DNA of 44,743 nt from Acidobacteriota bacterium (GTDB taxonomy: Bacteria > Acidobacteriota > Terriglobia > Terriglobales > Acidobacteriaceae), in assembly GCA_003225075.1 (NCBI GenBank), contig QIAP01000057.1, forward strand, positions 1 to 44,743, given 5' to 3'. Below are positions 1 to 44,743 of the stretch, one piece after another. Each line of letters opens with the position of its first letter. Position 1 is the first letter of the stretch. Under the pieces are notes generated by a model that worked only from the letters and a program-made list of their open reading frames with translations, did no database searches and had not been told where the DNA came from. Made by a program: the position numbers and the translations under genes.

Positions 1-291
1 CTCAAAGAGGTGAGGTGGGGACTTGTGTGGCGGGATTTCATTCTTGAGGATGGTCGAGTGATACCAGAGCACAAGATCTTGGGGTGCCCCGAGCAGCCAG
101 TTTGGCGCAAGGCCGATGAGGTTTCCCAGGATGAGCGCGAGGCGGGGGAGGGACGGCTCGTTTCCATGGCTGCGGCTGGGTTGGATCCTTGGGATCGGGA
201 GCAGTCTTTCTGGGCGGAGCTGAATCAGTATCTAGCGTACACCTATCTCAGGTTCAAGCAAACCGGGCATAAACCGCCTGACGCAGAGTGA
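1..291 (+). CDS. Hypothetical protein, 5' end probably outside window
   Basis: The frame is open from the first base of the window and a GTG at position 10 is the first possible start inside it, so the true start may lie upstream. The visible product is about 95 residues, soluble, rich in Trp and charged residues (WRDFILEDGRVIPEH near the start, FWAELNQYLAYTYLRF near the end) and has no signal peptide or membrane segment. I do not recognise the family. Composition and even codon use suggest real coding. It lies in the decayed accessory region, before another small unknown gene on the same strand. Confidence 0.5.
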   Translation, partial: LKEVRWGLVWRDFILEDGRVIPEHKILGCPEQPVWRKADEVSQDEREAGEGRLVSMAAAGLDPWDREQSFWAELNQYLAYTYLRFKQTGHKPPDAE

Positions 292-349
292 CGAATGGAG
301 ATTAAGTTGGAGTAGCAGTCAGGCCGCGATAAGAACGGAGTGTAGAGCC

Positions 350-634
350 GTGAGCCCATATGAGGAATCCGAGAAAGAACGGGTTTGGAAATTGCTTTCG
401 GAAGCTGGCCTCGTAGACATAACACTCGACGACTTTCCAGAGCGGATCAAAGAAGCTAAGCATGTTGTCATGGGACGGCTGAGCGAATTGCTAGAACTGA
501 CAACTGACATACGGGAGCGGCAATCCGTAGCGTACTCGCTGGGTACGTTAAAGAAATTAGAGGCGACACTGCGAGTGGATGCCGGTCGGTCAATCCCAGG
601 CGATCCCGACGCATCCGAGAATGAGGGTATTTGA
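350..634 (+). CDS. Hypothetical small soluble protein
   Basis: A 94-residue acidic, helix-rich product starting at GTG, with a weak purine-rich GGAG about 10 bases upstream. No domain is recognised. The sequence (WKLLSEAGLVDITLDDF, then RLSELLELTTDIRERQSV) reads like a genuine soluble protein. A frame on the opposite strand covers the same bases but has poorer composition. It may form a unit with the gene ending at 291, since both are on the plus strand 58 bases apart. Function is unknown. Confidence 0.45.
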   Translation: MSPYEESEKERVWKLLSEAGLVDITLDDFPERIKEAKHVVMGRLSELLELTTDIRERQSVAYSLGTLKKLEATLRVDAGRSIPGDPDASENEGI

Positions 635-968
635 GCGAGTGCAAGCTTATCTGCCACGAACAACGAGGGGAACTTCGCAGACCATAAAACGAACTTCTAC
701 GGAAAACGAGTTTAAGAACTTAGAAAAGGTCTGCGGTCTGTGCCTTGTCACAGTCCAAAGTGCCTAGCGAGCAGTGCATCCGCAGGAAGCGTTTCCCAGA
801 CACAAGACCTACGAAGCGATGGCCTGTTGAAAATAAGTATTTGGTTCTTTGCTCATCCGGAGATGGTCCAAAAGGGACATTTGCCAAATCATGTTACCAT
901 CGGGATGAGTCTGTCGCAGGCATATAATTCCGCTGTTTGGGCTTGACAGACCATTTCCGCCAGGCAGG
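635..968. other. No gene recognised
   Basis: Only short overlapping frames of low quality occur here. It leads into the IS1-like transposase remnant and may contain further degraded mobile-element sequence, but nothing can be named. Confidence 0.5.
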
Positions 969-1159
969 ATGCACCTTCGCCGCTACGCCCGCCGAACCAA
1001 CGCGCATAGTCGCAAACTGGCGAATCACAAAGCCGCCGTCACCTTTGGGTTGCATGGCATAACTTTGTCAGAGTGAACACCGCTGTCAGAATGACGCCGG
1101 GCATGGCCGCTGGCATCACGTCCACGATCTGGACGATGCGGACCTGCTTGGGGGCGTGA
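969..1159 (+). pseudogene. C-terminal remnant of an IS1-type DDE transposase
   Basis: Two adjacent frames carry consecutive pieces of the conserved C-terminus of IS1-type transposases. From 969 the product reads RRYARRTNAHSRKLANHKAAV, cut here as RRYARRTNAHSRKL then ANHKAAV. From 1070, in the next frame, it reads RVNTAVRMTPGMAAGITSTI. In intact members these correspond to a region like RRFTRLTNAFSKK and to RVHxTLRVTPAMAAGIT. The aromatic-rich linker between them (YYNFxR region) is missing or shifted, and the N-terminal and DDE parts are absent. Family identification is from memory of conserved motifs. No terminal inverted repeats were found, so this is a decayed fragment. Confidence 0.6.
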
Positions 1160-1194
1160 AGTGAAGACTAAAACTAAAGATACGCCTGTTAGCG

Positions 1195-1341
1195 ATGAGT
1201 AAGGCCGAGAGAGAAAAGAGACTTGACGAGCTTAACCAGAAACTCGGAATCACTCATCCCGATAAGCTTACCGAATATGACCACCAAGAAATGGAAGAAC
1301 GAGAGTGGCTGAAAAAGAAGCTGGGTTACGAGCAACACTGA
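1195..1341 (+). CDS. Small charged hypothetical protein (48 aa)
   Basis: An ATG at 1195 opens a 48-codon frame: highly charged, helix-forming and Lys/Glu-rich (MSKAEREKRLDELNQKLG at the N-terminus, EREWLKKKLGYEQH at the C-terminus). An in-frame stop at 1162-1164 excludes a longer start. There is no clear Shine-Dalgarno sequence. The amphipathic pattern and absence of rare codons favour a real small gene. No family is recognised. It follows the transposase remnant by 35 bases. Confidence 0.4.
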   Translation: MSKAEREKRLDELNQKLGITHPDKLTEYDHQEMEEREWLKKKLGYEQH

Positions 1342-1417
1342 ATTAGATCAGTGCCACCGAAACAGAGGCTAAAAGGCGTATGGCTCACTTCAAAACGGTG
1401 CGAGCGCCACCCCGCCT

Positions 1418-1669
1418 TCAGGCACGATTGTCGCGGGTGAAATAGGGTTCGACAGATATCCCCCACCGCTCAAGCAGCCATTCCGGTATGTAGCAACGGT
1501 CCTTGTTGCGCTCACACCACTGCCTTAATCTTTCCGAGGTCGCACAAGTCGTCTCGTTCAATCCGAGCTTGCGGACCTGCTCTTCGAACGCGGTCGCTAA
1601 TCCTGGTTGCAGCTGGGCAGGTTGTCCGCTGCCCCACGTCGGATTCCCGCGTCGGCGAGCCACGGCCAC
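1418..1669 (-). CDS. Hypothetical protein (83 aa)
   Basis: A GTG-started frame of 83 residues. The N-terminal third is basic and Gly/Pro-rich; the C-terminal part (SERLRQWCERNKDRCYIPEW, then LLERWGISVEPYF) looks like a folded, aromatic-rich domain. No family with known function is recognised. It points towards the IS1-like remnant and is divergent from the prohead-like remnant starting near 1685. It could be accessory or phage cargo. The plus-strand frame over the same bases is less protein-like. Confidence 0.45.
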   Translation of the reverse strand: MAVARRRGNPTWGSGQPAQLQPGLATAFEEQVRKLGLNETTCATSERLRQWCERNKDRCYIPEWLLERWGISVEPYFTRDNRA

Positions 1670-1684
1670 TGATGATACTCCTAG

Positions 1685-2245
1685 GCGTTATTAGAAATAC
1701 TTCGATTTTTGGGCATCTCGATCCGCGCCGTCGGGGAAGCCTCAAAAGCCAATATTGAAGGAATGGACACCAACTGTGTAGAAGCTTTGCTGCGTGCCCG
1801 TTCTGTGGATTTCGGCACCTATGCTGGCGCGGGCGGCCAGGTAGAGGCGATGGAGAGCGACCAAAACCGTGACAACGATGTGGACCTGGTATCGGGAGCG
1901 GAATTACGCGCACGACGCCCTGACCTCATCGAACTGATCGAATCCAGCGCCCGAAAGGAGACCACAAACGTGAAGACTCTTGAGCAGCAACTCGCAGAAA
2001 CGCAAGCTCAACTCGCTGAGGAAAAGAAAGCCCGAACCGCAGCGGAAACCAAAGCCACAGCCGCAGAAGCCAAAATTCCGGAGAGCGAGAAAGCTTCTAA
2101 GAAAGCCACTGCCTCCGCCGAACTCACCAAACTGCTCGCTGAATCGAAACTTCCTGAACCCACGCAAAAACGGCTTCGCGAGAAATTCGCCGAAGCAGTT
2201 TCCACCGATGGCATGAAGGAGCAGATTGAACTGGAACGCGAGTAG
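1685..2245 (+). pseudogene. Prophage remnant: prohead protease/scaffold-like C-terminal part
   Basis: The frame is open from 1685 and lacks a convincing start (only TTG at 1709), so the 5' end is missing. Residues around GISIRAVGEA and VEALLRARSVDF followed by TYAGAGGQVEAMESD resemble the end of the protease domain of phage capsid-maturation proteases. The downstream half is a long Ala/Glu/Lys coiled coil (LEQQLAETQAQLAEEKKA onward), typical of the fused scaffold part. The stop at 2243-2245 is followed at once by an open frame shifted by one (2244-2333) with protein-like composition, suggesting a frameshift near the end. No portal, capsid or terminase gene is visible nearby. Family assignment is inferred from motifs. 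Confidence 0.5.
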
Positions 2246-2333
2246 TTCTTATCAATCAGAGCGCAAAGGCGTAACACTCTCCGAAAACGACGACAAGACA
2301 CTATCCGTGAAGCTCATTAAGCCCCAGGATTAG

Positions 2334-2668
2334 ATTCGAGTTTTTGATCAATCAATAGACGCCCGCCCCCAACTGCTGAGAACTCGGCGTATAATTGACG
2401 AAACCAAGGCGTTTACACCAGCAATCGGGATTGTTGGTGTGATGGCGATGTTACAACGCCAAGTTTCCGAGTGGCCGACTCACCCAGAACTGCGTCTTCA
2501 TAGCGCGGCGCACTTTTTCAAAAGACCACGAATCCGGACACAAAGACTAGTTCTTCGGCCGCGTGTCCAGACCGAAGTCGCGTTCGATGCTGCGGTACCA
2601 AGTTTCGTGGTCACTTGCATTCAGGTTCAGCGTACGCTTTCGGGGGACTACGACTAAACTGTTTGTGT
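2334..2668. other. No gene recognised; possible minus-strand remnant
   Basis: Nothing can be named. On the minus strand about 40 codons read open and protein-like, ending at a stop near 2565 (LNASDHETWYRSIERDFG), but no start codon precedes them. This could be the tail of a degraded gene or chance. Confidence 0.35.
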
Positions 2669-2863
2669 ATGGCAGTGACGGTGGAGATGCATAATACGGG
2701 CGATCCGGGGATACGGGCAGAGATTGTTGGGCTCATTGAACACGTGCTTTCTAGTCGGCCTGGAGATTGGCATGTTTCCATCCTCGGATCTCAGGCGAAT
2801 GACCGCTGGGACATCAAGATTGATGGGCCAAACGGTTTTGAGAGGTCTTACGGAAGCCAATAG
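2669..2863 (+). CDS. Hypothetical protein, possibly 3'-truncated
   Basis: ATG at 2669 gives 64 residues (MAVTVEMHNTGDPG start; IRAEIVGLIEHVLSSRPGDW, then HVSILGSQANDRWDIKIDG). I chose this ATG because the codons upstream in the same frame read as junk. The alternating hydrophobic pattern suggests a compact alpha/beta domain. I have the impression of similar unnamed Acidobacteria proteins that continue after the FERSY segment, so this copy may be cut short by a frameshift near 2855. Function unknown. Confidence 0.45.
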   Translation: MAVTVEMHNTGDPGIRAEIVGLIEHVLSSRPGDWHVSILGSQANDRWDIKIDGPNGFERSYGSQ

Positions 2864-2989
2864 TGTCCGACGTGTACATCCTTGGCTGGTGCCTTTCCTT
2901 CCTCTCAGGCGAAGCAATTCTAGTACAACAGAAAGTATTTGAGTTTGGGAACTCGTGGCAGGCGGGCTCGATTTTTTCTCACGAAGTCT

Positions 2990-3232
2990 TGCTCGAGCGC
3001 CTCAGCAAAAAACTTCTCTCGGCGGGAACTGCGGCATTCAGAACGCAGGAAGAACTCGCAATCGCCACCTCCGCACCGATGCATCGCGATGATGGACAGG
3101 AGAGCAACCAGCAGCGGCCTCTTCTATGAGCGCAAGCGAGGTTTCAAGGTGCGGACGGTACCAACTGACTGCGTCCGCAGCTTTTTGTGGGTAGATCTTT
3201 TCCCAATGAGTCTGCACATCCATACCGATCAA
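2990..3232 (-). pseudogene. N-terminal remnant of a class I SAM methyltransferase
   Basis: Reading leftward from an ATG at 3232, the first 41 residues (MDVQTHWEKIY, then DAVSWYRPHLETSLALIEE) match the start of a family of small class I SAM-dependent methyltransferases that begin with W-x-x-I-Y and a VSWY motif. The frame then shifts near 3120. The next frame gives SII followed after a few residues by CGGGD, the expected SAM-binding glycine motif, with about five extra residues. After that homology fades and the rest of the enzyme is absent. This is a decayed gene with at least one frameshift and a missing 3' part. Identification is from motif memory. Confidence 0.55.
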
Positions 3233-3362
3233 CGCCCCCGTGTTGATAGACTCTTCCTGATGATAAGCCCGTCACAAACACGGCGGTAGTGAAATCTGTT
3301 TGGACGATCTCAGGGATGTAGCAATCAGGTCACGTGGCGCGTGGGCGACCCCAGAGACACCT

Positions 3363-3992
3363 ATGGCTTACTACAAAGATCATGTCTATCCACAGCTCGT
3401 AAGCATGCTGGGAAACCCGAAACCCATCCAGGAAATCCGGCAGCGGATTGTCCCTTTGGCCCAAGGGACTGTCCTTGAGATCGGCGTGGGACCCGGCGTG
3501 AACTTCGCTCATTACGATCCTGCAAAGGTAGACAAGGTCTATGCACTGGAACCCAACCCAGGGATGCTTCGGCGAGCAGAAGAGCAACGGCGCCGAACGC
3601 AGCGGGACATCGAGTTTCTCCATCTGCCGGGAGAACGTATTCCTTTGGCGGACGCGAGCGTTGATACAGTTGTGAGTACCTTTACGTTATGCACGATTCC
3701 CGGCGTGGTGGAAGCCATTCAGGGTATCGGACGGGTCCTCAAGCCTCACGGCAAGCTCATCTTCTTCGAGCATGGTTTGTCGCCCGATCCTCCGGTGCGA
3801 CGGTGGCAGGAGCGATCGGAACCGTTCTTTCGTTTGGTATTCGAAGGCTGCCACGTGACACGCGACATTCCGTCGCTCATCGGCAAGGGCGGCTTCAATA
3901 TCGAACAGCTGGACGCAGGATACCTGGCTCCATTTCCAAAGTCGGGGTCGTATTGCTGGTGGGGTGTGGCAGTTCCAGACTTGCGAAAGTAA
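3363..3992 (+). CDS. Class I SAM-dependent methyltransferase
   Basis: A 209-residue soluble methyltransferase. I took ATG 3363 (MAYYKDHVYPQL) instead of the TTG at 3300 because residues before it look non-coding and family members begin at this point. Motif I is VLEIGVGPG at about residues 37-45; the acidic ribose-binding loop is ALEPN at about 61-65; the post-I region is DTVVSTFTLCTIPG. The C-terminal FFEHG segment and the WQ..EPFFR..GCHVTRD region resemble the METTL7/UbiE-like group. Substrate cannot be told. It appears intact while its neighbour on the other strand (2990-3232) is a dead methyltransferase of a different subfamily. Confidence 0.85.
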   Translation: MAYYKDHVYPQLVSMLGNPKPIQEIRQRIVPLAQGTVLEIGVGPGVNFAHYDPAKVDKVYALEPNPGMLRRAEEQRRRTQRDIEFLHLPGERIPLADASVDTVVSTFTLCTIPGVVEAIQGIGRVLKPHGKLIFFEHGLSPDPPVRRWQERSEPFFRLVFEGCHVTRDIPSLIGKGGFNIEQLDAGYLAPFPKSGSYCWWGVAVPDLRK

Positions 3993-4056
3993 GACCTCAA
4001 GAGAAATCCACGAATCCTCTGTGCTCTATTAGAATCTGTGCTCCAGGAGGTGAGTT

Positions 4057-4122
4057 ATGCGATTTTCGATGCGGCTGATCGTTGCCGGGCTCGTGCTGCT
4101 TTGTATGCCGAGAACAACCTGA
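4057..4122 (+). pseudogene. Truncated signal-peptide stub with strong ribosome binding site
   Basis: AGGAGGTGAG at 4045-4054 is a near-perfect Shine-Dalgarno sequence six bases before an ATG at 4057. It drives only 21 codons, reading as a basic start plus hydrophobic core (MRFSMRLIVAGLVLLCM), that is, a signal peptide or lipoprotein leader, and then a stop. Such a strong start would not be expected for a random frame. The likely reading is the 5' end of an exported-protein gene whose body was lost or frameshifted. It could instead encode a real one-helix small protein. Confidence 0.4.
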
Positions 4123-4128
4123 CCCACT

Positions 4129-4379
4129 GCTACTACTTCTCTGTTCACTGCCGCAAAGATGGCGACATCCGAGTTGCTACGGAAGAGGCGCCATCGCATG
4201 AACGTTACCCCTGCCCTTTGTGCCGAGCGCTCTGTCACTCTTGCCTGTTGGGAGAAGGCGGCACGGTGCGAGCGCTCCCGTTCTGGAGTCGTCCGCAGGA
4301 TTCGTTTTCCCACACCGAAGCTGGCAGAAGACTATGGCTCGATATCAAGAACAGCCGAACGCAACACCGGGATGCTTGA
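4129..4379 (+). pseudogene. Possible remnant with CPLC zinc-ribbon-like motif
   Basis: The frame running through 4038-4379 has a protein-like middle: HCYYFSVHCRKDGDIRV, then ERYPCPLCRALCHSCLL and RALPFW. The spaced Cys pairs suggest half of a zinc ribbon. No plausible start belongs to this frame, because the strong ribosome binding site at 4045 serves another frame, so a start has probably been lost. I cannot name the family. It may be the 3' part of a gene fused by deletion to the leader at 4057. Confidence 0.25.
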
Positions 4380-4480
4380 TGTTGACCTCCCGCCTCCTGG
4401 GTGCTAATCTCTCGCTCCATAAGTTCTCACCTGCCGGCTTCCAGTAGGCCCCAAAGACTACCCAAATCGAAGGAGACGTT

Positions 4481-4777
4481 ATGAGACCTTTTCACGTAGT
4501 TCTCGTGGCTCTGGCCGCATTGGTGTTGTCGGGAGGGCTCCTCCTGTCCGCCAGTGCCGGCACGCCGCCAGACACCGACACCATCCGTATCTGGGACAAT
4601 TGTGATCCCCCAACCTTCAATGCAACCTTCGGTGCGGGCACTTGCCTGCCTGGCGAGCACGGTACTGAGAAGTTTTCCATTTTTATAGGTGAAGTTGCGG
4701 CGGACCGCGTGTTCGTAGGAAACGATGGGGCCATAACCGCAAAGTGGTGGAGCGGCCAAGACCGCTCCAAGGAGTAG
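4481..4777 (+). pseudogene. 5' part of an exported protein, probably cupredoxin-like, truncated
   Basis: ATG 4481 with GGAG upstream gives a clear signal peptide (MRPFHVVLVALAALVLSGGL, cleavage after SASA) and a mature start IRIWDNCDPPTFNATFGAG followed by CLPG. That N-terminus recalls exported proteins whose later part is a plastocyanin-like domain. After about residue 72 the sequence turns Trp/Lys-rich and stops at 98 residues, where the family would be expected to continue for 80 or more. The break coincides with the start region of a minus-strand leader (4801 leftward), so two gene fragments appear joined here. The cupredoxin link is inference from the N-terminal pattern. Confidence 0.5.
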
Positions 4778-4801
4778 AAGAGCAGCCAACGTGATTTTCA
4801 T
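4700..4801 (-). pseudogene. 5' fragment of an exported protein on the minus strand
   Basis: Reading leftward from ATG at 4801 the frame begins with a textbook leader (MKITLAALLLLGAVLAAPP) and about 15 further residues. It then runs antisense to the truncated plus-strand exported gene and loses protein character. A GGAAG lies about 14 bases upstream. Two gene starts facing each other with no room for either body suggest a deletion junction near 4700. The frame stays open to 4427 but that part is a shadow. Confidence 0.3.
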
Positions 4802-5032
4802 TGCCGCCAAGATTACTTCCTTTCGGCGCGGCAAGACTAGGGCAAATGCTGCACCTGAAAGCCGCAATCCCTCAGCGTCTTAATACTTAAGCCAGACATC
4901 TGTCGGGCGCGGGTAGATCACTACGAATTTCACTCCAGCCATGGTTTCGCCAGAGCTGAGAAGCTCGGGGTTGGCAGGCCAATTGTTTTGGAATAAGCTG
5001 ACGCAGCCAGCGCCACACAATCCCTAAGCTCC

Positions 5033-6844
5033 ATGAGCGAAGACTCCCTCGACCGGCCACTGCTCGTCTTTGACGGAGAGTGTCCATTTTGTCGAGCCTG
5101 GGTCACGTACTGGAAACACCTCACCGGCGATCGAGTGCTCTACGCGTCATACCAGGAAGTTGGTCAACGCTTTCCCAAAATCGCCCGCGAAGAGTTCGCC
5201 TCTGCCGTCAAACTCATCATGCCGGACGGCAAAGTGCGAAGCGGCGCTCACGCCGTGTTCGGCGCGCTTGGCTCCTTGCCTGGAAGAAGAGGTTGGATGC
5301 TGTGGTGTTACAAACATATCCCCGGCTTCGCGACCGTTTCCGAAGCAGCTTACGGCGTGTTCGCCCGTCACCGATCCTTCTTCTACCGTGTAACGAATTT
5401 CCTCTGGGGCATCCCTCTTGCACCCGAAACATTCCGAGTATCCAGCTGGCTTTTTCTAAGAATGCTCGGCACGATTTACCTGATTGCCTTCGCCTCGTTC
5501 GGAGTACAGGCAGCGGGCCTGATTGGTTCCCGCGGTGTTCTGCCCGCTGCCGAGTTTCTCCGGGCTGCCCAGGTATACTTCGGAACAGCAAGATATTGGA
5601 ACGTCCCAACATTCTTTTGGCTGAGCGGGAGCGATGCCTCCATTAGAGCTGATTGGATGGCTGGAATCTGCCTCTCAGTACTCGTTCTCGCCGGCGTAAA
5701 CTGGCGCGGCCTCCGCCTCGCCTTGTTTTTGCTCTATCTTTCGGTCGTGACTGCTGGCCAGGTGTTTATGGCCTACCAATGGGATGCCCTGCTCCTCGAA
5801 GCTGGCTTTCTCGCCATATTCCTTGGTGCCTCCCCAGTCATTCCCCGGCTCTTTCGCTGGCTGCTATGTCGCTTCCTGTTCCTTTCCGGCGCAGTAAAGC
5901 TAGCGAGCGGAGATTCCTCATGGCGCAGCTTCACCGCCCTGCCGGTCCACTACGAAACCCAACCTCTGCCCACGCCTCTGGCGTGGTACGTTTTTCACTT
6001 TCCTGCCTGGTTTCATCGCATGTCGGTCGGATCTTTGTTGTTTGTGGAGCTCGTAGTTCCATTTCTGGTTCTCGCGCCGCGTCGGGTACGTCATTTCGCG
6101 GCCGGCGCCATCACTGTGCTCCAAGTACTTATCTTCCTGACCGGAAACTACGCGTTCTTTAACATTCTCACGATCGTCCTTTGTCTTTTTCTTCTGGAAG
6201 ACGCAATTCTCATTCGAAAGTTGCCGAAGAGGATACTCGAGCGAATACCAATCACGGTGAGCAACGTGCGTTGGCCGCAAGTGCGTAATGCCTTCTACAA
6301 AATCTTCGCGGTTCTTGTCTTGTTCCTCAGCGGCTTCGAAATGGCCGGCGAGTTCTCAGGCGTTCGTTGGGCGCCGGCGGATACTATCATTCGCGCCATC
6401 GCCCCATTCGAGATCATCAACACGTATGGGCTCTTTGCCAACATGACCACTTCGCGTCCTGAGATCGTCATCGAAGGCTCCCTTGACGGCGAGACTTGGC
6501 TTCCCTACGAATTTAAATATAAACCCGGAGATCTTACCCGACGCCCAATCTGGGTGGAACCGCACCAGCCACGGCTTGACTGGCAGATGTGGTTCGCCGC
6601 GCTCGGTAACTACCAAAGGGATCCTTGGACCATTCACTTCATGGCCCGTCTCCTCGAGGGCTCACCCGAGGTTCTAAGCCTGGTGGACAAGAATCCATTT
6701 CCAGACGTCCCGCCTCACTACGTCCGCGCATTGCTTTACGAATATAGCTTCACCACGGCGACAGAAAAGAGAACCACTGGACATTGGTGGCGCAGGCAAT
6801 TGAAGGGAATTTACATATCCCCATTAGCATTGCGCCAGCAGTAG
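5033..6844 (+). CDS. DCC/DUF393 domain fused to a lipase maturation factor-like membrane protein
   Basis: The product has 603 residues. Residues 1-120 form a DCC (DUF393) thiol-disulfide oxidoreductase-type domain with the motif FDGECPFC, giving a CxxC pair at C17 and C20. From about residue 140 onward there are some eight to ten membrane segments, with signatures of the lipase maturation factor family: YQWDALLLEAGFLAIF, KLASGDSSWR and LPVHYETQPLP. The soluble C-terminal domain contains RPEIVIEGSLDG and W..YEFKYKPGDL, typical of the LMF C-terminal part. The family is known in vertebrates for folding secreted lipases; the bacterial role is unproven. The DCC domain is expected to be cytoplasmic and could supply redox activity. 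It stands alone, with 130 bases before the next gene. Confidence 0.88.
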   Translation: MSEDSLDRPLLVFDGECPFCRAWVTYWKHLTGDRVLYASYQEVGQRFPKIAREEFASAVKLIMPDGKVRSGAHAVFGALGSLPGRRGWMLWCYKHIPGFATVSEAAYGVFARHRSFFYRVTNFLWGIPLAPETFRVSSWLFLRMLGTIYLIAFASFGVQAAGLIGSRGVLPAAEFLRAAQVYFGTARYWNVPTFFWLSGSDASIRADWMAGICLSVLVLAGVNWRGLRLALFLLYLSVVTAGQVFMAYQWDALLLEAGFLAIFLGASPVIPRLFRWLLCRFLFLSGAVKLASGDSSWRSFTALPVHYETQPLPTPLAWYVFHFPAWFHRMSVGSLLFVELVVPFLVLAPRRVRHFAAGAITVLQVLIFLTGNYAFFNILTIVLCLFLLEDAILIRKLPKRILERIPITVSNVRWPQVRNAFYKIFAVLVLFLSGFEMAGEFSGVRWAPADTIIRAIAPFEIINTYGLFANMTTSRPEIVIEGSLDGETWLPYEFKYKPGDLTRRPIWVEPHQPRLDWQMWFAALGNYQRDPWTIHFMARLLEGSPEVLSLVDKNPFPDVPPHYVRALLYEYSFTTATEKRTTGHWWRRQLKGIYISPLALRQQ

Positions 6845-6975
6845 AAGTGAAAGTACAGGGCCGAAGATGCGATTGCCTGGTGTAGACCCTTGGCGTCGCT
6901 TTGATCTGTAGGTCGACTTGCGCTCTAATTGAGAACAGTGCGGAGCTCTAAACTGCGGACCCGGGCGCGCCGGAT

Positions 6976-7422
6976 ATGAGAAGGCACCGACCGTGCAGCT
7001 TAACATTCGCTTTCCTGCTACTGGTCGCCGTGTGCCCTGCTCAAGAAAGCAAAGGAGAGAAGACGGCTATACCACCTGGCGCGCAATTTGCAGTATTGCT
7101 CGGCGATCCATCGAAACCCGGCGCCCCATATATTTTCAGAGCCAAACTTCCGGACGGCTACAGCGTGCCGCCGCATTGGCATCCGATGGACGAGAATGTC
7201 ACCGTCATCAGCGGAATCTTCCGGGTGGGACTCGGCGAGAAGTTCGACAAGGGTGCGCTGCGCGATTTGCCCGCTGGATCCTATGCCATGCTGCCGAGCG
7301 GTCTAGCTCACTATAATCGCATCAAGGGTGAAACCGTTCTTCAGTTCCACGGCATAGGACCATACGATATAAACTACGTGAATCCTGCTGACGACCCAAG
7401 GAAGAAGCCGATTGGCAAGTAA
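6976..7422 (+). CDS. Exported cupin-domain protein
   Basis: A 148-residue product with a leader (MRRHRPCSLTFAFLLLVAVC, likely cleaved after CPAQ) and one cupin barrel. Metal ligands visible are H67, H69 and E73 in PPHWHPMDEN and H112 in PSGLAHYN, matching cupin motifs 1 and 2. It resembles the DUF4437-like periplasmic cupins common in soil bacteria. The cysteine at position 20 is not in a proper lipobox. No partner gene is adjacent, so activity and substrate are unknown. Confidence 0.85.
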   Translation: MRRHRPCSLTFAFLLLVAVCPAQESKGEKTAIPPGAQFAVLLGDPSKPGAPYIFRAKLPDGYSVPPHWHPMDENVTVISGIFRVGLGEKFDKGALRDLPAGSYAMLPSGLAHYNRIKGETVLQFHGIGPYDINYVNPADDPRKKPIGK

Positions 7423-7727
7423 TCGCGCGGGCACCAAGTAGACCCCCGACGCATGTGGTTCATGATATGTACGGTTCACATCGGCTGCGATGCGTAACGT
7501 GCCGCTTATAGAAGCGACCGTCTGGCTATCGCCACATTCTGGGCGTATCGTCGGCCAACCTGAAACAACGTGACCGGCGAGGTCAGTCAGCCATATCAAA
7601 GGCACGACCCTACTTTGTGCTGCCAATCGCGTCCCCTGGCTGTGCCCCAGTGGTTGCTACATGCGCACGCCAGTGCATCCAGCTAAGGTCGGCCTGTTCC
7701 TATCGTGATCCTGTTTCTTGGTGAGAC
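7423..7727. other. No gene recognised
   Basis: A frame on the minus strand runs back through the cupin gene but has no protein character. I see no hairpin with a T-run, repeat or tRNA-like structure here. Confidence 0.5.
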
Positions 7728-8223
7728 TCAGGGTGCGGCATTGAACTTGAAGTCGCCTATTGAAGGACCCTTGCCGCTGCAACTGACGCCACCGTCGACG
7801 CCGCTAGTATCAAGGCGGCTGAACGTAAAGGTGCAGTCGTCTTGCGCCTTATTAAAGTTCCAAGCCTTCGAAACATTCCATGAGAGGGCGAAGTTCTGAA
7901 TGCTTTCTTTCCCGTACTTACCGGGTCCCAGGACGTTCATGAGCGCGAACCGGACGCTGCATTGACCCTTCGAACTGTAGGAAGCGCCAAACGTCTGAAC
8001 GTCCTTCCCCTTAGATTTGTAGAAGTCGAGCGATGCTGAGCCGGGATCCAAGTCAGCCGCACAAGGTTTTTCCGTCCAGTTCGGCATCGACTTTTCCAGT
8101 CTTGAACTCAATGCTCTTGACAGGCGGGCCTTGTGCCACCAGCATAACCGACCCTACGATCAGAGCCGCGGTATTCGCGGCGCCCCAATACCGATTTAGC
8201 ACTTTTCTGTTGAGACTCGTCAT
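7728..8223 (-). pseudogene. Exported hypothetical protein interrupted by one frameshift
   Basis: Translation from ATG at 8223, preceded by a GGAGGGGAG-type ribosome site, gives a leader (ALIVGSVMLVAQG) and PPVKSIEFKTGKVDAELDGK, then hits a stop just after the five-T run at 8067-8071. Removing one base there joins it without a gap to the frame ending at 7728 (CAADLDPGSASLDFYKSKGK, ending GPSIGDFKFNAAP). The whole product is about 165 residues with four cysteines that could form disulfides. No family is recognised. The shift lies in an A5 run of the coding strand, a typical slippage or sequencing-error site, so the gene may be intact in the living strain. Confidence 0.7.
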
Positions 8224-8652
8224 TGTAGTGGTCTCCCCTCCGCCGTGATTCAGCAGGATTTCCTTTTGGCGTTCTTGGTGCGGTCAACCGGTCATTGATC
8301 GAGAATGTTATCCCCGCAGAGCAGGTTGGTCAAACGCAGGGACCGAACTGTAATGGCGTGAACAACCGCGCAAACTGCAGATTTGGTCGCGTCAAGCGGC
8401 ATAGATTCTGAGTGACAGTGCAGTGACCGAACAACTCCCGGTTTTGTCGGCAAGCCAGAAATTGAGCGACGCTGTCTATCAGTTTCCGGTTTGCCAGTGA
8501 TTCGCTCGTAACCCGCCAAAGTGGCCAGCGGGACTGCAACTCTCTAACCCTAATCCGAATATATTGAATAGGATGAGCGAAGATAATCATGGGCGAGTCC
8601 GTAATAGTGCAAATCTAACCGACAGTAGCGATTTTTCGTTGTGTTGTAGAGA
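8224..8652. other. No gene recognised; upstream region of the exported protein
   Basis: It holds the ribosome site and presumably the promoter of the leftward gene starting at 8223. Frames on the minus strand (8292-8590) have poor composition and are not called. Confidence 0.5.
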
Positions 8653-8874
8653 TTACTTGCCAAAGACTCTCAGCTCACTTCGTATTCGCCGGCTCAGCCT
8701 GAAGCCCTGGTAGGCAAGATAGCCCGCGATAGCAAGCCCTATCCAGCTAATCCAAACTGGCACGACCATGTTCTCTACCGTCACATGCCAGCCGAAGAGG
8801 AGACGAATCGCATGGCCGAGAGCTATCAGGGAAAAGATTGCTGCGGCGATTAAGGAAAAGATTCTTGGTGTCAT
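8653..8874 (-). CDS. Small two-helix membrane protein
   Basis: 73 residues from ATG 8874 (a GTG at 8880 is a less likely start). There are two membrane segments, IFSLIAAAIFSLIALGHAIR and VPVWISWIGLAIAGYLAYQG, separated by a short polar loop (FGWHVTVEN), with a basic tail (SRRIRSELR). Such two-helix inner-membrane proteins are common and uncharacterised. It lies alone, divergent from and slightly overlapping a doubtful plus-strand frame. Confidence 0.6.
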   Translation of the reverse strand: MTPRIFSLIAAAIFSLIALGHAIRLLFGWHVTVENMVVPVWISWIGLAIAGYLAYQGFRLSRRIRSELRVFGK

Positions 8875-9109
8875 GCCCACCTCAACGATAGCAGAATTGC
8901 GCGTCTGTGCGTACTTGGCAATTATCGCGGCGGCTGCGGCAATAGCTTTTTTCTCGTTGGACTGTTTGGTTGATTTGCGGATCCATAAGTTGCCAAACTC
9001 TGAAAATCCTCACTTACAAACCAAGGCTCTCGCGTTGGTATTGGACGGAACGCCGACTCAGGCAATCACCATCGAAAAGCTTCGGCATAAAGATTACGAT
9101 CTCCAATAG
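8873..9109 (+). CDS. Doubtful small membrane-anchored protein
   Basis: ATG 8873 gives 78 residues with one hydrophobic segment (AYLAIIAAAAAIAFFSLDCL) followed by a polar tail. The start overlaps the start of the minus-strand membrane gene head-to-head by two bases, which is unusual for two real genes, and there is no ribosome site. I list it with low confidence. Confidence 0.28.
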   Translation: MPTSTIAELRVCAYLAIIAAAAAIAFFSLDCLVDLRIHKLPNSENPHLQTKALALVLDGTPTQAITIEKLRHKDYDLQ

Positions 9110-9254
9110 ATCCCACCCGGAGACTGAATTGATTGGGGAGTTAATTAACCAGAAGAATGCTCGGTCAGAACAACACGGTTTGCCGAACTGACATGACACA
9201 TTCACGACACACCGATTTGACCCGAAGACGTAACGTGATGAATAATTTGGTAGT

Positions 9255-9328
9255 TGCCCCCTCGTTCAATGGTAGGACAGCTGACTCTGGATCAGCATAT
9301 CGGGGTTCGAATCCCTGGGGGGCAGCCA
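9255..9328 (+). tRNA. tRNA-Gln (anticodon CTG)
   Basis: All arms fold. The acceptor stem pairs TGCCCCC (9255-9261) with GGGGGCA (9318-9324), the D stem pairs GTTC with GGAC, and the anticodon stem GCTGA/TCAGC encloses the loop CTCTGGA with CTG as anticodon. The T arm is CGGGG-TTCGAAT-CCCTG. Discriminator G and an encoded CCA complete the 3' end. The 3' half is the integration site of the element to the right, so the present 3' half is element-derived while the tRNA stays functional. The element's integrase frame runs through it on the other strand. Confidence 0.97.
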
Positions 9329-10562
9329 AATCTTTTCAATAGCTTCCGATGTTTTCCCCTCTGACTCATTGTGCTCTTGGTGCGTCCCCGGTGCGGATTG
9401 ATGCAGAGTTGTTTTGGAATCCAGCCGGTCCACCCAAGCAATATCTGCTCCCGGAATCAGATGGCCGTAGGTATCGACTGTGATCTGGATTGAGCTGTGG
9501 CCCATTTGCTCTTTCACGTACGCGAGCGAGGCGCCATCCTGAATCAGCAGGCTCCCGAACGTGTGCCGGAGATCGTGGAATCGGAACCTGCGTAGGCCTG
9601 CCTTTTTCGAGTGCAGGCTCCATGTACCGCGGCACGATATTGTCCGCCTTGATTATCGTGCCGACCTGGGAAGGGAAGACCAGGTCATCGGCGATCCCGG
9701 TCTTGCCGGCCATCATTACCGCGAGCAAGCGTGTGTCGCGAATCTCTAGCAGCGCAGCCCTTAGCTGTTTTGAGAGGTCCACACGCCGCGATTTCTTGCT
9801 CTTTGGACTGGTGAACCGGCCGTAGGAGTAGTTCCGCTGCACGAGAATGTATCGGTTGGGATCTTCGTCGCTGTCGCCGAATTGGATGTCACCCCATTTG
9901 AGCGCGATTAGTTCGCCCTTGCGCATGCCAGAACGCAAAGCTGTGAGGAAGAATATGTACCACTCCGCACACACTTCCCGAACGGCGACAAGGAAACTCT
10001 CTGATTCGGCTCGCGTCATCGCACTGGCTTGCCGCGCGGGCTTTTCACTCTTGGCGAATCGGCCGACTTTAGATGCTGGGTTGCTTTCGATAATCCCATC
10101 CTCGACAGCAGCATTCATAACGGTACGTAGGGCGCAAATGATCAGCCGGAGCGTGTTCTTTGAAAACCGGGGTATGGTATTTTCCTTCACGACTCTCGTG
10201 GCCTGAGAAAGTTGTGAGAGAAAGAGCTTCACCTCGTCCCGTCGAATTTCTGTGAGCCGTTTTTCTCCAAACCGCGGAGTTACGTGCAATCGCAGGAGTT
10301 GCTCATAGCTACGGGCGGTTGACACCTTACATTCGAGCTCGGCATAACTGCTGAGCCACTGTCGGGCGTAGTCTTTGAAGATTGGGACTTGCTGATCACC
10401 CTCGTCCAGAAACTTGAGATCGCCCAGAGCGAGGCGTGCTTCAACCTCTCGCCGCACTCGCTCCGCGGCTTCGCGTGTGCCCACGCATTTGTTTTTGCGC
10501 TTTCCGTGGTAGTTCACGTATACGTACCACTTCGAGCCGCGTTTTTTGATCTTTACGCCCAT
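9266..10562 (-). pseudogene. Tyrosine-type site-specific integrase, one frameshift
   Basis: About 432 codons. The N-terminal arm-binding part (GVKIKKRGSKWYVYVNYHGK), the core-binding SAM-like domain and the first catalytic Arg (SGMRKGELIALKWGD) are in the frame starting at 10562. The HxxR motif (HDLRHTFGSL), the second His (MGHSSIQITVD) and the nucleophile Tyr (TYGHLIP) are in the next frame, which ends at 9266. The switch is at the five-T run at 9603-9607 (A5 in the coding strand): dropping one base restores E-K-A-G-L-R-R-F. The last 19 codons lie inside the tRNA-Gln gene on the opposite strand. The start overlaps the stop of the upstream excisionase-like gene (TGATG), so the two are coupled. 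It is either inactivated or carries a sequencing error. Confidence 0.9.
9283..9367 (+). repeat. Left attachment repeat (attL), in tRNA-Gln
   Basis: The block 9283-9328, from the anticodon stem to CCA of tRNA-Gln, recurs at 14882-14927 in the same orientation with one difference (T9298 against C14897). Weaker similarity continues past CCA for about 35 bases, sharing TTTTCA and CTTCCGATGT. The strict core is the tRNA part. Confidence 0.85.
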
Positions 10563-10813
10563 CAGTTCGTTCCCATCACCCCAATTACCATTTCGTCCAC
10601 GATACAGCCCACGTCAATGCTTTTCAGCCTGTGATTTTCTAGCCATTGATCGAAAGTCTTCCGGCGAACTAGTATTTTCACTCCCACCTGCGTGGCCGGC
10701 AGAGGATTGATAGCAAGATGGATCCACTCCCGTAGCGTCCGCTCTGATACACAGGCGTAGCGCGTGAGAGCCTTCAGGTCCATCCACTCGGGTTGTGACT
10801 GTTCCGAAATCAT
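10562..10813 (-). CDS. Excisionase-like helix-turn-helix protein
   Basis: 83 residues from ATG 10813; the longer frame to 10888 adds 25 residues that look non-coding. The core WMDLKALTRYACVSERTLRE with WI after it, then VGVKILVRRKTFDQWLENH, is the winged-helix pattern of phage and island excisionases and DNA-binding domains of the helix_turn_helix_17 type. Its stop overlaps the integrase start by one base, fitting an xis-int operon. It would bend att DNA and set recombination direction. Its 5' end overlaps the start region of the plus-strand recombinase fragment, which marks a junction inside the element. Confidence 0.75.
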   Translation of the reverse strand: MISEQSQPEWMDLKALTRYACVSERTLREWIHLAINPLPATQVGVKILVRRKTFDQWLENHRLKSIDVGCIVDEMVIGVMGTN

Positions 10814-11496
10814 CAGTTTTGGTACTGCGCTTCCTGCTCGTTTGCACTGAGGAGGAGATTCAAAGCGATCCCACCCGCAACCTTCCACTTCCGAAGAATT
10901 GGAAAACGGTTCCGAAGCCCCTCAGTCTTACCGATCTCGACAAAATGGTGTCCTCCTTAGGCACTGCGTGGCTTGATGTTCGCGACAAGGCCATGCTTCT
11001 CACCTTCTTTGCTTCCGGACTGAGAGAGAGTGAACTTGCGGGTCTCAAGGTGCGGGATCTCAATCTTGAAGATGGAGCCGCGAAGGTCTGGGACGGAAAA
11101 GGCGGCACGGACGGAATCATTCCGCTCAGCCCTCCTGCCATTGCAGTCCTGAAAGAGTATCTGGAGAACGTTCGTCCGAAACTCGCGGACGGATTGGACA
11201 CGCCATACGTATTTGTTGGTCGGCGAGGAAAACCGCTCAGCAGGCAACAGATTTATTACCGCGTCCGCGACATTGCTCGAGCCGCACTGGGAAAACACAT
11301 TTCCCCTCACTTCTTGAGGCATGGCTTCGCTACCGCGCTCGTCGAAGGTGGCGCCGACATCCGCGATGTCCAGGTCTTGATGCGTCACGCTTCAGTCGAT
11401 ACCACAGCGATCTACGTCCACACCGATTTGAACTATCTGAGGAGGATCTGCTATGCCAGCCACCCAAGAGCCCGTATTGCTCAAACCGCGAGTTGA
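10795..11496 (+). CDS. XerC/D-like tyrosine recombinase, 5'-truncated
   Basis: 233 residues. The catalytic domain is complete, with R77 (ASGLRESELAGL), K102 (GKGGTDG), H172 and R175 (SPHFLRHGFAT), H198 (LMRHAS) and nucleophile Y207 (TAIYVHTD). The N-terminal core-binding domain of about 80-100 residues is missing: family-like sequence begins near residue 10 and the first residues overlap the excisionase-like gene in antisense. The upstream part was probably replaced when the xis-int module was joined here. Without that domain, recombination is doubtful. Its last 15 codons overlap the next recombinase, whose AGGAGG ribosome site lies within this gene. Confidence 0.78.
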   Translation: MTVPKSSVLVLRFLLVCTEEEIQSDPTRNLPLPKNWKTVPKPLSLTDLDKMVSSLGTAWLDVRDKAMLLTFFASGLRESELAGLKVRDLNLEDGAAKVWDGKGGTDGIIPLSPPAIAVLKEYLENVRPKLADGLDTPYVFVGRRGKPLSRQQIYYRVRDIARAALGKHISPHFLRHGFATALVEGGADIRDVQVLMRHASVDTTAIYVHTDLNYLRRICYASHPRARIAQTAS

Positions 11497-12416
11497 GGAG
11501 TTTCTGACATACTGCGGGGCAAGGAACCTTAGCCGGAATAGCATCCGCGCCTACCGCAGTGACCTTGGTGATTTCGTACACCTGTCCGGCGGTGGCGAAA
11601 TTCCCATCACCCACGTCAACCGTAAACTGATCCGGGCGTTTGTGGTTCGGCTCCATGAAGGTGGCATTAGGCTGGCATCGATCCAGAGAAAGCTGGCCGC
11701 TGTGAAGAGCTTTTGCAATTGGCTACAAGGGGAAGGACTCCTCGAAGCCAGCTTGATCGAATCCATCTCCGGCCCGCGGCGACGCTACGAGCTACCTGAT
11801 GTACCAAACGAAACTGAGGTCACACGGCTACTCGACGGTGACATGCCGACGGTCAGCCCGGAGCGCGATCGCATAATTCTCGAATTGCTCTATGGCAGCG
11901 GCTTGCGGGCGTCCGAGGTCATTGGCGTCAATGTGGACGATTTTCGAGACGAGGATGCAATGGTGATCCGGGGCAAAGGACGTAAAGAGCGGTTCGTCAT
12001 CTTCGGAGAGTACGCCCAAGCCGCACTCAGTGCATGGCTAACCCATTCGAGCCGCACTGCTCGCCAAGATGCGGCTTGAAACCAATGCCCTCGTATTCAG
12101 CGTTAGCCCGCATCGCTCGCTGGAGCGGCTGGATGTGCGTTCCATCGGGCGAATTGTTAAGGCAATAGCAGAGGCGAAAGGTTTAGATCCGACCAAGTGG
12201 CATCCCTACTTATTGAGGCACGCCTGCGGTACGCACATGCACGATCATGATGCGCCCCTGCAGGCAGTGGGTACGCTCCTCGGGCACGCTAGGCTATCAA
12301 CAGCGCAAATCTATACTCGCGTTTTCGTGGGACGCATGATGCGAACCTACCGTTCAGCCCATCCCCACGCCAAGCCCAATGGCAATACATCAGGAAAGGA
12401 GCCTGGCAATGCCTGA
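11453..12416 (+). pseudogene. XerC/D-like tyrosine recombinase, one frameshift
   Basis: ATG 11453 follows AGGAGGATCTGCT inside the preceding recombinase. The first frame (to 12079) carries the SAM-like core-binding domain (FLTYCGARNLSRNSIRAYRS), R152 (GSGLRASEVIGV) and K175 (GKGRKER). It goes out of frame near 12040-12055. The continuing frame, readable from about AALLAKMRLETNALVFS and ending at 12416, carries HPYLLRH, GHARLST and the nucleophile in AQIYTRV. Joined, the protein would be about 320 residues, the usual length. Tandem overlapping recombinases of this sort recall RIT (recombinase-in-trio) elements, although only two members are seen. Confidence 0.85.
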
Positions 12417-12630
12417 AGCCGCGGCGAAACCCAAGCTGGTTGTAATCGCTGGCAGGCTCCACGTCGGTGAGCCGGTCAGAGATGAGAAAAAGCTCCTGCA
12501 CGCCGAGCGCTATCTGGCGGGAGCACCAATACAACGTCGCCTATTTAAGTCTGCGTGGTTGGCGACTGGAGAAAACCCGGTGCACGATCGGTGCTCAGCG
12601 GAAATGAGATGCCGCACGCCGAGGTTATGA
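12409..12630 (+). CDS. Small hypothetical protein after the recombinases
   Basis: ATG 12409 overlaps the end of the recombinase by 8 bases and has GGAG upstream. It encodes 73 residues, basic at the C-terminus (MPEAAAKPKLVVIAGRLHVG, then RDEKKLLHAERYLAGA). The overlap and ribosome site suggest it was the third gene of the recombinase operon. The last 25 residues are less protein-like, so the 3' end may be altered. I do not recognise it; it does not resemble a third tyrosine recombinase. Confidence 0.4.
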   Translation: MPEAAAKPKLVVIAGRLHVGEPVRDEKKLLHAERYLAGAPIQRRLFKSAWLATGENPVHDRCSAEMRCRTPRL

Positions 12631-12865
12631 GCGGCCCGTTGCGGAGAGCTGAATCCGGCGTATTTGCCCATAATGTGCACGTGGAAGCGCTCCCCTCAGG
12701 AATGGACACCATTACGCTTTCGGCCCTCGAATCACCTGTTGCGAAGCACCGCGTGGCACGCTCTTGTTCGTTTTTTGTAACACCAAACGACCCTTCAGTG
12801 AACTCGAGGCGTGCAGCCGTACACTCTCTACCACAGGCGACCTCCCCCAACAGAAAAGAGATGTC

Positions 12866-13183
12866 ATGGACGGGCTATTAAATCGCCCCGTGGCGTTTGC
12901 CTTTTTGGTCGCACTGTTGTGCTTGCTGCCTTGCACTCTGTTGTTTATTAGCATCGACTCGGGGGATTCCTTGCTACGTTCCCATTTGCTGAGGATTCCA
13001 GTTGTTTTCTGGGCTGGATGGGCAGTCCTTTCTATATGGGCAGCTCTAGATATGCCGAGGATTTCAAAGATCTTTGGGCGCAGCACCGATCCATTAGGGC
13101 CTGAGGCCATGGGTTTGTGCGTATTGGCCCTTATAAATTGCGCCTCGGTTCTGGCGTTTCTGTTCATGAAGTCCACGATCTGA
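12866..13183 (+). CDS. Small integral membrane protein
   Basis: 105 residues from ATG 12866. Three hydrophobic segments are visible: VAFAFLVALLCLLPCTLLFI, the stretch around RIPVVFWAGWAVLSIWAAL, and MGLCVLALINCASVLAFLFM. Short polar loops separate them (SIDSGDSLLRSH; DMPRISKIFGRSTDP). No family is recognised. It is 28 bases before the PilZ gene on the same strand, so the two may be co-transcribed. It is cargo of the tRNA-Gln element. Confidence 0.5.
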   Translation: MDGLLNRPVAFAFLVALLCLLPCTLLFISIDSGDSLLRSHLLRIPVVFWAGWAVLSIWAALDMPRISKIFGRSTDPLGPEAMGLCVLALINCASVLAFLFMKSTI

Positions 13184-13211
13184 TTTCCGGCAGCAGTCAT
13201 GGGATTAAGTC

Positions 13212-13565
13212 ATGGTTCCTGCAGATCCCGACAAGACACCGAAGGTCCAGCGTCTCGAGCGCAGGCATGATCAGCGAAAAAAGCTGGCGGTCGAGGCAGA
13301 GCTGCATACGGCAGGATCTGCAGCGCCGCTTCGTGTCAAAACCGCAGACCTCAGTACCATCGGGTGCTACGTAGAGATGATGTTTACGCTGGAGGTGGGA
13401 GCCAAGCTGAAAATTGGTCTGTGGATCAAGGGCGTAAAGCTGAACACCGAAGGCTTGGTCATTACCCGCGATCCACAAGTGGGCAATGGAATACAGTTCA
13501 CCGGCATGGCGGCCCAAGACCGCGCGACGCTGTGGCAGTTTCTCGCTGATGCTCAGGACGGTTGA
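13212..13565 (+). CDS. PilZ domain protein
   Basis: 117 residues consisting of one PilZ domain. Both cyclic-di-GMP-binding signatures are present: RHDQR (RxxxR) at about residues 18-22 and DLSTIG (D-x-S-x-x-G) at about 46-51, followed by the beta-barrel strands GAKLKIGLWI and GLVITRD. Single-domain PilZ proteins act as c-di-GMP-responsive adaptors. It lies between a small membrane protein and a receiver-domain protein, all on one strand, suggesting a small signalling cargo of the element. A second PilZ protein is encoded at 20324-20635. Confidence 0.85.
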   Translation: MVPADPDKTPKVQRLERRHDQRKKLAVEAELHTAGSAAPLRVKTADLSTIGCYVEMMFTLEVGAKLKIGLWIKGVKLNTEGLVITRDPQVGNGIQFTGMAAQDRATLWQFLADAQDG

Positions 13566-13662
13566 AAAAATCCTCCTAACCTTTGCGCAGATCATCCATC
13601 CTATACAGTAAGGACTGTATCGAACCTAAGGAACATTTTGGGTATTCTGCCTGTGTCCCCTG

Positions 13663-14037
13663 ATGCTGCCGGATCATCCCCAGACAACCGTTCTCTGCAT
13701 AGACGATGAAGACGATCAGCTGCTACTTCGCAAGCTTTTATTGGAGGAGGCGGGTTACCGCGTTTTTACCGCAACATCGGGCGAAGAGGGGATTCGTTTG
13801 TTTCAGACCGAGCACATTGACCTGGTAATTGTGGACTACTGGATGTCCCGGGTGAACGGTGTGGTGGTAGCACGCGCATTGAAAGAACTGTGCAGCAAAA
13901 TACCGATCATCATGCTTTCAGGCTATGCAGAACTTCCAGACGAGGCTTTGGGTGCAGCCGACGCATGGCTAATCAAGTCCCAAGTCGAACCACAAAAATT
14001 GCTAGCCGTAGTAAAGGACCTGCTGAAAGAAGACTAG
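13663..14037 (+). CDS. Single-domain response regulator (receiver only)
   Basis: 124 residues forming one CheY-like receiver domain. The acidic pocket is CIDDEDD near residues 12-18, the phospho-acceptor Asp is in LVIVDYWM, the Thr/Ser switch is in IMLSGY, and a Lys is present in WLIKSQ. The usual D-x-x-M-P after the acceptor is D-Y-W-M-S here, losing the Pro. There is no output domain and no histidine kinase in the window, so it must be phosphorylated by a distant kinase or act as an adaptor. It is 97 bases after the PilZ gene. The tRNA-like sequence starts 20 bases downstream on the other strand. Confidence 0.85.
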   Translation: MLPDHPQTTVLCIDDEDDQLLLRKLLLEEAGYRVFTATSGEEGIRLFQTEHIDLVIVDYWMSRVNGVVVARALKELCSKIPIIMLSGYAELPDEALGAADAWLIKSQVEPQKLLAVVKDLLKED

Positions 14038-14057
14038 CGGGCCCGTCCCGCCTACCC

Positions 14058-14144
14058 TGGTGGACTGGGCAAGGTTTGAACTTGCGTTTGCGGAAGCGAG
14101 ATAAGGGAAAATCCCTCCGCCGTGTTCCGTTGCACCACCGGCCC
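14058..14144 (-). tRNA. Degenerate tRNA-like sequence (Gln-like), enlarged anticodon loop
   Basis: On the minus strand the sequence ends with an encoded CCA (14060-14058). Its T arm is perfect (GCAAG-TTCAAAC-CTTGC, 14085-14069) and the 7-bp acceptor stem has one G-U and one C-A mismatch (14144-14138 with 14068-14062). The D region TGGTGCAACGGAACACG resembles tRNA-Gln D arms but is one base short. The expected anticodon stem GCGGA/TCCGC (14120-14116 and 14094-14090) encloses 21 bases instead of 7, including the small hairpin GGGATTTTCCC. No normal anticodon can be assigned. It is a pseudo-tRNA, or a tRNA with a 14-base insertion, carried by the element. Confidence 0.45.
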
Positions 14145-14298
14145 TAATCGGGTTCACTCATCACTTAGCCGTGCGTTTGTACCGGCTTCGTCCTGGGCGT
14201 TAGAAACACCTGGTTTGCAAACGACCACTTGCATACTTGACCGCGGGTGTATGCTTATAGCGCTGGTGTTACAACCCTCCTCCAGCGCGGTGTAGTCT

Positions 14299-14487
14299 AT
14301 GTCGCGCCCTGATAGTAAGCCCACTAGAATTTGGCAAGAGATCGCAGCTGAAGCGGGTAAAGAAACAGACCCGATAAAACTAGCGGCTCTCACCGAGGAA
14401 CTCGATCGCGCACTTGCGGAACGCGATGCAAGGATTCGGATCGCCATTCGTTCAGCCGAACAGCCAGCCAAACGCAAAGCTAGCTAA
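14299..14487 (+). CDS. Small hypothetical protein (62 aa)
   Basis: ATG 14299 encodes 62 residues: a charged helical protein with a Trp near the start (RIWQEIAAEAGKETDPIKL, then TEELDRALAERDARI) and a basic tail (KRKAS). Similar short proteins with WQ-x-IA and a coiled helix are frequent, unnamed Acidobacteria genes in my memory. No ribosome site stands out. It is the last gene before the right boundary of the tRNA-Gln element. Confidence 0.55.
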   Translation: MSRPDSKPTRIWQEIAAEAGKETDPIKLAALTEELDRALAERDARIRIAIRSAEQPAKRKAS

Positions 14488-14881
14488 AGTAAAGCAACAG
14501 GTGCTAAGAACTACCCGCTTCGTCACCGCTGTTCCAAAACTCTGCTAAAAGGCCTCAGCTAAATTACGGTGCCGCAACGACGGACCAAGCCTGCTTCCGA
14601 GCGTTCCAAATCATTGACCAGACCTGGAACGACGGTAGCGTGTACCAAGGCGACCATAGGGAATCTGTCGCAGTTGGCGGTGATCCGATGCTTGCGACTC
14701 TCCGCTAACAGTTCCCGCCGCGCTTGCTGACGCAAGTGTTTCAACATCTTGTGTGAGTGGGCTTCTGGCGGTCACACTTCACCGCCTTTCTTGGTGCGCA
14801 GGTGGTGCGGATTTTGCAGAGGTTTGCCGGAATTTGCAGAGGGAACCGCTTTATTTTCTTTGTTTTCAGAGCCTGTGAAAG
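14488..14881. other. Right end of the element; no certain gene
   Basis: Two mutually antisense frames read protein-like around 14570-14740: minus strand from ATG 14747, 62 codons, and plus strand without a start. I cannot choose between them and call neither. No terminator or further repeat is evident before the copy of the tRNA 3' half. Confidence 0.4.
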
Positions 14882-14965
14882 GACTCTGGATCAGCACATC
14901 GGGGTTCGAATCCCTGGGGGGCAGCCAATTTTTTCAGCACCTTCCGATGTCTTCCGATCTGAGTC
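14882..14965 (+). repeat. Right attachment repeat (attR): copy of tRNA-Gln 3' half
   Basis: It contains the 3' strand of the anticodon arm, the T arm, the acceptor 3' strand, discriminator and CCA of tRNA-Gln, without the 5' half, so it is not a tRNA gene. The offset to the left copy is 5599 bases. Similarity beyond CCA (to about 14965) corresponds to sequence encoding the integrase tail at the left end, suggesting either a long att core or the scar of another related element. Confidence 0.85.
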
Positions 14966-15047
14966 GCCTTCCTGGTTGGTCTGCCAGCAGGCGTTGCCTT
15001 GCGGGGTGCACTTGGATGCCGATTGTGCAAAATCAGCAAATAGAAAA

Positions 15048-15080
15048 AGCTCCGGATGGGGGATAGCCAGAGCCGGAGCT
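15048..15080. terminator. Hairpin, possible terminator
   Basis: AGCTCCGG (15048-15055) pairs perfectly with CCGGAGCT (15073-15080) around a 17-base loop. Five As precede the left arm, so a leftward transcript would end in Us. No gene clearly uses it. Confidence 0.35.
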
Positions 15081-15540
15081 AGTTACTCAATTCGCGTTTT
15101 TCTTGGCACGAATAATGCCATAAAAATATGCGTAATGCAATCTGGTTCTAACTCACCCAGCCTCCGCGAGCTCGAAAGATAATCATCCCAGGTTCAGACT
15201 CAGTCTGTTGTCGTGTCTTGACCAAGCTTCCGTCGAGCGTCGAACCGCCCGTCCCTTTGAACCGATTTTCTGTCGATGGCAGCGGCTAATGGCTATGATC
15301 GGGGTCGCAAGATTGTTTGTACGCGCGGCGCTAAGGAGAAGACTACGGCCGGCACGAATAAAGGAAGAGGCCGCCACCGGCACGCCAGACAGATGACGGC
15401 CCTCTGGGGGAAGGCTACCGCGGAAAAGTCTAATCCAGATTGTTTTCATCGGTACAAGAAAAGAACAAAGCCAGCGGGTGCCTTTTAGGAGTGTCAGAGA
15501 GCGAATTACGCAAGACGAGCGGTTACGATGGACCATTCCT
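15081..15540. other. No gene recognised
   Basis: Short overlapping frames on both strands are of low quality. The region separates the right att copy from the ABC-F pseudogene, whose missing 5' part was presumably lost here. Confidence 0.5.
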
Positions 15541-16027
15541 GAGCGCCGGAAAGGTCATTTGGGGACACGAGGCCGCGGTCGGGCACTTTGCCCAGGATCA
15601 CAAGGCTTTGATCGAGCCGGGAATGACGGTCTTCGAATGGTTTCATCAATGGGATCCCTCGGCGGCTCACGAAGAGGTTCGCGGCCTGTTAGGACAAATG
15701 CTGTTTCCTCGCGATGATGGTGATAAGCGTACCGACGTTCTTTCCGGCGGCGAGGCGGCTCGGCTACTTTTCTGCAAACTTATGTTGCAGAAACCGAACG
15801 TCCTGGTGCTCGACGAACCCACCAACCATTTGGATCTCGAATCCATCAACGCGCTCAACATCGCCCTGCAGCGTTATCGGGGAACGGTCCTTTTGGTCAC
15901 GCATGATGAGGCTTTGATCGATGAAGTCGCCACTAGAATTTGATACTTCGAGAGCGACCTCCGCATCACCGATTTTAAGGGAGTCTACGAGGAATACCAG
16001 TCAGTTCCGGTCGAATCGATGACCTGA
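15541..16027 (+). pseudogene. C-terminal remnant of an ABC-F ATPase (YbiT-like)
   Basis: The remaining sequence is the second half of the second ABC domain: KVIWGHEAAVGHFAQDH, then the signature LSGGEAARL, Walker B VLVLDEPTNHLDLES and the switch His in LLVTHDEALIDEVATRI. It begins just after where Walker A should be, so the first ABC domain, linker and Walker A are gone. A stop at 15941-15943 falls where Trp is expected (RI-stop-YFE against RIW-x-F-E), a one-base TGG to TGA change. The frame then continues with DFKGVYEEYQ, the normal C-terminal end, to 16027. It is a dead fragment of a cytosolic, ribosome-associated ABC-F protein. Confidence 0.85.
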
Positions 16028-16107
16028 TTCGAGACGAACTACGTCCTCGTCCACGGTTCGCGTAAATGCCATCTTCCCGCACAGACAATTTTGAAAACAC
16101 TAACCCC

Positions 16108-16146
16108 CCTAGGAGGTCATTGCCCAACCTCGCAATACCTCCTAGG
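16108..16146. repeat. Perfect 10-bp inverted repeat at a gene end
   Basis: CCTAGGAGGT (16108-16117) and ACCTCCTAGG (16137-16146) are exact inverted copies around a 19-base loop. Six Ts follow on the right (16151-16156), so a rightward transcript would see a terminator-like structure. The right arm contains the stop codon of the leftward gene 16142-16486. Confidence 0.6.
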
Positions 16147-16486
16147 CGGCTTTTTTCTCCTGCCTCACCCTTGCCCATCGTGCCCTCTGAGCGGCAGCAA
16201 TCTTGCGTCTTGCTGAAAGTGACAGAGTGCGTTTGTGTGAGGCTCCTAGCGCAGCATTCGAGCTCTTATTAGCCCACCAAGCCTTCTTTGCTATGGCGAT
16301 CTTGCGCCGTGCAGCAGCGGACATTACGCGCCGTGGTTTGATTGCGCCGGCGCGAGATGTACTTTTTCCGGAGCGTCCATTCAAACCGTGCAATGCCGCA
16401 ATGGCCGCGTCCAGATGACCCAGTTCCCGCTGGGTTTGGTTCCGTCGAGCTTGTAGATCAATGAGTATCCGTGAAAGATTTGACAT
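16142..16486 (-). CDS. Basic protein with repeated ARRKIAxAxxAxWA motifs
   Basis: 114 residues from ATG 16486, with a GAGGGG ribosome site just upstream. The N-terminal third is a helix (SRILIDLQARRNQTQRELGH). The remainder is very basic and contains the motif twice: SAAARRKIAIAKKAWWA and LSARRKIAAAQRARWAR. This repeated pattern occurs in unnamed bacterial proteins that may bind nucleic acid; that role is a guess from charge and resemblance to nucleoid-protein tails. The stop lies within the inverted repeat at 16108-16146. Confidence 0.65.
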   Translation of the reverse strand: MSNLSRILIDLQARRNQTQRELGHLDAAIAALHGLNGRSGKSTSRAGAIKPRRVMSAAARRKIAIAKKAWWANKSSNAALGASHKRTLSLSARRKIAAAQRARWARVRQEKKAA

Positions 16487-16591
16487 GTGTGCCCCCTCGC
16501 CGTCGCATTGTAGCAAACAGCGCTTGAATCTGGACTAAAACCGCTGCTTTAGTTTCGGGCACGAAGCCGAAAGCGGGCGGGAACATCATTG

Positions 16592-16631
16592 CGTGCGACA
16601 ACCTGGCAGTACGTGCGACAACCTGGCAGTA
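16592..16631. repeat. Two exact tandem copies of a 20-bp unit
   Basis: The unit CGTGCGACAACCTGGCAGTA occurs at 16592-16611 and again immediately at 16612-16631, without a mismatch. It is in the space between the leftward gene starting at 16486 and the terminator at 16674. Meaning unknown. Confidence 0.85.
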
Positions 16632-16673
16632 GAGGTAAAGGCCTGTCTCTTCGTCGGAAGCGGATAAAAGAGC

Positions 16674-16701
16674 ATGGAAGGACGGTTTGCCGTCCTTCCA
16701 T
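16674..16701 (-). terminator. Rho-independent terminator of the DUF892 gene
   Basis: ATGGAAGGACGG and CCGTCCTTCCAT form a perfect 12-bp stem with a TTTG loop. It starts 5 bases after the stop of the leftward gene 16707-17252 and on that strand is followed by GCTCTTTTATCC. Confidence 0.8.
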
Positions 16702-16706
16702 ATATT

Positions 16707-17252
16707 CTAGGCAGCTCTCTTGGTCTTACGTTTGCCTCTGGTTTTAGCTTCGACTTCTTCACCGCCCTCCATTGCCTCAGCGTTGATCTGCTTGGAAAGT
16801 TCAGTCAGCTTCTCGTCGGTCTCTTTCTCTTCCTGCAGGGTCTCGCCCAGCAGTGTGGCATGTTCATTTTCTTCAAGGAGTTCGGCAAAGGCGCAAACGG
16901 TTCCGTAGGCAGCTATTTCGTAATGTTCCACGCGCTGAGCGGCCGAAATTAGAGCAGCGTCCATCACGGCGCCCTCGAAGTCTTCGTCCATAATCTCAGA
17001 GCCTTCCTTTATCAGCCCCTCCATGCCTGCACATTTCTTGCCTTTGGGGTTTTCGCCCAGCATTTCGAACACTTGCTCGAGACGCTGCACATGCCCTCTG
17101 GTCTGCTCCAGGTGCTCCTCGAAGCCTTGTCGTAATTCGTCCGAGGAAGCGGCTTTCGCCATTTTCGGAAGTGCTTTCACGAGCTGGTTTTCGGCGCTGT
17201 ACAAGTCTTTTAGGTTATCTACGTAGAGTTCCTGCAATGAATTAGTGGTCAT
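16707..17252 (-). CDS. Ferritin-like DUF892 protein (YciE/YciF family)
   Basis: 181 residues from ATG 17252 (MTTNSLQELYVDNLKDLYSA), with GGAGAG six bases upstream; the longer frame to 17378 lacks family-like sequence. The four-helix bundle contains repeated carboxylate/His positions: YSAENQLVKALPKM, EEHLEQTRGHVQRLEQVFE, AALISAAQRVEHYEIAAYG and AELLEENEHATLLGETLQEE. The C-terminal tail is Lys/Arg-rich (KTRGKRKTKRAA), common in soil homologues. Members are stress-induced putative di-iron proteins; activity is unproven. It is a single gene with its own terminator. Confidence 0.9.
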   Translation of the reverse strand: MTTNSLQELYVDNLKDLYSAENQLVKALPKMAKAASSDELRQGFEEHLEQTRGHVQRLEQVFEMLGENPKGKKCAGMEGLIKEGSEIMDEDFEGAVMDAALISAAQRVEHYEIAAYGTVCAFAELLEENEHATLLGETLQEEKETDEKLTELSKQINAEAMEGGEEVEAKTRGKRKTKRAA

Positions 17253-17460
17253 TTGTCTCTCCAATGGTAGGTATTTAGCCTTGCAGCCCCCGTTTGATGC
17301 TCTTCGTATAGACGGAGTGGCCCGACTGTTTTCACTATCCAGGCATACGTGCAGAGCGAGGACGGATTTAGGTGTCACCGGTTGTGAGGGGGGTTTCCAA
17401 ATAGGGATTCGGGACGAACGAGGGGTCTTATCACCCTTATCGCTAGAGACTTATGACCAC

Positions 17461-17488
17461 TTGTGGACTTCCGCCGGTTTGCTACACT
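17461..17488 (+). promoter_or_regulatory. Sigma-70-like promoter in front of a possible small RNA
   Basis: TTGTGG (17461-17466), 16 bases, then TACACT (17483-17488). Transcription from about 17495 would run into the strong terminator at 17543-17572, giving an RNA of about 80 bases with no good reading frame. The wider gap 17253-17615 contains no gene. Confidence 0.4.
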
Positions 17489-17542
17489 CCCCGTCTCTTC
17501 ACTCCTGTAAAGGCTTCTTGGTGTAAGGAAGAAGCTGATACG

Positions 17543-17572
17543 AAAAAAGCCCGCCAACCAGCGGGCTTTTTT
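17543..17572. terminator. Bidirectional rho-independent terminator
   Basis: AAAAAAGCCCGC (17543-17554) pairs exactly with GCGGGCTTTTTT (17561-17572) around CAACCA. It can end the leftward transcription around 17616-18422 only if read from the left side of that gene, which fits since that gene stops at 17616, and also any rightward transcript from 17488. Confidence 0.85.
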
Positions 17573-17615
17573 CTTGAGAAGGTAAATCTCACATTTCCGA
17601 AACTGAAACCCGCTC

Positions 17616-18422
17616 TCAGTAAGCCGCTTCCAAACGCAATGGTTGGTCCAGCTTAAAACGCAGCGTAGTTTCGGCCGGCACATGAACGGCTTTGCCTCTG
17701 GTCAGGATTTCTGTTCCCGCGCCGGCGGCGGCGCCGGCAACCGCACCAATAGCTGCGCCCTTTCCATGCCCCGCAATCGCGCCAATCAGGGTGCCCAGAA
17801 CTGCGCCCCCTCCAACCATCTCGGCGGTACGGCGATTCGCGCCAATCCCCTCAGAGCCCTTTTGTTCCAAGTCCTGGGTGTTGACCATGTACCGCCGGCC
17901 GCCAACTTTTACAGATTGAAGGTCGAGAGTAACCTCTGACCCTCCGGTCATGCCCCCGCCGGAAACTTTTCGAATCACCAGCTCAGCCTCTGAGCCCTTC
18001 GGAATCACGACTTGTCCCGAACTATTCACCACGTTTTGGGCCACATCGGCCGAAAAAACCTGGCCCTCGGTAGCGGTCTTAGAGTCAATCTCCTGGTTAG
18101 TTAGAACTGCAAGCTCAGTGCCCACAGGAAGAACCACCGATCTCTGCGAGCTCTGAGTAGGAGTGGCGGAGCGATTCCGCGGGGGAGCGGGAGCGGTCGC
18201 CGCAGCCTTCTCGCCGAAATCGAGTGACTGCACGCTGGACAAGGGATAGTGGTGAAGCGTGCGTCCTTCCTTGAAGGTAATCGTACGGGACGTAGCGCCC
18301 AGAAAAACACCGCTGTGCTTCGTACCATCCTTCACAGTCAGAGTGTCGGTCGCGAAAGTAAATCCGCAAAACAACAAAAGAACGCAGAACATACACGTCG
18401 GTAATACCCTTCTGCTCATCAT
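17616..18422 (-). CDS. Exported protein with glycine-zipper segment
   Basis: 268 residues from ATG 18422. The leader (CMFCVLLLFCGFTFA) is followed by a short beta domain (TLTVKDGTKHSGVFLGATSR) and a Pro/Ser linker. A domain starting LPVGTELAVLTNQEIDSKTA and containing VIPKGSEAELVIRKV resembles the exported, TrbI/VirB10-like beta fold seen in Acidobacteria envelope proteins. Near the C-terminus is a glycine zipper (GGGAVLGTLIGAIAGHGKGA, then AIGAVAGAAAGAG) that may insert in a membrane. The end returns to beta structure (VPAETTLRFKLDQPL). The function is likely structural in the envelope. It is transcribed alone and ends next to the terminator at 17543. Confidence 0.8.
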   Translation of the reverse strand: MMSRRVLPTCMFCVLLLFCGFTFATDTLTVKDGTKHSGVFLGATSRTITFKEGRTLHHYPLSSVQSLDFGEKAAATAPAPPRNRSATPTQSSQRSVVLPVGTELAVLTNQEIDSKTATEGQVFSADVAQNVVNSSGQVVIPKGSEAELVIRKVSGGGMTGGSEVTLDLQSVKVGGRRYMVNTQDLEQKGSEGIGANRRTAEMVGGGAVLGTLIGAIAGHGKGAAIGAVAGAAAGAGTEILTRGKAVHVPAETTLRFKLDQPLRLEAAY

Positions 18423-18568
18423 CGGCGTTGCCTCCTGAGTCTGCGGTTACATGCTGGTCGGGTGCCACTCGTTTGCGTACACCAATCGACTTGTCAGCCA
18501 AATAGTCACTCCCGCTCTCGATTAACTCGATTGTAAGCTCCATTTATTTGAATGAGATGAGGAGAATA

Positions 18569-18724
18569 ATGGAAAAATCAGACGTATGTTCGAGTTGCGC
18601 GGGCAAGGGTCACCTTCCCTACGCGACCTACAGTCACGGCGACATCACCACGGTTTGTCCTACGTGCAAGGGGATAGGTACGCAGCCCCCGGAGAACGCT
18701 TCGGGCCACACCCGAGCTGGATAA
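18569..18724 (+). CDS. Small zinc-knuckle protein with two CxxCxGxG motifs (51 aa)
   Basis: ATG 18569 follows GAGGAGA by six bases and opens a 51-codon frame. It holds exactly two knuckles of the DnaJ central-domain type, CSSCAGKG (from C7) and CPTCKGIG (from C30), separated by 19 residues, with a short polar tail. In DnaJ two such pairs bind one zinc ion, so this could be a stand-alone zinc ribbon that binds unfolded protein or a partner. No J domain is nearby. It is divergent from the exported glycine-zipper protein and overlaps no other good frame. It is easily missed because of its size. Confidence 0.7.
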   Translation: MEKSDVCSSCAGKGHLPYATYSHGDITTVCPTCKGIGTQPPENASGHTRAG

Positions 18725-18737
18725 GACACTTTATAGT

Positions 18738-18782
18738 TTCAGGCAAGCTTGCTTCAGGCAAGTTTGCTTCAGGCAATCTTGC
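18738..18782. repeat. Three tandem 15-bp units at the end of a glycosyltransferase gene
   Basis: Units TTCAGGCAAGCTTGC, TTCAGGCAAGTTTGC and TTCAGGCAATCTTGC lie head to tail. The stop codon of the leftward glycosyltransferase (18769-18771) is in the third unit, so the array probably grew from the gene's own 3' end. Confidence 0.85.
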
Positions 18783-19806
18783 GCGCGTCACCCGGCTTGA
18801 GAACCTCCTGGTAAAGCGCTGCATACTGCCCGACCATGCGTGCCAGCGAAAAGTTTTCCTCAACATACTGGCGGACAGCGCGAGGTTTAAGGTCGATCGT
18901 GGTGACGTGCTTGGCCATATCCACCACAGAGCGGCACACATATCCAGAAACTCCGTCGCGGACAACCTCCGCTACCGATCCCCCCGGAAAGGCCAGTACC
19001 GGAGTGCCACACGCCATGGCTTCCACCATCACCAGACCAAATGGTTCATTCCATTTGATCGGAAACAACATAGCTAAGGAGTTTCCCAATAGTTCATTCT
19101 TGGCTTTCAAGTCTGCCAGCCCAACATACTCGATGAACTTGCCGTCAAGTTCGGGCTTAATCTTCGCTTTGAAATAGTCGCGATAGATCGGCTGAATGTC
19201 ACCGGCAATTTTCAGCGCGATCCCTACTCGCTTGGCAACGTCGATTGCCACATGGGTTCCTTTTATGGGTGCAATCCGGCCGATGAAGCTCAAGTATTGC
19301 TGCTTGTGCTCCCGTAATTGATATAGCGAGAGATCGATTCCATGGTGGATGGTGCGGATTCGCGGCAACGACTCCTGCCGGCGTTGAAATTCGCTGATGC
19401 CCACGTAATAAAGCTCGGGATAGTGAGAATAGAATTCGCTGAGCTTGGGGTCGTGCGGACCATGTAGGGTAAATACGATTGGAACATTGGTGAAACGTGA
19501 GCAGGGAATGCCTTGAGGGCTTTGCAAGTGGATCACATCGCAAGTTTCGGCGGCGTCTCGGATGGCCCAGGCCGAGTGATCCATATCCTTAATGAAGGCA
19601 TGCTGGACAGCTTTGATCGGCCACTCCGGCTTCTCATAAAGCCAGCGACGATCCACATTCACCGTGGACTCCCCGATTGTATACACGACGACAGGTACCC
19701 CGGCTTTCTGAAGCCCTTCGGCGAGCTGGGCCACGAAAAGCTCGGTACCTCCATAATCTTTTGGTGGGACGGTAATGAAAGGTGGAGCGATTAAGGCGAC
19801 TTTCAT
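18769..19806 (-). CDS. Family 4 glycosyltransferase (GT-B fold)
   Basis: 345 residues from ATG 19806 (MKVALIAPPFITVPPKDYGG), preceded by GGAGG. The N-terminal Rossmann domain has the acceptor-side GGTELFVAQLAEGL. The C-terminal nucleotide-sugar domain has LSFIGRIAPIKGTHVAIDV, the GT4 EPFGLVMVEAMACGTPVLAF motif with the E-x7-E pair, and GGSVAEVV. It is somewhat short for the family (usually 360-400), with the C-terminal helix trimmed. It probably transfers a sugar from a nucleotide donor to a cell-surface glycan or small acceptor in the cytosol; the substrate is unknown. It is a single gene between CsbD and the small zinc-knuckle gene. Confidence 0.9.
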   Translation of the reverse strand: MKVALIAPPFITVPPKDYGGTELFVAQLAEGLQKAGVPVVVYTIGESTVNVDRRWLYEKPEWPIKAVQHAFIKDMDHSAWAIRDAAETCDVIHLQSPQGIPCSRFTNVPIVFTLHGPHDPKLSEFYSHYPELYYVGISEFQRRQESLPRIRTIHHGIDLSLYQLREHKQQYLSFIGRIAPIKGTHVAIDVAKRVGIALKIAGDIQPIYRDYFKAKIKPELDGKFIEYVGLADLKAKNELLGNSLAMLFPIKWNEPFGLVMVEAMACGTPVLAFPGGSVAEVVRDGVSGYVCRSVVDMAKHVTTIDLKPRAVRQYVEENFSLARMVGQYAALYQEVLKPGDARKIA

Positions 19807-19906
19807 TGAGGAGGTGGCGATGATCTAATCTAGAGTCGAACGATACAGCGGTTCGCGGTCGGGGAAACCGCCATGGAAAGGCGGCTTCCCCGCTGCTGAA
19901 TACGTT

Positions 19907-20146
19907 CTACTGGTTAACGGCGCGGTCCCGCCTGCGGTCAGCCTCTGGCGCTTCCGCCTCGGGATCGTTGGTGCTGGGCTTCTTTACTGCGTCTTTCACC
20001 TTGCCCCAAGCGTTCTGCACCTTGCCTTCCACTTGTTTCTTCGTACCGTCCGCCTGGGCGCTTTTGTCACCGGTCCACTCGCCCACTTGCCGTTCAGCAC
20101 GTCCGGCGATGTCCTTAACTTTGCCTTTCACTTCATCTTTGTCCAT
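19907..20146 (-). CDS. CsbD family stress protein
   Basis: 79 residues from ATG 20146, with a strong AAGGAGG site upstream. The sequence MDKDEVKGKVKDIAGRAERQ followed by VGEWTGDKSAQADG and KKQVEGKVQNAWGKVKDAVK is the typical CsbD repeat pattern of amphipathic, highly charged segments. The C-terminal 20 residues are acidic then basic. CsbD proteins are small, hydrophilic and stress-induced (sigma-B dependent in Bacillus); the mechanism is unknown. It stands alone. A G/C-rich imperfect hairpin lies about 15-45 bases beyond its stop. Confidence 0.9.
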   Translation of the reverse strand: MDKDEVKGKVKDIAGRAERQVGEWTGDKSAQADGTKKQVEGKVQNAWGKVKDAVKKPSTNDPEAEAPEADRRRDRAVNQ

Positions 20147-20323
20147 GAGGCCTCCTTCTATGCGTTAGGAATGCATCAACGCCAAAAGCTACTTGCACCC
20201 GAACTGTACTGGAGCGCAACAAGCGCGAACATCGGGGACACCTTGTAGTTTCAGGGCGGAAAATAGCGTAGGTACTTAGTATTACCTGCCACAGCAAGAT
20301 ACGAGACAGGGGCTAGTGACGTT

Positions 20324-20635
20324 TTACGATTCCGGCAATATCTGGTAGCGGTCAAACTCTACTCCCATGCCGAACTTTCCTTCCGCCATGCTTTCCAAAC
20401 GCACTACTTTGCCGGAGCACCACACTCGTATCACTTGAGCATGCGTCACATGCGAGGGTACGGTGAGGATAAACTGAACATCCCACCCCTCGGCAATCAA
20501 ATGATCGGTGTACAAGTACGCGCCGCCTTTAGACATGTCTCTGCTGATTGCACTAAACGAATCTTTCGCCGATGAAACCGACACGATCTCCTGCACGGGA
20601 AAGCGTTGCGTCCGGCGGCGGTCTGAATCCAGCAT
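20324..20635 (-). CDS. PilZ domain protein
   Basis: 103 residues. RRTQR near residue 7 (RxxxR) and DMSKGG near residue 33 (D-x-S-x-x-G) are the c-di-GMP contacts. The remaining beta strands (GWDVQFILTVPSHV, IRVWCSGKVVRLE, KFGMGVEFDRY) complete the barrel, so the whole protein is one PilZ domain. It is transcribed leftward on its own. It is distinct from the PilZ protein in the tRNA-Gln element, with different length and loops. Confidence 0.85.
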   Translation of the reverse strand: MLDSDRRRTQRFPVQEIVSVSSAKDSFSAISRDMSKGGAYLYTDHLIAEGWDVQFILTVPSHVTHAQVIRVWCSGKVVRLESMAEGKFGMGVEFDRYQILPES

Positions 20636-20801
20636 TGCGGGCTTACGGCCTTGGATGATGGTTTATGGGTTTGCGTCAACTGTATCTGCAATCTTCTTTG
20701 CACTAGGACCCGCCGACAGCGAAACCCTGTTCCTTTGTGATCAACGCAATTTCACTTGAATTGACACATCCTCTGCTTCATTTTCGCCATCGAAGTAGCA
20801 G

Positions 20802-20990
20802 ATGTATGAACCTATGAAATCTGTCGCGGGATTGATATATTTCGGCGCTTTAATGCTCGCAACTGCTGTACTGGTTCGAATATTGGCGTTGCGAGCGGCT
20901 CACCAACGCAAACAAGTTTCAGATTTGCCCCAGGATGAGATTCAGCAAGGTGAAGCCATCGAGCTCGAAAAAGTACGCAAAGTAGCCTGA
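20802..20990 (+). CDS. Small single-span membrane protein
   Basis: 62 residues from ATG 20802 (an internal ATG at residue 5 is possible). One hydrophobic segment (AGLIYFGALMLATAVLVRIL) is followed by a charged cytoplasmic-type tail (DEIQQGEAIELEKVRKV). No family is known to me. The ribosome site is weak. A hairpin at 21018-21034 follows the stop by 27 bases, which supports a transcription unit. Confidence 0.4.
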   Translation: MYEPMKSVAGLIYFGALMLATAVLVRILALRAAHQRKQVSDLPQDEIQQGEAIELEKVRKVA

Positions 20991-21017
20991 ACGGGGTTCG
21001 TGTCCACTGGATCAAGG

Positions 21018-21034
21018 CTCGGCATTCTGCCGAG
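21018..21034. terminator. Hairpin between convergent genes
   Basis: CTCGGCA and TGCCGAG form a 7-bp stem with a TTC loop, between the small plus-strand gene and lemA. It lacks a T-run, so termination is possible but weakly supported. Confidence 0.35.
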
Positions 21035-21110
21035 AGGCCACTCCTACCTGTCCAATCAGATCCCGTTACCCATTGATGGTCACCAAGTGATCGTCACCAA
21101 TTGATTCGGG

Positions 21111-21710
21111 CTACTTCGCCGGCACAGCCTGCGGAGCTGGTGTCGAGAAGTTCACCTTAGGCACCTGCCGCGAACCCTCCGATGCTGCAAAATAGGCTTC
21201 ATTCGGTTTGAAGCCTGCCCAACCCGCAAAAATGTTGTGGGGAAACTGCTGGATATAAGTGTTGTAGTCCTGCAAGGTGTCGTTATAGCGCTTGCGTTCG
21301 ACAGCAATACGGTTCTCGGTTCCCGCCAGTTCGTCCTGTAATCGCAGGAAGTTTTCATTGGACTTCAACTGCGGGTAGTTTTCTACGATCGCCAGCAGCC
21401 GGCCGAGGGCGCCATCCAGTTGCTGATTGGCCGCGATCTTCTCTGAGGGGGTGCCGGCGGAGAGCAGCGCAGACCGCGCCTTGGCGATATCTCCAAAAAC
21501 TGTCTGCTCCTGCTTGGCGTAGCCTTTTACAGTTTCCACCAGGTTGGGAATCAGATCGGCGCGGCGCTGCAGCACGACATCCACCTGCGACCAGGCGGCC
21601 TTCACCGCCTCGTTTTTTTGGACCAGCGTGTTGCGTACGCTGACGTACTGTCCAAAGGCCATTAACGCAATCAGCACCAGGACAATGATGAAAATTAATC
21701 CTTTACTCAT
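21111..21710 (-). CDS. lemA: LemA family protein
   Basis: 199 residues. One N-terminal membrane helix (GLIFIIVLVLIALMAFGQYV) is followed by the LemA helical domain: NTLVQKNEAVKAAWSQVDVV, QRRADLIPNLVETVKGYAKQE, ARSALL, LGRLLAIVENYPQLKSNENF and NRIAVERKRYNDTLQDYNTY, all hallmark segments. The C-terminus ends in a short Pro/Ala tail. The bulk would face the periplasm or cytoplasm on a single anchor. LemA genes commonly neighbour TPM-domain genes, as here (22501-23265), with a nucleotidyltransferase-like gene inserted between. The role is unproven, probably in envelope homeostasis. Confidence 0.95.
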   Translation of the reverse strand: MSKGLIFIIVLVLIALMAFGQYVSVRNTLVQKNEAVKAAWSQVDVVLQRRADLIPNLVETVKGYAKQEQTVFGDIAKARSALLSAGTPSEKIAANQQLDGALGRLLAIVENYPQLKSNENFLRLQDELAGTENRIAVERKRYNDTLQDYNTYIQQFPHNIFAGWAGFKPNEAYFAASEGSRQVPKVNFSTPAPQAVPAK

Positions 21711-21740
21711 GGTGTCTCCTGAAAACAGAATGTGCGACGA

Positions 21741-22490
21741 TCATGAACCGCGCGGCTCGGCAGAATCCAGCATTCTATCCACTGCCACCGTTACCTGCTC
21801 AACTGCTGCTAAGTAGTGAGAAGCGATGTTCCTGACATCCAGTTTTTTGGGATCAACTTTGTGTTCGCGGACGTCCAGTGCTTGCTCAAAGACCGATCCG
21901 TCGAATCCCAGACGGGCAGCCAGCTTCTTGACAGCTTCGCGCTTGTTATCTGGAGCCGAGTCCCCTTGCGCGATCAGGGTGTGACGGAAGAGTGTGGCAA
22001 AAGTAGGGAGTGCGTGAAGCAGCACGTCCCACGTCCCATTGCGATTTCCCGCTGCCAGCAGCAGGCGCTGGCGCAGCAAAATCAGCTTTTCCCGTAACTC
22101 GTACTCAAGTTGTGCATGGTGCAAATGCATAGGAATCTGTAGCGATTTAAGGACGTCTTCGCCCAGCAGTACCCGATGATGCTCCTGAATGTCCATCAGT
22201 TCGATGGCAAACACGTCGGCGGAACGCCTGATTTCCTCGTGACTCATTAAAAGTGGCGCGCGCTGCTTCTGCCGGTTCCACCACTCGATTGCGGGCGCCA
22301 TAGCTTCCAGTGACGCATAGGAAAGCTCGCGCAGAATGCAAAGCAGGTTCAGGTCGGAGTACTCAGGATGAAAATCGCCCGACGCGGCCGAACCGTAGAG
22401 GATCACGCTCTCCAGATTTGAGCCTGCCGCTTTTTGCAGGCGGCCGACGAAATCGTTGATCTGTTTTTCTGGAACCATTCGCGTCCTCAC
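21741..22490 (-). CDS. Nucleotidyltransferase-fold protein with altered catalytic motif
   Basis: 249 residues. The N-terminal 100 residues show the polymerase-beta-type nucleotidyltransferase motif GSAASGDFHPEYSDLNLL near residue 32. The first catalytic carboxylate is in place, but the second of the usual S-D-x-D is Asn here (SDLNLL), so metal catalysis may be weakened or lost. The C-terminal half is all-helical (LEYELREKLILLRQRLLLAA, YLAAVEQVTVAVDRMLD) and could be a HEPN-like or substrate domain. It sits between the TPM gene (10-base gap) and lemA (30-base gap) on the same strand, so it belongs to their operon. Confidence 0.8.
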   Translation of the reverse strand: MRTRMVPEKQINDFVGRLQKAAGSNLESVILYGSAASGDFHPEYSDLNLLCILRELSYASLEAMAPAIEWWNRQKQRAPLLMSHEEIRRSADVFAIELMDIQEHHRVLLGEDVLKSLQIPMHLHHAQLEYELREKLILLRQRLLLAAGNRNGTWDVLLHALPTFATLFRHTLIAQGDSAPDNKREAVKKLAARLGFDGSVFEQALDVREHKVDPKKLDVRNIASHYLAAVEQVTVAVDRMLDSAEPRGS

Positions 22491-22500
22491 TAGCCTTCAG

Positions 22501-23265
22501 CTACCAGCTGCCGCTGGCGCCACCGCCGCCCGAACTCCCGCCTCCGAAGCCTCCGAAGCCGCCTCCGCCACCTCCGAAGCCCCCGCCGCCCCAGCTGCCA
22601 CCGCCGCCGTATCCGCCTCCACCCCCGAACAGGAACCAATAAAAAAGCAAGCGCCGCAGCGGTGTGAAAAGTACGATGAGGCCGATAATGATCAGTACCG
22701 CAATCGTTCCAGCCGACAAGCCCTGATACGGTGGAGCGTCCGGCTGAGAAGGGCCGCGGGTTCCAGTAAGCTCGACGCCAGCATCCTGCGCGATGACATT
22801 CGCAATACGGGAGACGAGCAGCAGCAGTGCGCCATTGTAGTCGTTCTGGCGGAGTAGGGGCACCGCCTCGCGTCCAAAGCCGCCCACCTTGCCATCCGGC
22901 AGAATGGGCTCCAGGCCATAACCGACCTCGACGCGGTAGCGGTGGTCCTTTACCGCCAGCAGAATCAGAACACCGCGGTCAGTGGATTTGCTTCCAATGC
23001 CCCACCTCTTGAAGAGGTCTACGCTGTAGCTCTCGATGTCGGCGCCATCGAGTGAGTTGATGGTGACGACGGCGATTTGCGGGTGCGCCTTCTGGTCGAT
23101 CTGCTGGCAGATGTTATCCAACTGCGCGACCGTACTCGGGTCCAGGACGTGCGCAAAATCGTTAACGTAATCGGTCGAGTGTAGTTGCGATACCGGTTCG
23201 GCACCGAGAGGCAGGGATATGAGTAGGGCGAGCGCAACCAGGAAGACATTCACATCCCCTTTCAT
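22501..23265 (-). CDS. TPM-domain (YgcG family) exported protein with Gly-rich tail
   Basis: 254 residues if started at ATG 23265, giving a proper leader (VNVFLVALALLISLPLGA). An ATG at 23325 overlaps the upstream stop (TAATG) and would add 20 residues before the leader, so it remains an alternative start. The TPM domain runs from YVNDFAHVLDPSTVAQLDN through PQIAVVTINSLDG to GVLILLAVKDHRYRVEVGYG and LEPILPDGKVG. A membrane helix (AGTIAVLIIIGLIVLF) and a long Gly-rich tail with SGSW at the end follow, typical of the family. Associated with LemA here and elsewhere; thought to act in the envelope. Confidence 0.92.
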   Translation of the reverse strand: MKGDVNVFLVALALLISLPLGAEPVSQLHSTDYVNDFAHVLDPSTVAQLDNICQQIDQKAHPQIAVVTINSLDGADIESYSVDLFKRWGIGSKSTDRGVLILLAVKDHRYRVEVGYGLEPILPDGKVGGFGREAVPLLRQNDYNGALLLLVSRIANVIAQDAGVELTGTRGPSQPDAPPYQGLSAGTIAVLIIIGLIVLFTPLRRLLFYWFLFGGGGGYGGGGSWGGGGFGGGGGGFGGFGGGSSGGGGASGSW

Positions 23266-23324
23266 TGCGGAAAAATTGTACAGGAACGAGCATCGCTGTC
23301 CGTCCAATGCCGCTCGTAGTTTCA

Positions 23325-24515
23325 TTAGCCGGCTCGCCAGTTGGTCGGAACTTCCACATACGAGCGATCCAGGGCGGAGATTGAGCTGCAGCCGAGCAGC
23401 TTGAGGGTACGTTCCACACCGTCGCGTAAGATCTCGAGGGCCCGCCCGACACCGGCCTCGCCAGCGGCGGCAAGGCCATAGGCGTAAGCGCGTCCGACCA
23501 GGACGGCGCGAGCTCCCAGGCAGATTGCCTTGACGATGTCGCTGCCGCGGCGGACGCCCCCATCCATCAGCACTTCGGCTTGGCCGTTCACAGCGGTTAC
23601 AACTTCCGGCAGTGCTTTTAGAGATGCGGAAACACAGTCGAGCTGCCGTCCACCGTGGTTCGAAACGACGACAGCCACCGCGCCTGCATCAATGGCGTGC
23701 CGAGCGTCATCACCGGTGAGTACGCCTTTGACAATAACCGGCCCACGCCAAACGTCGTGAATCCAGCGCAGGTCTTCCCAGGTGACAGCAGCGCTGGCCA
23801 GAGCCGCATTGATGTCGACAAGCGGCATCGCTCCCTGGCCCGGAACGACAACGTTGGGCAGTTGAGGCAGTCCCCCATCACGCAAGAAGCCCATCAGCCA
23901 ACCCGGACGCGCCAGCACCTGCGGCAGAAAGGGAATCTTGTCCAGCAGGTTGCCGCTCAGCAGTTCCTTCATTCCATTGCGAAGATCGCGCTCGCGCATT
24001 CCAGCGATGTTTGTGTCTATGGTGACGACAAGGGCCGAGAATCCCGCAGCGCGAGCACGTTGAATCGCGGCCTCGGCGGCTCCACGCCCACCCAGCAAGT
24101 AGAGCTGGTACCACACCAGGCCGGAGGAACCTGCCTGGACGTCTTCCAGGCGATGTCCGGAAATGGTGGAGAGAATGTAGGCCGTGCCTGCCGCTCCGGC
24201 GCAACGAGCCGCCGCAACTTCGCCCCCCGGATCCATTAGGCGACTGTAGCCCACAGGTGCAAGCAAAGCGGGAAACGACAGCTCAAAGCCCAAAACGCTT
24301 GTGCGCAAATCGCAATGAGGCACGCCGACCGCATGACGCGGCCGAAAGGTGACTTCTTCAAAGGCCCGGCAGTTCGCTTGCAGAGTGACTTCGCCTTCAG
24401 CACCGCCGTCGAGATAATCGAATACTACCTTCGGCAAGCGCCGGCGGGCCAACGATCGCAGATTCTCGATATTGACGACGCGGGGAGATGCCACCGAGCG
24501 GGATGGGTTATTCAT
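23325..24515 (-). CDS. FMN-dependent alpha-hydroxy-acid dehydrogenase
   Basis: 396 residues forming a TIM barrel. Recognisable are VVFDYLDGGAEGEVTL at the N-terminus, FPALLAPVGYSRLM (FMN phosphate region), STISGHRLEDV, LVVTIDTNIAG, and the catalytic segment VVVSNHGGRQLDCV with the base His and the substrate Arg. VLMDGGVRRGSDIVKA then binds the FMN phosphate. It oxidises an L-2-hydroxy acid (lactate, glycolate or mandelate type) in the cytosol; the acceptor cannot be told. The gene lies 22 bases downstream of an MFS carrier, which may import the substrate. The TPM gene follows. Confidence 0.92.
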   Translation of the reverse strand: MNNPSRSVASPRVVNIENLRSLARRRLPKVVFDYLDGGAEGEVTLQANCRAFEEVTFRPRHAVGVPHCDLRTSVLGFELSFPALLAPVGYSRLMDPGGEVAAARCAGAAGTAYILSTISGHRLEDVQAGSSGLVWYQLYLLGGRGAAEAAIQRARAAGFSALVVTIDTNIAGMRERDLRNGMKELLSGNLLDKIPFLPQVLARPGWLMGFLRDGGLPQLPNVVVPGQGAMPLVDINAALASAAVTWEDLRWIHDVWRGPVIVKGVLTGDDARHAIDAGAVAVVVSNHGGRQLDCVSASLKALPEVVTAVNGQAEVLMDGGVRRGSDIVKAICLGARAVLVGRAYAYGLAAAGEAGVGRALEILRDGVERTLKLLGCSSISALDRSYVEVPTNWRAG

Positions 24516-24537
24516 TTGTGGATTCCTAGCAGGAAAA

Positions 24538-25842
24538 CTATTCCAATTGCTTTCCTTTCGTCTCGGGTAATTGGGTCGCTACCAGGCTGGCGAAAAGAAA
24601 TGAAATGGCGCACAAGTAAAACGCCCAGCCTAGTCCTTTCGCCTGACCGACCCGGCCGATGACATAGGGGGCAATGGAACTCATAGTGCGCGCACCGTTA
24701 TACGTGAATCCAAGAGCTCGAGCGCGAACCGCAGTCGGAAAGATTTCACTCCCGATGATTCCCGAGCCGGAAAAGAACCCGGTTCCAAAAAATGCAACCA
24801 CGGTTCCCAGTACTAAAAGCGCCGCAGGCTGGCGGGCGATGGCATAAAGTGGCACAAGAAGAGATGCCATGAATGTATAGACAATAAAAGACTTCCGTCG
24901 TCCAAGGCGATCAGCTACCCAACCGAAACTGGCATAGCCGGGAAACATTCCGGCGAGGTTCAGTACGATCAGGAGAGTCGTCGTGCCCATGACGCCGAAG
25001 CCGCGTCCTCCCTGGGAGACGGGAAGCGAAAGATATGGAGGAATCCAGGTAAACAATCCCCACCATGCGAACATGCCAAAGAAATTCACGAACAAGAGCG
25101 CCAAAGTTTTCTTGAGATAGGGCGGCCGGAAGATTTGGGCGAAGCTCGCATCCTCTTGGCCGCGCCGTGATGTGTGTTCAACGTTAAGCGATCCCGGAAC
25201 CATCCCTGGATGCGAGGACCGTTTTTCTGACAAGCGGTGTTGCTCTTCCCACATGCGAGACTCGGGCACGCTGCTCTGAATCCATAGCGTGACCAGCGCG
25301 GGTAAGATGCCGACGAAGAATACCATGCGCCAATCCGCGTAATGCAGCACGATTCCGGCAACCAGCGCGGCGAAGGCATAGCCGATTGCCCAGGAGCTTT
25401 GCACAATGGAAATTGCTTTGGCGCGCAATTCTGTGGGCCAGGTTTCGGCTACCAGCGTGGCGCCGGTGTTCCATTCGCCTCCCATGCCGAGGCCCAGGAT
25501 GAAGCGAAACACCGCCAGCATCAGAACCGAAGTCGCCAGGCCAGAAGCGAAGGAGCAGATGGAGTAGGTCAGGATGCTGAGCATCAGCGCGCGCTTTCGC
25601 CCGATGCGGTCCGCAATAAAGCCGAACAGCACTCCGCCGATACCCGAAGCCAGCAGAGTCAGCGTATAGAGCAGGCCGGAGGTGGCCTTGCTCATGCCCA
25701 GGTCGCGCATGATGTAGGTCAGCACCAGCGCGTAGAGCATGGCATCAAAGGAGTCGAGCATCCAGCCCAGGGCTGCCGCAACTAAAGTTCGACGCTGGCC
25801 TGGCGTTATCTGGGAAAGCACCGAGGTGACGCTGGTAGCCAT
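24538..25842 (-). CDS. MFS transporter, organic-acid/proton symporter type
   Basis: 434 residues with 12 predicted membrane helices in two halves. The loop 2-3 motif is GFIADRIGRKRALM and its repeat in the second half is GWVADRLGRRKSFIVY. LGMGGEWNTGATLVAETWP is the helix-5 signature of the sugar/aromatic acid/metabolite:H+ symporter branch. The central cytoplasmic loop (HRLSEKRSSHPG) is typical in length. Placement directly upstream of the 2-hydroxyacid dehydrogenase, same strand with a 22-base gap, suggests uptake of a hydroxy acid such as lactate; this is inference. A promoter should lie between 25843 and 25955. Confidence 0.92.
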   Translation of the reverse strand: MATSVTSVLSQITPGQRRTLVAAALGWMLDSFDAMLYALVLTYIMRDLGMSKATSGLLYTLTLLASGIGGVLFGFIADRIGRKRALMLSILTYSICSFASGLATSVLMLAVFRFILGLGMGGEWNTGATLVAETWPTELRAKAISIVQSSWAIGYAFAALVAGIVLHYADWRMVFFVGILPALVTLWIQSSVPESRMWEEQHRLSEKRSSHPGMVPGSLNVEHTSRRGQEDASFAQIFRPPYLKKTLALLFVNFFGMFAWWGLFTWIPPYLSLPVSQGGRGFGVMGTTTLLIVLNLAGMFPGYASFGWVADRLGRRKSFIVYTFMASLLVPLYAIARQPAALLVLGTVVAFFGTGFFSGSGIIGSEIFPTAVRARALGFTYNGARTMSSIAPYVIGRVGQAKGLGWAFYLCAISFLFASLVATQLPETKGKQLE

Positions 25843-25955
25843 TAAGGCGGGATTGTAGCAGGCGAGGGTATCGGCTAAATAGTTGGCGAAGTGAACTTTG
25901 TCGGCACTATCGTCCTCTACCAGGTTGATGTAAGTGCGCGTAAGATGCGGTTAAG

Positions 25956-26672
25956 ATGAGCGAATCCAGTCGCACGTCTCTCAAAGTTCTGCTCACTGTC
26001 GTTTTCGGATTGTTTTCGCTTCCCATGCTCATCTTCGGAGGCTATTTCCTCGTATGTTGGTTCCGAATCCATACCTCCGATGTTTACTATGTCGCGTTTT
26101 CTTACCTGACTGCCGGTCTGATCTGGATGGGAATCGGAATACTTAGTTTGTTGGCCACACTGTACGGCGCTTGGCGCCGGAGCTTTTACGGTCTGCTTTT
26201 CGTCGTTCCTCTTTTCCTGGGCCTAGGAGCAATGGTCATCATTCCTGACGGCCGGCCGGAAACGTTCAGGAGCATGGTTGCTGATTCAAACTATCTATCG
26301 GACACGAATTCGTTCCTCCGCGTCTGGTATGAAGATCATCACAGATTTCCCGTGAGCGAATCCGAGTTCAAGGAAGCGATGGCAAAAGGCCCGGCAGCAT
26401 GGCAATACCGCGTACAGCACAGCCCCGAGAGCCGATACAAAAGGGGAGCGAAACTCTTACCATACGAACTCGTAATTATTAACAACGCAATTAGCCCTCG
26501 CCTTACTGATGTCTCCCAGCGCCCGGGTGTCATTTACTATTGCGTGTCCCGTGATCAACAGGAATTTTGGGTCACCATGACAAGTCTTAACTCGGACGAG
26601 GCCTCAGCGGCAGTAATCGAGCGGGTCGCTAAACACGCGGCAGGGAGCGACTATCCGGTGAAGAAGCACTGA
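25956..26672 (+). CDS. Hypothetical membrane protein
   Basis: 238 residues. Three membrane helices lie in the first 100 residues: VLLTVVFGLFSLPMLIFGGY, the segment around LTAGLIWMGIGILSLLATLY, and YGLLFVVPLFLGLGAMVII. A soluble domain of about 130 residues follows (FRSMVADSNYLSDTNSF, WYEDHHRFPVSESEFKEA, then VIYYCVSRDQQEFWVTM). The soluble part, with a processing-like helix followed by strands, resembles pilin-like folds only loosely. No family recognised. It is divergent from the MFS gene. Confidence 0.7.
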   Translation: MSESSRTSLKVLLTVVFGLFSLPMLIFGGYFLVCWFRIHTSDVYYVAFSYLTAGLIWMGIGILSLLATLYGAWRRSFYGLLFVVPLFLGLGAMVIIPDGRPETFRSMVADSNYLSDTNSFLRVWYEDHHRFPVSESEFKEAMAKGPAAWQYRVQHSPESRYKRGAKLLPYELVIINNAISPRLTDVSQRPGVIYYCVSRDQQEFWVTMTSLNSDEASAAVIERVAKHAAGSDYPVKKH

Positions 26673-26761
26673 AGCGTAGCAACAACCCCTCCCACATGTA
26701 CTGAGGAAATCTTCATCTCATTGAGCAACCCGCTAGATGCTCATTACGAAATTGTTTTCAG

Positions 26762-27706
26762 TTAGCCTGCCAGCTTCAACAAATGGAAATAGCGCCGCGC
26801 CCTCTTCACATCTTTTGCAATTTGCTCGCGTAGGGCGTCGATTGAAGGGAACTTGATTTCATCCCGCAGGCGTTGGAGAAAATAGATTTCGACTTCAGTC
26901 TCCGGAGTCAGCTCGATGGGATGAAAATTCAACAAATGAGTCTCCACCGCGTACGAGTCCGCCCCGAAGGTAGGACGGTTGCCGATGTTAGTCACGGAGT
27001 CGAAACACTCTTCGCCAACCCGCGTGCGCGTAATGTAGACACCATCCTGCGGCACCAGTTCTTCGTAACGGCTCAAGTTAATAGTGGGCACCGTGTATTT
27101 TGAGCCAAAGCCGCGGCCCCGCCCTGGGGTGGAGAGAATACTGAAAGGCCGGCCAAGCAGGTGGCGCGCCCGGCTTACCGATCCGCTCGAGATCAGCTTA
27201 CGAATCTGGCTGCTCGAAACCGTCTCGCCGCGCAGTTTCATCTCGGGATAGACCACGACTGCGAATCCCATCTCGCGGCTAAAGGTCTTCAGCATAGCCA
27301 CGTCGCCTTCGGCTTTATGTCCGAAGCGGAAGTTATAGCCTTCGTGGATCTCACCAGTGTGGAGACGGTCTTTGAGAATTTCCTTGCTAAATTGACGCGG
27401 CTGCATGAGAGAAAGATCACGGGTGAAGGGAAGCAACAGCACGGCCTCGAGACCGGTTGCTTCGAGCAGGCGCAATTTCTCCGGCAGCGGTGTGAGCAGC
27501 TTCAATACGGCATCGGGCCGAAGAATGCGCATGGGATGAGGCTCGAAGGTTACCGCCATGGATTTGGCATGTTGCTCGCGAGCGCGCCGCACAATTTCAT
27601 TAAGAACGTGGACGTGGGCACGATGAACCCCGTCGAAATTGCCGACGCTCAGCACTGTCGGGCCGAAATCGGGCGGAACGTCTTCGAGTTTGTGAAAGAC
27701 TTGCAT
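26762..27706 (-). CDS. ribF: Bifunctional riboflavin kinase/FAD synthetase
   Basis: 314 residues. The N-terminal FAD synthetase (nucleotidyltransferase) domain has SVGNFDGVHRAHVHVL (the HxGH-like site is H-R-A-H here), TFEPHPMRIL, and F-R-F-G-H-K in YNFRFGHKAEGD followed by VSSSQIRKLISSG. The C-terminal flavokinase domain has GRGRGFGSKYTVPTINLS (the P-T-x-N motif), GVYITRTRV and SVTNIGNRPTFG, ending with LRDEIKFPSIDALREQI. The normal length is about 310. It makes FMN and FAD from riboflavin and ATP. It is last in a leftward run ygfZ-DUF1844-MBL-ribF. Confidence 0.96.
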   Translation of the reverse strand: MQVFHKLEDVPPDFGPTVLSVGNFDGVHRAHVHVLNEIVRRAREQHAKSMAVTFEPHPMRILRPDAVLKLLTPLPEKLRLLEATGLEAVLLLPFTRDLSLMQPRQFSKEILKDRLHTGEIHEGYNFRFGHKAEGDVAMLKTFSREMGFAVVVYPEMKLRGETVSSSQIRKLISSGSVSRARHLLGRPFSILSTPGRGRGFGSKYTVPTINLSRYEELVPQDGVYITRTRVGEECFDSVTNIGNRPTFGADSYAVETHLLNFHPIELTPETEVEIYFLQRLRDEIKFPSIDALREQIAKDVKRARRYFHLLKLAG

Positions 27707-27739
27707 GCTTGTGTGGCGCGGGCGCCCTCCCCGCGAACT

Positions 27740-28510
27740 TCAAATCTCAAACTCCAGCTTCATGCCGTCGTAAGACAAGCGCACCTTATCCGGCAGCCGC
27801 GCGTTGGTAGCTTCATGCGGCAGGTCGTGACAGATGTGAGTAAAGAAAGCCCGCTTGGGCTGCAGCCTTTCCACAATGCGCAACGAATTCTCAACGGTCG
27901 AATGAGTTGGGTGCGGCTTGTCGCGCAAGGCATCCAGAAAAAGAATATCCAGATCCTGTAATTGATTGAATGAAGCTTCGGGAATTTCGCTATGATCGGT
28001 GAGGTAGGCGGCTGACCCGAAGCGGTAGCCATAAATCTCGGCGTCGCCATGAATTACGGTCACCGGTTCAAAGCGCGCGCCGAACAACTCCATCACACCG
28101 TTGATGGTCCGCAGTTCGACTTTGGCAATTCCCCCGAATTTGTAATTCGCGTCAAAAATGTAGCGAAACATATTGCGCAGAAACTCGGCTGCCTCCGGTC
28201 GCGCGTAAAGCGGAATACCACTAGAACGGCGAAAACTCAGCGGCCGCAGATCGTCAATACCGAGAATGTGATCGGCGTGGGTGTGGGTGTAAAGCACCGC
28301 ATCAAGCTGGTGGATGCCTTCGCGAATCGCCTGCTCACGGAAATCGGGAGTGGTGTCGATGAGAACAAATTTTCCGCCGTACTCGATCAGAACAGAGGGC
28401 CGAGTGCGACGATCATGCGGATCGGTGGAGCGGCACACCGCGCAACTGCAGCCGATGGTAGGCACGCCCATGGAGGTGCCGCTGCCCAACACGGTGAGCG
28501 TAGCCTTCAT
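27740..28510 (-). CDS. MBL-fold metallohydrolase (PhnP-like)
   Basis: 256 residues. LGSGTSMGVPTIGCSCAVC at the N-terminus, with paired cysteines, is the signature of the PhnP/lipoate-ligase-associated MBL branch. The metal site THTHADHILGIDDL gives H-x-H-x-D-H, and further ligands are in VIHGD, YLTDHSE and FLDALRD. FFTHICHD near the end completes the site. PhnP is a cyclic phosphodiesterase; the present substrate is unknown. The start overlaps the stop of the DUF1844 gene by 4 bases (ATGA), so translation is coupled. Confidence 0.9.
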   Translation of the reverse strand: MKATLTVLGSGTSMGVPTIGCSCAVCRSTDPHDRRTRPSVLIEYGGKFVLIDTTPDFREQAIREGIHQLDAVLYTHTHADHILGIDDLRPLSFRRSSGIPLYARPEAAEFLRNMFRYIFDANYKFGGIAKVELRTINGVMELFGARFEPVTVIHGDAEIYGYRFGSAAYLTDHSEIPEASFNQLQDLDILFLDALRDKPHPTHSTVENSLRIVERLQPKRAFFTHICHDLPHEATNARLPDKVRLSYDGMKLEFEI

Positions 28511-29151
28511 CGTCCTCGAGTGCCGGTAGCGGCGCCGGGAGCCTGCGGCGGACGTGCCAGCGCATTGGTGACTTCCACATAGGCCATGCGCAGTTCGTAA
28601 AGAGCGTTTTGCAGGAAATTTTCCTCGGCAGAGGTGAGATTGCCTTTGGTCTTTTCCGCGATCAGACTAAGAGTGTCAATGGTCTGACGGGCACCAATGA
28701 GGTCAACCCGTGGCTGGCCACCTTCTTCGTGCATGAGGCCGAGTTGCATCATCGCACTCATGTACAACGAGGCGAGGAAACGCTCGAAGGTCATCTCCAG
28801 TTCTTTTGCCGAATGACCACCGAGTTCGACCCGCGCATCAAGATCTCTGGAGGATTTGCGGTAAGCGTCCGCTTGAGCCTGTTGCTCAGCAGCCGAGGGG
28901 GACGGCGGGATATTAGGATCAACCGTCGAGGCGGCCTGCTGGGACGCTGCCACCGGTTGTGGCGCGGCCTTTGCTGGCGACTCTTTTTGCGGCGGGTCTT
29001 TTTGTTGAGCGGCTTGAGCCGCCGGATCTTCCTTCGCAGGCATTACTTTCACTGCCTCGTCTGGGATGTCTGCTCGGAGTTCTCCCTCAGCGGTGAATAA
29101 TCTGCGATCGGTAATTGTGAAAGTGGATTCCTCGCGTCTCTTCTCAGCCAT
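28507..29151 (-). CDS. DUF1844 domain protein
   Basis: 214 residues. The first 95 are low-complexity Ala/Pro/Gln/Lys with a short ordered start (ESTFTITDRRLFTAEGEL). The C-terminal part, from MTFERFLASLYMSAMMQLGL through LIGARQTIDTLSLIAEKTKG to LTSAEENFLQNALYELRMAY, is the DUF1844 helical domain typical of Acidobacteriota and Deltaproteobacteria. Function is unknown. It lies 15 bases after ygfZ and overlaps the MBL gene by 4 bases. Confidence 0.92.
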   Translation of the reverse strand: MAEKRREESTFTITDRRLFTAEGELRADIPDEAVKVMPAKEDPAAQAAQQKDPPQKESPAKAAPQPVAASQQAASTVDPNIPPSPSAAEQQAQADAYRKSSRDLDARVELGGHSAKELEMTFERFLASLYMSAMMQLGLMHEEGGQPRVDLIGARQTIDTLSLIAEKTKGNLTSAEENFLQNALYELRMAYVEVTNALARPPQAPGAATGTRGR

Positions 29152-29166
29152 AGCTTTTCCTTCTCA

Positions 29167-30231
29167 TTACTTTCGGATTTCGATGAATGGCAATTCTGCC
29201 ACCGTGGCGCGCGCGTTTCCGGCCTGAAGTTCTTCTCCAGCGATTGCAGCTTCGCGACGCAGGTAACCCAGGGCCACAGCGCGGTCGCCGCCTTCGATGG
29301 GCAGGGAAGCGACACTCGTGATCTCGCCAACATCCTTGCCGTCCAGTTGAATTTTGCTGCCCGCTGCGGGTAGGGGACCATCGATGGCAAACCCAGTCCA
29401 TTTACGGTGCACATTACCGCGTGAGCGGACACGTTCTACGATCTCCTGCCCGATGTAGCAGCCTTTGGTAAAGTTCAGGGCGCGCGTCTGTTCGGTCTCC
29501 TGCGGCAGTTCGCGTTCGCGAATGTCTTGGCCATACTTGGGAATACCCATCGCGACGCGCAACAAATCCAGGGCCGTAGTTCCCAGCGGTTTCGCCCCGG
29601 CATGGAGCAGCGCCTCCCAAACCTCACGTACCTTTTCAGGCGCTAACCAGATTTCGTACGCCTCACCCTTTTCCGCCTCTCCGCGGACTACCGTCAACGC
29701 GATATCCCGCCAGCGAAGATCGGCGAATTGCAGCGGCTCGAGCTCAGGCAACTCCAAGCCTACGGTCAACAGCACGGCACGCGATTTCGGTCCCGCGACG
29801 CCAATCGCAGTCAAGCTATCGCTGCTGTTGGTAACTTCCACTTGGTCCATGATGATGTATTTCTTGAATATCCCCAGCACTTTGGCCAACTGCGCCTGGT
29901 CGGTATCGAGCAGCAGTGAATCGCCGCGGTTGTAGACGTACAGGTCCCCGAGAATGTGTCCCTGCGGGTTAAGGATGAAAGCGTAGACCCCGCGGCCCAT
30001 CGGCAGATCACGAACATTGTTCGTGGTCATGCCATTCAGCCAGCGCACACGATCTTTGCCAGTGAGTGTGACCTTGGCTCGCCCGCCGAGGTCGTAAACT
30101 CCGCAGCCCGAAAGCAGAGCTGAAAATTCGCCTCGGACGTCGCCGAAATCGGCGGCGGTTATAGTTCCGCCGTAGTCCGCCATATTGGCAGAGCCGACGG
30201 TGAGTTTGTCATGAAGCGTCGTGGCACTCAT
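29167..30231 (-). CDS. ygfZ: Folate-binding YgfZ/GcvT-like protein
   Basis: 354 residues. The GcvT-type fold shows YDLGGRAKVTLTGKDRVRWL, TTNNVRDLPMGRGVYAFIL and NPQGHILGDLYVY in the N-terminal half. The YgfZ signature KGCYIGQEIVERVRSRG, with the conserved Cys, is in the C-terminal half, and a small barrel domain ends the protein. YgfZ uses folate to help maintain certain Fe-S proteins such as MiaB in E. coli. It is the first conserved gene of the leftward run towards ribF, after a possible 53-codon ORF. Confidence 0.95.
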   Translation of the reverse strand: MSATTLHDKLTVGSANMADYGGTITAADFGDVRGEFSALLSGCGVYDLGGRAKVTLTGKDRVRWLNGMTTNNVRDLPMGRGVYAFILNPQGHILGDLYVYNRGDSLLLDTDQAQLAKVLGIFKKYIIMDQVEVTNSSDSLTAIGVAGPKSRAVLLTVGLELPELEPLQFADLRWRDIALTVVRGEAEKGEAYEIWLAPEKVREVWEALLHAGAKPLGTTALDLLRVAMGIPKYGQDIRERELPQETEQTRALNFTKGCYIGQEIVERVRSRGNVHRKWTGFAIDGPLPAAGSKIQLDGKDVGEITSVASLPIEGGDRAVALGYLRREAAIAGEELQAGNARATVAELPFIEIRK

Positions 30232-30243
30232 ATCAAACCTTGA

Positions 30244-30405
30244 TTATAACGGAGCCGCGATGATGGCAGGCTCTCGCTGTCCCCAGAGGGTGGGGATGAT
30301 GGCCTGGAGCTGGAGACGATAGAGCCGATCGCGATCAATGGCACCGCTGGCCGAGAGCACCAATCGCAACCGGTCGGCAGCGAAGCGTATCGTCGGATAG
30401 CACAT
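30244..30405 (-). CDS. Possible small protein upstream of ygfZ (53 aa)
   Basis: From ATG 30405 a 53-codon frame reads MCYPTIRFAADRLRLVLSAS, then GAIDRDRLYRLQLQAIIPTL and ends PAIIAAPL. It has GC-rich third positions like the neighbours. It stops 12 bases before the ygfZ start on the same strand and would be the first gene of that run. No ribosome site is evident and no family is known to me, so it may also be leader sequence. Confidence 0.35.
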   Translation of the reverse strand: MCYPTIRFAADRLRLVLSASGAIDRDRLYRLQLQAIIPTLWGQREPAIIAAPL

Positions 30406-30658
30406 TAGCCACTAGCTATCCAGAATTGCGCCAGGCGTCGTTTTAACGAGCTTTGTCCCCTCGGATGGCCCTTGGTGTCCCCGCGGGCAAGAACTGCCGG
30501 GTACGGTCCTTGCAAAGCAATGGCGGGCTATTCTACACGCATGTCAGACCCGCCAAACCTGTCTGACCCCCCCACGCCGGCAGCGTGTTTGTTATAGCTA
30601 TTAGTTAATGTATTGGTATGTTCATGATTTTACTATGCATGTGTTACCTTTTTCATGC

Positions 30659-31723
30659 GTGAGCACAAAGAAACGCATAGCCATCATTCCGGGAGATGGG
30701 ATTGGGCAGGAAGTCATTCCCCAAGCCGTCAAAGTTATTGAGGCAAGTGGCGCTGCTGTGCAGATGACACAGTTCGACTGGAGCGCTGAACGCTATCTTG
30801 CTGATGGCATGACTATTCCATCCGACGGCTTCACCATACTGGGGCGGGACTTCGATGCCATCCTGGTCGGGGCCTTCGGTGATCCGCGTGTGCCGTCGAA
30901 CATTCATGCCAAAGAAATTCTACTGGGCATGCGCTTCAAGATGGATCTCTACGCCAACGTGCGGCCTGTGCGATTGCTCGATGCGGGACTCTGTCCGCTG
31001 AAAGGTGTTGAGACGAAAGATATCGACTTCGTTGTCATCCGCGAGAATACGGAAGGCGTCTACGTCGACGTGGGTGGCGTCTTCAAACAAGGCACGCCAG
31101 ACGAAATCGCAGTACAGGAAGACGTTAACACCCGCAAGGGGGTGGAACGGATCATCCGTTACGCCTTCGAATACTGCAAACGCAATAAAAAGTTGGACGG
31201 CAGCCCGCGCCATCGTGTGCTGATGACTGACAAAGCCAACGTAATGACTTACGCGCATGGGCTTTGGCAGCGCGTCTTCAAAGAAGTGAGCCGCGAATAT
31301 CCCGAGATCACCGCCGAACACATGTATGTGGACGCATTATGCATGCAGATGGTGCGCGATCCGCGGCAGTTCGATGTTGTCGTCACTAACAATATGTTCG
31401 GCGACATCATCACCGACCTCGCTGCCGGACTGCAGGGTGGATTGGGAATGGCAGCGAGTGGAAACATCCATCCTGGAAAGACTTCGATGTTCGAGCCGGT
31501 GCATGGCTCGGCGCCGACGATTGCCGGAAAGAACCTTGCGAATCCGTTCGGCGCGATCCTGACTGCCGCCATGATGCTGAATCATCTCGGGCTGACGCGC
31601 GAAGCGGAGAAGATTGAAGCCGCGGTGTTGCAAGCCGTTCGGCAGAAGAAGACTACGCAGGACATTGGCGGCACGCTCGGCACAAGCGACGTGGGCGCGT
31701 GGGTGGCAGGGCAGGTGAAGTAA
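30659..31723 (+). CDS. Isocitrate/isopropylmalate dehydrogenase family (beta-decarboxylating)
   Basis: 354 residues from GTG 30659 (VSTKKRIAIIPGDGIGQEV); the ATG at 30608 would add 17 residues that look like AT-rich promoter DNA. The family motifs are IIPGDGIGQEV, YANVRPVRLL (substrate Args), IRENTEGVYVDVGG, the Lys in TDKANVMTY, the metal-binding Asp set in VDALCMQMV and NNMFGDIITDLAAGL, and HGSAPTIAGKNLANP. RENTEGVY with DVGG is closer to isopropylmalate/tartrate/homoisocitrate-type enzymes than to true isocitrate dehydrogenase, so the substrate is open. It is cytosolic and NAD(P)-dependent. No leu genes are nearby. The next gene starts on the base after its stop. Confidence 0.92.
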   Translation: MSTKKRIAIIPGDGIGQEVIPQAVKVIEASGAAVQMTQFDWSAERYLADGMTIPSDGFTILGRDFDAILVGAFGDPRVPSNIHAKEILLGMRFKMDLYANVRPVRLLDAGLCPLKGVETKDIDFVVIRENTEGVYVDVGGVFKQGTPDEIAVQEDVNTRKGVERIIRYAFEYCKRNKKLDGSPRHRVLMTDKANVMTYAHGLWQRVFKEVSREYPEITAEHMYVDALCMQMVRDPRQFDVVVTNNMFGDIITDLAAGLQGGLGMAASGNIHPGKTSMFEPVHGSAPTIAGKNLANPFGAILTAAMMLNHLGLTREAEKIEAAVLQAVRQKKTTQDIGGTLGTSDVGAWVAGQVK

Positions 31724-33214
31724 ATGACGGAGTTCAAGAAGTTCTTCCGGAGATTTCCTTTTCAGTTCCCGACTCGCTTAATACTAATCGTGCTGGTTGC
31801 GGGCTTCGGGTGTGCGCAAAAGCGGGTGGCACAGCAAGTACCGCCCCCGCCGGAGGCTTCGCCGACCACTGCTGGCGAGTCCTCGACAGAGACTAAGATC
31901 TCTCCTCAAGAAGCGCAGGAGCTTTTTCGCTCCGTCGACGAGATATTGAAATTTGCCAGCACTGATACCGGACTGCCAATTCATCATGACGTGAAGCGTC
32001 GTTTGACCAGCCGGGATGAAGTGGTGGCCTACATTCAAAAGCACATGGCCGAGGACGAAGATGCGCAGCGGCTACGGCGCTCGGAACTGGTACTGAAAAA
32101 ATTCGGGCTGTTGCCACGTGATTTCAATCTACAGACGTTTCTGGTGGGTTTGCTGCGTGAACAGGTGGCCGGCTACTACGATCCTCACACGAAAGCAGTT
32201 AACCTGCTGAATTGGATCGATCCCGAGCAGCAGAAGCCGGTGCTGGCCCATGAACTCACGCATGCATTGCAGGACCAATCATTTGGCCTGGAGAAGTGGA
32301 TGAAGGCCGGCGCCTCTGACCTGGAAGACAAGAAACAGCCTAGCCCCGCTGACATCGAGAGCGATGAGGTCTTCGCCGCGCGGCAAGCGGTGATCGAAGG
32401 ACAAGCCATGGTCGTGCTGATCGATTACAGCCTGGCGCCTACCGGGAAATCATTGGCAGACTCGCCTCAAATGGTCGAGGCCCTGAAAGCAGGCATGCTG
32501 GTTGGCACCGCCGACTCGGTGCAATTCCAGAACGCTCCGATTTATCTGAAGGAAGCAGTGACATTTGCCTATCGCTATGGTCTCGACTTTGAGGCTGAAT
32601 TGCTGAGCAAAGGTGGCAAGGCAAAAGCATTTGCAGGAGTGTTTAGCAATCCGCCACGCAGTACGCGTCAAATTATGGAGCCACAGACTTATCTTTCCGG
32701 GGAGCGGATTGCGCCCATGCGGCTTCCGGACTTCGCTCATGATTTCAAGAATTACGATCGGTTCGACATTGGAGCCATTGGCGAGTTCGATGTGGCGGTC
32801 CTGATCGATCAGTACGCCGGCGTCGATATGTCGAAACGTTTATACCCTCATTGGCGTGGCGGGTACTACTATGCGGCGCGTCCGAAGGGAGATGCTTCGG
32901 CGGCGCTTGCGCTGTTGTACGTATCGCGATGGTCGAACGGGGAGAAAGCGGAGGAGTTTGCGGATGTGTATGCCAAGTCGCTGATGAAGCGATATAAGCG
33001 TGCCAGAAAAGTTCTGCAGAGTGACGCAAAACCGGACAGTTCCACGTCGGCGGCGGACATCCTGACTGGTGAACACACCTGGCTCACCGAGGAGGGACCG
33101 GTTGTGATCGATGTGCAAGGTGATACGGTACTGGTCGCTGAGAGCTTGGATGAGGTGACGACTAAGCAAGTGGAAGGGGAAGTGTTTGCGAAGGCAGTCG
33201 CAGACAGGAATTAG
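31724..33214 (+). CDS. Lipoprotein with zincin (HExxH) motif
   Basis: 496 residues. The leader ends in a lipobox-like LVAGFGC, giving lipid attachment at about C30, followed by a Pro/Thr linker. The zinc motif is AHELTHALQDQ at about residue 180, preceded by VAGYYDPHTKAVNLL, an arrangement seen in small unnamed zincins. A downstream Glu-rich helix (DEVFAARQAVIEGQAM) supplies E-G as a possible third ligand. The C-terminal half contains a DxxxGYYYAARP region. It is likely an envelope-anchored metalloprotease of unknown target. ATG follows directly on the TAA of the dehydrogenase, so the two are probably translated together. Confidence 0.8.
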   Translation: MTEFKKFFRRFPFQFPTRLILIVLVAGFGCAQKRVAQQVPPPPEASPTTAGESSTETKISPQEAQELFRSVDEILKFASTDTGLPIHHDVKRRLTSRDEVVAYIQKHMAEDEDAQRLRRSELVLKKFGLLPRDFNLQTFLVGLLREQVAGYYDPHTKAVNLLNWIDPEQQKPVLAHELTHALQDQSFGLEKWMKAGASDLEDKKQPSPADIESDEVFAARQAVIEGQAMVVLIDYSLAPTGKSLADSPQMVEALKAGMLVGTADSVQFQNAPIYLKEAVTFAYRYGLDFEAELLSKGGKAKAFAGVFSNPPRSTRQIMEPQTYLSGERIAPMRLPDFAHDFKNYDRFDIGAIGEFDVAVLIDQYAGVDMSKRLYPHWRGGYYYAARPKGDASAALALLYVSRWSNGEKAEEFADVYAKSLMKRYKRARKVLQSDAKPDSSTSAADILTGEHTWLTEEGPVVIDVQGDTVLVAESLDEVTTKQVEGEVFAKAVADRN

Positions 33215-33279
33215 AACTCATCCCCTGAATGGCTGTCTAGATATTGCTGGTGATAATGTCAAGCTGGAATTAATTTGAG

Positions 33280-34170
33280 TTATGGCTTTGGACTCCAGAA
33301 AGGCTCGCTCGCCGGAACGAATTGGATCGCAACCTCAATCAAGAACGTCTTCAACCAGCGCGTGCACTCCTCCATGCCTGCCTGTTCAGAGGGAATATGG
33401 CTGAGGATGATCAACGACTTCTGTTTGCCCTCTGTAACCGCGTCGGCAACGTACTCGACTGTTTCCCATTCGTGCGCTTCTCCGATAACAAGAGTCTGCA
33501 CTGCCGTCATTTCCAGCGCTTCGGCATGGCGTGAAAATCCGGCAGCGCCGGGGGCAAGTGCGATTTTGGTTACGCGTAGATCAGGAACTCCTACCACCCG
33601 CATAACATGAATGCCCAGCTGGCGCTTGATAACGGCCGCAAGTTTTTCCAGCGTGGTCTCCGGAATAGCGAATAGATACTGATTGTGTGGATCCTGAAAC
33701 TTCTCCCATCCCAGGGCGTGAACCATCCCGGCCTCGATGCCGTCTGGATTTCGAGCATGCCAGTGATCGTGAAACCGCCAGATCACCAGGCCATGTTTCT
33801 CGATGAACTGTCGCTTTGCCGCCAGCACCTGGTCGTTTTCTTTCTCTGGTAACTGGTCGGTTTTGTCCAGGTGATCATAGAAAGTTGGTTCGTGTGTGAT
33901 GATCAGGTTATTGCCCGAAGCGGCCGCCCGCTGAAGCACATCAAGGGTAGCCATCATGGTTACCGCAATGCCGGTTACTGGAGTGTCGGGATTCCCGGCT
34001 TTGAAGGTATCCACAGTGTCGCTCCGCCAGGGAACTCCGACGTGCTGCTGAATGCGTGTGATCACTTCACGCGCTGTGAGGCGTTGATCGCCCGCAAACG
34101 CGGCACTGGTTAACGAGGCAATCGCAATCAAGAAGACAGTTGTAGATTTAATGAATCTCAGGGGCGGCAT
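33280..34170 (-). CDS. Exported Nif3-like (DUF34) protein
   Basis: 296 residues from ATG 34170. An N-terminal leader (KSTTVFLIAIASLTSAAFA) precedes a Nif3-like domain: LTAREVITRIQQHVGVPW, TPVTGIAVTMMATLDVLQRA, LIITHEPTFYDHLD (metal-site His-Glu), the middle insertion with RFHDHWHARNPDG, and a second half ending VIGEAHEWETVEYVADAV and IILSHIPSEQAGMEE. Nif3 proteins are usually cytosolic dinuclear-metal hexamers without a signal peptide, so secretion is unusual. The metal ligands look preserved. It is convergent with the zincin gene and stands alone. Confidence 0.82.
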   Translation of the reverse strand: MPPLRFIKSTTVFLIAIASLTSAAFAGDQRLTAREVITRIQQHVGVPWRSDTVDTFKAGNPDTPVTGIAVTMMATLDVLQRAAASGNNLIITHEPTFYDHLDKTDQLPEKENDQVLAAKRQFIEKHGLVIWRFHDHWHARNPDGIEAGMVHALGWEKFQDPHNQYLFAIPETTLEKLAAVIKRQLGIHVMRVVGVPDLRVTKIALAPGAAGFSRHAEALEMTAVQTLVIGEAHEWETVEYVADAVTEGKQKSLIILSHIPSEQAGMEECTRWLKTFLIEVAIQFVPASEPFWSPKP

Positions 34171-34298
34171 CTAATCCTCGGGGTTAGCTCACAACGAACT
34201 GGTCGCATTAGACCACAGAGCGCAGGGTCAACGCGGGGCGCCAGGGACATTTTGCTGTGGGCGGGAATCTCGCGATAGAAGTGAAGACATCACCATGC

Positions 34299-34321
34299 TA
34301 TACTGCCTGTATTACAAGTAT
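34299..34321 (+). promoter_or_regulatory. Promoter/operator of the toxin-antitoxin pair
   Basis: TATACT (34299-34304) is a good -10 element 37 bases before the antitoxin start. ATACT (34300-34304) and AGTAT (34317-34321) are inverted copies 12 bases apart spanning the transcription start, as expected for autoregulation by a ribbon-helix-helix antitoxin. Confidence 0.45.
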
Positions 34322-34340
34322 TTCATTTGGGGAGCTTTAA

Positions 34341-34553
34341 ATGCTAACCGTGAGGTTGTCTCCTGAGTTGGAAGCACGACTGAACAAGCTGGCCAAGCGC
34401 ACTGGCCGGCCAAAGGCATACTACGCGAAAAAAGCAATCGCTGAGTTTCTGGATGAGCAAGAAGATTACTTGATCGCGGTGTCACGATTAGAAGATCAGC
34501 TTCCTTCGATCTCATTGGATAAAGTGGTCAAGCGACTTGGCCTGGAGCGTTAG
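34341..34553 (+). CDS. RelB/DinJ-like ribbon-helix-helix antitoxin
   Basis: 70 residues. MLTVRLSPELEARLNKLAKR followed by TGRPKAYYAKKAIAEFLDEQ is the ribbon-helix-helix DNA-binding domain. The C-terminal segment DYLIAVSRLEDQLPSISLDK is the toxin-wrapping part seen in RelB-type antitoxins. GGGGAG lies eight bases upstream. It overlaps the toxin start by 17 bases and has its own promoter/operator, so it should neutralise the toxin and repress the pair. Confidence 0.92.
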   Translation: MLTVRLSPELEARLNKLAKRTGRPKAYYAKKAIAEFLDEQEDYLIAVSRLEDQLPSISLDKVVKRLGLER

Positions 34554-34806
34554 CTATGATCCACGTGCGCTGAAGGAATTAGAAAAGCTGGATCGTATTG
34601 CACAGAAACGCATCGTGAATTTCTTGCGAGATCGTATCGAAGGGCGTAGGAATCCACGTGAGTTGGGCAAGGCCCTGACCGGAGGCGAAATTAGACTGTG
34701 GCGATACCGCGTGGGTGACTATCGCATGATTGGTCAAATAAGCGATGCAAGCCAGATGGTACTGATCCTCCGAATTGCCCACCGAAAAGAAGCCTATCGA
34801 TATTGA
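34537..34806 (+). CDS. RelE/ParE-superfamily toxin
   Basis: 89 residues from a TTG at 34537, inside the antitoxin gene. The first residues (MAWSVSYDPRALKELEKLD) match the usual RelE start, which decides this unusual codon. The core is RIVNFLRDRIEGRRNPRELG, LWRYRVGDYRMIGQI and VLILRIAHRKEAYRY. The Arg (RYRVGDYR) and the C-terminal H-R-K-E-A-Y are positions used for mRNA cleavage in RelE-type ribosome-dependent nucleases. Translation is coupled to and limited by the antitoxin. The gene seems intact. Confidence 0.92.
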   Translation: MAWSVSYDPRALKELEKLDRIAQKRIVNFLRDRIEGRRNPRELGKALTGGEIRLWRYRVGDYRMIGQISDASQMVLILRIAHRKEAYRY

Positions 34807-34839
34807 TCCGCTAGAGCATGAGCGCAGCAAGCCCTTTTG

Positions 34840-34845
34840 TATAAT
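34840..34845 (+). promoter_or_regulatory. -10 element for the mtnP operon
   Basis: A consensus TATAAT lies 39 bases before the mtnP start. No good -35 is visible at the normal distance. AGGAGG at 34875-34880 is the ribosome site. Confidence 0.45.
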
Positions 34846-34883
34846 CACCGTTCTGCACGTCACACATTTTCTCAGGAGGATCT

Positions 34884-35759
34884 TTGCCGCAAGCGGAAAT
34901 CGGAATCATTGGCGGTAGCGGGTTGTATCACATGCCCGGATTCAAAGAAACGCAGGAGGTCCGGCTGCAAACGCCGTTTGGTGATCCCTCTGAAGTCTAT
35001 GTGCTAGGCGACCTCGATGGCCGTAAAGTCGCATTTCTGGCACGGCACGGTCGCGGCCACCGCATTCTTCCCAGCGAGTTAAATTTCCGCGCCAACATCT
35101 ATGGATTTAAGCAGCTCGAGGTGACGAGAATTGTTTCCGTGTCTGCTGTGGGCTCGCTAAAGGAAGAACATAAGCCGCTGGAGTTCGTGGTCCCCAACCA
35201 ATTCTTCGACCGTACACGGCATCGCGTGGACACCTTTTTCGGCGACGGCATTGTGGCCCACATCGCTTTTGCCGATCCCATCTGTCCCGAGCTTGCCAAA
35301 GTAGTGGAGTCCGCCTGCAAGAAAGTGGGCGTGGCGGGCAAACTTGGAGGCACTTATCTGTGTATGGAAGGTCCGCAATTTTCGACCAAGGCGGAATCGA
35401 ATGTTTACCGTAGTTGGGGCATGGATGTGATTGGCATGACCAACCTGCAGGAAGCCAAGCTGGCACGCGAAGCGGAGATTTGTTACGTGACAGTCGCCAT
35501 GGTTACGGATTATGACTGCTGGCATCCGCATCACAACTCGGTCACGGTGGACCAGATCGTTGCCGTGTTAGTGAAGAATGCGGATAACGCGGTCAAAGTT
35601 CTGCGCGCAACTGTGGCCGCAATGCCGAAAACGCGCACTTGCAAGTGTGGCGCAGCCTTGGCTCACGCTATTTTGACCGAGCGCGACAAAATTCCGGCGG
35701 CGACTCGTAAGAAACTAAGTCTCATCCTGGATAAATATCTGGACAATAAGACTACATGA
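34884..35759 (+). CDS. mtnP: S-methyl-5'-thioadenosine phosphorylase
   Basis: 291 residues from TTG 34884, placed just after AGGAGGATC. The N-terminal phosphate site is [35 protein letters not shown] and [13 protein letters not shown] are the next family blocks. [18 protein letters not shown], the active-site [19 protein letters not shown] and MVTDYDCWH follow. It cleaves MTA to adenine and methylthioribose-1-phosphate in methionine salvage; some members prefer inosine or adenosine, and the TDYD segment supports MTA. Its stop overlaps the next gene by 4 bases (ATGA). Confidence 0.95.
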
Positions 35760-36679
35760 GTATCCTGGCTGTGGGTTCGGTTGCATTCGACACAATTGCC
35801 ACGCCTTCTGGAAAGGTTGCCGACGTGCTGGGCGGATCGGCCACTTACTTTTCGCTGGCTGCAAGTTATTTTACCGAGGTACGCGTGATTGCCGTGGTCG
35901 GAGACGATTTCAGTACCGCGAACGAGAAGGTTTTGAAAGACCGTAATGTAGATGTCGGGGGAATTGAGCGCGCAAAGGGCAAGACGTTTCGCTGGGGCGG
36001 CGAGTATTCGGAAAATTTGAACGAAGCCAAGACTGACTTCACAGAATTGAATGTTTTCGAGCGCTTTCAACCGCGCATCCCACCAGAGTACCGCGATTCC
36101 GAATTTCTTTTTTTGGGGAATATCCACCCGCAGTTGCAGGCAGCGGTGCGCAAGGAACTGAAAAATGTGAGATTGACGGGCGGCGATACCATGAATTACT
36201 GGATTCAGGGTACTCGTAAAGAACTGGCCGAGACCTTGAAGTTGATAGACGTGCTGCTCATCAACGATGGTGAGGCCAAGATGCTGGCCGCTGACAGCAG
36301 CCTGCCTCGGGCCGCGCGCAAGGTGCTTGCTATGGGCCCGAAGGCCCTCGTCATCAAGCATGGCGAGTACGGTGCGACGATTTTCTTTCGGGAAGGGGCC
36401 TTTGGCATTGGGTCGCACCCCTTTCGCGCGCCGGCGCTTCCCATTGAAGAGGTGAAAGATCCTACCGGCGCCGGCGATTCTTTTGCCGGAGGCTTCATGG
36501 GCTACATCGCGTCGCAGGGCGAGTTGAATCGCGAAGTTCTGAAACGAGCACTCTTCTATGGCGGAGTCATGGGCTCCTTCGCCGTCGAACGTTTCGGAAC
36601 CGAGCGGCTGCAATCATTGACCCGCGAGGAAATTGAAACGCGCTTCCAAGTCTTCCGCGAGCTGACACATCTGGAATGA
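35756..36679 (+). CDS. PfkB family carbohydrate/nucleoside kinase
   Basis: 307 residues. The ribokinase fold begins with [18 protein letters not shown] and the substrate-binding [12 protein letters not shown]. The ATP/anion-hole motif with the catalytic base is [18 protein letters not shown], with G-A-G-D. The middle part has [11 protein letters not shown] and INDGEAKML. The substrate is not resolved, but tight linkage to mtnP (4-base overlap) suggests a nucleoside or methylthioribose-related sugar in purine or methionine salvage; that is inference. It overlaps the following glycosyltransferase gene by 4 bases. Confidence 0.92.
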
Positions 36680-38397
36680 CTTTCCACGCTACCCGCGATT
36701 GGGACCGCGAGACCGCGTGGGTCGCGGTCGCGGCGAGTTGCGTTTCGATTATTTCTTTTCTGATCTATTTCAAGCATGGCGCAGTCTTGCTGTATGGCGA
36801 CGCCGTGGCGCACATTAACATTGCGCGCCGCGTATTTGATTCGCAAACTCCGGGTCCACTGCAACTAGGCACAGTATGGCTGCCATTGCCACATGTGCTG
36901 ATGATTCCATTCTTGTTTTCGACCGCGGCATGGCGCAGCGGGCTGGGCGGATCGATTCCATCCATGATCGCGTACGTGGCTGGGGCCGTGGGAATTTTCC
37001 GGCTGGTGCGCGGCGCATTGGCTCTTCCATCAGGACCGGATACTGCGGCGCGTCTAGCGGGGTGGTTTGCCGCCCTCGTCTACGCTGCGAATCCTAACCT
37101 TCTTTACCTGCAGAGCACCGCCATGACGGAACCGTTGTATCTGGCATTGTTTGTTTGGGCGATGGTGTTCTTCAGCGAGTTTACGCAACGGGTGGCACGG
37201 GCTGCCGAGAGAAGACCGTCCCTGGTGCGATCCCTGATGAAGTGCGGAATTTGCCTGGCAGGCGCCGAGTTGACACGCTACGACGGGTGGTTCGCGGCCG
37301 CAGTGATGGGCGCTGCTGCTTTTGTAGTTGTGTTCAGGGTGGCCCATGGCAACTCCGATTTGCGATCGGCCCTGATTATGTTTCTGCTCTTGGTTGCGGT
37401 CGTTCCGGTGTTTTGGCTGGCGTACAACGCGATCATCTACCGTAATCCCCTCGAGTTCGCTAACGGGTCGTATTCGGCACGGGCGATCGAACAGCGTTCG
37501 GCGCGGCCCGGGGCGCCGCCGCATCCCGGATCGCACGATTTGTATGTTGCAGGTAAATATTTTTTCAAGTCGGCAGAATTGAATTTGGCGGAAGGGAATT
37601 GCCAAAAGGTCTGGATATTGGCAGCGCTGGTGGGAATCCTTGTAGTGCTGACGGTGTCGAGGCGACTGGCTCCTCTTCTACTGTTATGGCTGCCGTTGCC
37701 GTTCTACATGCTGTCGATTGCTTACAGTGGCGTGCCCATTTTCATCCCGGTATGGTGGCCCTTCTCTTATTACAACGTGCGTTATGGACTACAACTGTTG
37801 CCCGCCTTTACCGTCTTCAGTGCGCTATTCTTCTACGCCCTGGGAACCTTCGCGCGGAGCAAGCCTGCAAGAATCATAATTGCAGCCGCGGCTTTGATCT
37901 TGCTTGCGGGAAGTTATATATCTATCTGGCGTGCGCAGCCGGTTTGCCTTCGCGAGGCATGGGTAAACTCCCGCACCCGTCTGGCGCTCGAATCTGAGTT
38001 GGCTGTCAAGCTTCGAGACTTGCCGCCCGATACGACTCTACTGATGTATCTCGGCGACCATGTTGGCGCACTGCAGCAAGCCGGAATTCCGCTGCGCCGG
38101 GTGATTAATGAAAGCAACCACCGCACCTGGCGGCGGCCATCCGATCCAGCGGGACAATGGGAACGCGCGTTGGCTGACCCGGGGCAATACGCGGATTACG
38201 CGATTGCTTTCGCCGGCGACCCAGTTTCGATGGCCTTGGCTAAGCATTCGCTGCCAGTAGTCGCGCAAGTGGATGTGCCCGGCCAACCGCAAGCTAGGAT
38301 ATATCGCACACGGCCCAATACCATCAGCAGCGTGTCCAGGGCGAGCAATCATTTACCGCCGCGCAGACGTTCAGACGACCTGGGTTTGACGCGGTAA
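36676..38397 (+). CDS. GT-C fold membrane glycosyltransferase-like protein
   Basis: 573 residues with about 10-12 membrane helices. The first periplasmic loop has the acidic motif GDAVAHINIARRVFD, like the D-x-x-H region of GT39/PMT- and ArnT-like enzymes, followed by LGTVWLPLPHVLMIP. The later loop SARPGAPPHPGSHDLYVAG and the C-terminal soluble domain (LRDLPPDTTLLMYLGDHVGA) complete it. Such enzymes transfer a sugar from a polyprenyl-phosphate donor on the outer side of the inner membrane; substrate unknown. The start overlaps the PfkB stop, although a functional link to salvage is not obvious. Confidence 0.85.
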   Translation: MTFHATRDWDRETAWVAVAASCVSIISFLIYFKHGAVLLYGDAVAHINIARRVFDSQTPGPLQLGTVWLPLPHVLMIPFLFSTAAWRSGLGGSIPSMIAYVAGAVGIFRLVRGALALPSGPDTAARLAGWFAALVYAANPNLLYLQSTAMTEPLYLALFVWAMVFFSEFTQRVARAAERRPSLVRSLMKCGICLAGAELTRYDGWFAAAVMGAAAFVVVFRVAHGNSDLRSALIMFLLLVAVVPVFWLAYNAIIYRNPLEFANGSYSARAIEQRSARPGAPPHPGSHDLYVAGKYFFKSAELNLAEGNCQKVWILAALVGILVVLTVSRRLAPLLLLWLPLPFYMLSIAYSGVPIFIPVWWPFSYYNVRYGLQLLPAFTVFSALFFYALGTFARSKPARIIIAAAALILLAGSYISIWRAQPVCLREAWVNSRTRLALESELAVKLRDLPPDTTLLMYLGDHVGALQQAGIPLRRVINESNHRTWRRPSDPAGQWERALADPGQYADYAIAFAGDPVSMALAKHSLPVVAQVDVPGQPQARIYRTRPNTISSVSRASNHLPPRRRSDDLGLTR

Positions 38398-38427
38398 TCA
38401 CGCCGGTTACCTCAGTCCTATGTGATC

Positions 38428-38460
38428 TTGGCCAGAGCCGCCGTTTTGCGGTGATAAAAT
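38428..38460 (+). promoter_or_regulatory. Promoter candidate of mgtC-dapF
   Basis: TTGGCC (38428-38433) and GATAAAAT (38453-38460) are spaced about as in a sigma-70 promoter, 28 bases before the start at 38488. Confidence 0.4.
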
Positions 38461-38487
38461 CCACTCGCTCAGGTTCCAACCAACAAC

Positions 38488-39195
38488 ATGCACGCAATTC
38501 AGAACGGAATCGAAGTGCTCCGCCAGGAGATGGCGGTTGTTCTTTCCTCCACGATCCTGCGGCTGATTGTGGCAGCGATCCTGGGCGGCATCATCGGGCT
38601 GGAGCGGGAACTCCATCACAAGCCGGCCGGCCTGCGAACCAATATGTTCATCTGCTTCGGCGCCGCCATGTTCACGGTGCTTTCGGACGAGCTGGCAGCA
38701 GGATTTGGCGGCGACCATACCCGCATAGCGGCGCAGATCATTCCGGGCATCGGCTTTATCGGCGCGGGATCGATTCTGCATTCCCGCGGCTCCGTCAGTG
38801 GACTTACCACGGCGGCCACATTGTTCGTCGTGGCGTCCATCGGGATGGCGGCCGGCGGCGGCCTTTACCTCACAGCCATCTTTGCCACCGGTGTGATTCT
38901 GATCGCGCTGGCGCTGTTAGGCAGCATGGAGAAAAGTTTCGAGTTGAAATTCGTGCGCATGAATTACGAAGTGACCGGTGATAATACGGAAGTCATATTG
39001 AGCGAACTGAACCGTATCCTGGACGAGCTTGGCAAGACTATCCTGGACGTGCGGGCCGCCTCCGGAGGAGGGCAGTCGCGGGTTGAGTTCAGCGTTGATG
39101 GATCCAAACATGAACAACAGAAGGTCAACCGGTTGCTGCGCCAGTCAAGCCAGTTCCATAGTGTCAGCCCTCTGGGCGGCGAAGAGCACGAATGA
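38488..39195 (+). CDS. MgtC/SapB family membrane protein
   Basis: 235 residues. The N-terminal domain has about four helices with the MgtC signature GGIIGLERELHHKPAGLRTN, then FICFGAAMFTVLS, GIGFIGAGSILHSRG and VSGLTTAATLFVVASIGMA. The soluble C-terminal ACT-like domain (residues about 155-235) contains LSELNRILDELGKTI and RVEFSVDGSKHEQQKV. The family is linked to growth at low magnesium and to modulation of ATP synthase in pathogens; its soil role is unknown. The stop overlaps dapF by 4 bases. Confidence 0.93.
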   Translation: MHAIQNGIEVLRQEMAVVLSSTILRLIVAAILGGIIGLERELHHKPAGLRTNMFICFGAAMFTVLSDELAAGFGGDHTRIAAQIIPGIGFIGAGSILHSRGSVSGLTTAATLFVVASIGMAAGGGLYLTAIFATGVILIALALLGSMEKSFELKFVRMNYEVTGDNTEVILSELNRILDELGKTILDVRAASGGGQSRVEFSVDGSKHEQQKVNRLLRQSSQFHSVSPLGGEEHE

Positions 39196-39986
39196 TGGCT
39201 TCCTCGGCCGCGATACCGTTTACCAAGGCGAGCGCGTGCGGCAATGATTTTCTGCTGATCGATGGTATGCACGCCCCTGCCGATCTAGCCGCGTTCAGCC
39301 GCCGCATTTGTGATCGCCACCGAGGTGTTGGCGCTGACGGGGTCGAATGGCTCTTTCCCGCGCAAGACGCTGATATTCGTGCCCGTCTGTTTAATGCTGA
39401 CGGATCAGAGGCTGAGATCTCCGGCAATGGCACGCGTTGCGTCGCGGCTTATCTGTCTGCCGAACAGGCGCGAGATAAAGTGGTGGTTCGAACTGGAGCG
39501 GGATTGAAGACCTGCACCCTCAGGTCGCGTAATGGTTCGAGCTACGAATTTGAGATCGCGATGGGAGAGCCACAGGTGGGCGACGAGTTTCCCATCAAGC
39601 TCGCATTTCGCGAAGTTCGCGGGATTCCGGTTTCGATGGGGAATCCGCACTACGTAGTCTTTGTGAATGACTTTGCGCCGGGATGGCAGGCGGAGGCGGC
39701 CGAAATTGGACGTCATCACGACTTCAAGTATGGGATTAACGTTGAGCTTGTAACCACGAAAGACAAGCAAAATATCGAGGCGCGCTTTTTCGAACGAGGA
39801 GTAGGAGAAACGCAATCCTCCGGTACCGGGTCGTGTGCTGCTGCGGTCGCTTCGATGGTTGCGAAAAAGGCGGAATCAGTGGTTTGTGTGCACACGCCAG
39901 GTGGGGTGCAAAGCGTGCGATGGGAAGGACAAGTGTTCTTGGCAGGCGCGGCGCAACTTATCTGCCGGGGAGAGTTTTTAAGTTAA
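39192..39986 (+). CDS. dapF: Diaminopimelate epimerase
   Basis: 264 residues. FTKASACGNDFLLID opens the first half; C83 in ISGNGTRCVAAYL and C215 in SSGTGSCAAAVA are the two catalytic cysteines. VSMGNPHYVVFV and GINVELV with the ARFFERGVGET block (E-R-G-x-G-E-T) are further landmarks. It interconverts LL- and meso-diaminopimelate, the last epimer step before lysine and murein. It is slightly short but complete. Its start overlaps the mgtC-like gene. Confidence 0.96.
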   Translation: MMASSAAIPFTKASACGNDFLLIDGMHAPADLAAFSRRICDRHRGVGADGVEWLFPAQDADIRARLFNADGSEAEISGNGTRCVAAYLSAEQARDKVVVRTGAGLKTCTLRSRNGSSYEFEIAMGEPQVGDEFPIKLAFREVRGIPVSMGNPHYVVFVNDFAPGWQAEAAEIGRHHDFKYGINVELVTTKDKQNIEARFFERGVGETQSSGTGSCAAAVASMVAKKAESVVCVHTPGGVQSVRWEGQVFLAGAAQLICRGEFLS

Positions 39987-40029
39987 AGTGTTGGTTTAAG
40001 ACCGTGATTTGAGTCTGGTTTCGTGACCG

Positions 40030-41019
40030 ATGCATTCTGTCTCATATCGCCTTCGCATCAAGCCGCCTGCGCTCCGATCTGGGGACACCGTGGGCATTGT
40101 GGCGCCGGCCAGCAATATCCAGCCCGGTTTGCTTGAAAAAGGGTGTGACACTTTACGCAACCTGGGTTACAAGCCTTTCTACTTTGATTCCATTTTCGAT
40201 CAGGATTTTTACTTTGCAGGATCGATCTCGCGGCGGGCACGCGAATTTCAGGAAATGTTCATGCGCGATGACGTACGCGCAATTTTGTGTGCGCGCGGCG
40301 GGTACGGGTCGAACTATTTGCTGAGTGGCCTCGATCTTGGAGAGATTGCCGCTCATCCGAAGATTCTTGTCGGGTATAGCGACCTAAGCACGCTCTTAAC
40401 CTACATCACCGATTCCACTGGTCTGGTGACTTTCCACGGTCCCATGGTGACTAAGGACTTCGCCGTGGCCGACGGCGTGGATATTAGGGCATGGCAAGCG
40501 GCGCTGACGGGCTTGTCCGAATGGCATCTCGATGCCGGTACTGATTCTGGAGTAAAACCTTTAATTGAGGGCGAAGCGGAAGGAGTTTTGTACGGCGGAT
40601 GCCTTTCCATGATGGCGGCGTCTCTGGGCACGCCCTATGAGATTTCCACCGCGGAAACGATCCTTTTTATGGAGGATGTTGCCACCAAGCCCTACCAGAT
40701 TGACCGCATGCTCATGCAATTAAAACTTGCGGGAAAGCTGACAGGCGTGCGGGGAATAGTATTTGGCGAAATGCTGGACTGCGTGCAGACGAAACAAGAC
40801 CAAGGCTATACGCTGGAAGAAGTTGTGCTGCGCGTGGTCGGCGATTTAGGGGTTCCTGTGGCGTACGGGTTGCGGTCAGGGCACGTCTCGCGGAAAAACA
40901 TTACGCTGCCGCTGGGTGTGCGGGCGTCACTGAAAGTAGGCAAACGAGAGGTCAGCCTTAGAATTCTGGAAGCCGCGACGAGCTCGGCGGCCGTGTCCTC
41001 GGCTAGTTTGAAATCATGA
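40030..41019 (+). CDS. LD-carboxypeptidase (S66/MccF family)
   Basis: 329 residues without a leader, so cytosolic. GDTVGIVAPASNIQ starts the fold. The nucleophile S117 is in VGYSDLSTLL and the oxyanion region is CARGGYGSNYLL. The Glu and His of the triad are in LFMEDVATKPYQIDRML and the RSGHVSRKNITLPLG segment. It removes the terminal D-Ala from murein tetrapeptide during recycling. The product is the substrate of the Mpl ligase encoded next, which overlaps by 4 bases; this pairing supports the murein assignment over microcin-type immunity. Confidence 0.93.
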   Translation: MHSVSYRLRIKPPALRSGDTVGIVAPASNIQPGLLEKGCDTLRNLGYKPFYFDSIFDQDFYFAGSISRRAREFQEMFMRDDVRAILCARGGYGSNYLLSGLDLGEIAAHPKILVGYSDLSTLLTYITDSTGLVTFHGPMVTKDFAVADGVDIRAWQAALTGLSEWHLDAGTDSGVKPLIEGEAEGVLYGGCLSMMAASLGTPYEISTAETILFMEDVATKPYQIDRMLMQLKLAGKLTGVRGIVFGEMLDCVQTKQDQGYTLEEVVLRVVGDLGVPVAYGLRSGHVSRKNITLPLGVRASLKVGKREVSLRILEAATSSAAVSSASLKS

Positions 41020-42482
41020 CAGAAAAAAAGCACATCCATCTAATCGGCGTCTGCGGTACGGCGATGGCCTCGTTGGCCGGGATGCTTAAGCAGCGTGGTT
41101 TTCAGGTTACCGGCTCGGATGCGGCGTCTTATCCGCCGATGTCAGTTTTCCTCGGTGAGATGGGGATCCCGGTTTCACAGCCATTCAGCGCGACGAACTT
41201 GATGCCCCGGCCGGACCTGGTGGTTGTGGGCAACGCGATCTCACGCGGGAATGTGGAACTCGAACACGTGCTCGACCAGCATATTCCGTTCTGCTCCATG
41301 CCGCAGATTTTGCACGAAGAATTCTTGCGCGGAAAGGAGGTATTGGTGGTTGCGGGGACACACGGCAAGACGACCACCACCTCGATGCTGGCCTGGATTT
41401 TCCACACTGCCGGACAGCAACCGTCGTTTCTGATTGGGGGTCTGGCGGAGAATTTTGGCAGTAGCTTCGCCCTGGGTCAGGGCAAGCACTTCATCCTTGA
41501 AGGCGACGAGTACGATACGGCATTTTTCGATAAGGGACCAAAATTCCTGCATTACTTTCCGGACTCCGTCATTCTTACCTCGGTAGAATTTGATCACGCC
41601 GATATTTATAAGGATCTCGATGCCGTCGAAACGGCATTCAAACGATTGGTGAATTTGGTTCCGCGAAGCGGACGAATTGTGGCCTTCGAAGGAGGGGATA
41701 GCATCGAGCGTTGCGTGCGTAATGCGTTTTGCCCAGTTGAACGCTACGGATTGAGCGTAGGAGCCACCTGGCGGGTCACCGATATCCATCTTGAGCCCAC
41801 CCGCACTACGTGGTCGATGCTACACAACGGCGAGCTGTGGGGAAACTTCGAGTTCCCGTTGGGCGGCGAATACAACGTGTGGAACGCCACTGCGGCCGCG
41901 GCGCTGGCTGCGGAATGCGGTATATCCAAAGATGAGATTCGCGCCGCGTTGAAGACTTTCAAAAGCGTAAAGCGTCGCCTGGAAGTGAAAGCCCAGGTAA
42001 ACGGCATTACGATTATTGATGACTTTGCGCACCATCCCACCGCGATTAGCGGAACGCTGAATGCGCTGCGCTCGCGCTATCCGGGAGCCCGCTTGTGGGT
42101 GATTCTGGAGCCGCGTTCGAATACTCTGCGGCGCAACGTGCTGCAGAACGACTTGGCCAGTAGCCTGGCGCTGGCCGATGAAGTCGTAGTAGCGGGTATT
42201 TTCAAGTCGGACTCTATTCCAGAACACGAGCGGCTCGACCTTGGAGGCTTGGCGACTCAAATTCAGAGACGCGGAAGGCGAGCGCGTGTTATCTCCGATG
42301 TGGATTCAATCGTCCAGATGGTTGCCCCGGATATGCGTAGCGGCGACGTGGTTGCGATCCTGTCGAATGGCGGCTTTGGCGGCATTTATGAGAAGCTGCC
42401 ACAGCGGCTGAAGACGCTAGGCGGAAATGCGACAACTCAAAACTCCAGCCAGACGCCCGTCGAGGTGCCTGCCAAAGCATGA
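41016..42482 (+). CDS. mpl: UDP-N-acetylmuramate:tripeptide ligase (murein recycling)
   Basis: 488 residues of the Mur ligase family. The N-terminal UDP-binding domain has HLIGVCGTAMASLAGML, the hallmark GTAMASLA of Mpl as opposed to MurC. The P-loop GTHGKTTTTSML is at residues 114-125, ILEGDEYDTAFFDKGPKF is the Mpl-type central segment, and DDFAHHPTAISGTL is in the C-terminal domain. It attaches L-Ala-D-Glu-meso-DAP directly to UDP-MurNAc. Coupled to the LD-carboxypeptidase that makes the tripeptide. A Ser/Thr/Pro tail ends the protein. Confidence 0.96.
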   Translation: MTEKKHIHLIGVCGTAMASLAGMLKQRGFQVTGSDAASYPPMSVFLGEMGIPVSQPFSATNLMPRPDLVVVGNAISRGNVELEHVLDQHIPFCSMPQILHEEFLRGKEVLVVAGTHGKTTTTSMLAWIFHTAGQQPSFLIGGLAENFGSSFALGQGKHFILEGDEYDTAFFDKGPKFLHYFPDSVILTSVEFDHADIYKDLDAVETAFKRLVNLVPRSGRIVAFEGGDSIERCVRNAFCPVERYGLSVGATWRVTDIHLEPTRTTWSMLHNGELWGNFEFPLGGEYNVWNATAAAALAAECGISKDEIRAALKTFKSVKRRLEVKAQVNGITIIDDFAHHPTAISGTLNALRSRYPGARLWVILEPRSNTLRRNVLQNDLASSLALADEVVVAGIFKSDSIPEHERLDLGGLATQIQRRGRRARVISDVDSIVQMVAPDMRSGDVVAILSNGGFGGIYEKLPQRLKTLGGNATTQNSSQTPVEVPAKA

Positions 42483-42608
42483 TCCGCAGGCGCCGGATCA
42501 TGTTTGCATTCTGCTTGCGGCCGGTCTTCTAATCTCGCCGTCAGCTTCAAGTCGAACTAAGTTTGTTAAGTTTGGAACCGGCGAAGCGTCGCCCGCAAGG
42601 GCACACCC

Positions 42609-43358
42609 GTGATCCAGACGATGCTCATGCTTGCCTTCTGGGCACTGGCGCTGCCGGTTGCAGCGCTACTGGCCTTTCCCTGGACCCTTCTTTCCCGCAA
42701 TGCCAGTTTTCTCTACCGCGTGGGTATGCGGAGCGCCTGGACCGGCGTGCGCCTGGCCGGTGTGAGTGTGCGGACTCTCGGTATGGAACGATTAGATCCG
42801 CGTGGCACATATATCTTCATGTCTAATCACGTTTCCAATCTTGATCCACCCATTCTTTTGCCAATCATCCCCGGACGAACTTCCGTTATGGCGAAAAAAG
42901 AGCTATTCGATTACCCGCTTCTTGGGGAGGCCATGCGGTTGGGGTCGCTGGTTCCGGTGGACCGCGGTAATCGAGATGCAGGCATTGCGGCGGTACGAGC
43001 GGCCGGCGAGGTCATTCGCCAGGGAATCAATATGACGATCTTCGTGGAAGGGAAACGTTCGTTTGATGGGAAATTGCTGCCCTTCAAGAAAGGTCCTTTC
43101 TATCTGGCGATGGAATGTGGAGTGCCCGTTGTGCCGGTAACGATTGTCGGCACACACGAGATTATGCCCAAGCGAAGATTCTCAATCCGTCCGGGAACGG
43201 CGACAATTGTTTTTCATGAGCCGATTGATCCCAAAGATTTCGGTGATCGTGATTCGCTCATGGCGAAAGTGCGGGCGGCGATTGATAGCGGGCTTCCGCC
43301 TGAATATCGAGAACACAGCCTGCCAACCACCAATGAAAACAGCGGATGTTCACCTTAA
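42609..43358 (+). CDS. plsC: 1-acyl-glycerol-3-phosphate acyltransferase
   Basis: 249 residues from GTG 42609. An N-terminal membrane helix (LMLAFWALALPVAALLAFPW) precedes the acyltransferase motifs: H74 and D79 in SNHVSNLDPP (H-x4-D), VPVDRGNRDAG, the substrate-phosphate motif FVEGKRSFDGKLLPFKKG and VPVVPVTIVGT. It makes phosphatidic acid at the inner membrane. AAGGG lies about 10 bases upstream. It converges on lpxD, with 26 bases between stops. Confidence 0.93.
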   Translation: MIQTMLMLAFWALALPVAALLAFPWTLLSRNASFLYRVGMRSAWTGVRLAGVSVRTLGMERLDPRGTYIFMSNHVSNLDPPILLPIIPGRTSVMAKKELFDYPLLGEAMRLGSLVPVDRGNRDAGIAAVRAAGEVIRQGINMTIFVEGKRSFDGKLLPFKKGPFYLAMECGVPVVPVTIVGTHEIMPKRRFSIRPGTATIVFHEPIDPKDFGDRDSLMAKVRAAIDSGLPPEYREHSLPTTNENSGCSP

Positions 43359-43384
43359 AGAATATACATGCGCGCCTCTTGTCC

Positions 43385-44389
43385 TTACTTCTGTTCCGTT
43401 CTGGCACGCAACGCCTTGGCAATTTCCGGCAATTTGTTAAAAACCGCCGAGCAACGCAACCACAACTTGTTGTCAATCGCCGGATAACCGCTGACCACGG
43501 CTCCCGCGGCGACGTCGCTGGGGATGCCACTTTGAGCAGTGGCGATGACACCGTCACCAATCTTGCAGTGACCGGCGACACCGACTTGTCCGGCCAGAAT
43601 CACGTTGTTGCCGACCTCTGTAGACCCGGCAAGCCCTACCTGCGCGCATAACAGCGTGTTTTCGCCGACTTCGGAACCGTGGCCGACCTGCACCAGATTG
43701 TCTACTTTTGTCCCGCGGCCGATTCGTGTTTGTCCGATGCTGGCGCGGTCCACGCAGGCGTTAGCCTGAACTTCAACTTCGTCTTCGAGGATGGCTGGGC
43801 CGGACTGCACAATTTTGTGCCACTTGCCGGAATCGTCTTTGGCGAATCCGAATCCGTCGGCTCCGATCACCACGCCATTTTGTAAGGTGACGCCGTTTCC
43901 CAGGCGGCAGTATTCGCGAACCATGGCATGAGCGTGGGCGAAAAAATTGTCCCCAATCTTCGCATCGCGGTAGATAACCACATGCGCCAACAGAACCGCG
44001 TTTTTGCCAATCTCGACATTTTCGTCAATGACCACGTATGGTCCAATGTGGGCATGTGCTCCGATTTTCGCGGAAGAATGAATTATCGCCGTGGAGTGCA
44101 CACCCGGCGCATATCGCGGCGGCTGGTAGAAGAGTTCAATCGCTCGCGCGAACGAGAGATAAGGGTTGTTGGAGCGCAGCATCGCGGTAGAGACGGCGGG
44201 GAAGTCATCCGCCACGATCACCGCAGAAGCCTGCGTGGTCCTGGCGGTGGCAGCATATTTGCGGTTGGCGACAAAGGTGATCTGACCGGCTACGGCTTCG
44301 TCGATGCCGGCGACTCCAGTGATTTCGGTGTCGGGCGAACCGTTTTCCAGGCGCGCGTTCAAAGTAGAGGCGATCTGTGAAAGTTTCAT
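43385..44389 (-). CDS. lpxD: UDP-3-O-acylglucosamine N-acyltransferase
   Basis: 334 residues from ATG 44389 (MKLSQIASTLNARLENG); the frame extends to 44470 but the added residues are not family-like. An N-terminal uridine-binding domain (ITGVAGIDEAVAGQITFVAN) is followed by a left-handed beta-helix of hexapeptide repeats: IGAHAHIGPYVVIDENVEIG through IGRGTKVDNLVQVGHGSEVG to GQVGVAGHCKIGDG. The catalytic His is one of those in QVGHG or VAGHC. A C-terminal helix (AVFNKLPEIAKALRA) ends it. It adds the second acyl chain in lipid A synthesis, implying an LPS outer membrane. Confidence 0.96.
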   Translation of the reverse strand: MKLSQIASTLNARLENGSPDTEITGVAGIDEAVAGQITFVANRKYAATARTTQASAVIVADDFPAVSTAMLRSNNPYLSFARAIELFYQPPRYAPGVHSTAIIHSSAKIGAHAHIGPYVVIDENVEIGKNAVLLAHVVIYRDAKIGDNFFAHAHAMVREYCRLGNGVTLQNGVVIGADGFGFAKDDSGKWHKIVQSGPAILEDEVEVQANACVDRASIGQTRIGRGTKVDNLVQVGHGSEVGENTLLCAQVGLAGSTEVGNNVILAGQVGVAGHCKIGDGVIATAQSGIPSDVAAGAVVSGYPAIDNKLWLRCSAVFNKLPEIAKALRARTEQK

Positions 44390-44496
44390 AAGATGGAATC
44401 CATTGACGCGAAGTAGAGCGTGATTGTAACGGAAGTGCGGTTGCCTGACTCTGCGGGCAGGTAGCGCCAAACCGGGCGGGATGGAGGAGGTTCTGC

Positions 44497-44528
44497 CTAG
44501 ACGTCACAAATACTAGACGTCACGAATT
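44497..44528. repeat. Two direct 16-bp repeats upstream of lpxD
   Basis: CTAGACGTCACAAATA (44497-44512) is followed directly by CTAGACGTCACGAATT (44513-44528). Each contains the palindrome GACGTC. It lies 108-139 bases before the lpxD start and 50 bases after the stop of the upstream minus-strand gene, a plausible regulator-binding position. Confidence 0.6.
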
Positions 44529-44577
44529 ATTGGAGCGGTCCGGCGCGGAGAGAGATGGAATCTCTTGGGCGAACCTG

Positions 44578-44743
44578 TTAAGCGTTTTGGGGTGCAGCAA
44601 CGGTTTTTCCCCGCGGAGGTGGCTCCGCGGAATCGTCCGCAGCGGGGACTCGTGGGCCAGCGGTTATCAAGGTTCGGGCAGGCAGATTGTCAGTCAAGTT
44701 GAGTACCTTTCCGCCCACGACTGTGGCCATACCGGCTACTGGC
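44578..44743 (-). CDS. C-terminal end of an unidentified protein (partial)
   Basis: The frame is open from the right edge (first full codon ends at 44742) to TAA at 44578-44580, 54 codons. It reads PVAGMATVVGGKVLNLTDNL, then PARTLITAGPRVPAAD and a Pro/Ala-rich tail (EPPPRGKTVAAPQNA). Regular coding composition supports a real gene end, the start being outside the window. It lies upstream of lpxD on the same strand. Family not recognised. Confidence 0.55.
   Translation of the reverse strand, partial: PVAGMATVVGGKVLNLTDNLPARTLITAGPRVPAADDSAEPPPRGKTVAAPQNA

Follow-up and report, generated by a model that had tools for sequence, protein, structure and literature searches.

The window, the whole stretch of 44,743 nucleotides of an Acidobacteriota contig (QIAP01000057.1) that was analysed, contains on its minus strand, at 33280-34170, an intact open reading frame of 296 amino acids that encodes a DUF34/NIF3 protein with a Sec-type leader. 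An earlier note on this DNA had described an exported Nif3-like gene here, and its account of the reading frame, the strand and the length was confirmed. The leader occupies codons 1-26 (34093-34170, minus strand) and reads MPPLRFIKSTTVFLIAIASLTSAAFA, with the cleavage motif AFA lying directly before G in the GD with which the mature protein would begin. Two basic residues are followed by an uncharged hydrophobic stretch and by the AFA motif, so that a rule-based scorer recognises the n-, h- and c-regions and the cleavage motif of a Sec-exported protein. The note had named a downstream start that removes the leader as the finding that would undo its reading, and the start codon was therefore inspected. 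An in-frame TAG stands directly before the ATG, and a ribosome-binding-like GAGG lies 5 nt upstream of the ATG (34171-34179, minus strand). The nearest later starts are TTG14, which lies within the leader, and GTG36, which would lose the conserved T32-A33 of the fold. Compared with the 81% identical relative L025, the leader carries 36 base substitutions (9, 8 and 19 at codon positions 1, 2 and 3), with 10 synonymous and 12 amino-acid-changing codons among 27, while 113 of 164 substitutions in the core fall at third positions; from this pattern we conclude that the leader is translated and constrained, less strongly than the core.

Leader calls were made with our own simple rule set, as Sec or Tat. 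A leader was found in 86 of 101 family proteins including the window's (73 Sec, 13 Tat; 102 distinct ORFs had been found and one fragment was dropped), and of the 15 that the scorer misses, eight carry a leader by eye and the other seven are all partners in the tandem pairs described below. Among controls, the scorer passes 11 of 303 sequence windows within the domain and none of four canonical DUF34 proteins; it is permissive, since 169 of 403 neighbouring ORFs pass. Canonical DUF34 proteins begin at about the point where the leader ends, as they would if the leader were a misassigned start and the protein a normal cytosolic DUF34, but the stop before the ATG, the lack of a usable later start, the codon-constrained leader and the 86 of 101 relatives with leaders make such a misassignment hardly credible. 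The signal peptide of the earlier note is thus borne out by the scorer and by the start-codon and codon tests, and export of the window protein, as judged from sequence, is well supported and very probable.

The domain assignment of the note was borne out as well: PF01784 (DUF34_NIF3) matches residues 58-284 at 59.7 bits, against a Pfam cut-off of 23.4. TIGR00486, the NCBIfam equivalog of YbgI/SA1388, scores 42.3 bits, far under its cut-off of 130.55, so the protein does not belong to that equivalog. An AlphaFold2 model built from an 81-row alignment has a mean pLDDT of 94.0 and a pTM of 0.88 (a single-sequence model reached a pLDDT of only 34). Its best structure match is XynX (9g9u; Foldseek E 5.5e-29), which VIA-align places at Z 33.5 and 1.7 A over 262 residues. 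Canonical NIF3 structures mostly align with the model at Z 21-26 over 234-246 residues (YbgI 23.0; 3rxy 13.4), and the predicted model has the NIF3 fold of the DUF34/NIF3 superfamily. Fold matches ranking under the NIF3 entries, the best of them LpxD at Z 5.0, were taken as chance.

The NIF3 gene stands alone in the window, with no same-strand partner beside it. A RelB-like antitoxin gene (NF048017, 77.4 bits) within 34341-34806 on the plus strand adjoins it divergently, and a RelE/StbE-like toxin within the same plus-strand interval scores 20.8 bits, under its cut-off of 27.9. A putative surface protein, distantly Hvo_1808-like (77 bits, cut-off 200), is encoded at 31724-33214 on the plus strand and converges on the NIF3 gene. 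A PfkB-type kinase lies 1.6 kb from it on the other strand. Home-built profiles of six keto-sugar-type families, in a search confined to those families, found no match in the 44.7 kb window. In close relatives the NIF3 gene adjoins homologs of Mpl, a 600-residue ORF, an acyltransferase and LpxD; this applies to between five and seven loci among L026, L028-L030, L032, L034 and L035, the number varying by gene and with contig ends. In the window, Mpl, acyltransferase and LpxD genes stand together at 41016-44470 without the NIF3 gene, which sits 7 to 10 kb off. The position of the NIF3 gene is therefore not conserved; relative to the Mpl block it has moved, or been lost and regained.

To describe the metal site we used a family alignment in which the ligand columns of the window protein are H93, E94, H134, H138, H258 and E262. 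We take these columns to be the metal ligands of YbgI. They agree with the motifs in PMC8469502, which gives five His, one Glu and one Asp as the canonical DUF34 metal ligands. The first motif, T92-H93-E94-P95 (33886-33897, minus strand), has HE where canonical proteins have HH; the second, H134-D-H-W-H138 (33757-33771, minus strand), stands in place of the canonical HTxLD; and the third is the C-terminal metal motif H258xxxE262 (33385-33399, minus strand). All four canonical rows, from Bacteroidota, have H in the E94 column and D in the H138 column, and they show HTNLD or HTALD where the window protein has HDHWH. The HDHWH that the earlier note had read as an insertion is therefore a replacement. 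Its preserved His/Glu metal residues likewise need rewording, for of the six positions compared, out of seven canonical ligands, four are kept, while one H to E and one D to H swap have remodelled the site from HH to HE and from HxxxD to HxxxH.

This remodelled site is itself highly conserved. Among 100 aligned members including the window's, H93, H134, H138 and H258 are each kept in 93, and E94 and E262 in 99; the seven that deviate at the four His columns match, by their residues, the seven degenerate members of tandem pairs. All six ligand positions are intact in 51 of 51 single-copy loci. Other acids are conserved to the same degree (D102 in 94 of the 100, D135 in 97, D143 in 98, E231 in 94, E234 in 99 and E236 in 96), and together with W137 and W235 these are near-invariant beyond the ligands. 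The conserved acids would point to a constrained pocket and not to simple metal storage. Full retention of the ligands in the single-copy loci could also be expected of an exported metal chaperone or insertase that loads secreted metalloenzymes, an envelope counterpart of the metallocofactor role that has been proposed for DUF34 proteins; PMC8469502 makes a case, based in part on gene neighbourhoods, for the family as metal insertases or chaperones. Against such a role, the conservation of acids and tryptophans in addition to the ligands suggests a pocket for a substrate.

The HE and HxxxH motifs common to the window protein and XynX mark what we call here the XynX-type subgroup, to which the window protein belongs. 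A quick tree of 111 rows separates the four canonical ones from the other 107, among them XynX and the window protein (SH-aLRT 100); XynX lies on a long branch inside a 98-row set that contains the window protein (support 99), and the window protein falls in a Sec set of 24 rows (SH-aLRT 98). Leader state, some of it set by hand (43 Sec, 39 Tat, 25 none), changes seven times on this tree, against a mean of 49 when shuffled. The many relatives that use Tat add a point in favour of a metal chaperone, as the Tat route would let the protein be metal-loaded in the cytoplasm. Forms without a leader comprise the deposited XynX, loci L238-L248 of Verrucomicrobiota (doubtful for L241) and partners in the tandem pairs. 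Among the 51 single-copy loci, six of which (L147, L149-L152, L206) repeat loci among L025-L104 and a few of which are pairs from one genome, a hydrophobic leader stretch is present in 41 (in L241 just at the threshold), and the ten without it are all in the Verrucomicrobiota set. That set is XynX-type, with 10 of its 11 loci lacking a leader stretch, and some of its loci adjoin glycoside hydrolases, namely GH94 (L239), GH29 (L244) and GH16 (L246). In one further relative (L046, 3965-4873) the gene is split into two ORFs, being either broken or affected by a sequencing error.

PF01784 has a single match in the window's own genome (97.6% complete), the window gene itself. Among 100 genomes sampled as relatives, its own included, the window protein finds matches in 13 and PF01784 in the same 13 at the same places; no canonical DUF34 was therefore seen in this sample. 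DUF34 is called ubiquitous, yet this 100-genome sample holds only XynX-type members. Of eight genomes reached through relatives, six (four Bacteroidota, one Gemmatimonadota, one Verrucomicrobiota) carry a strong canonical-type PF01784 match in addition to the XynX type, and the remaining two, from Terriglobia and Nevskia, have one PF01784 match each. At E 1e-30 the profile finds members in 19 of 296 sampled genomes of Bacteroidota (the phylum of L094), 12 of 240 of Verrucomicrobiota (that of L102) and 19 of 297 of the window's own phylum. The XynX-type gene is thus accessory and patchy, and the group appears to span several phyla, with Sec, Tat or no leader; many of the loci come from metagenome bins, and individual taxon labels may therefore be mistaken. 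The exported branch suggested in the earlier note does exist, has many members and extends over several phyla, and it is plausible that its role is not that of the cytosolic family.

Thirteen loci (L103, L104, L135-L139 and L223-L228) carry two copies in tandem. In all 13, one copy has a twin-arginine (Tat) leader and the other is leaderless; in all 13, one copy has an intact ligand set and the other keeps at most two of the six ligands (in L103 and L104, that the Tat copy is the intact one was deduced by elimination from alignment counts). The degenerate copy is the leaderless one in five pairs (L103, L104, L135, L137, L138) and the Tat copy in eight (L136, L139, L223-L228), the arrangement being opposite in these two lineages. 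The paired genes overlap in ATGA in L223, L227 and L228, a classic sign of coupled translation. In L136, L139 and L224-L226 the start of the second copy is a matter of choice, because its frame is open into the first gene, and we placed it beside the domain, where it also lies in the ATGA cases. The upstream open stretch holds an RR motif in L136, L139 and L224, with the hydrophobic run absent in L136 and L139 and weak (1.06) in L224. The leaderless partners form one group in 0 of 200 bootstrap trees, and a single leader loss gives p 0.264 in the AU test, which is no rejection; two separate losses are favoured by the trees. The grouping of the degenerate copies has low support (76/9) and may reflect attraction between long branches.

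The simplest reading of these pairs is a mixed oligomer that would be exported folded by Tat with the leaderless subunit riding along, a rival being that the leaderless copy works in the cytosol. More broadly, we consider it possible, at somewhat less than an even chance, that there is an extracytoplasmic carbohydrate-enzyme branch of NIF3 proteins, part of which consists of Tat hitchhiker hetero-oligomers with one metal-site-bearing subunit and one pseudo-enzyme as structural or carrier subunit. In that exported NIF3 branch, the window gene counts among the single-copy forms with a Sec leader.

To survey neighbours of relatives, 66 dereplicated loci were examined, in which 51 operon-like neighbours were found and 47 judged (45 scanned, and two of L147 through homologs at L027), four short or doubtful ORFs being omitted. 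No conserved operon partner is common to the whole group, synteny being found only within sub-clades, and the widest neighbour cluster is TonB-receptor-like, with 18 loci. Carbohydrate-related genes make up 17 of the 47 operon-like neighbours, compared with 2 of the 30 scanned among 41 far genes drawn (p 0.003 in a one-sided Fisher test); under loose criteria the counts are 20 near and 4 far (p 0.006). These p values are indicative only, because the criteria were post hoc and the near genes are operon-like while the far genes are not. The 17 carbohydrate-related neighbours include GH3, GH16, GH26, GH29, GH39 and GH94 enzymes, an amylase, a glucuronyl esterase, a 3-keto-disaccharide hydrolase, ThuA, GMC with gluconate dehydrogenase subunit 3, GntP and others. 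The leaderless loci of Verrucomicrobiota contribute three of the 17, and omitting their four judged neighbours leaves 14 of 43. One locus, L230, runs from a GH43 xylosidase through GH3 and a XynX-type gene with a Tat leader to a glucuronyl esterase, a setting that resembles that of XynX. Such surroundings speak, weakly, against a chaperone for secreted metalloenzymes: the recurring neighbours among those scanned are carbohydrate enzymes, many of them glycoside hydrolases, and glycoside hydrolases as a rule need no transition-metal centre. Overall we think a metal chaperone or insertase unlikely.

The closest relatives by identity are L025 (81%) and L027 and L031 (73% each), and in all three the gene lies beside a GMC oxidoreductase and gluconate-2-dehydrogenase subunit 3; L025 also has a 3-keto-disaccharide hydrolase, and L027 and L031 have xylose-isomerase-like barrels. 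The next closest relatives (L026, L028 and others) have no match to the six keto-sugar-type families, and any of the six occurs in 10 of the 80 loci L025-L104 (E 1e-3, within the stretch examined per locus). A 3-keto-disaccharide hydrolase is encoded in 12 of 13 genomes that bear the gene and in 55 of 87 without it, a weak association. A specific 3-keto-sugar role was demoted to one example, since only those 10 of 80 loci carry the families.

The same carbohydrate setting would suit a non-catalytic protein, descended from a regulator of the XynX kind, that binds ligands or regulates and so senses sugars outside the membrane: XynX is reported as a regulator of xynA, and regulator-like genes lie beside some relatives (an AraC type at L248; a response-regulator-like cluster in five loci). 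An exported protein, however, cannot bind chromosomal promoters, yet its site is the same as that of XynX, and full ligand conservation in the 51 single-copy loci fits catalysis. Nor does any regulator-like cluster exceed five loci among the 32 largest neighbour clusters, and we regard a sugar sensor as quite improbable.

Because the exported branch has the metal site of XynX, that site likely performs small-molecule chemistry that is also possible outside the cytoplasm, and for this reason we favour an extracytoplasmic dinuclear-metal enzyme. In the mechanism that we propose, Sec would export the XynX-type DUF34/NIF3 protein and the 26-residue leader would be removed; the mature protein would adopt the usual NIF3 unit in the envelope, probably as a hexamer, and bind two metal ions through H93, E94, H134, H138, H258 and E262; and there it would most likely be a metal-dependent enzyme, a hydrolase, a hydratase or an isomerase, whose substrate is a small molecule derived from sugar, such as a keto-sugar or lactone from periplasmic sugar oxidation. 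Actual export, metal content, catalysis and substrate class are in each case what we infer for the window protein, and the statement as a whole, that this is a dinuclear-metal enzyme working outside the cytoplasm on a small molecule derived from sugar, stands in our judgement at about an even chance. The excess of carbohydrate genes beside relatives and the xylan cluster of XynX would speak for a sugar substrate; against it, the window gene stands alone, the keto-sugar families are few, and TonB-receptor-like genes fit general uptake. GTP cyclohydrolase I type 2 is a database name only, one disputed for the DUF34 family (PMC8469502), and a protein located in the envelope speaks against it. The interpretation of the earlier note is thus supported in part, in its exported branch, and not in its preserved ligands and insertion as worded.

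The DUF34/NIF3 family is present in all superkingdoms and its function is disputed (PMC8469502). The apparent export of a member narrows the possible roles of such proteins: a branch working outside the cytoplasm would exclude, for itself, GTP cyclohydrolase activity, promoter binding and cytosolic cofactor maturation, and the place to look for its function would be envelope chemistry beside the oxidation of sugars and the breakdown of polysaccharides. Mutants can be placed exactly at the conserved swap of ligands to HE/HxxxH. In the tandem pairs, nature has already set active subunits apart from inactive ones, and Tat hitchhiking could be tested on them.

In the open-licence PMC texts that we consulted, no published report of the leader-bearing NIF3 group was found. 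The premise of the earlier note that known Nif3 proteins are cytosolic is mostly right, with bacterial DUF34 proteins described as predominantly cytoplasmic, but truncated homologs are reported as secreted in Pseudomonas (both PMC8469502). One paper lists a YqfO from a culture liquid as cytoplasmic, and a nematicidal Nif3 protein of Pseudomonas syringae is cited in one paper. Among known systems, the 3-keto-glycoside and lactose pathways (Caulobacter LacABC and others) resemble the surroundings of some relatives, which adjoin 3-keto-disaccharide hydrolase, GMC oxidoreductase, ThuA and xylose-isomerase-like genes, and a periplasmic DUF1080 protein has been proposed in these pathways (PMC9007349). 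The sections of PMC9007349 consulted mention no NIF3-type protein, however, and the window is without matches to those families. Canonical YbgI (1nmo), SA1388 (3lnl, 2nyd), 2gx8 and HcgD (3wsd) share the fold, the C-terminal HxxxE and the first His of HTxLD with the window protein, which differs from canonical DUF34 in having HE for HH, H for D and a leader, and in having no YqfO-like insert.

Among relatives that have been solved and characterised, XynX of Geobacillus proteiniphilus T-6 (9g9u) is the closest, at 34% identity. XynX lies in a xylan gene cluster (PMC4593210) and is reported as a negative regulator of xynA (PMC8469502), acting, according to PMC8670212, through binding of the xynA promoter. 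It differs from the window protein in its long branch in the tree, in this description as a regulator that binds a promoter, a role not open to an exported protein, and in its deposited chain, which has no leader and whose residue 4 aligns to residue 32 of the window protein. XynX has the same THE motif and C-terminal HxxxE, and HDYWH where the window protein has HDHWH.
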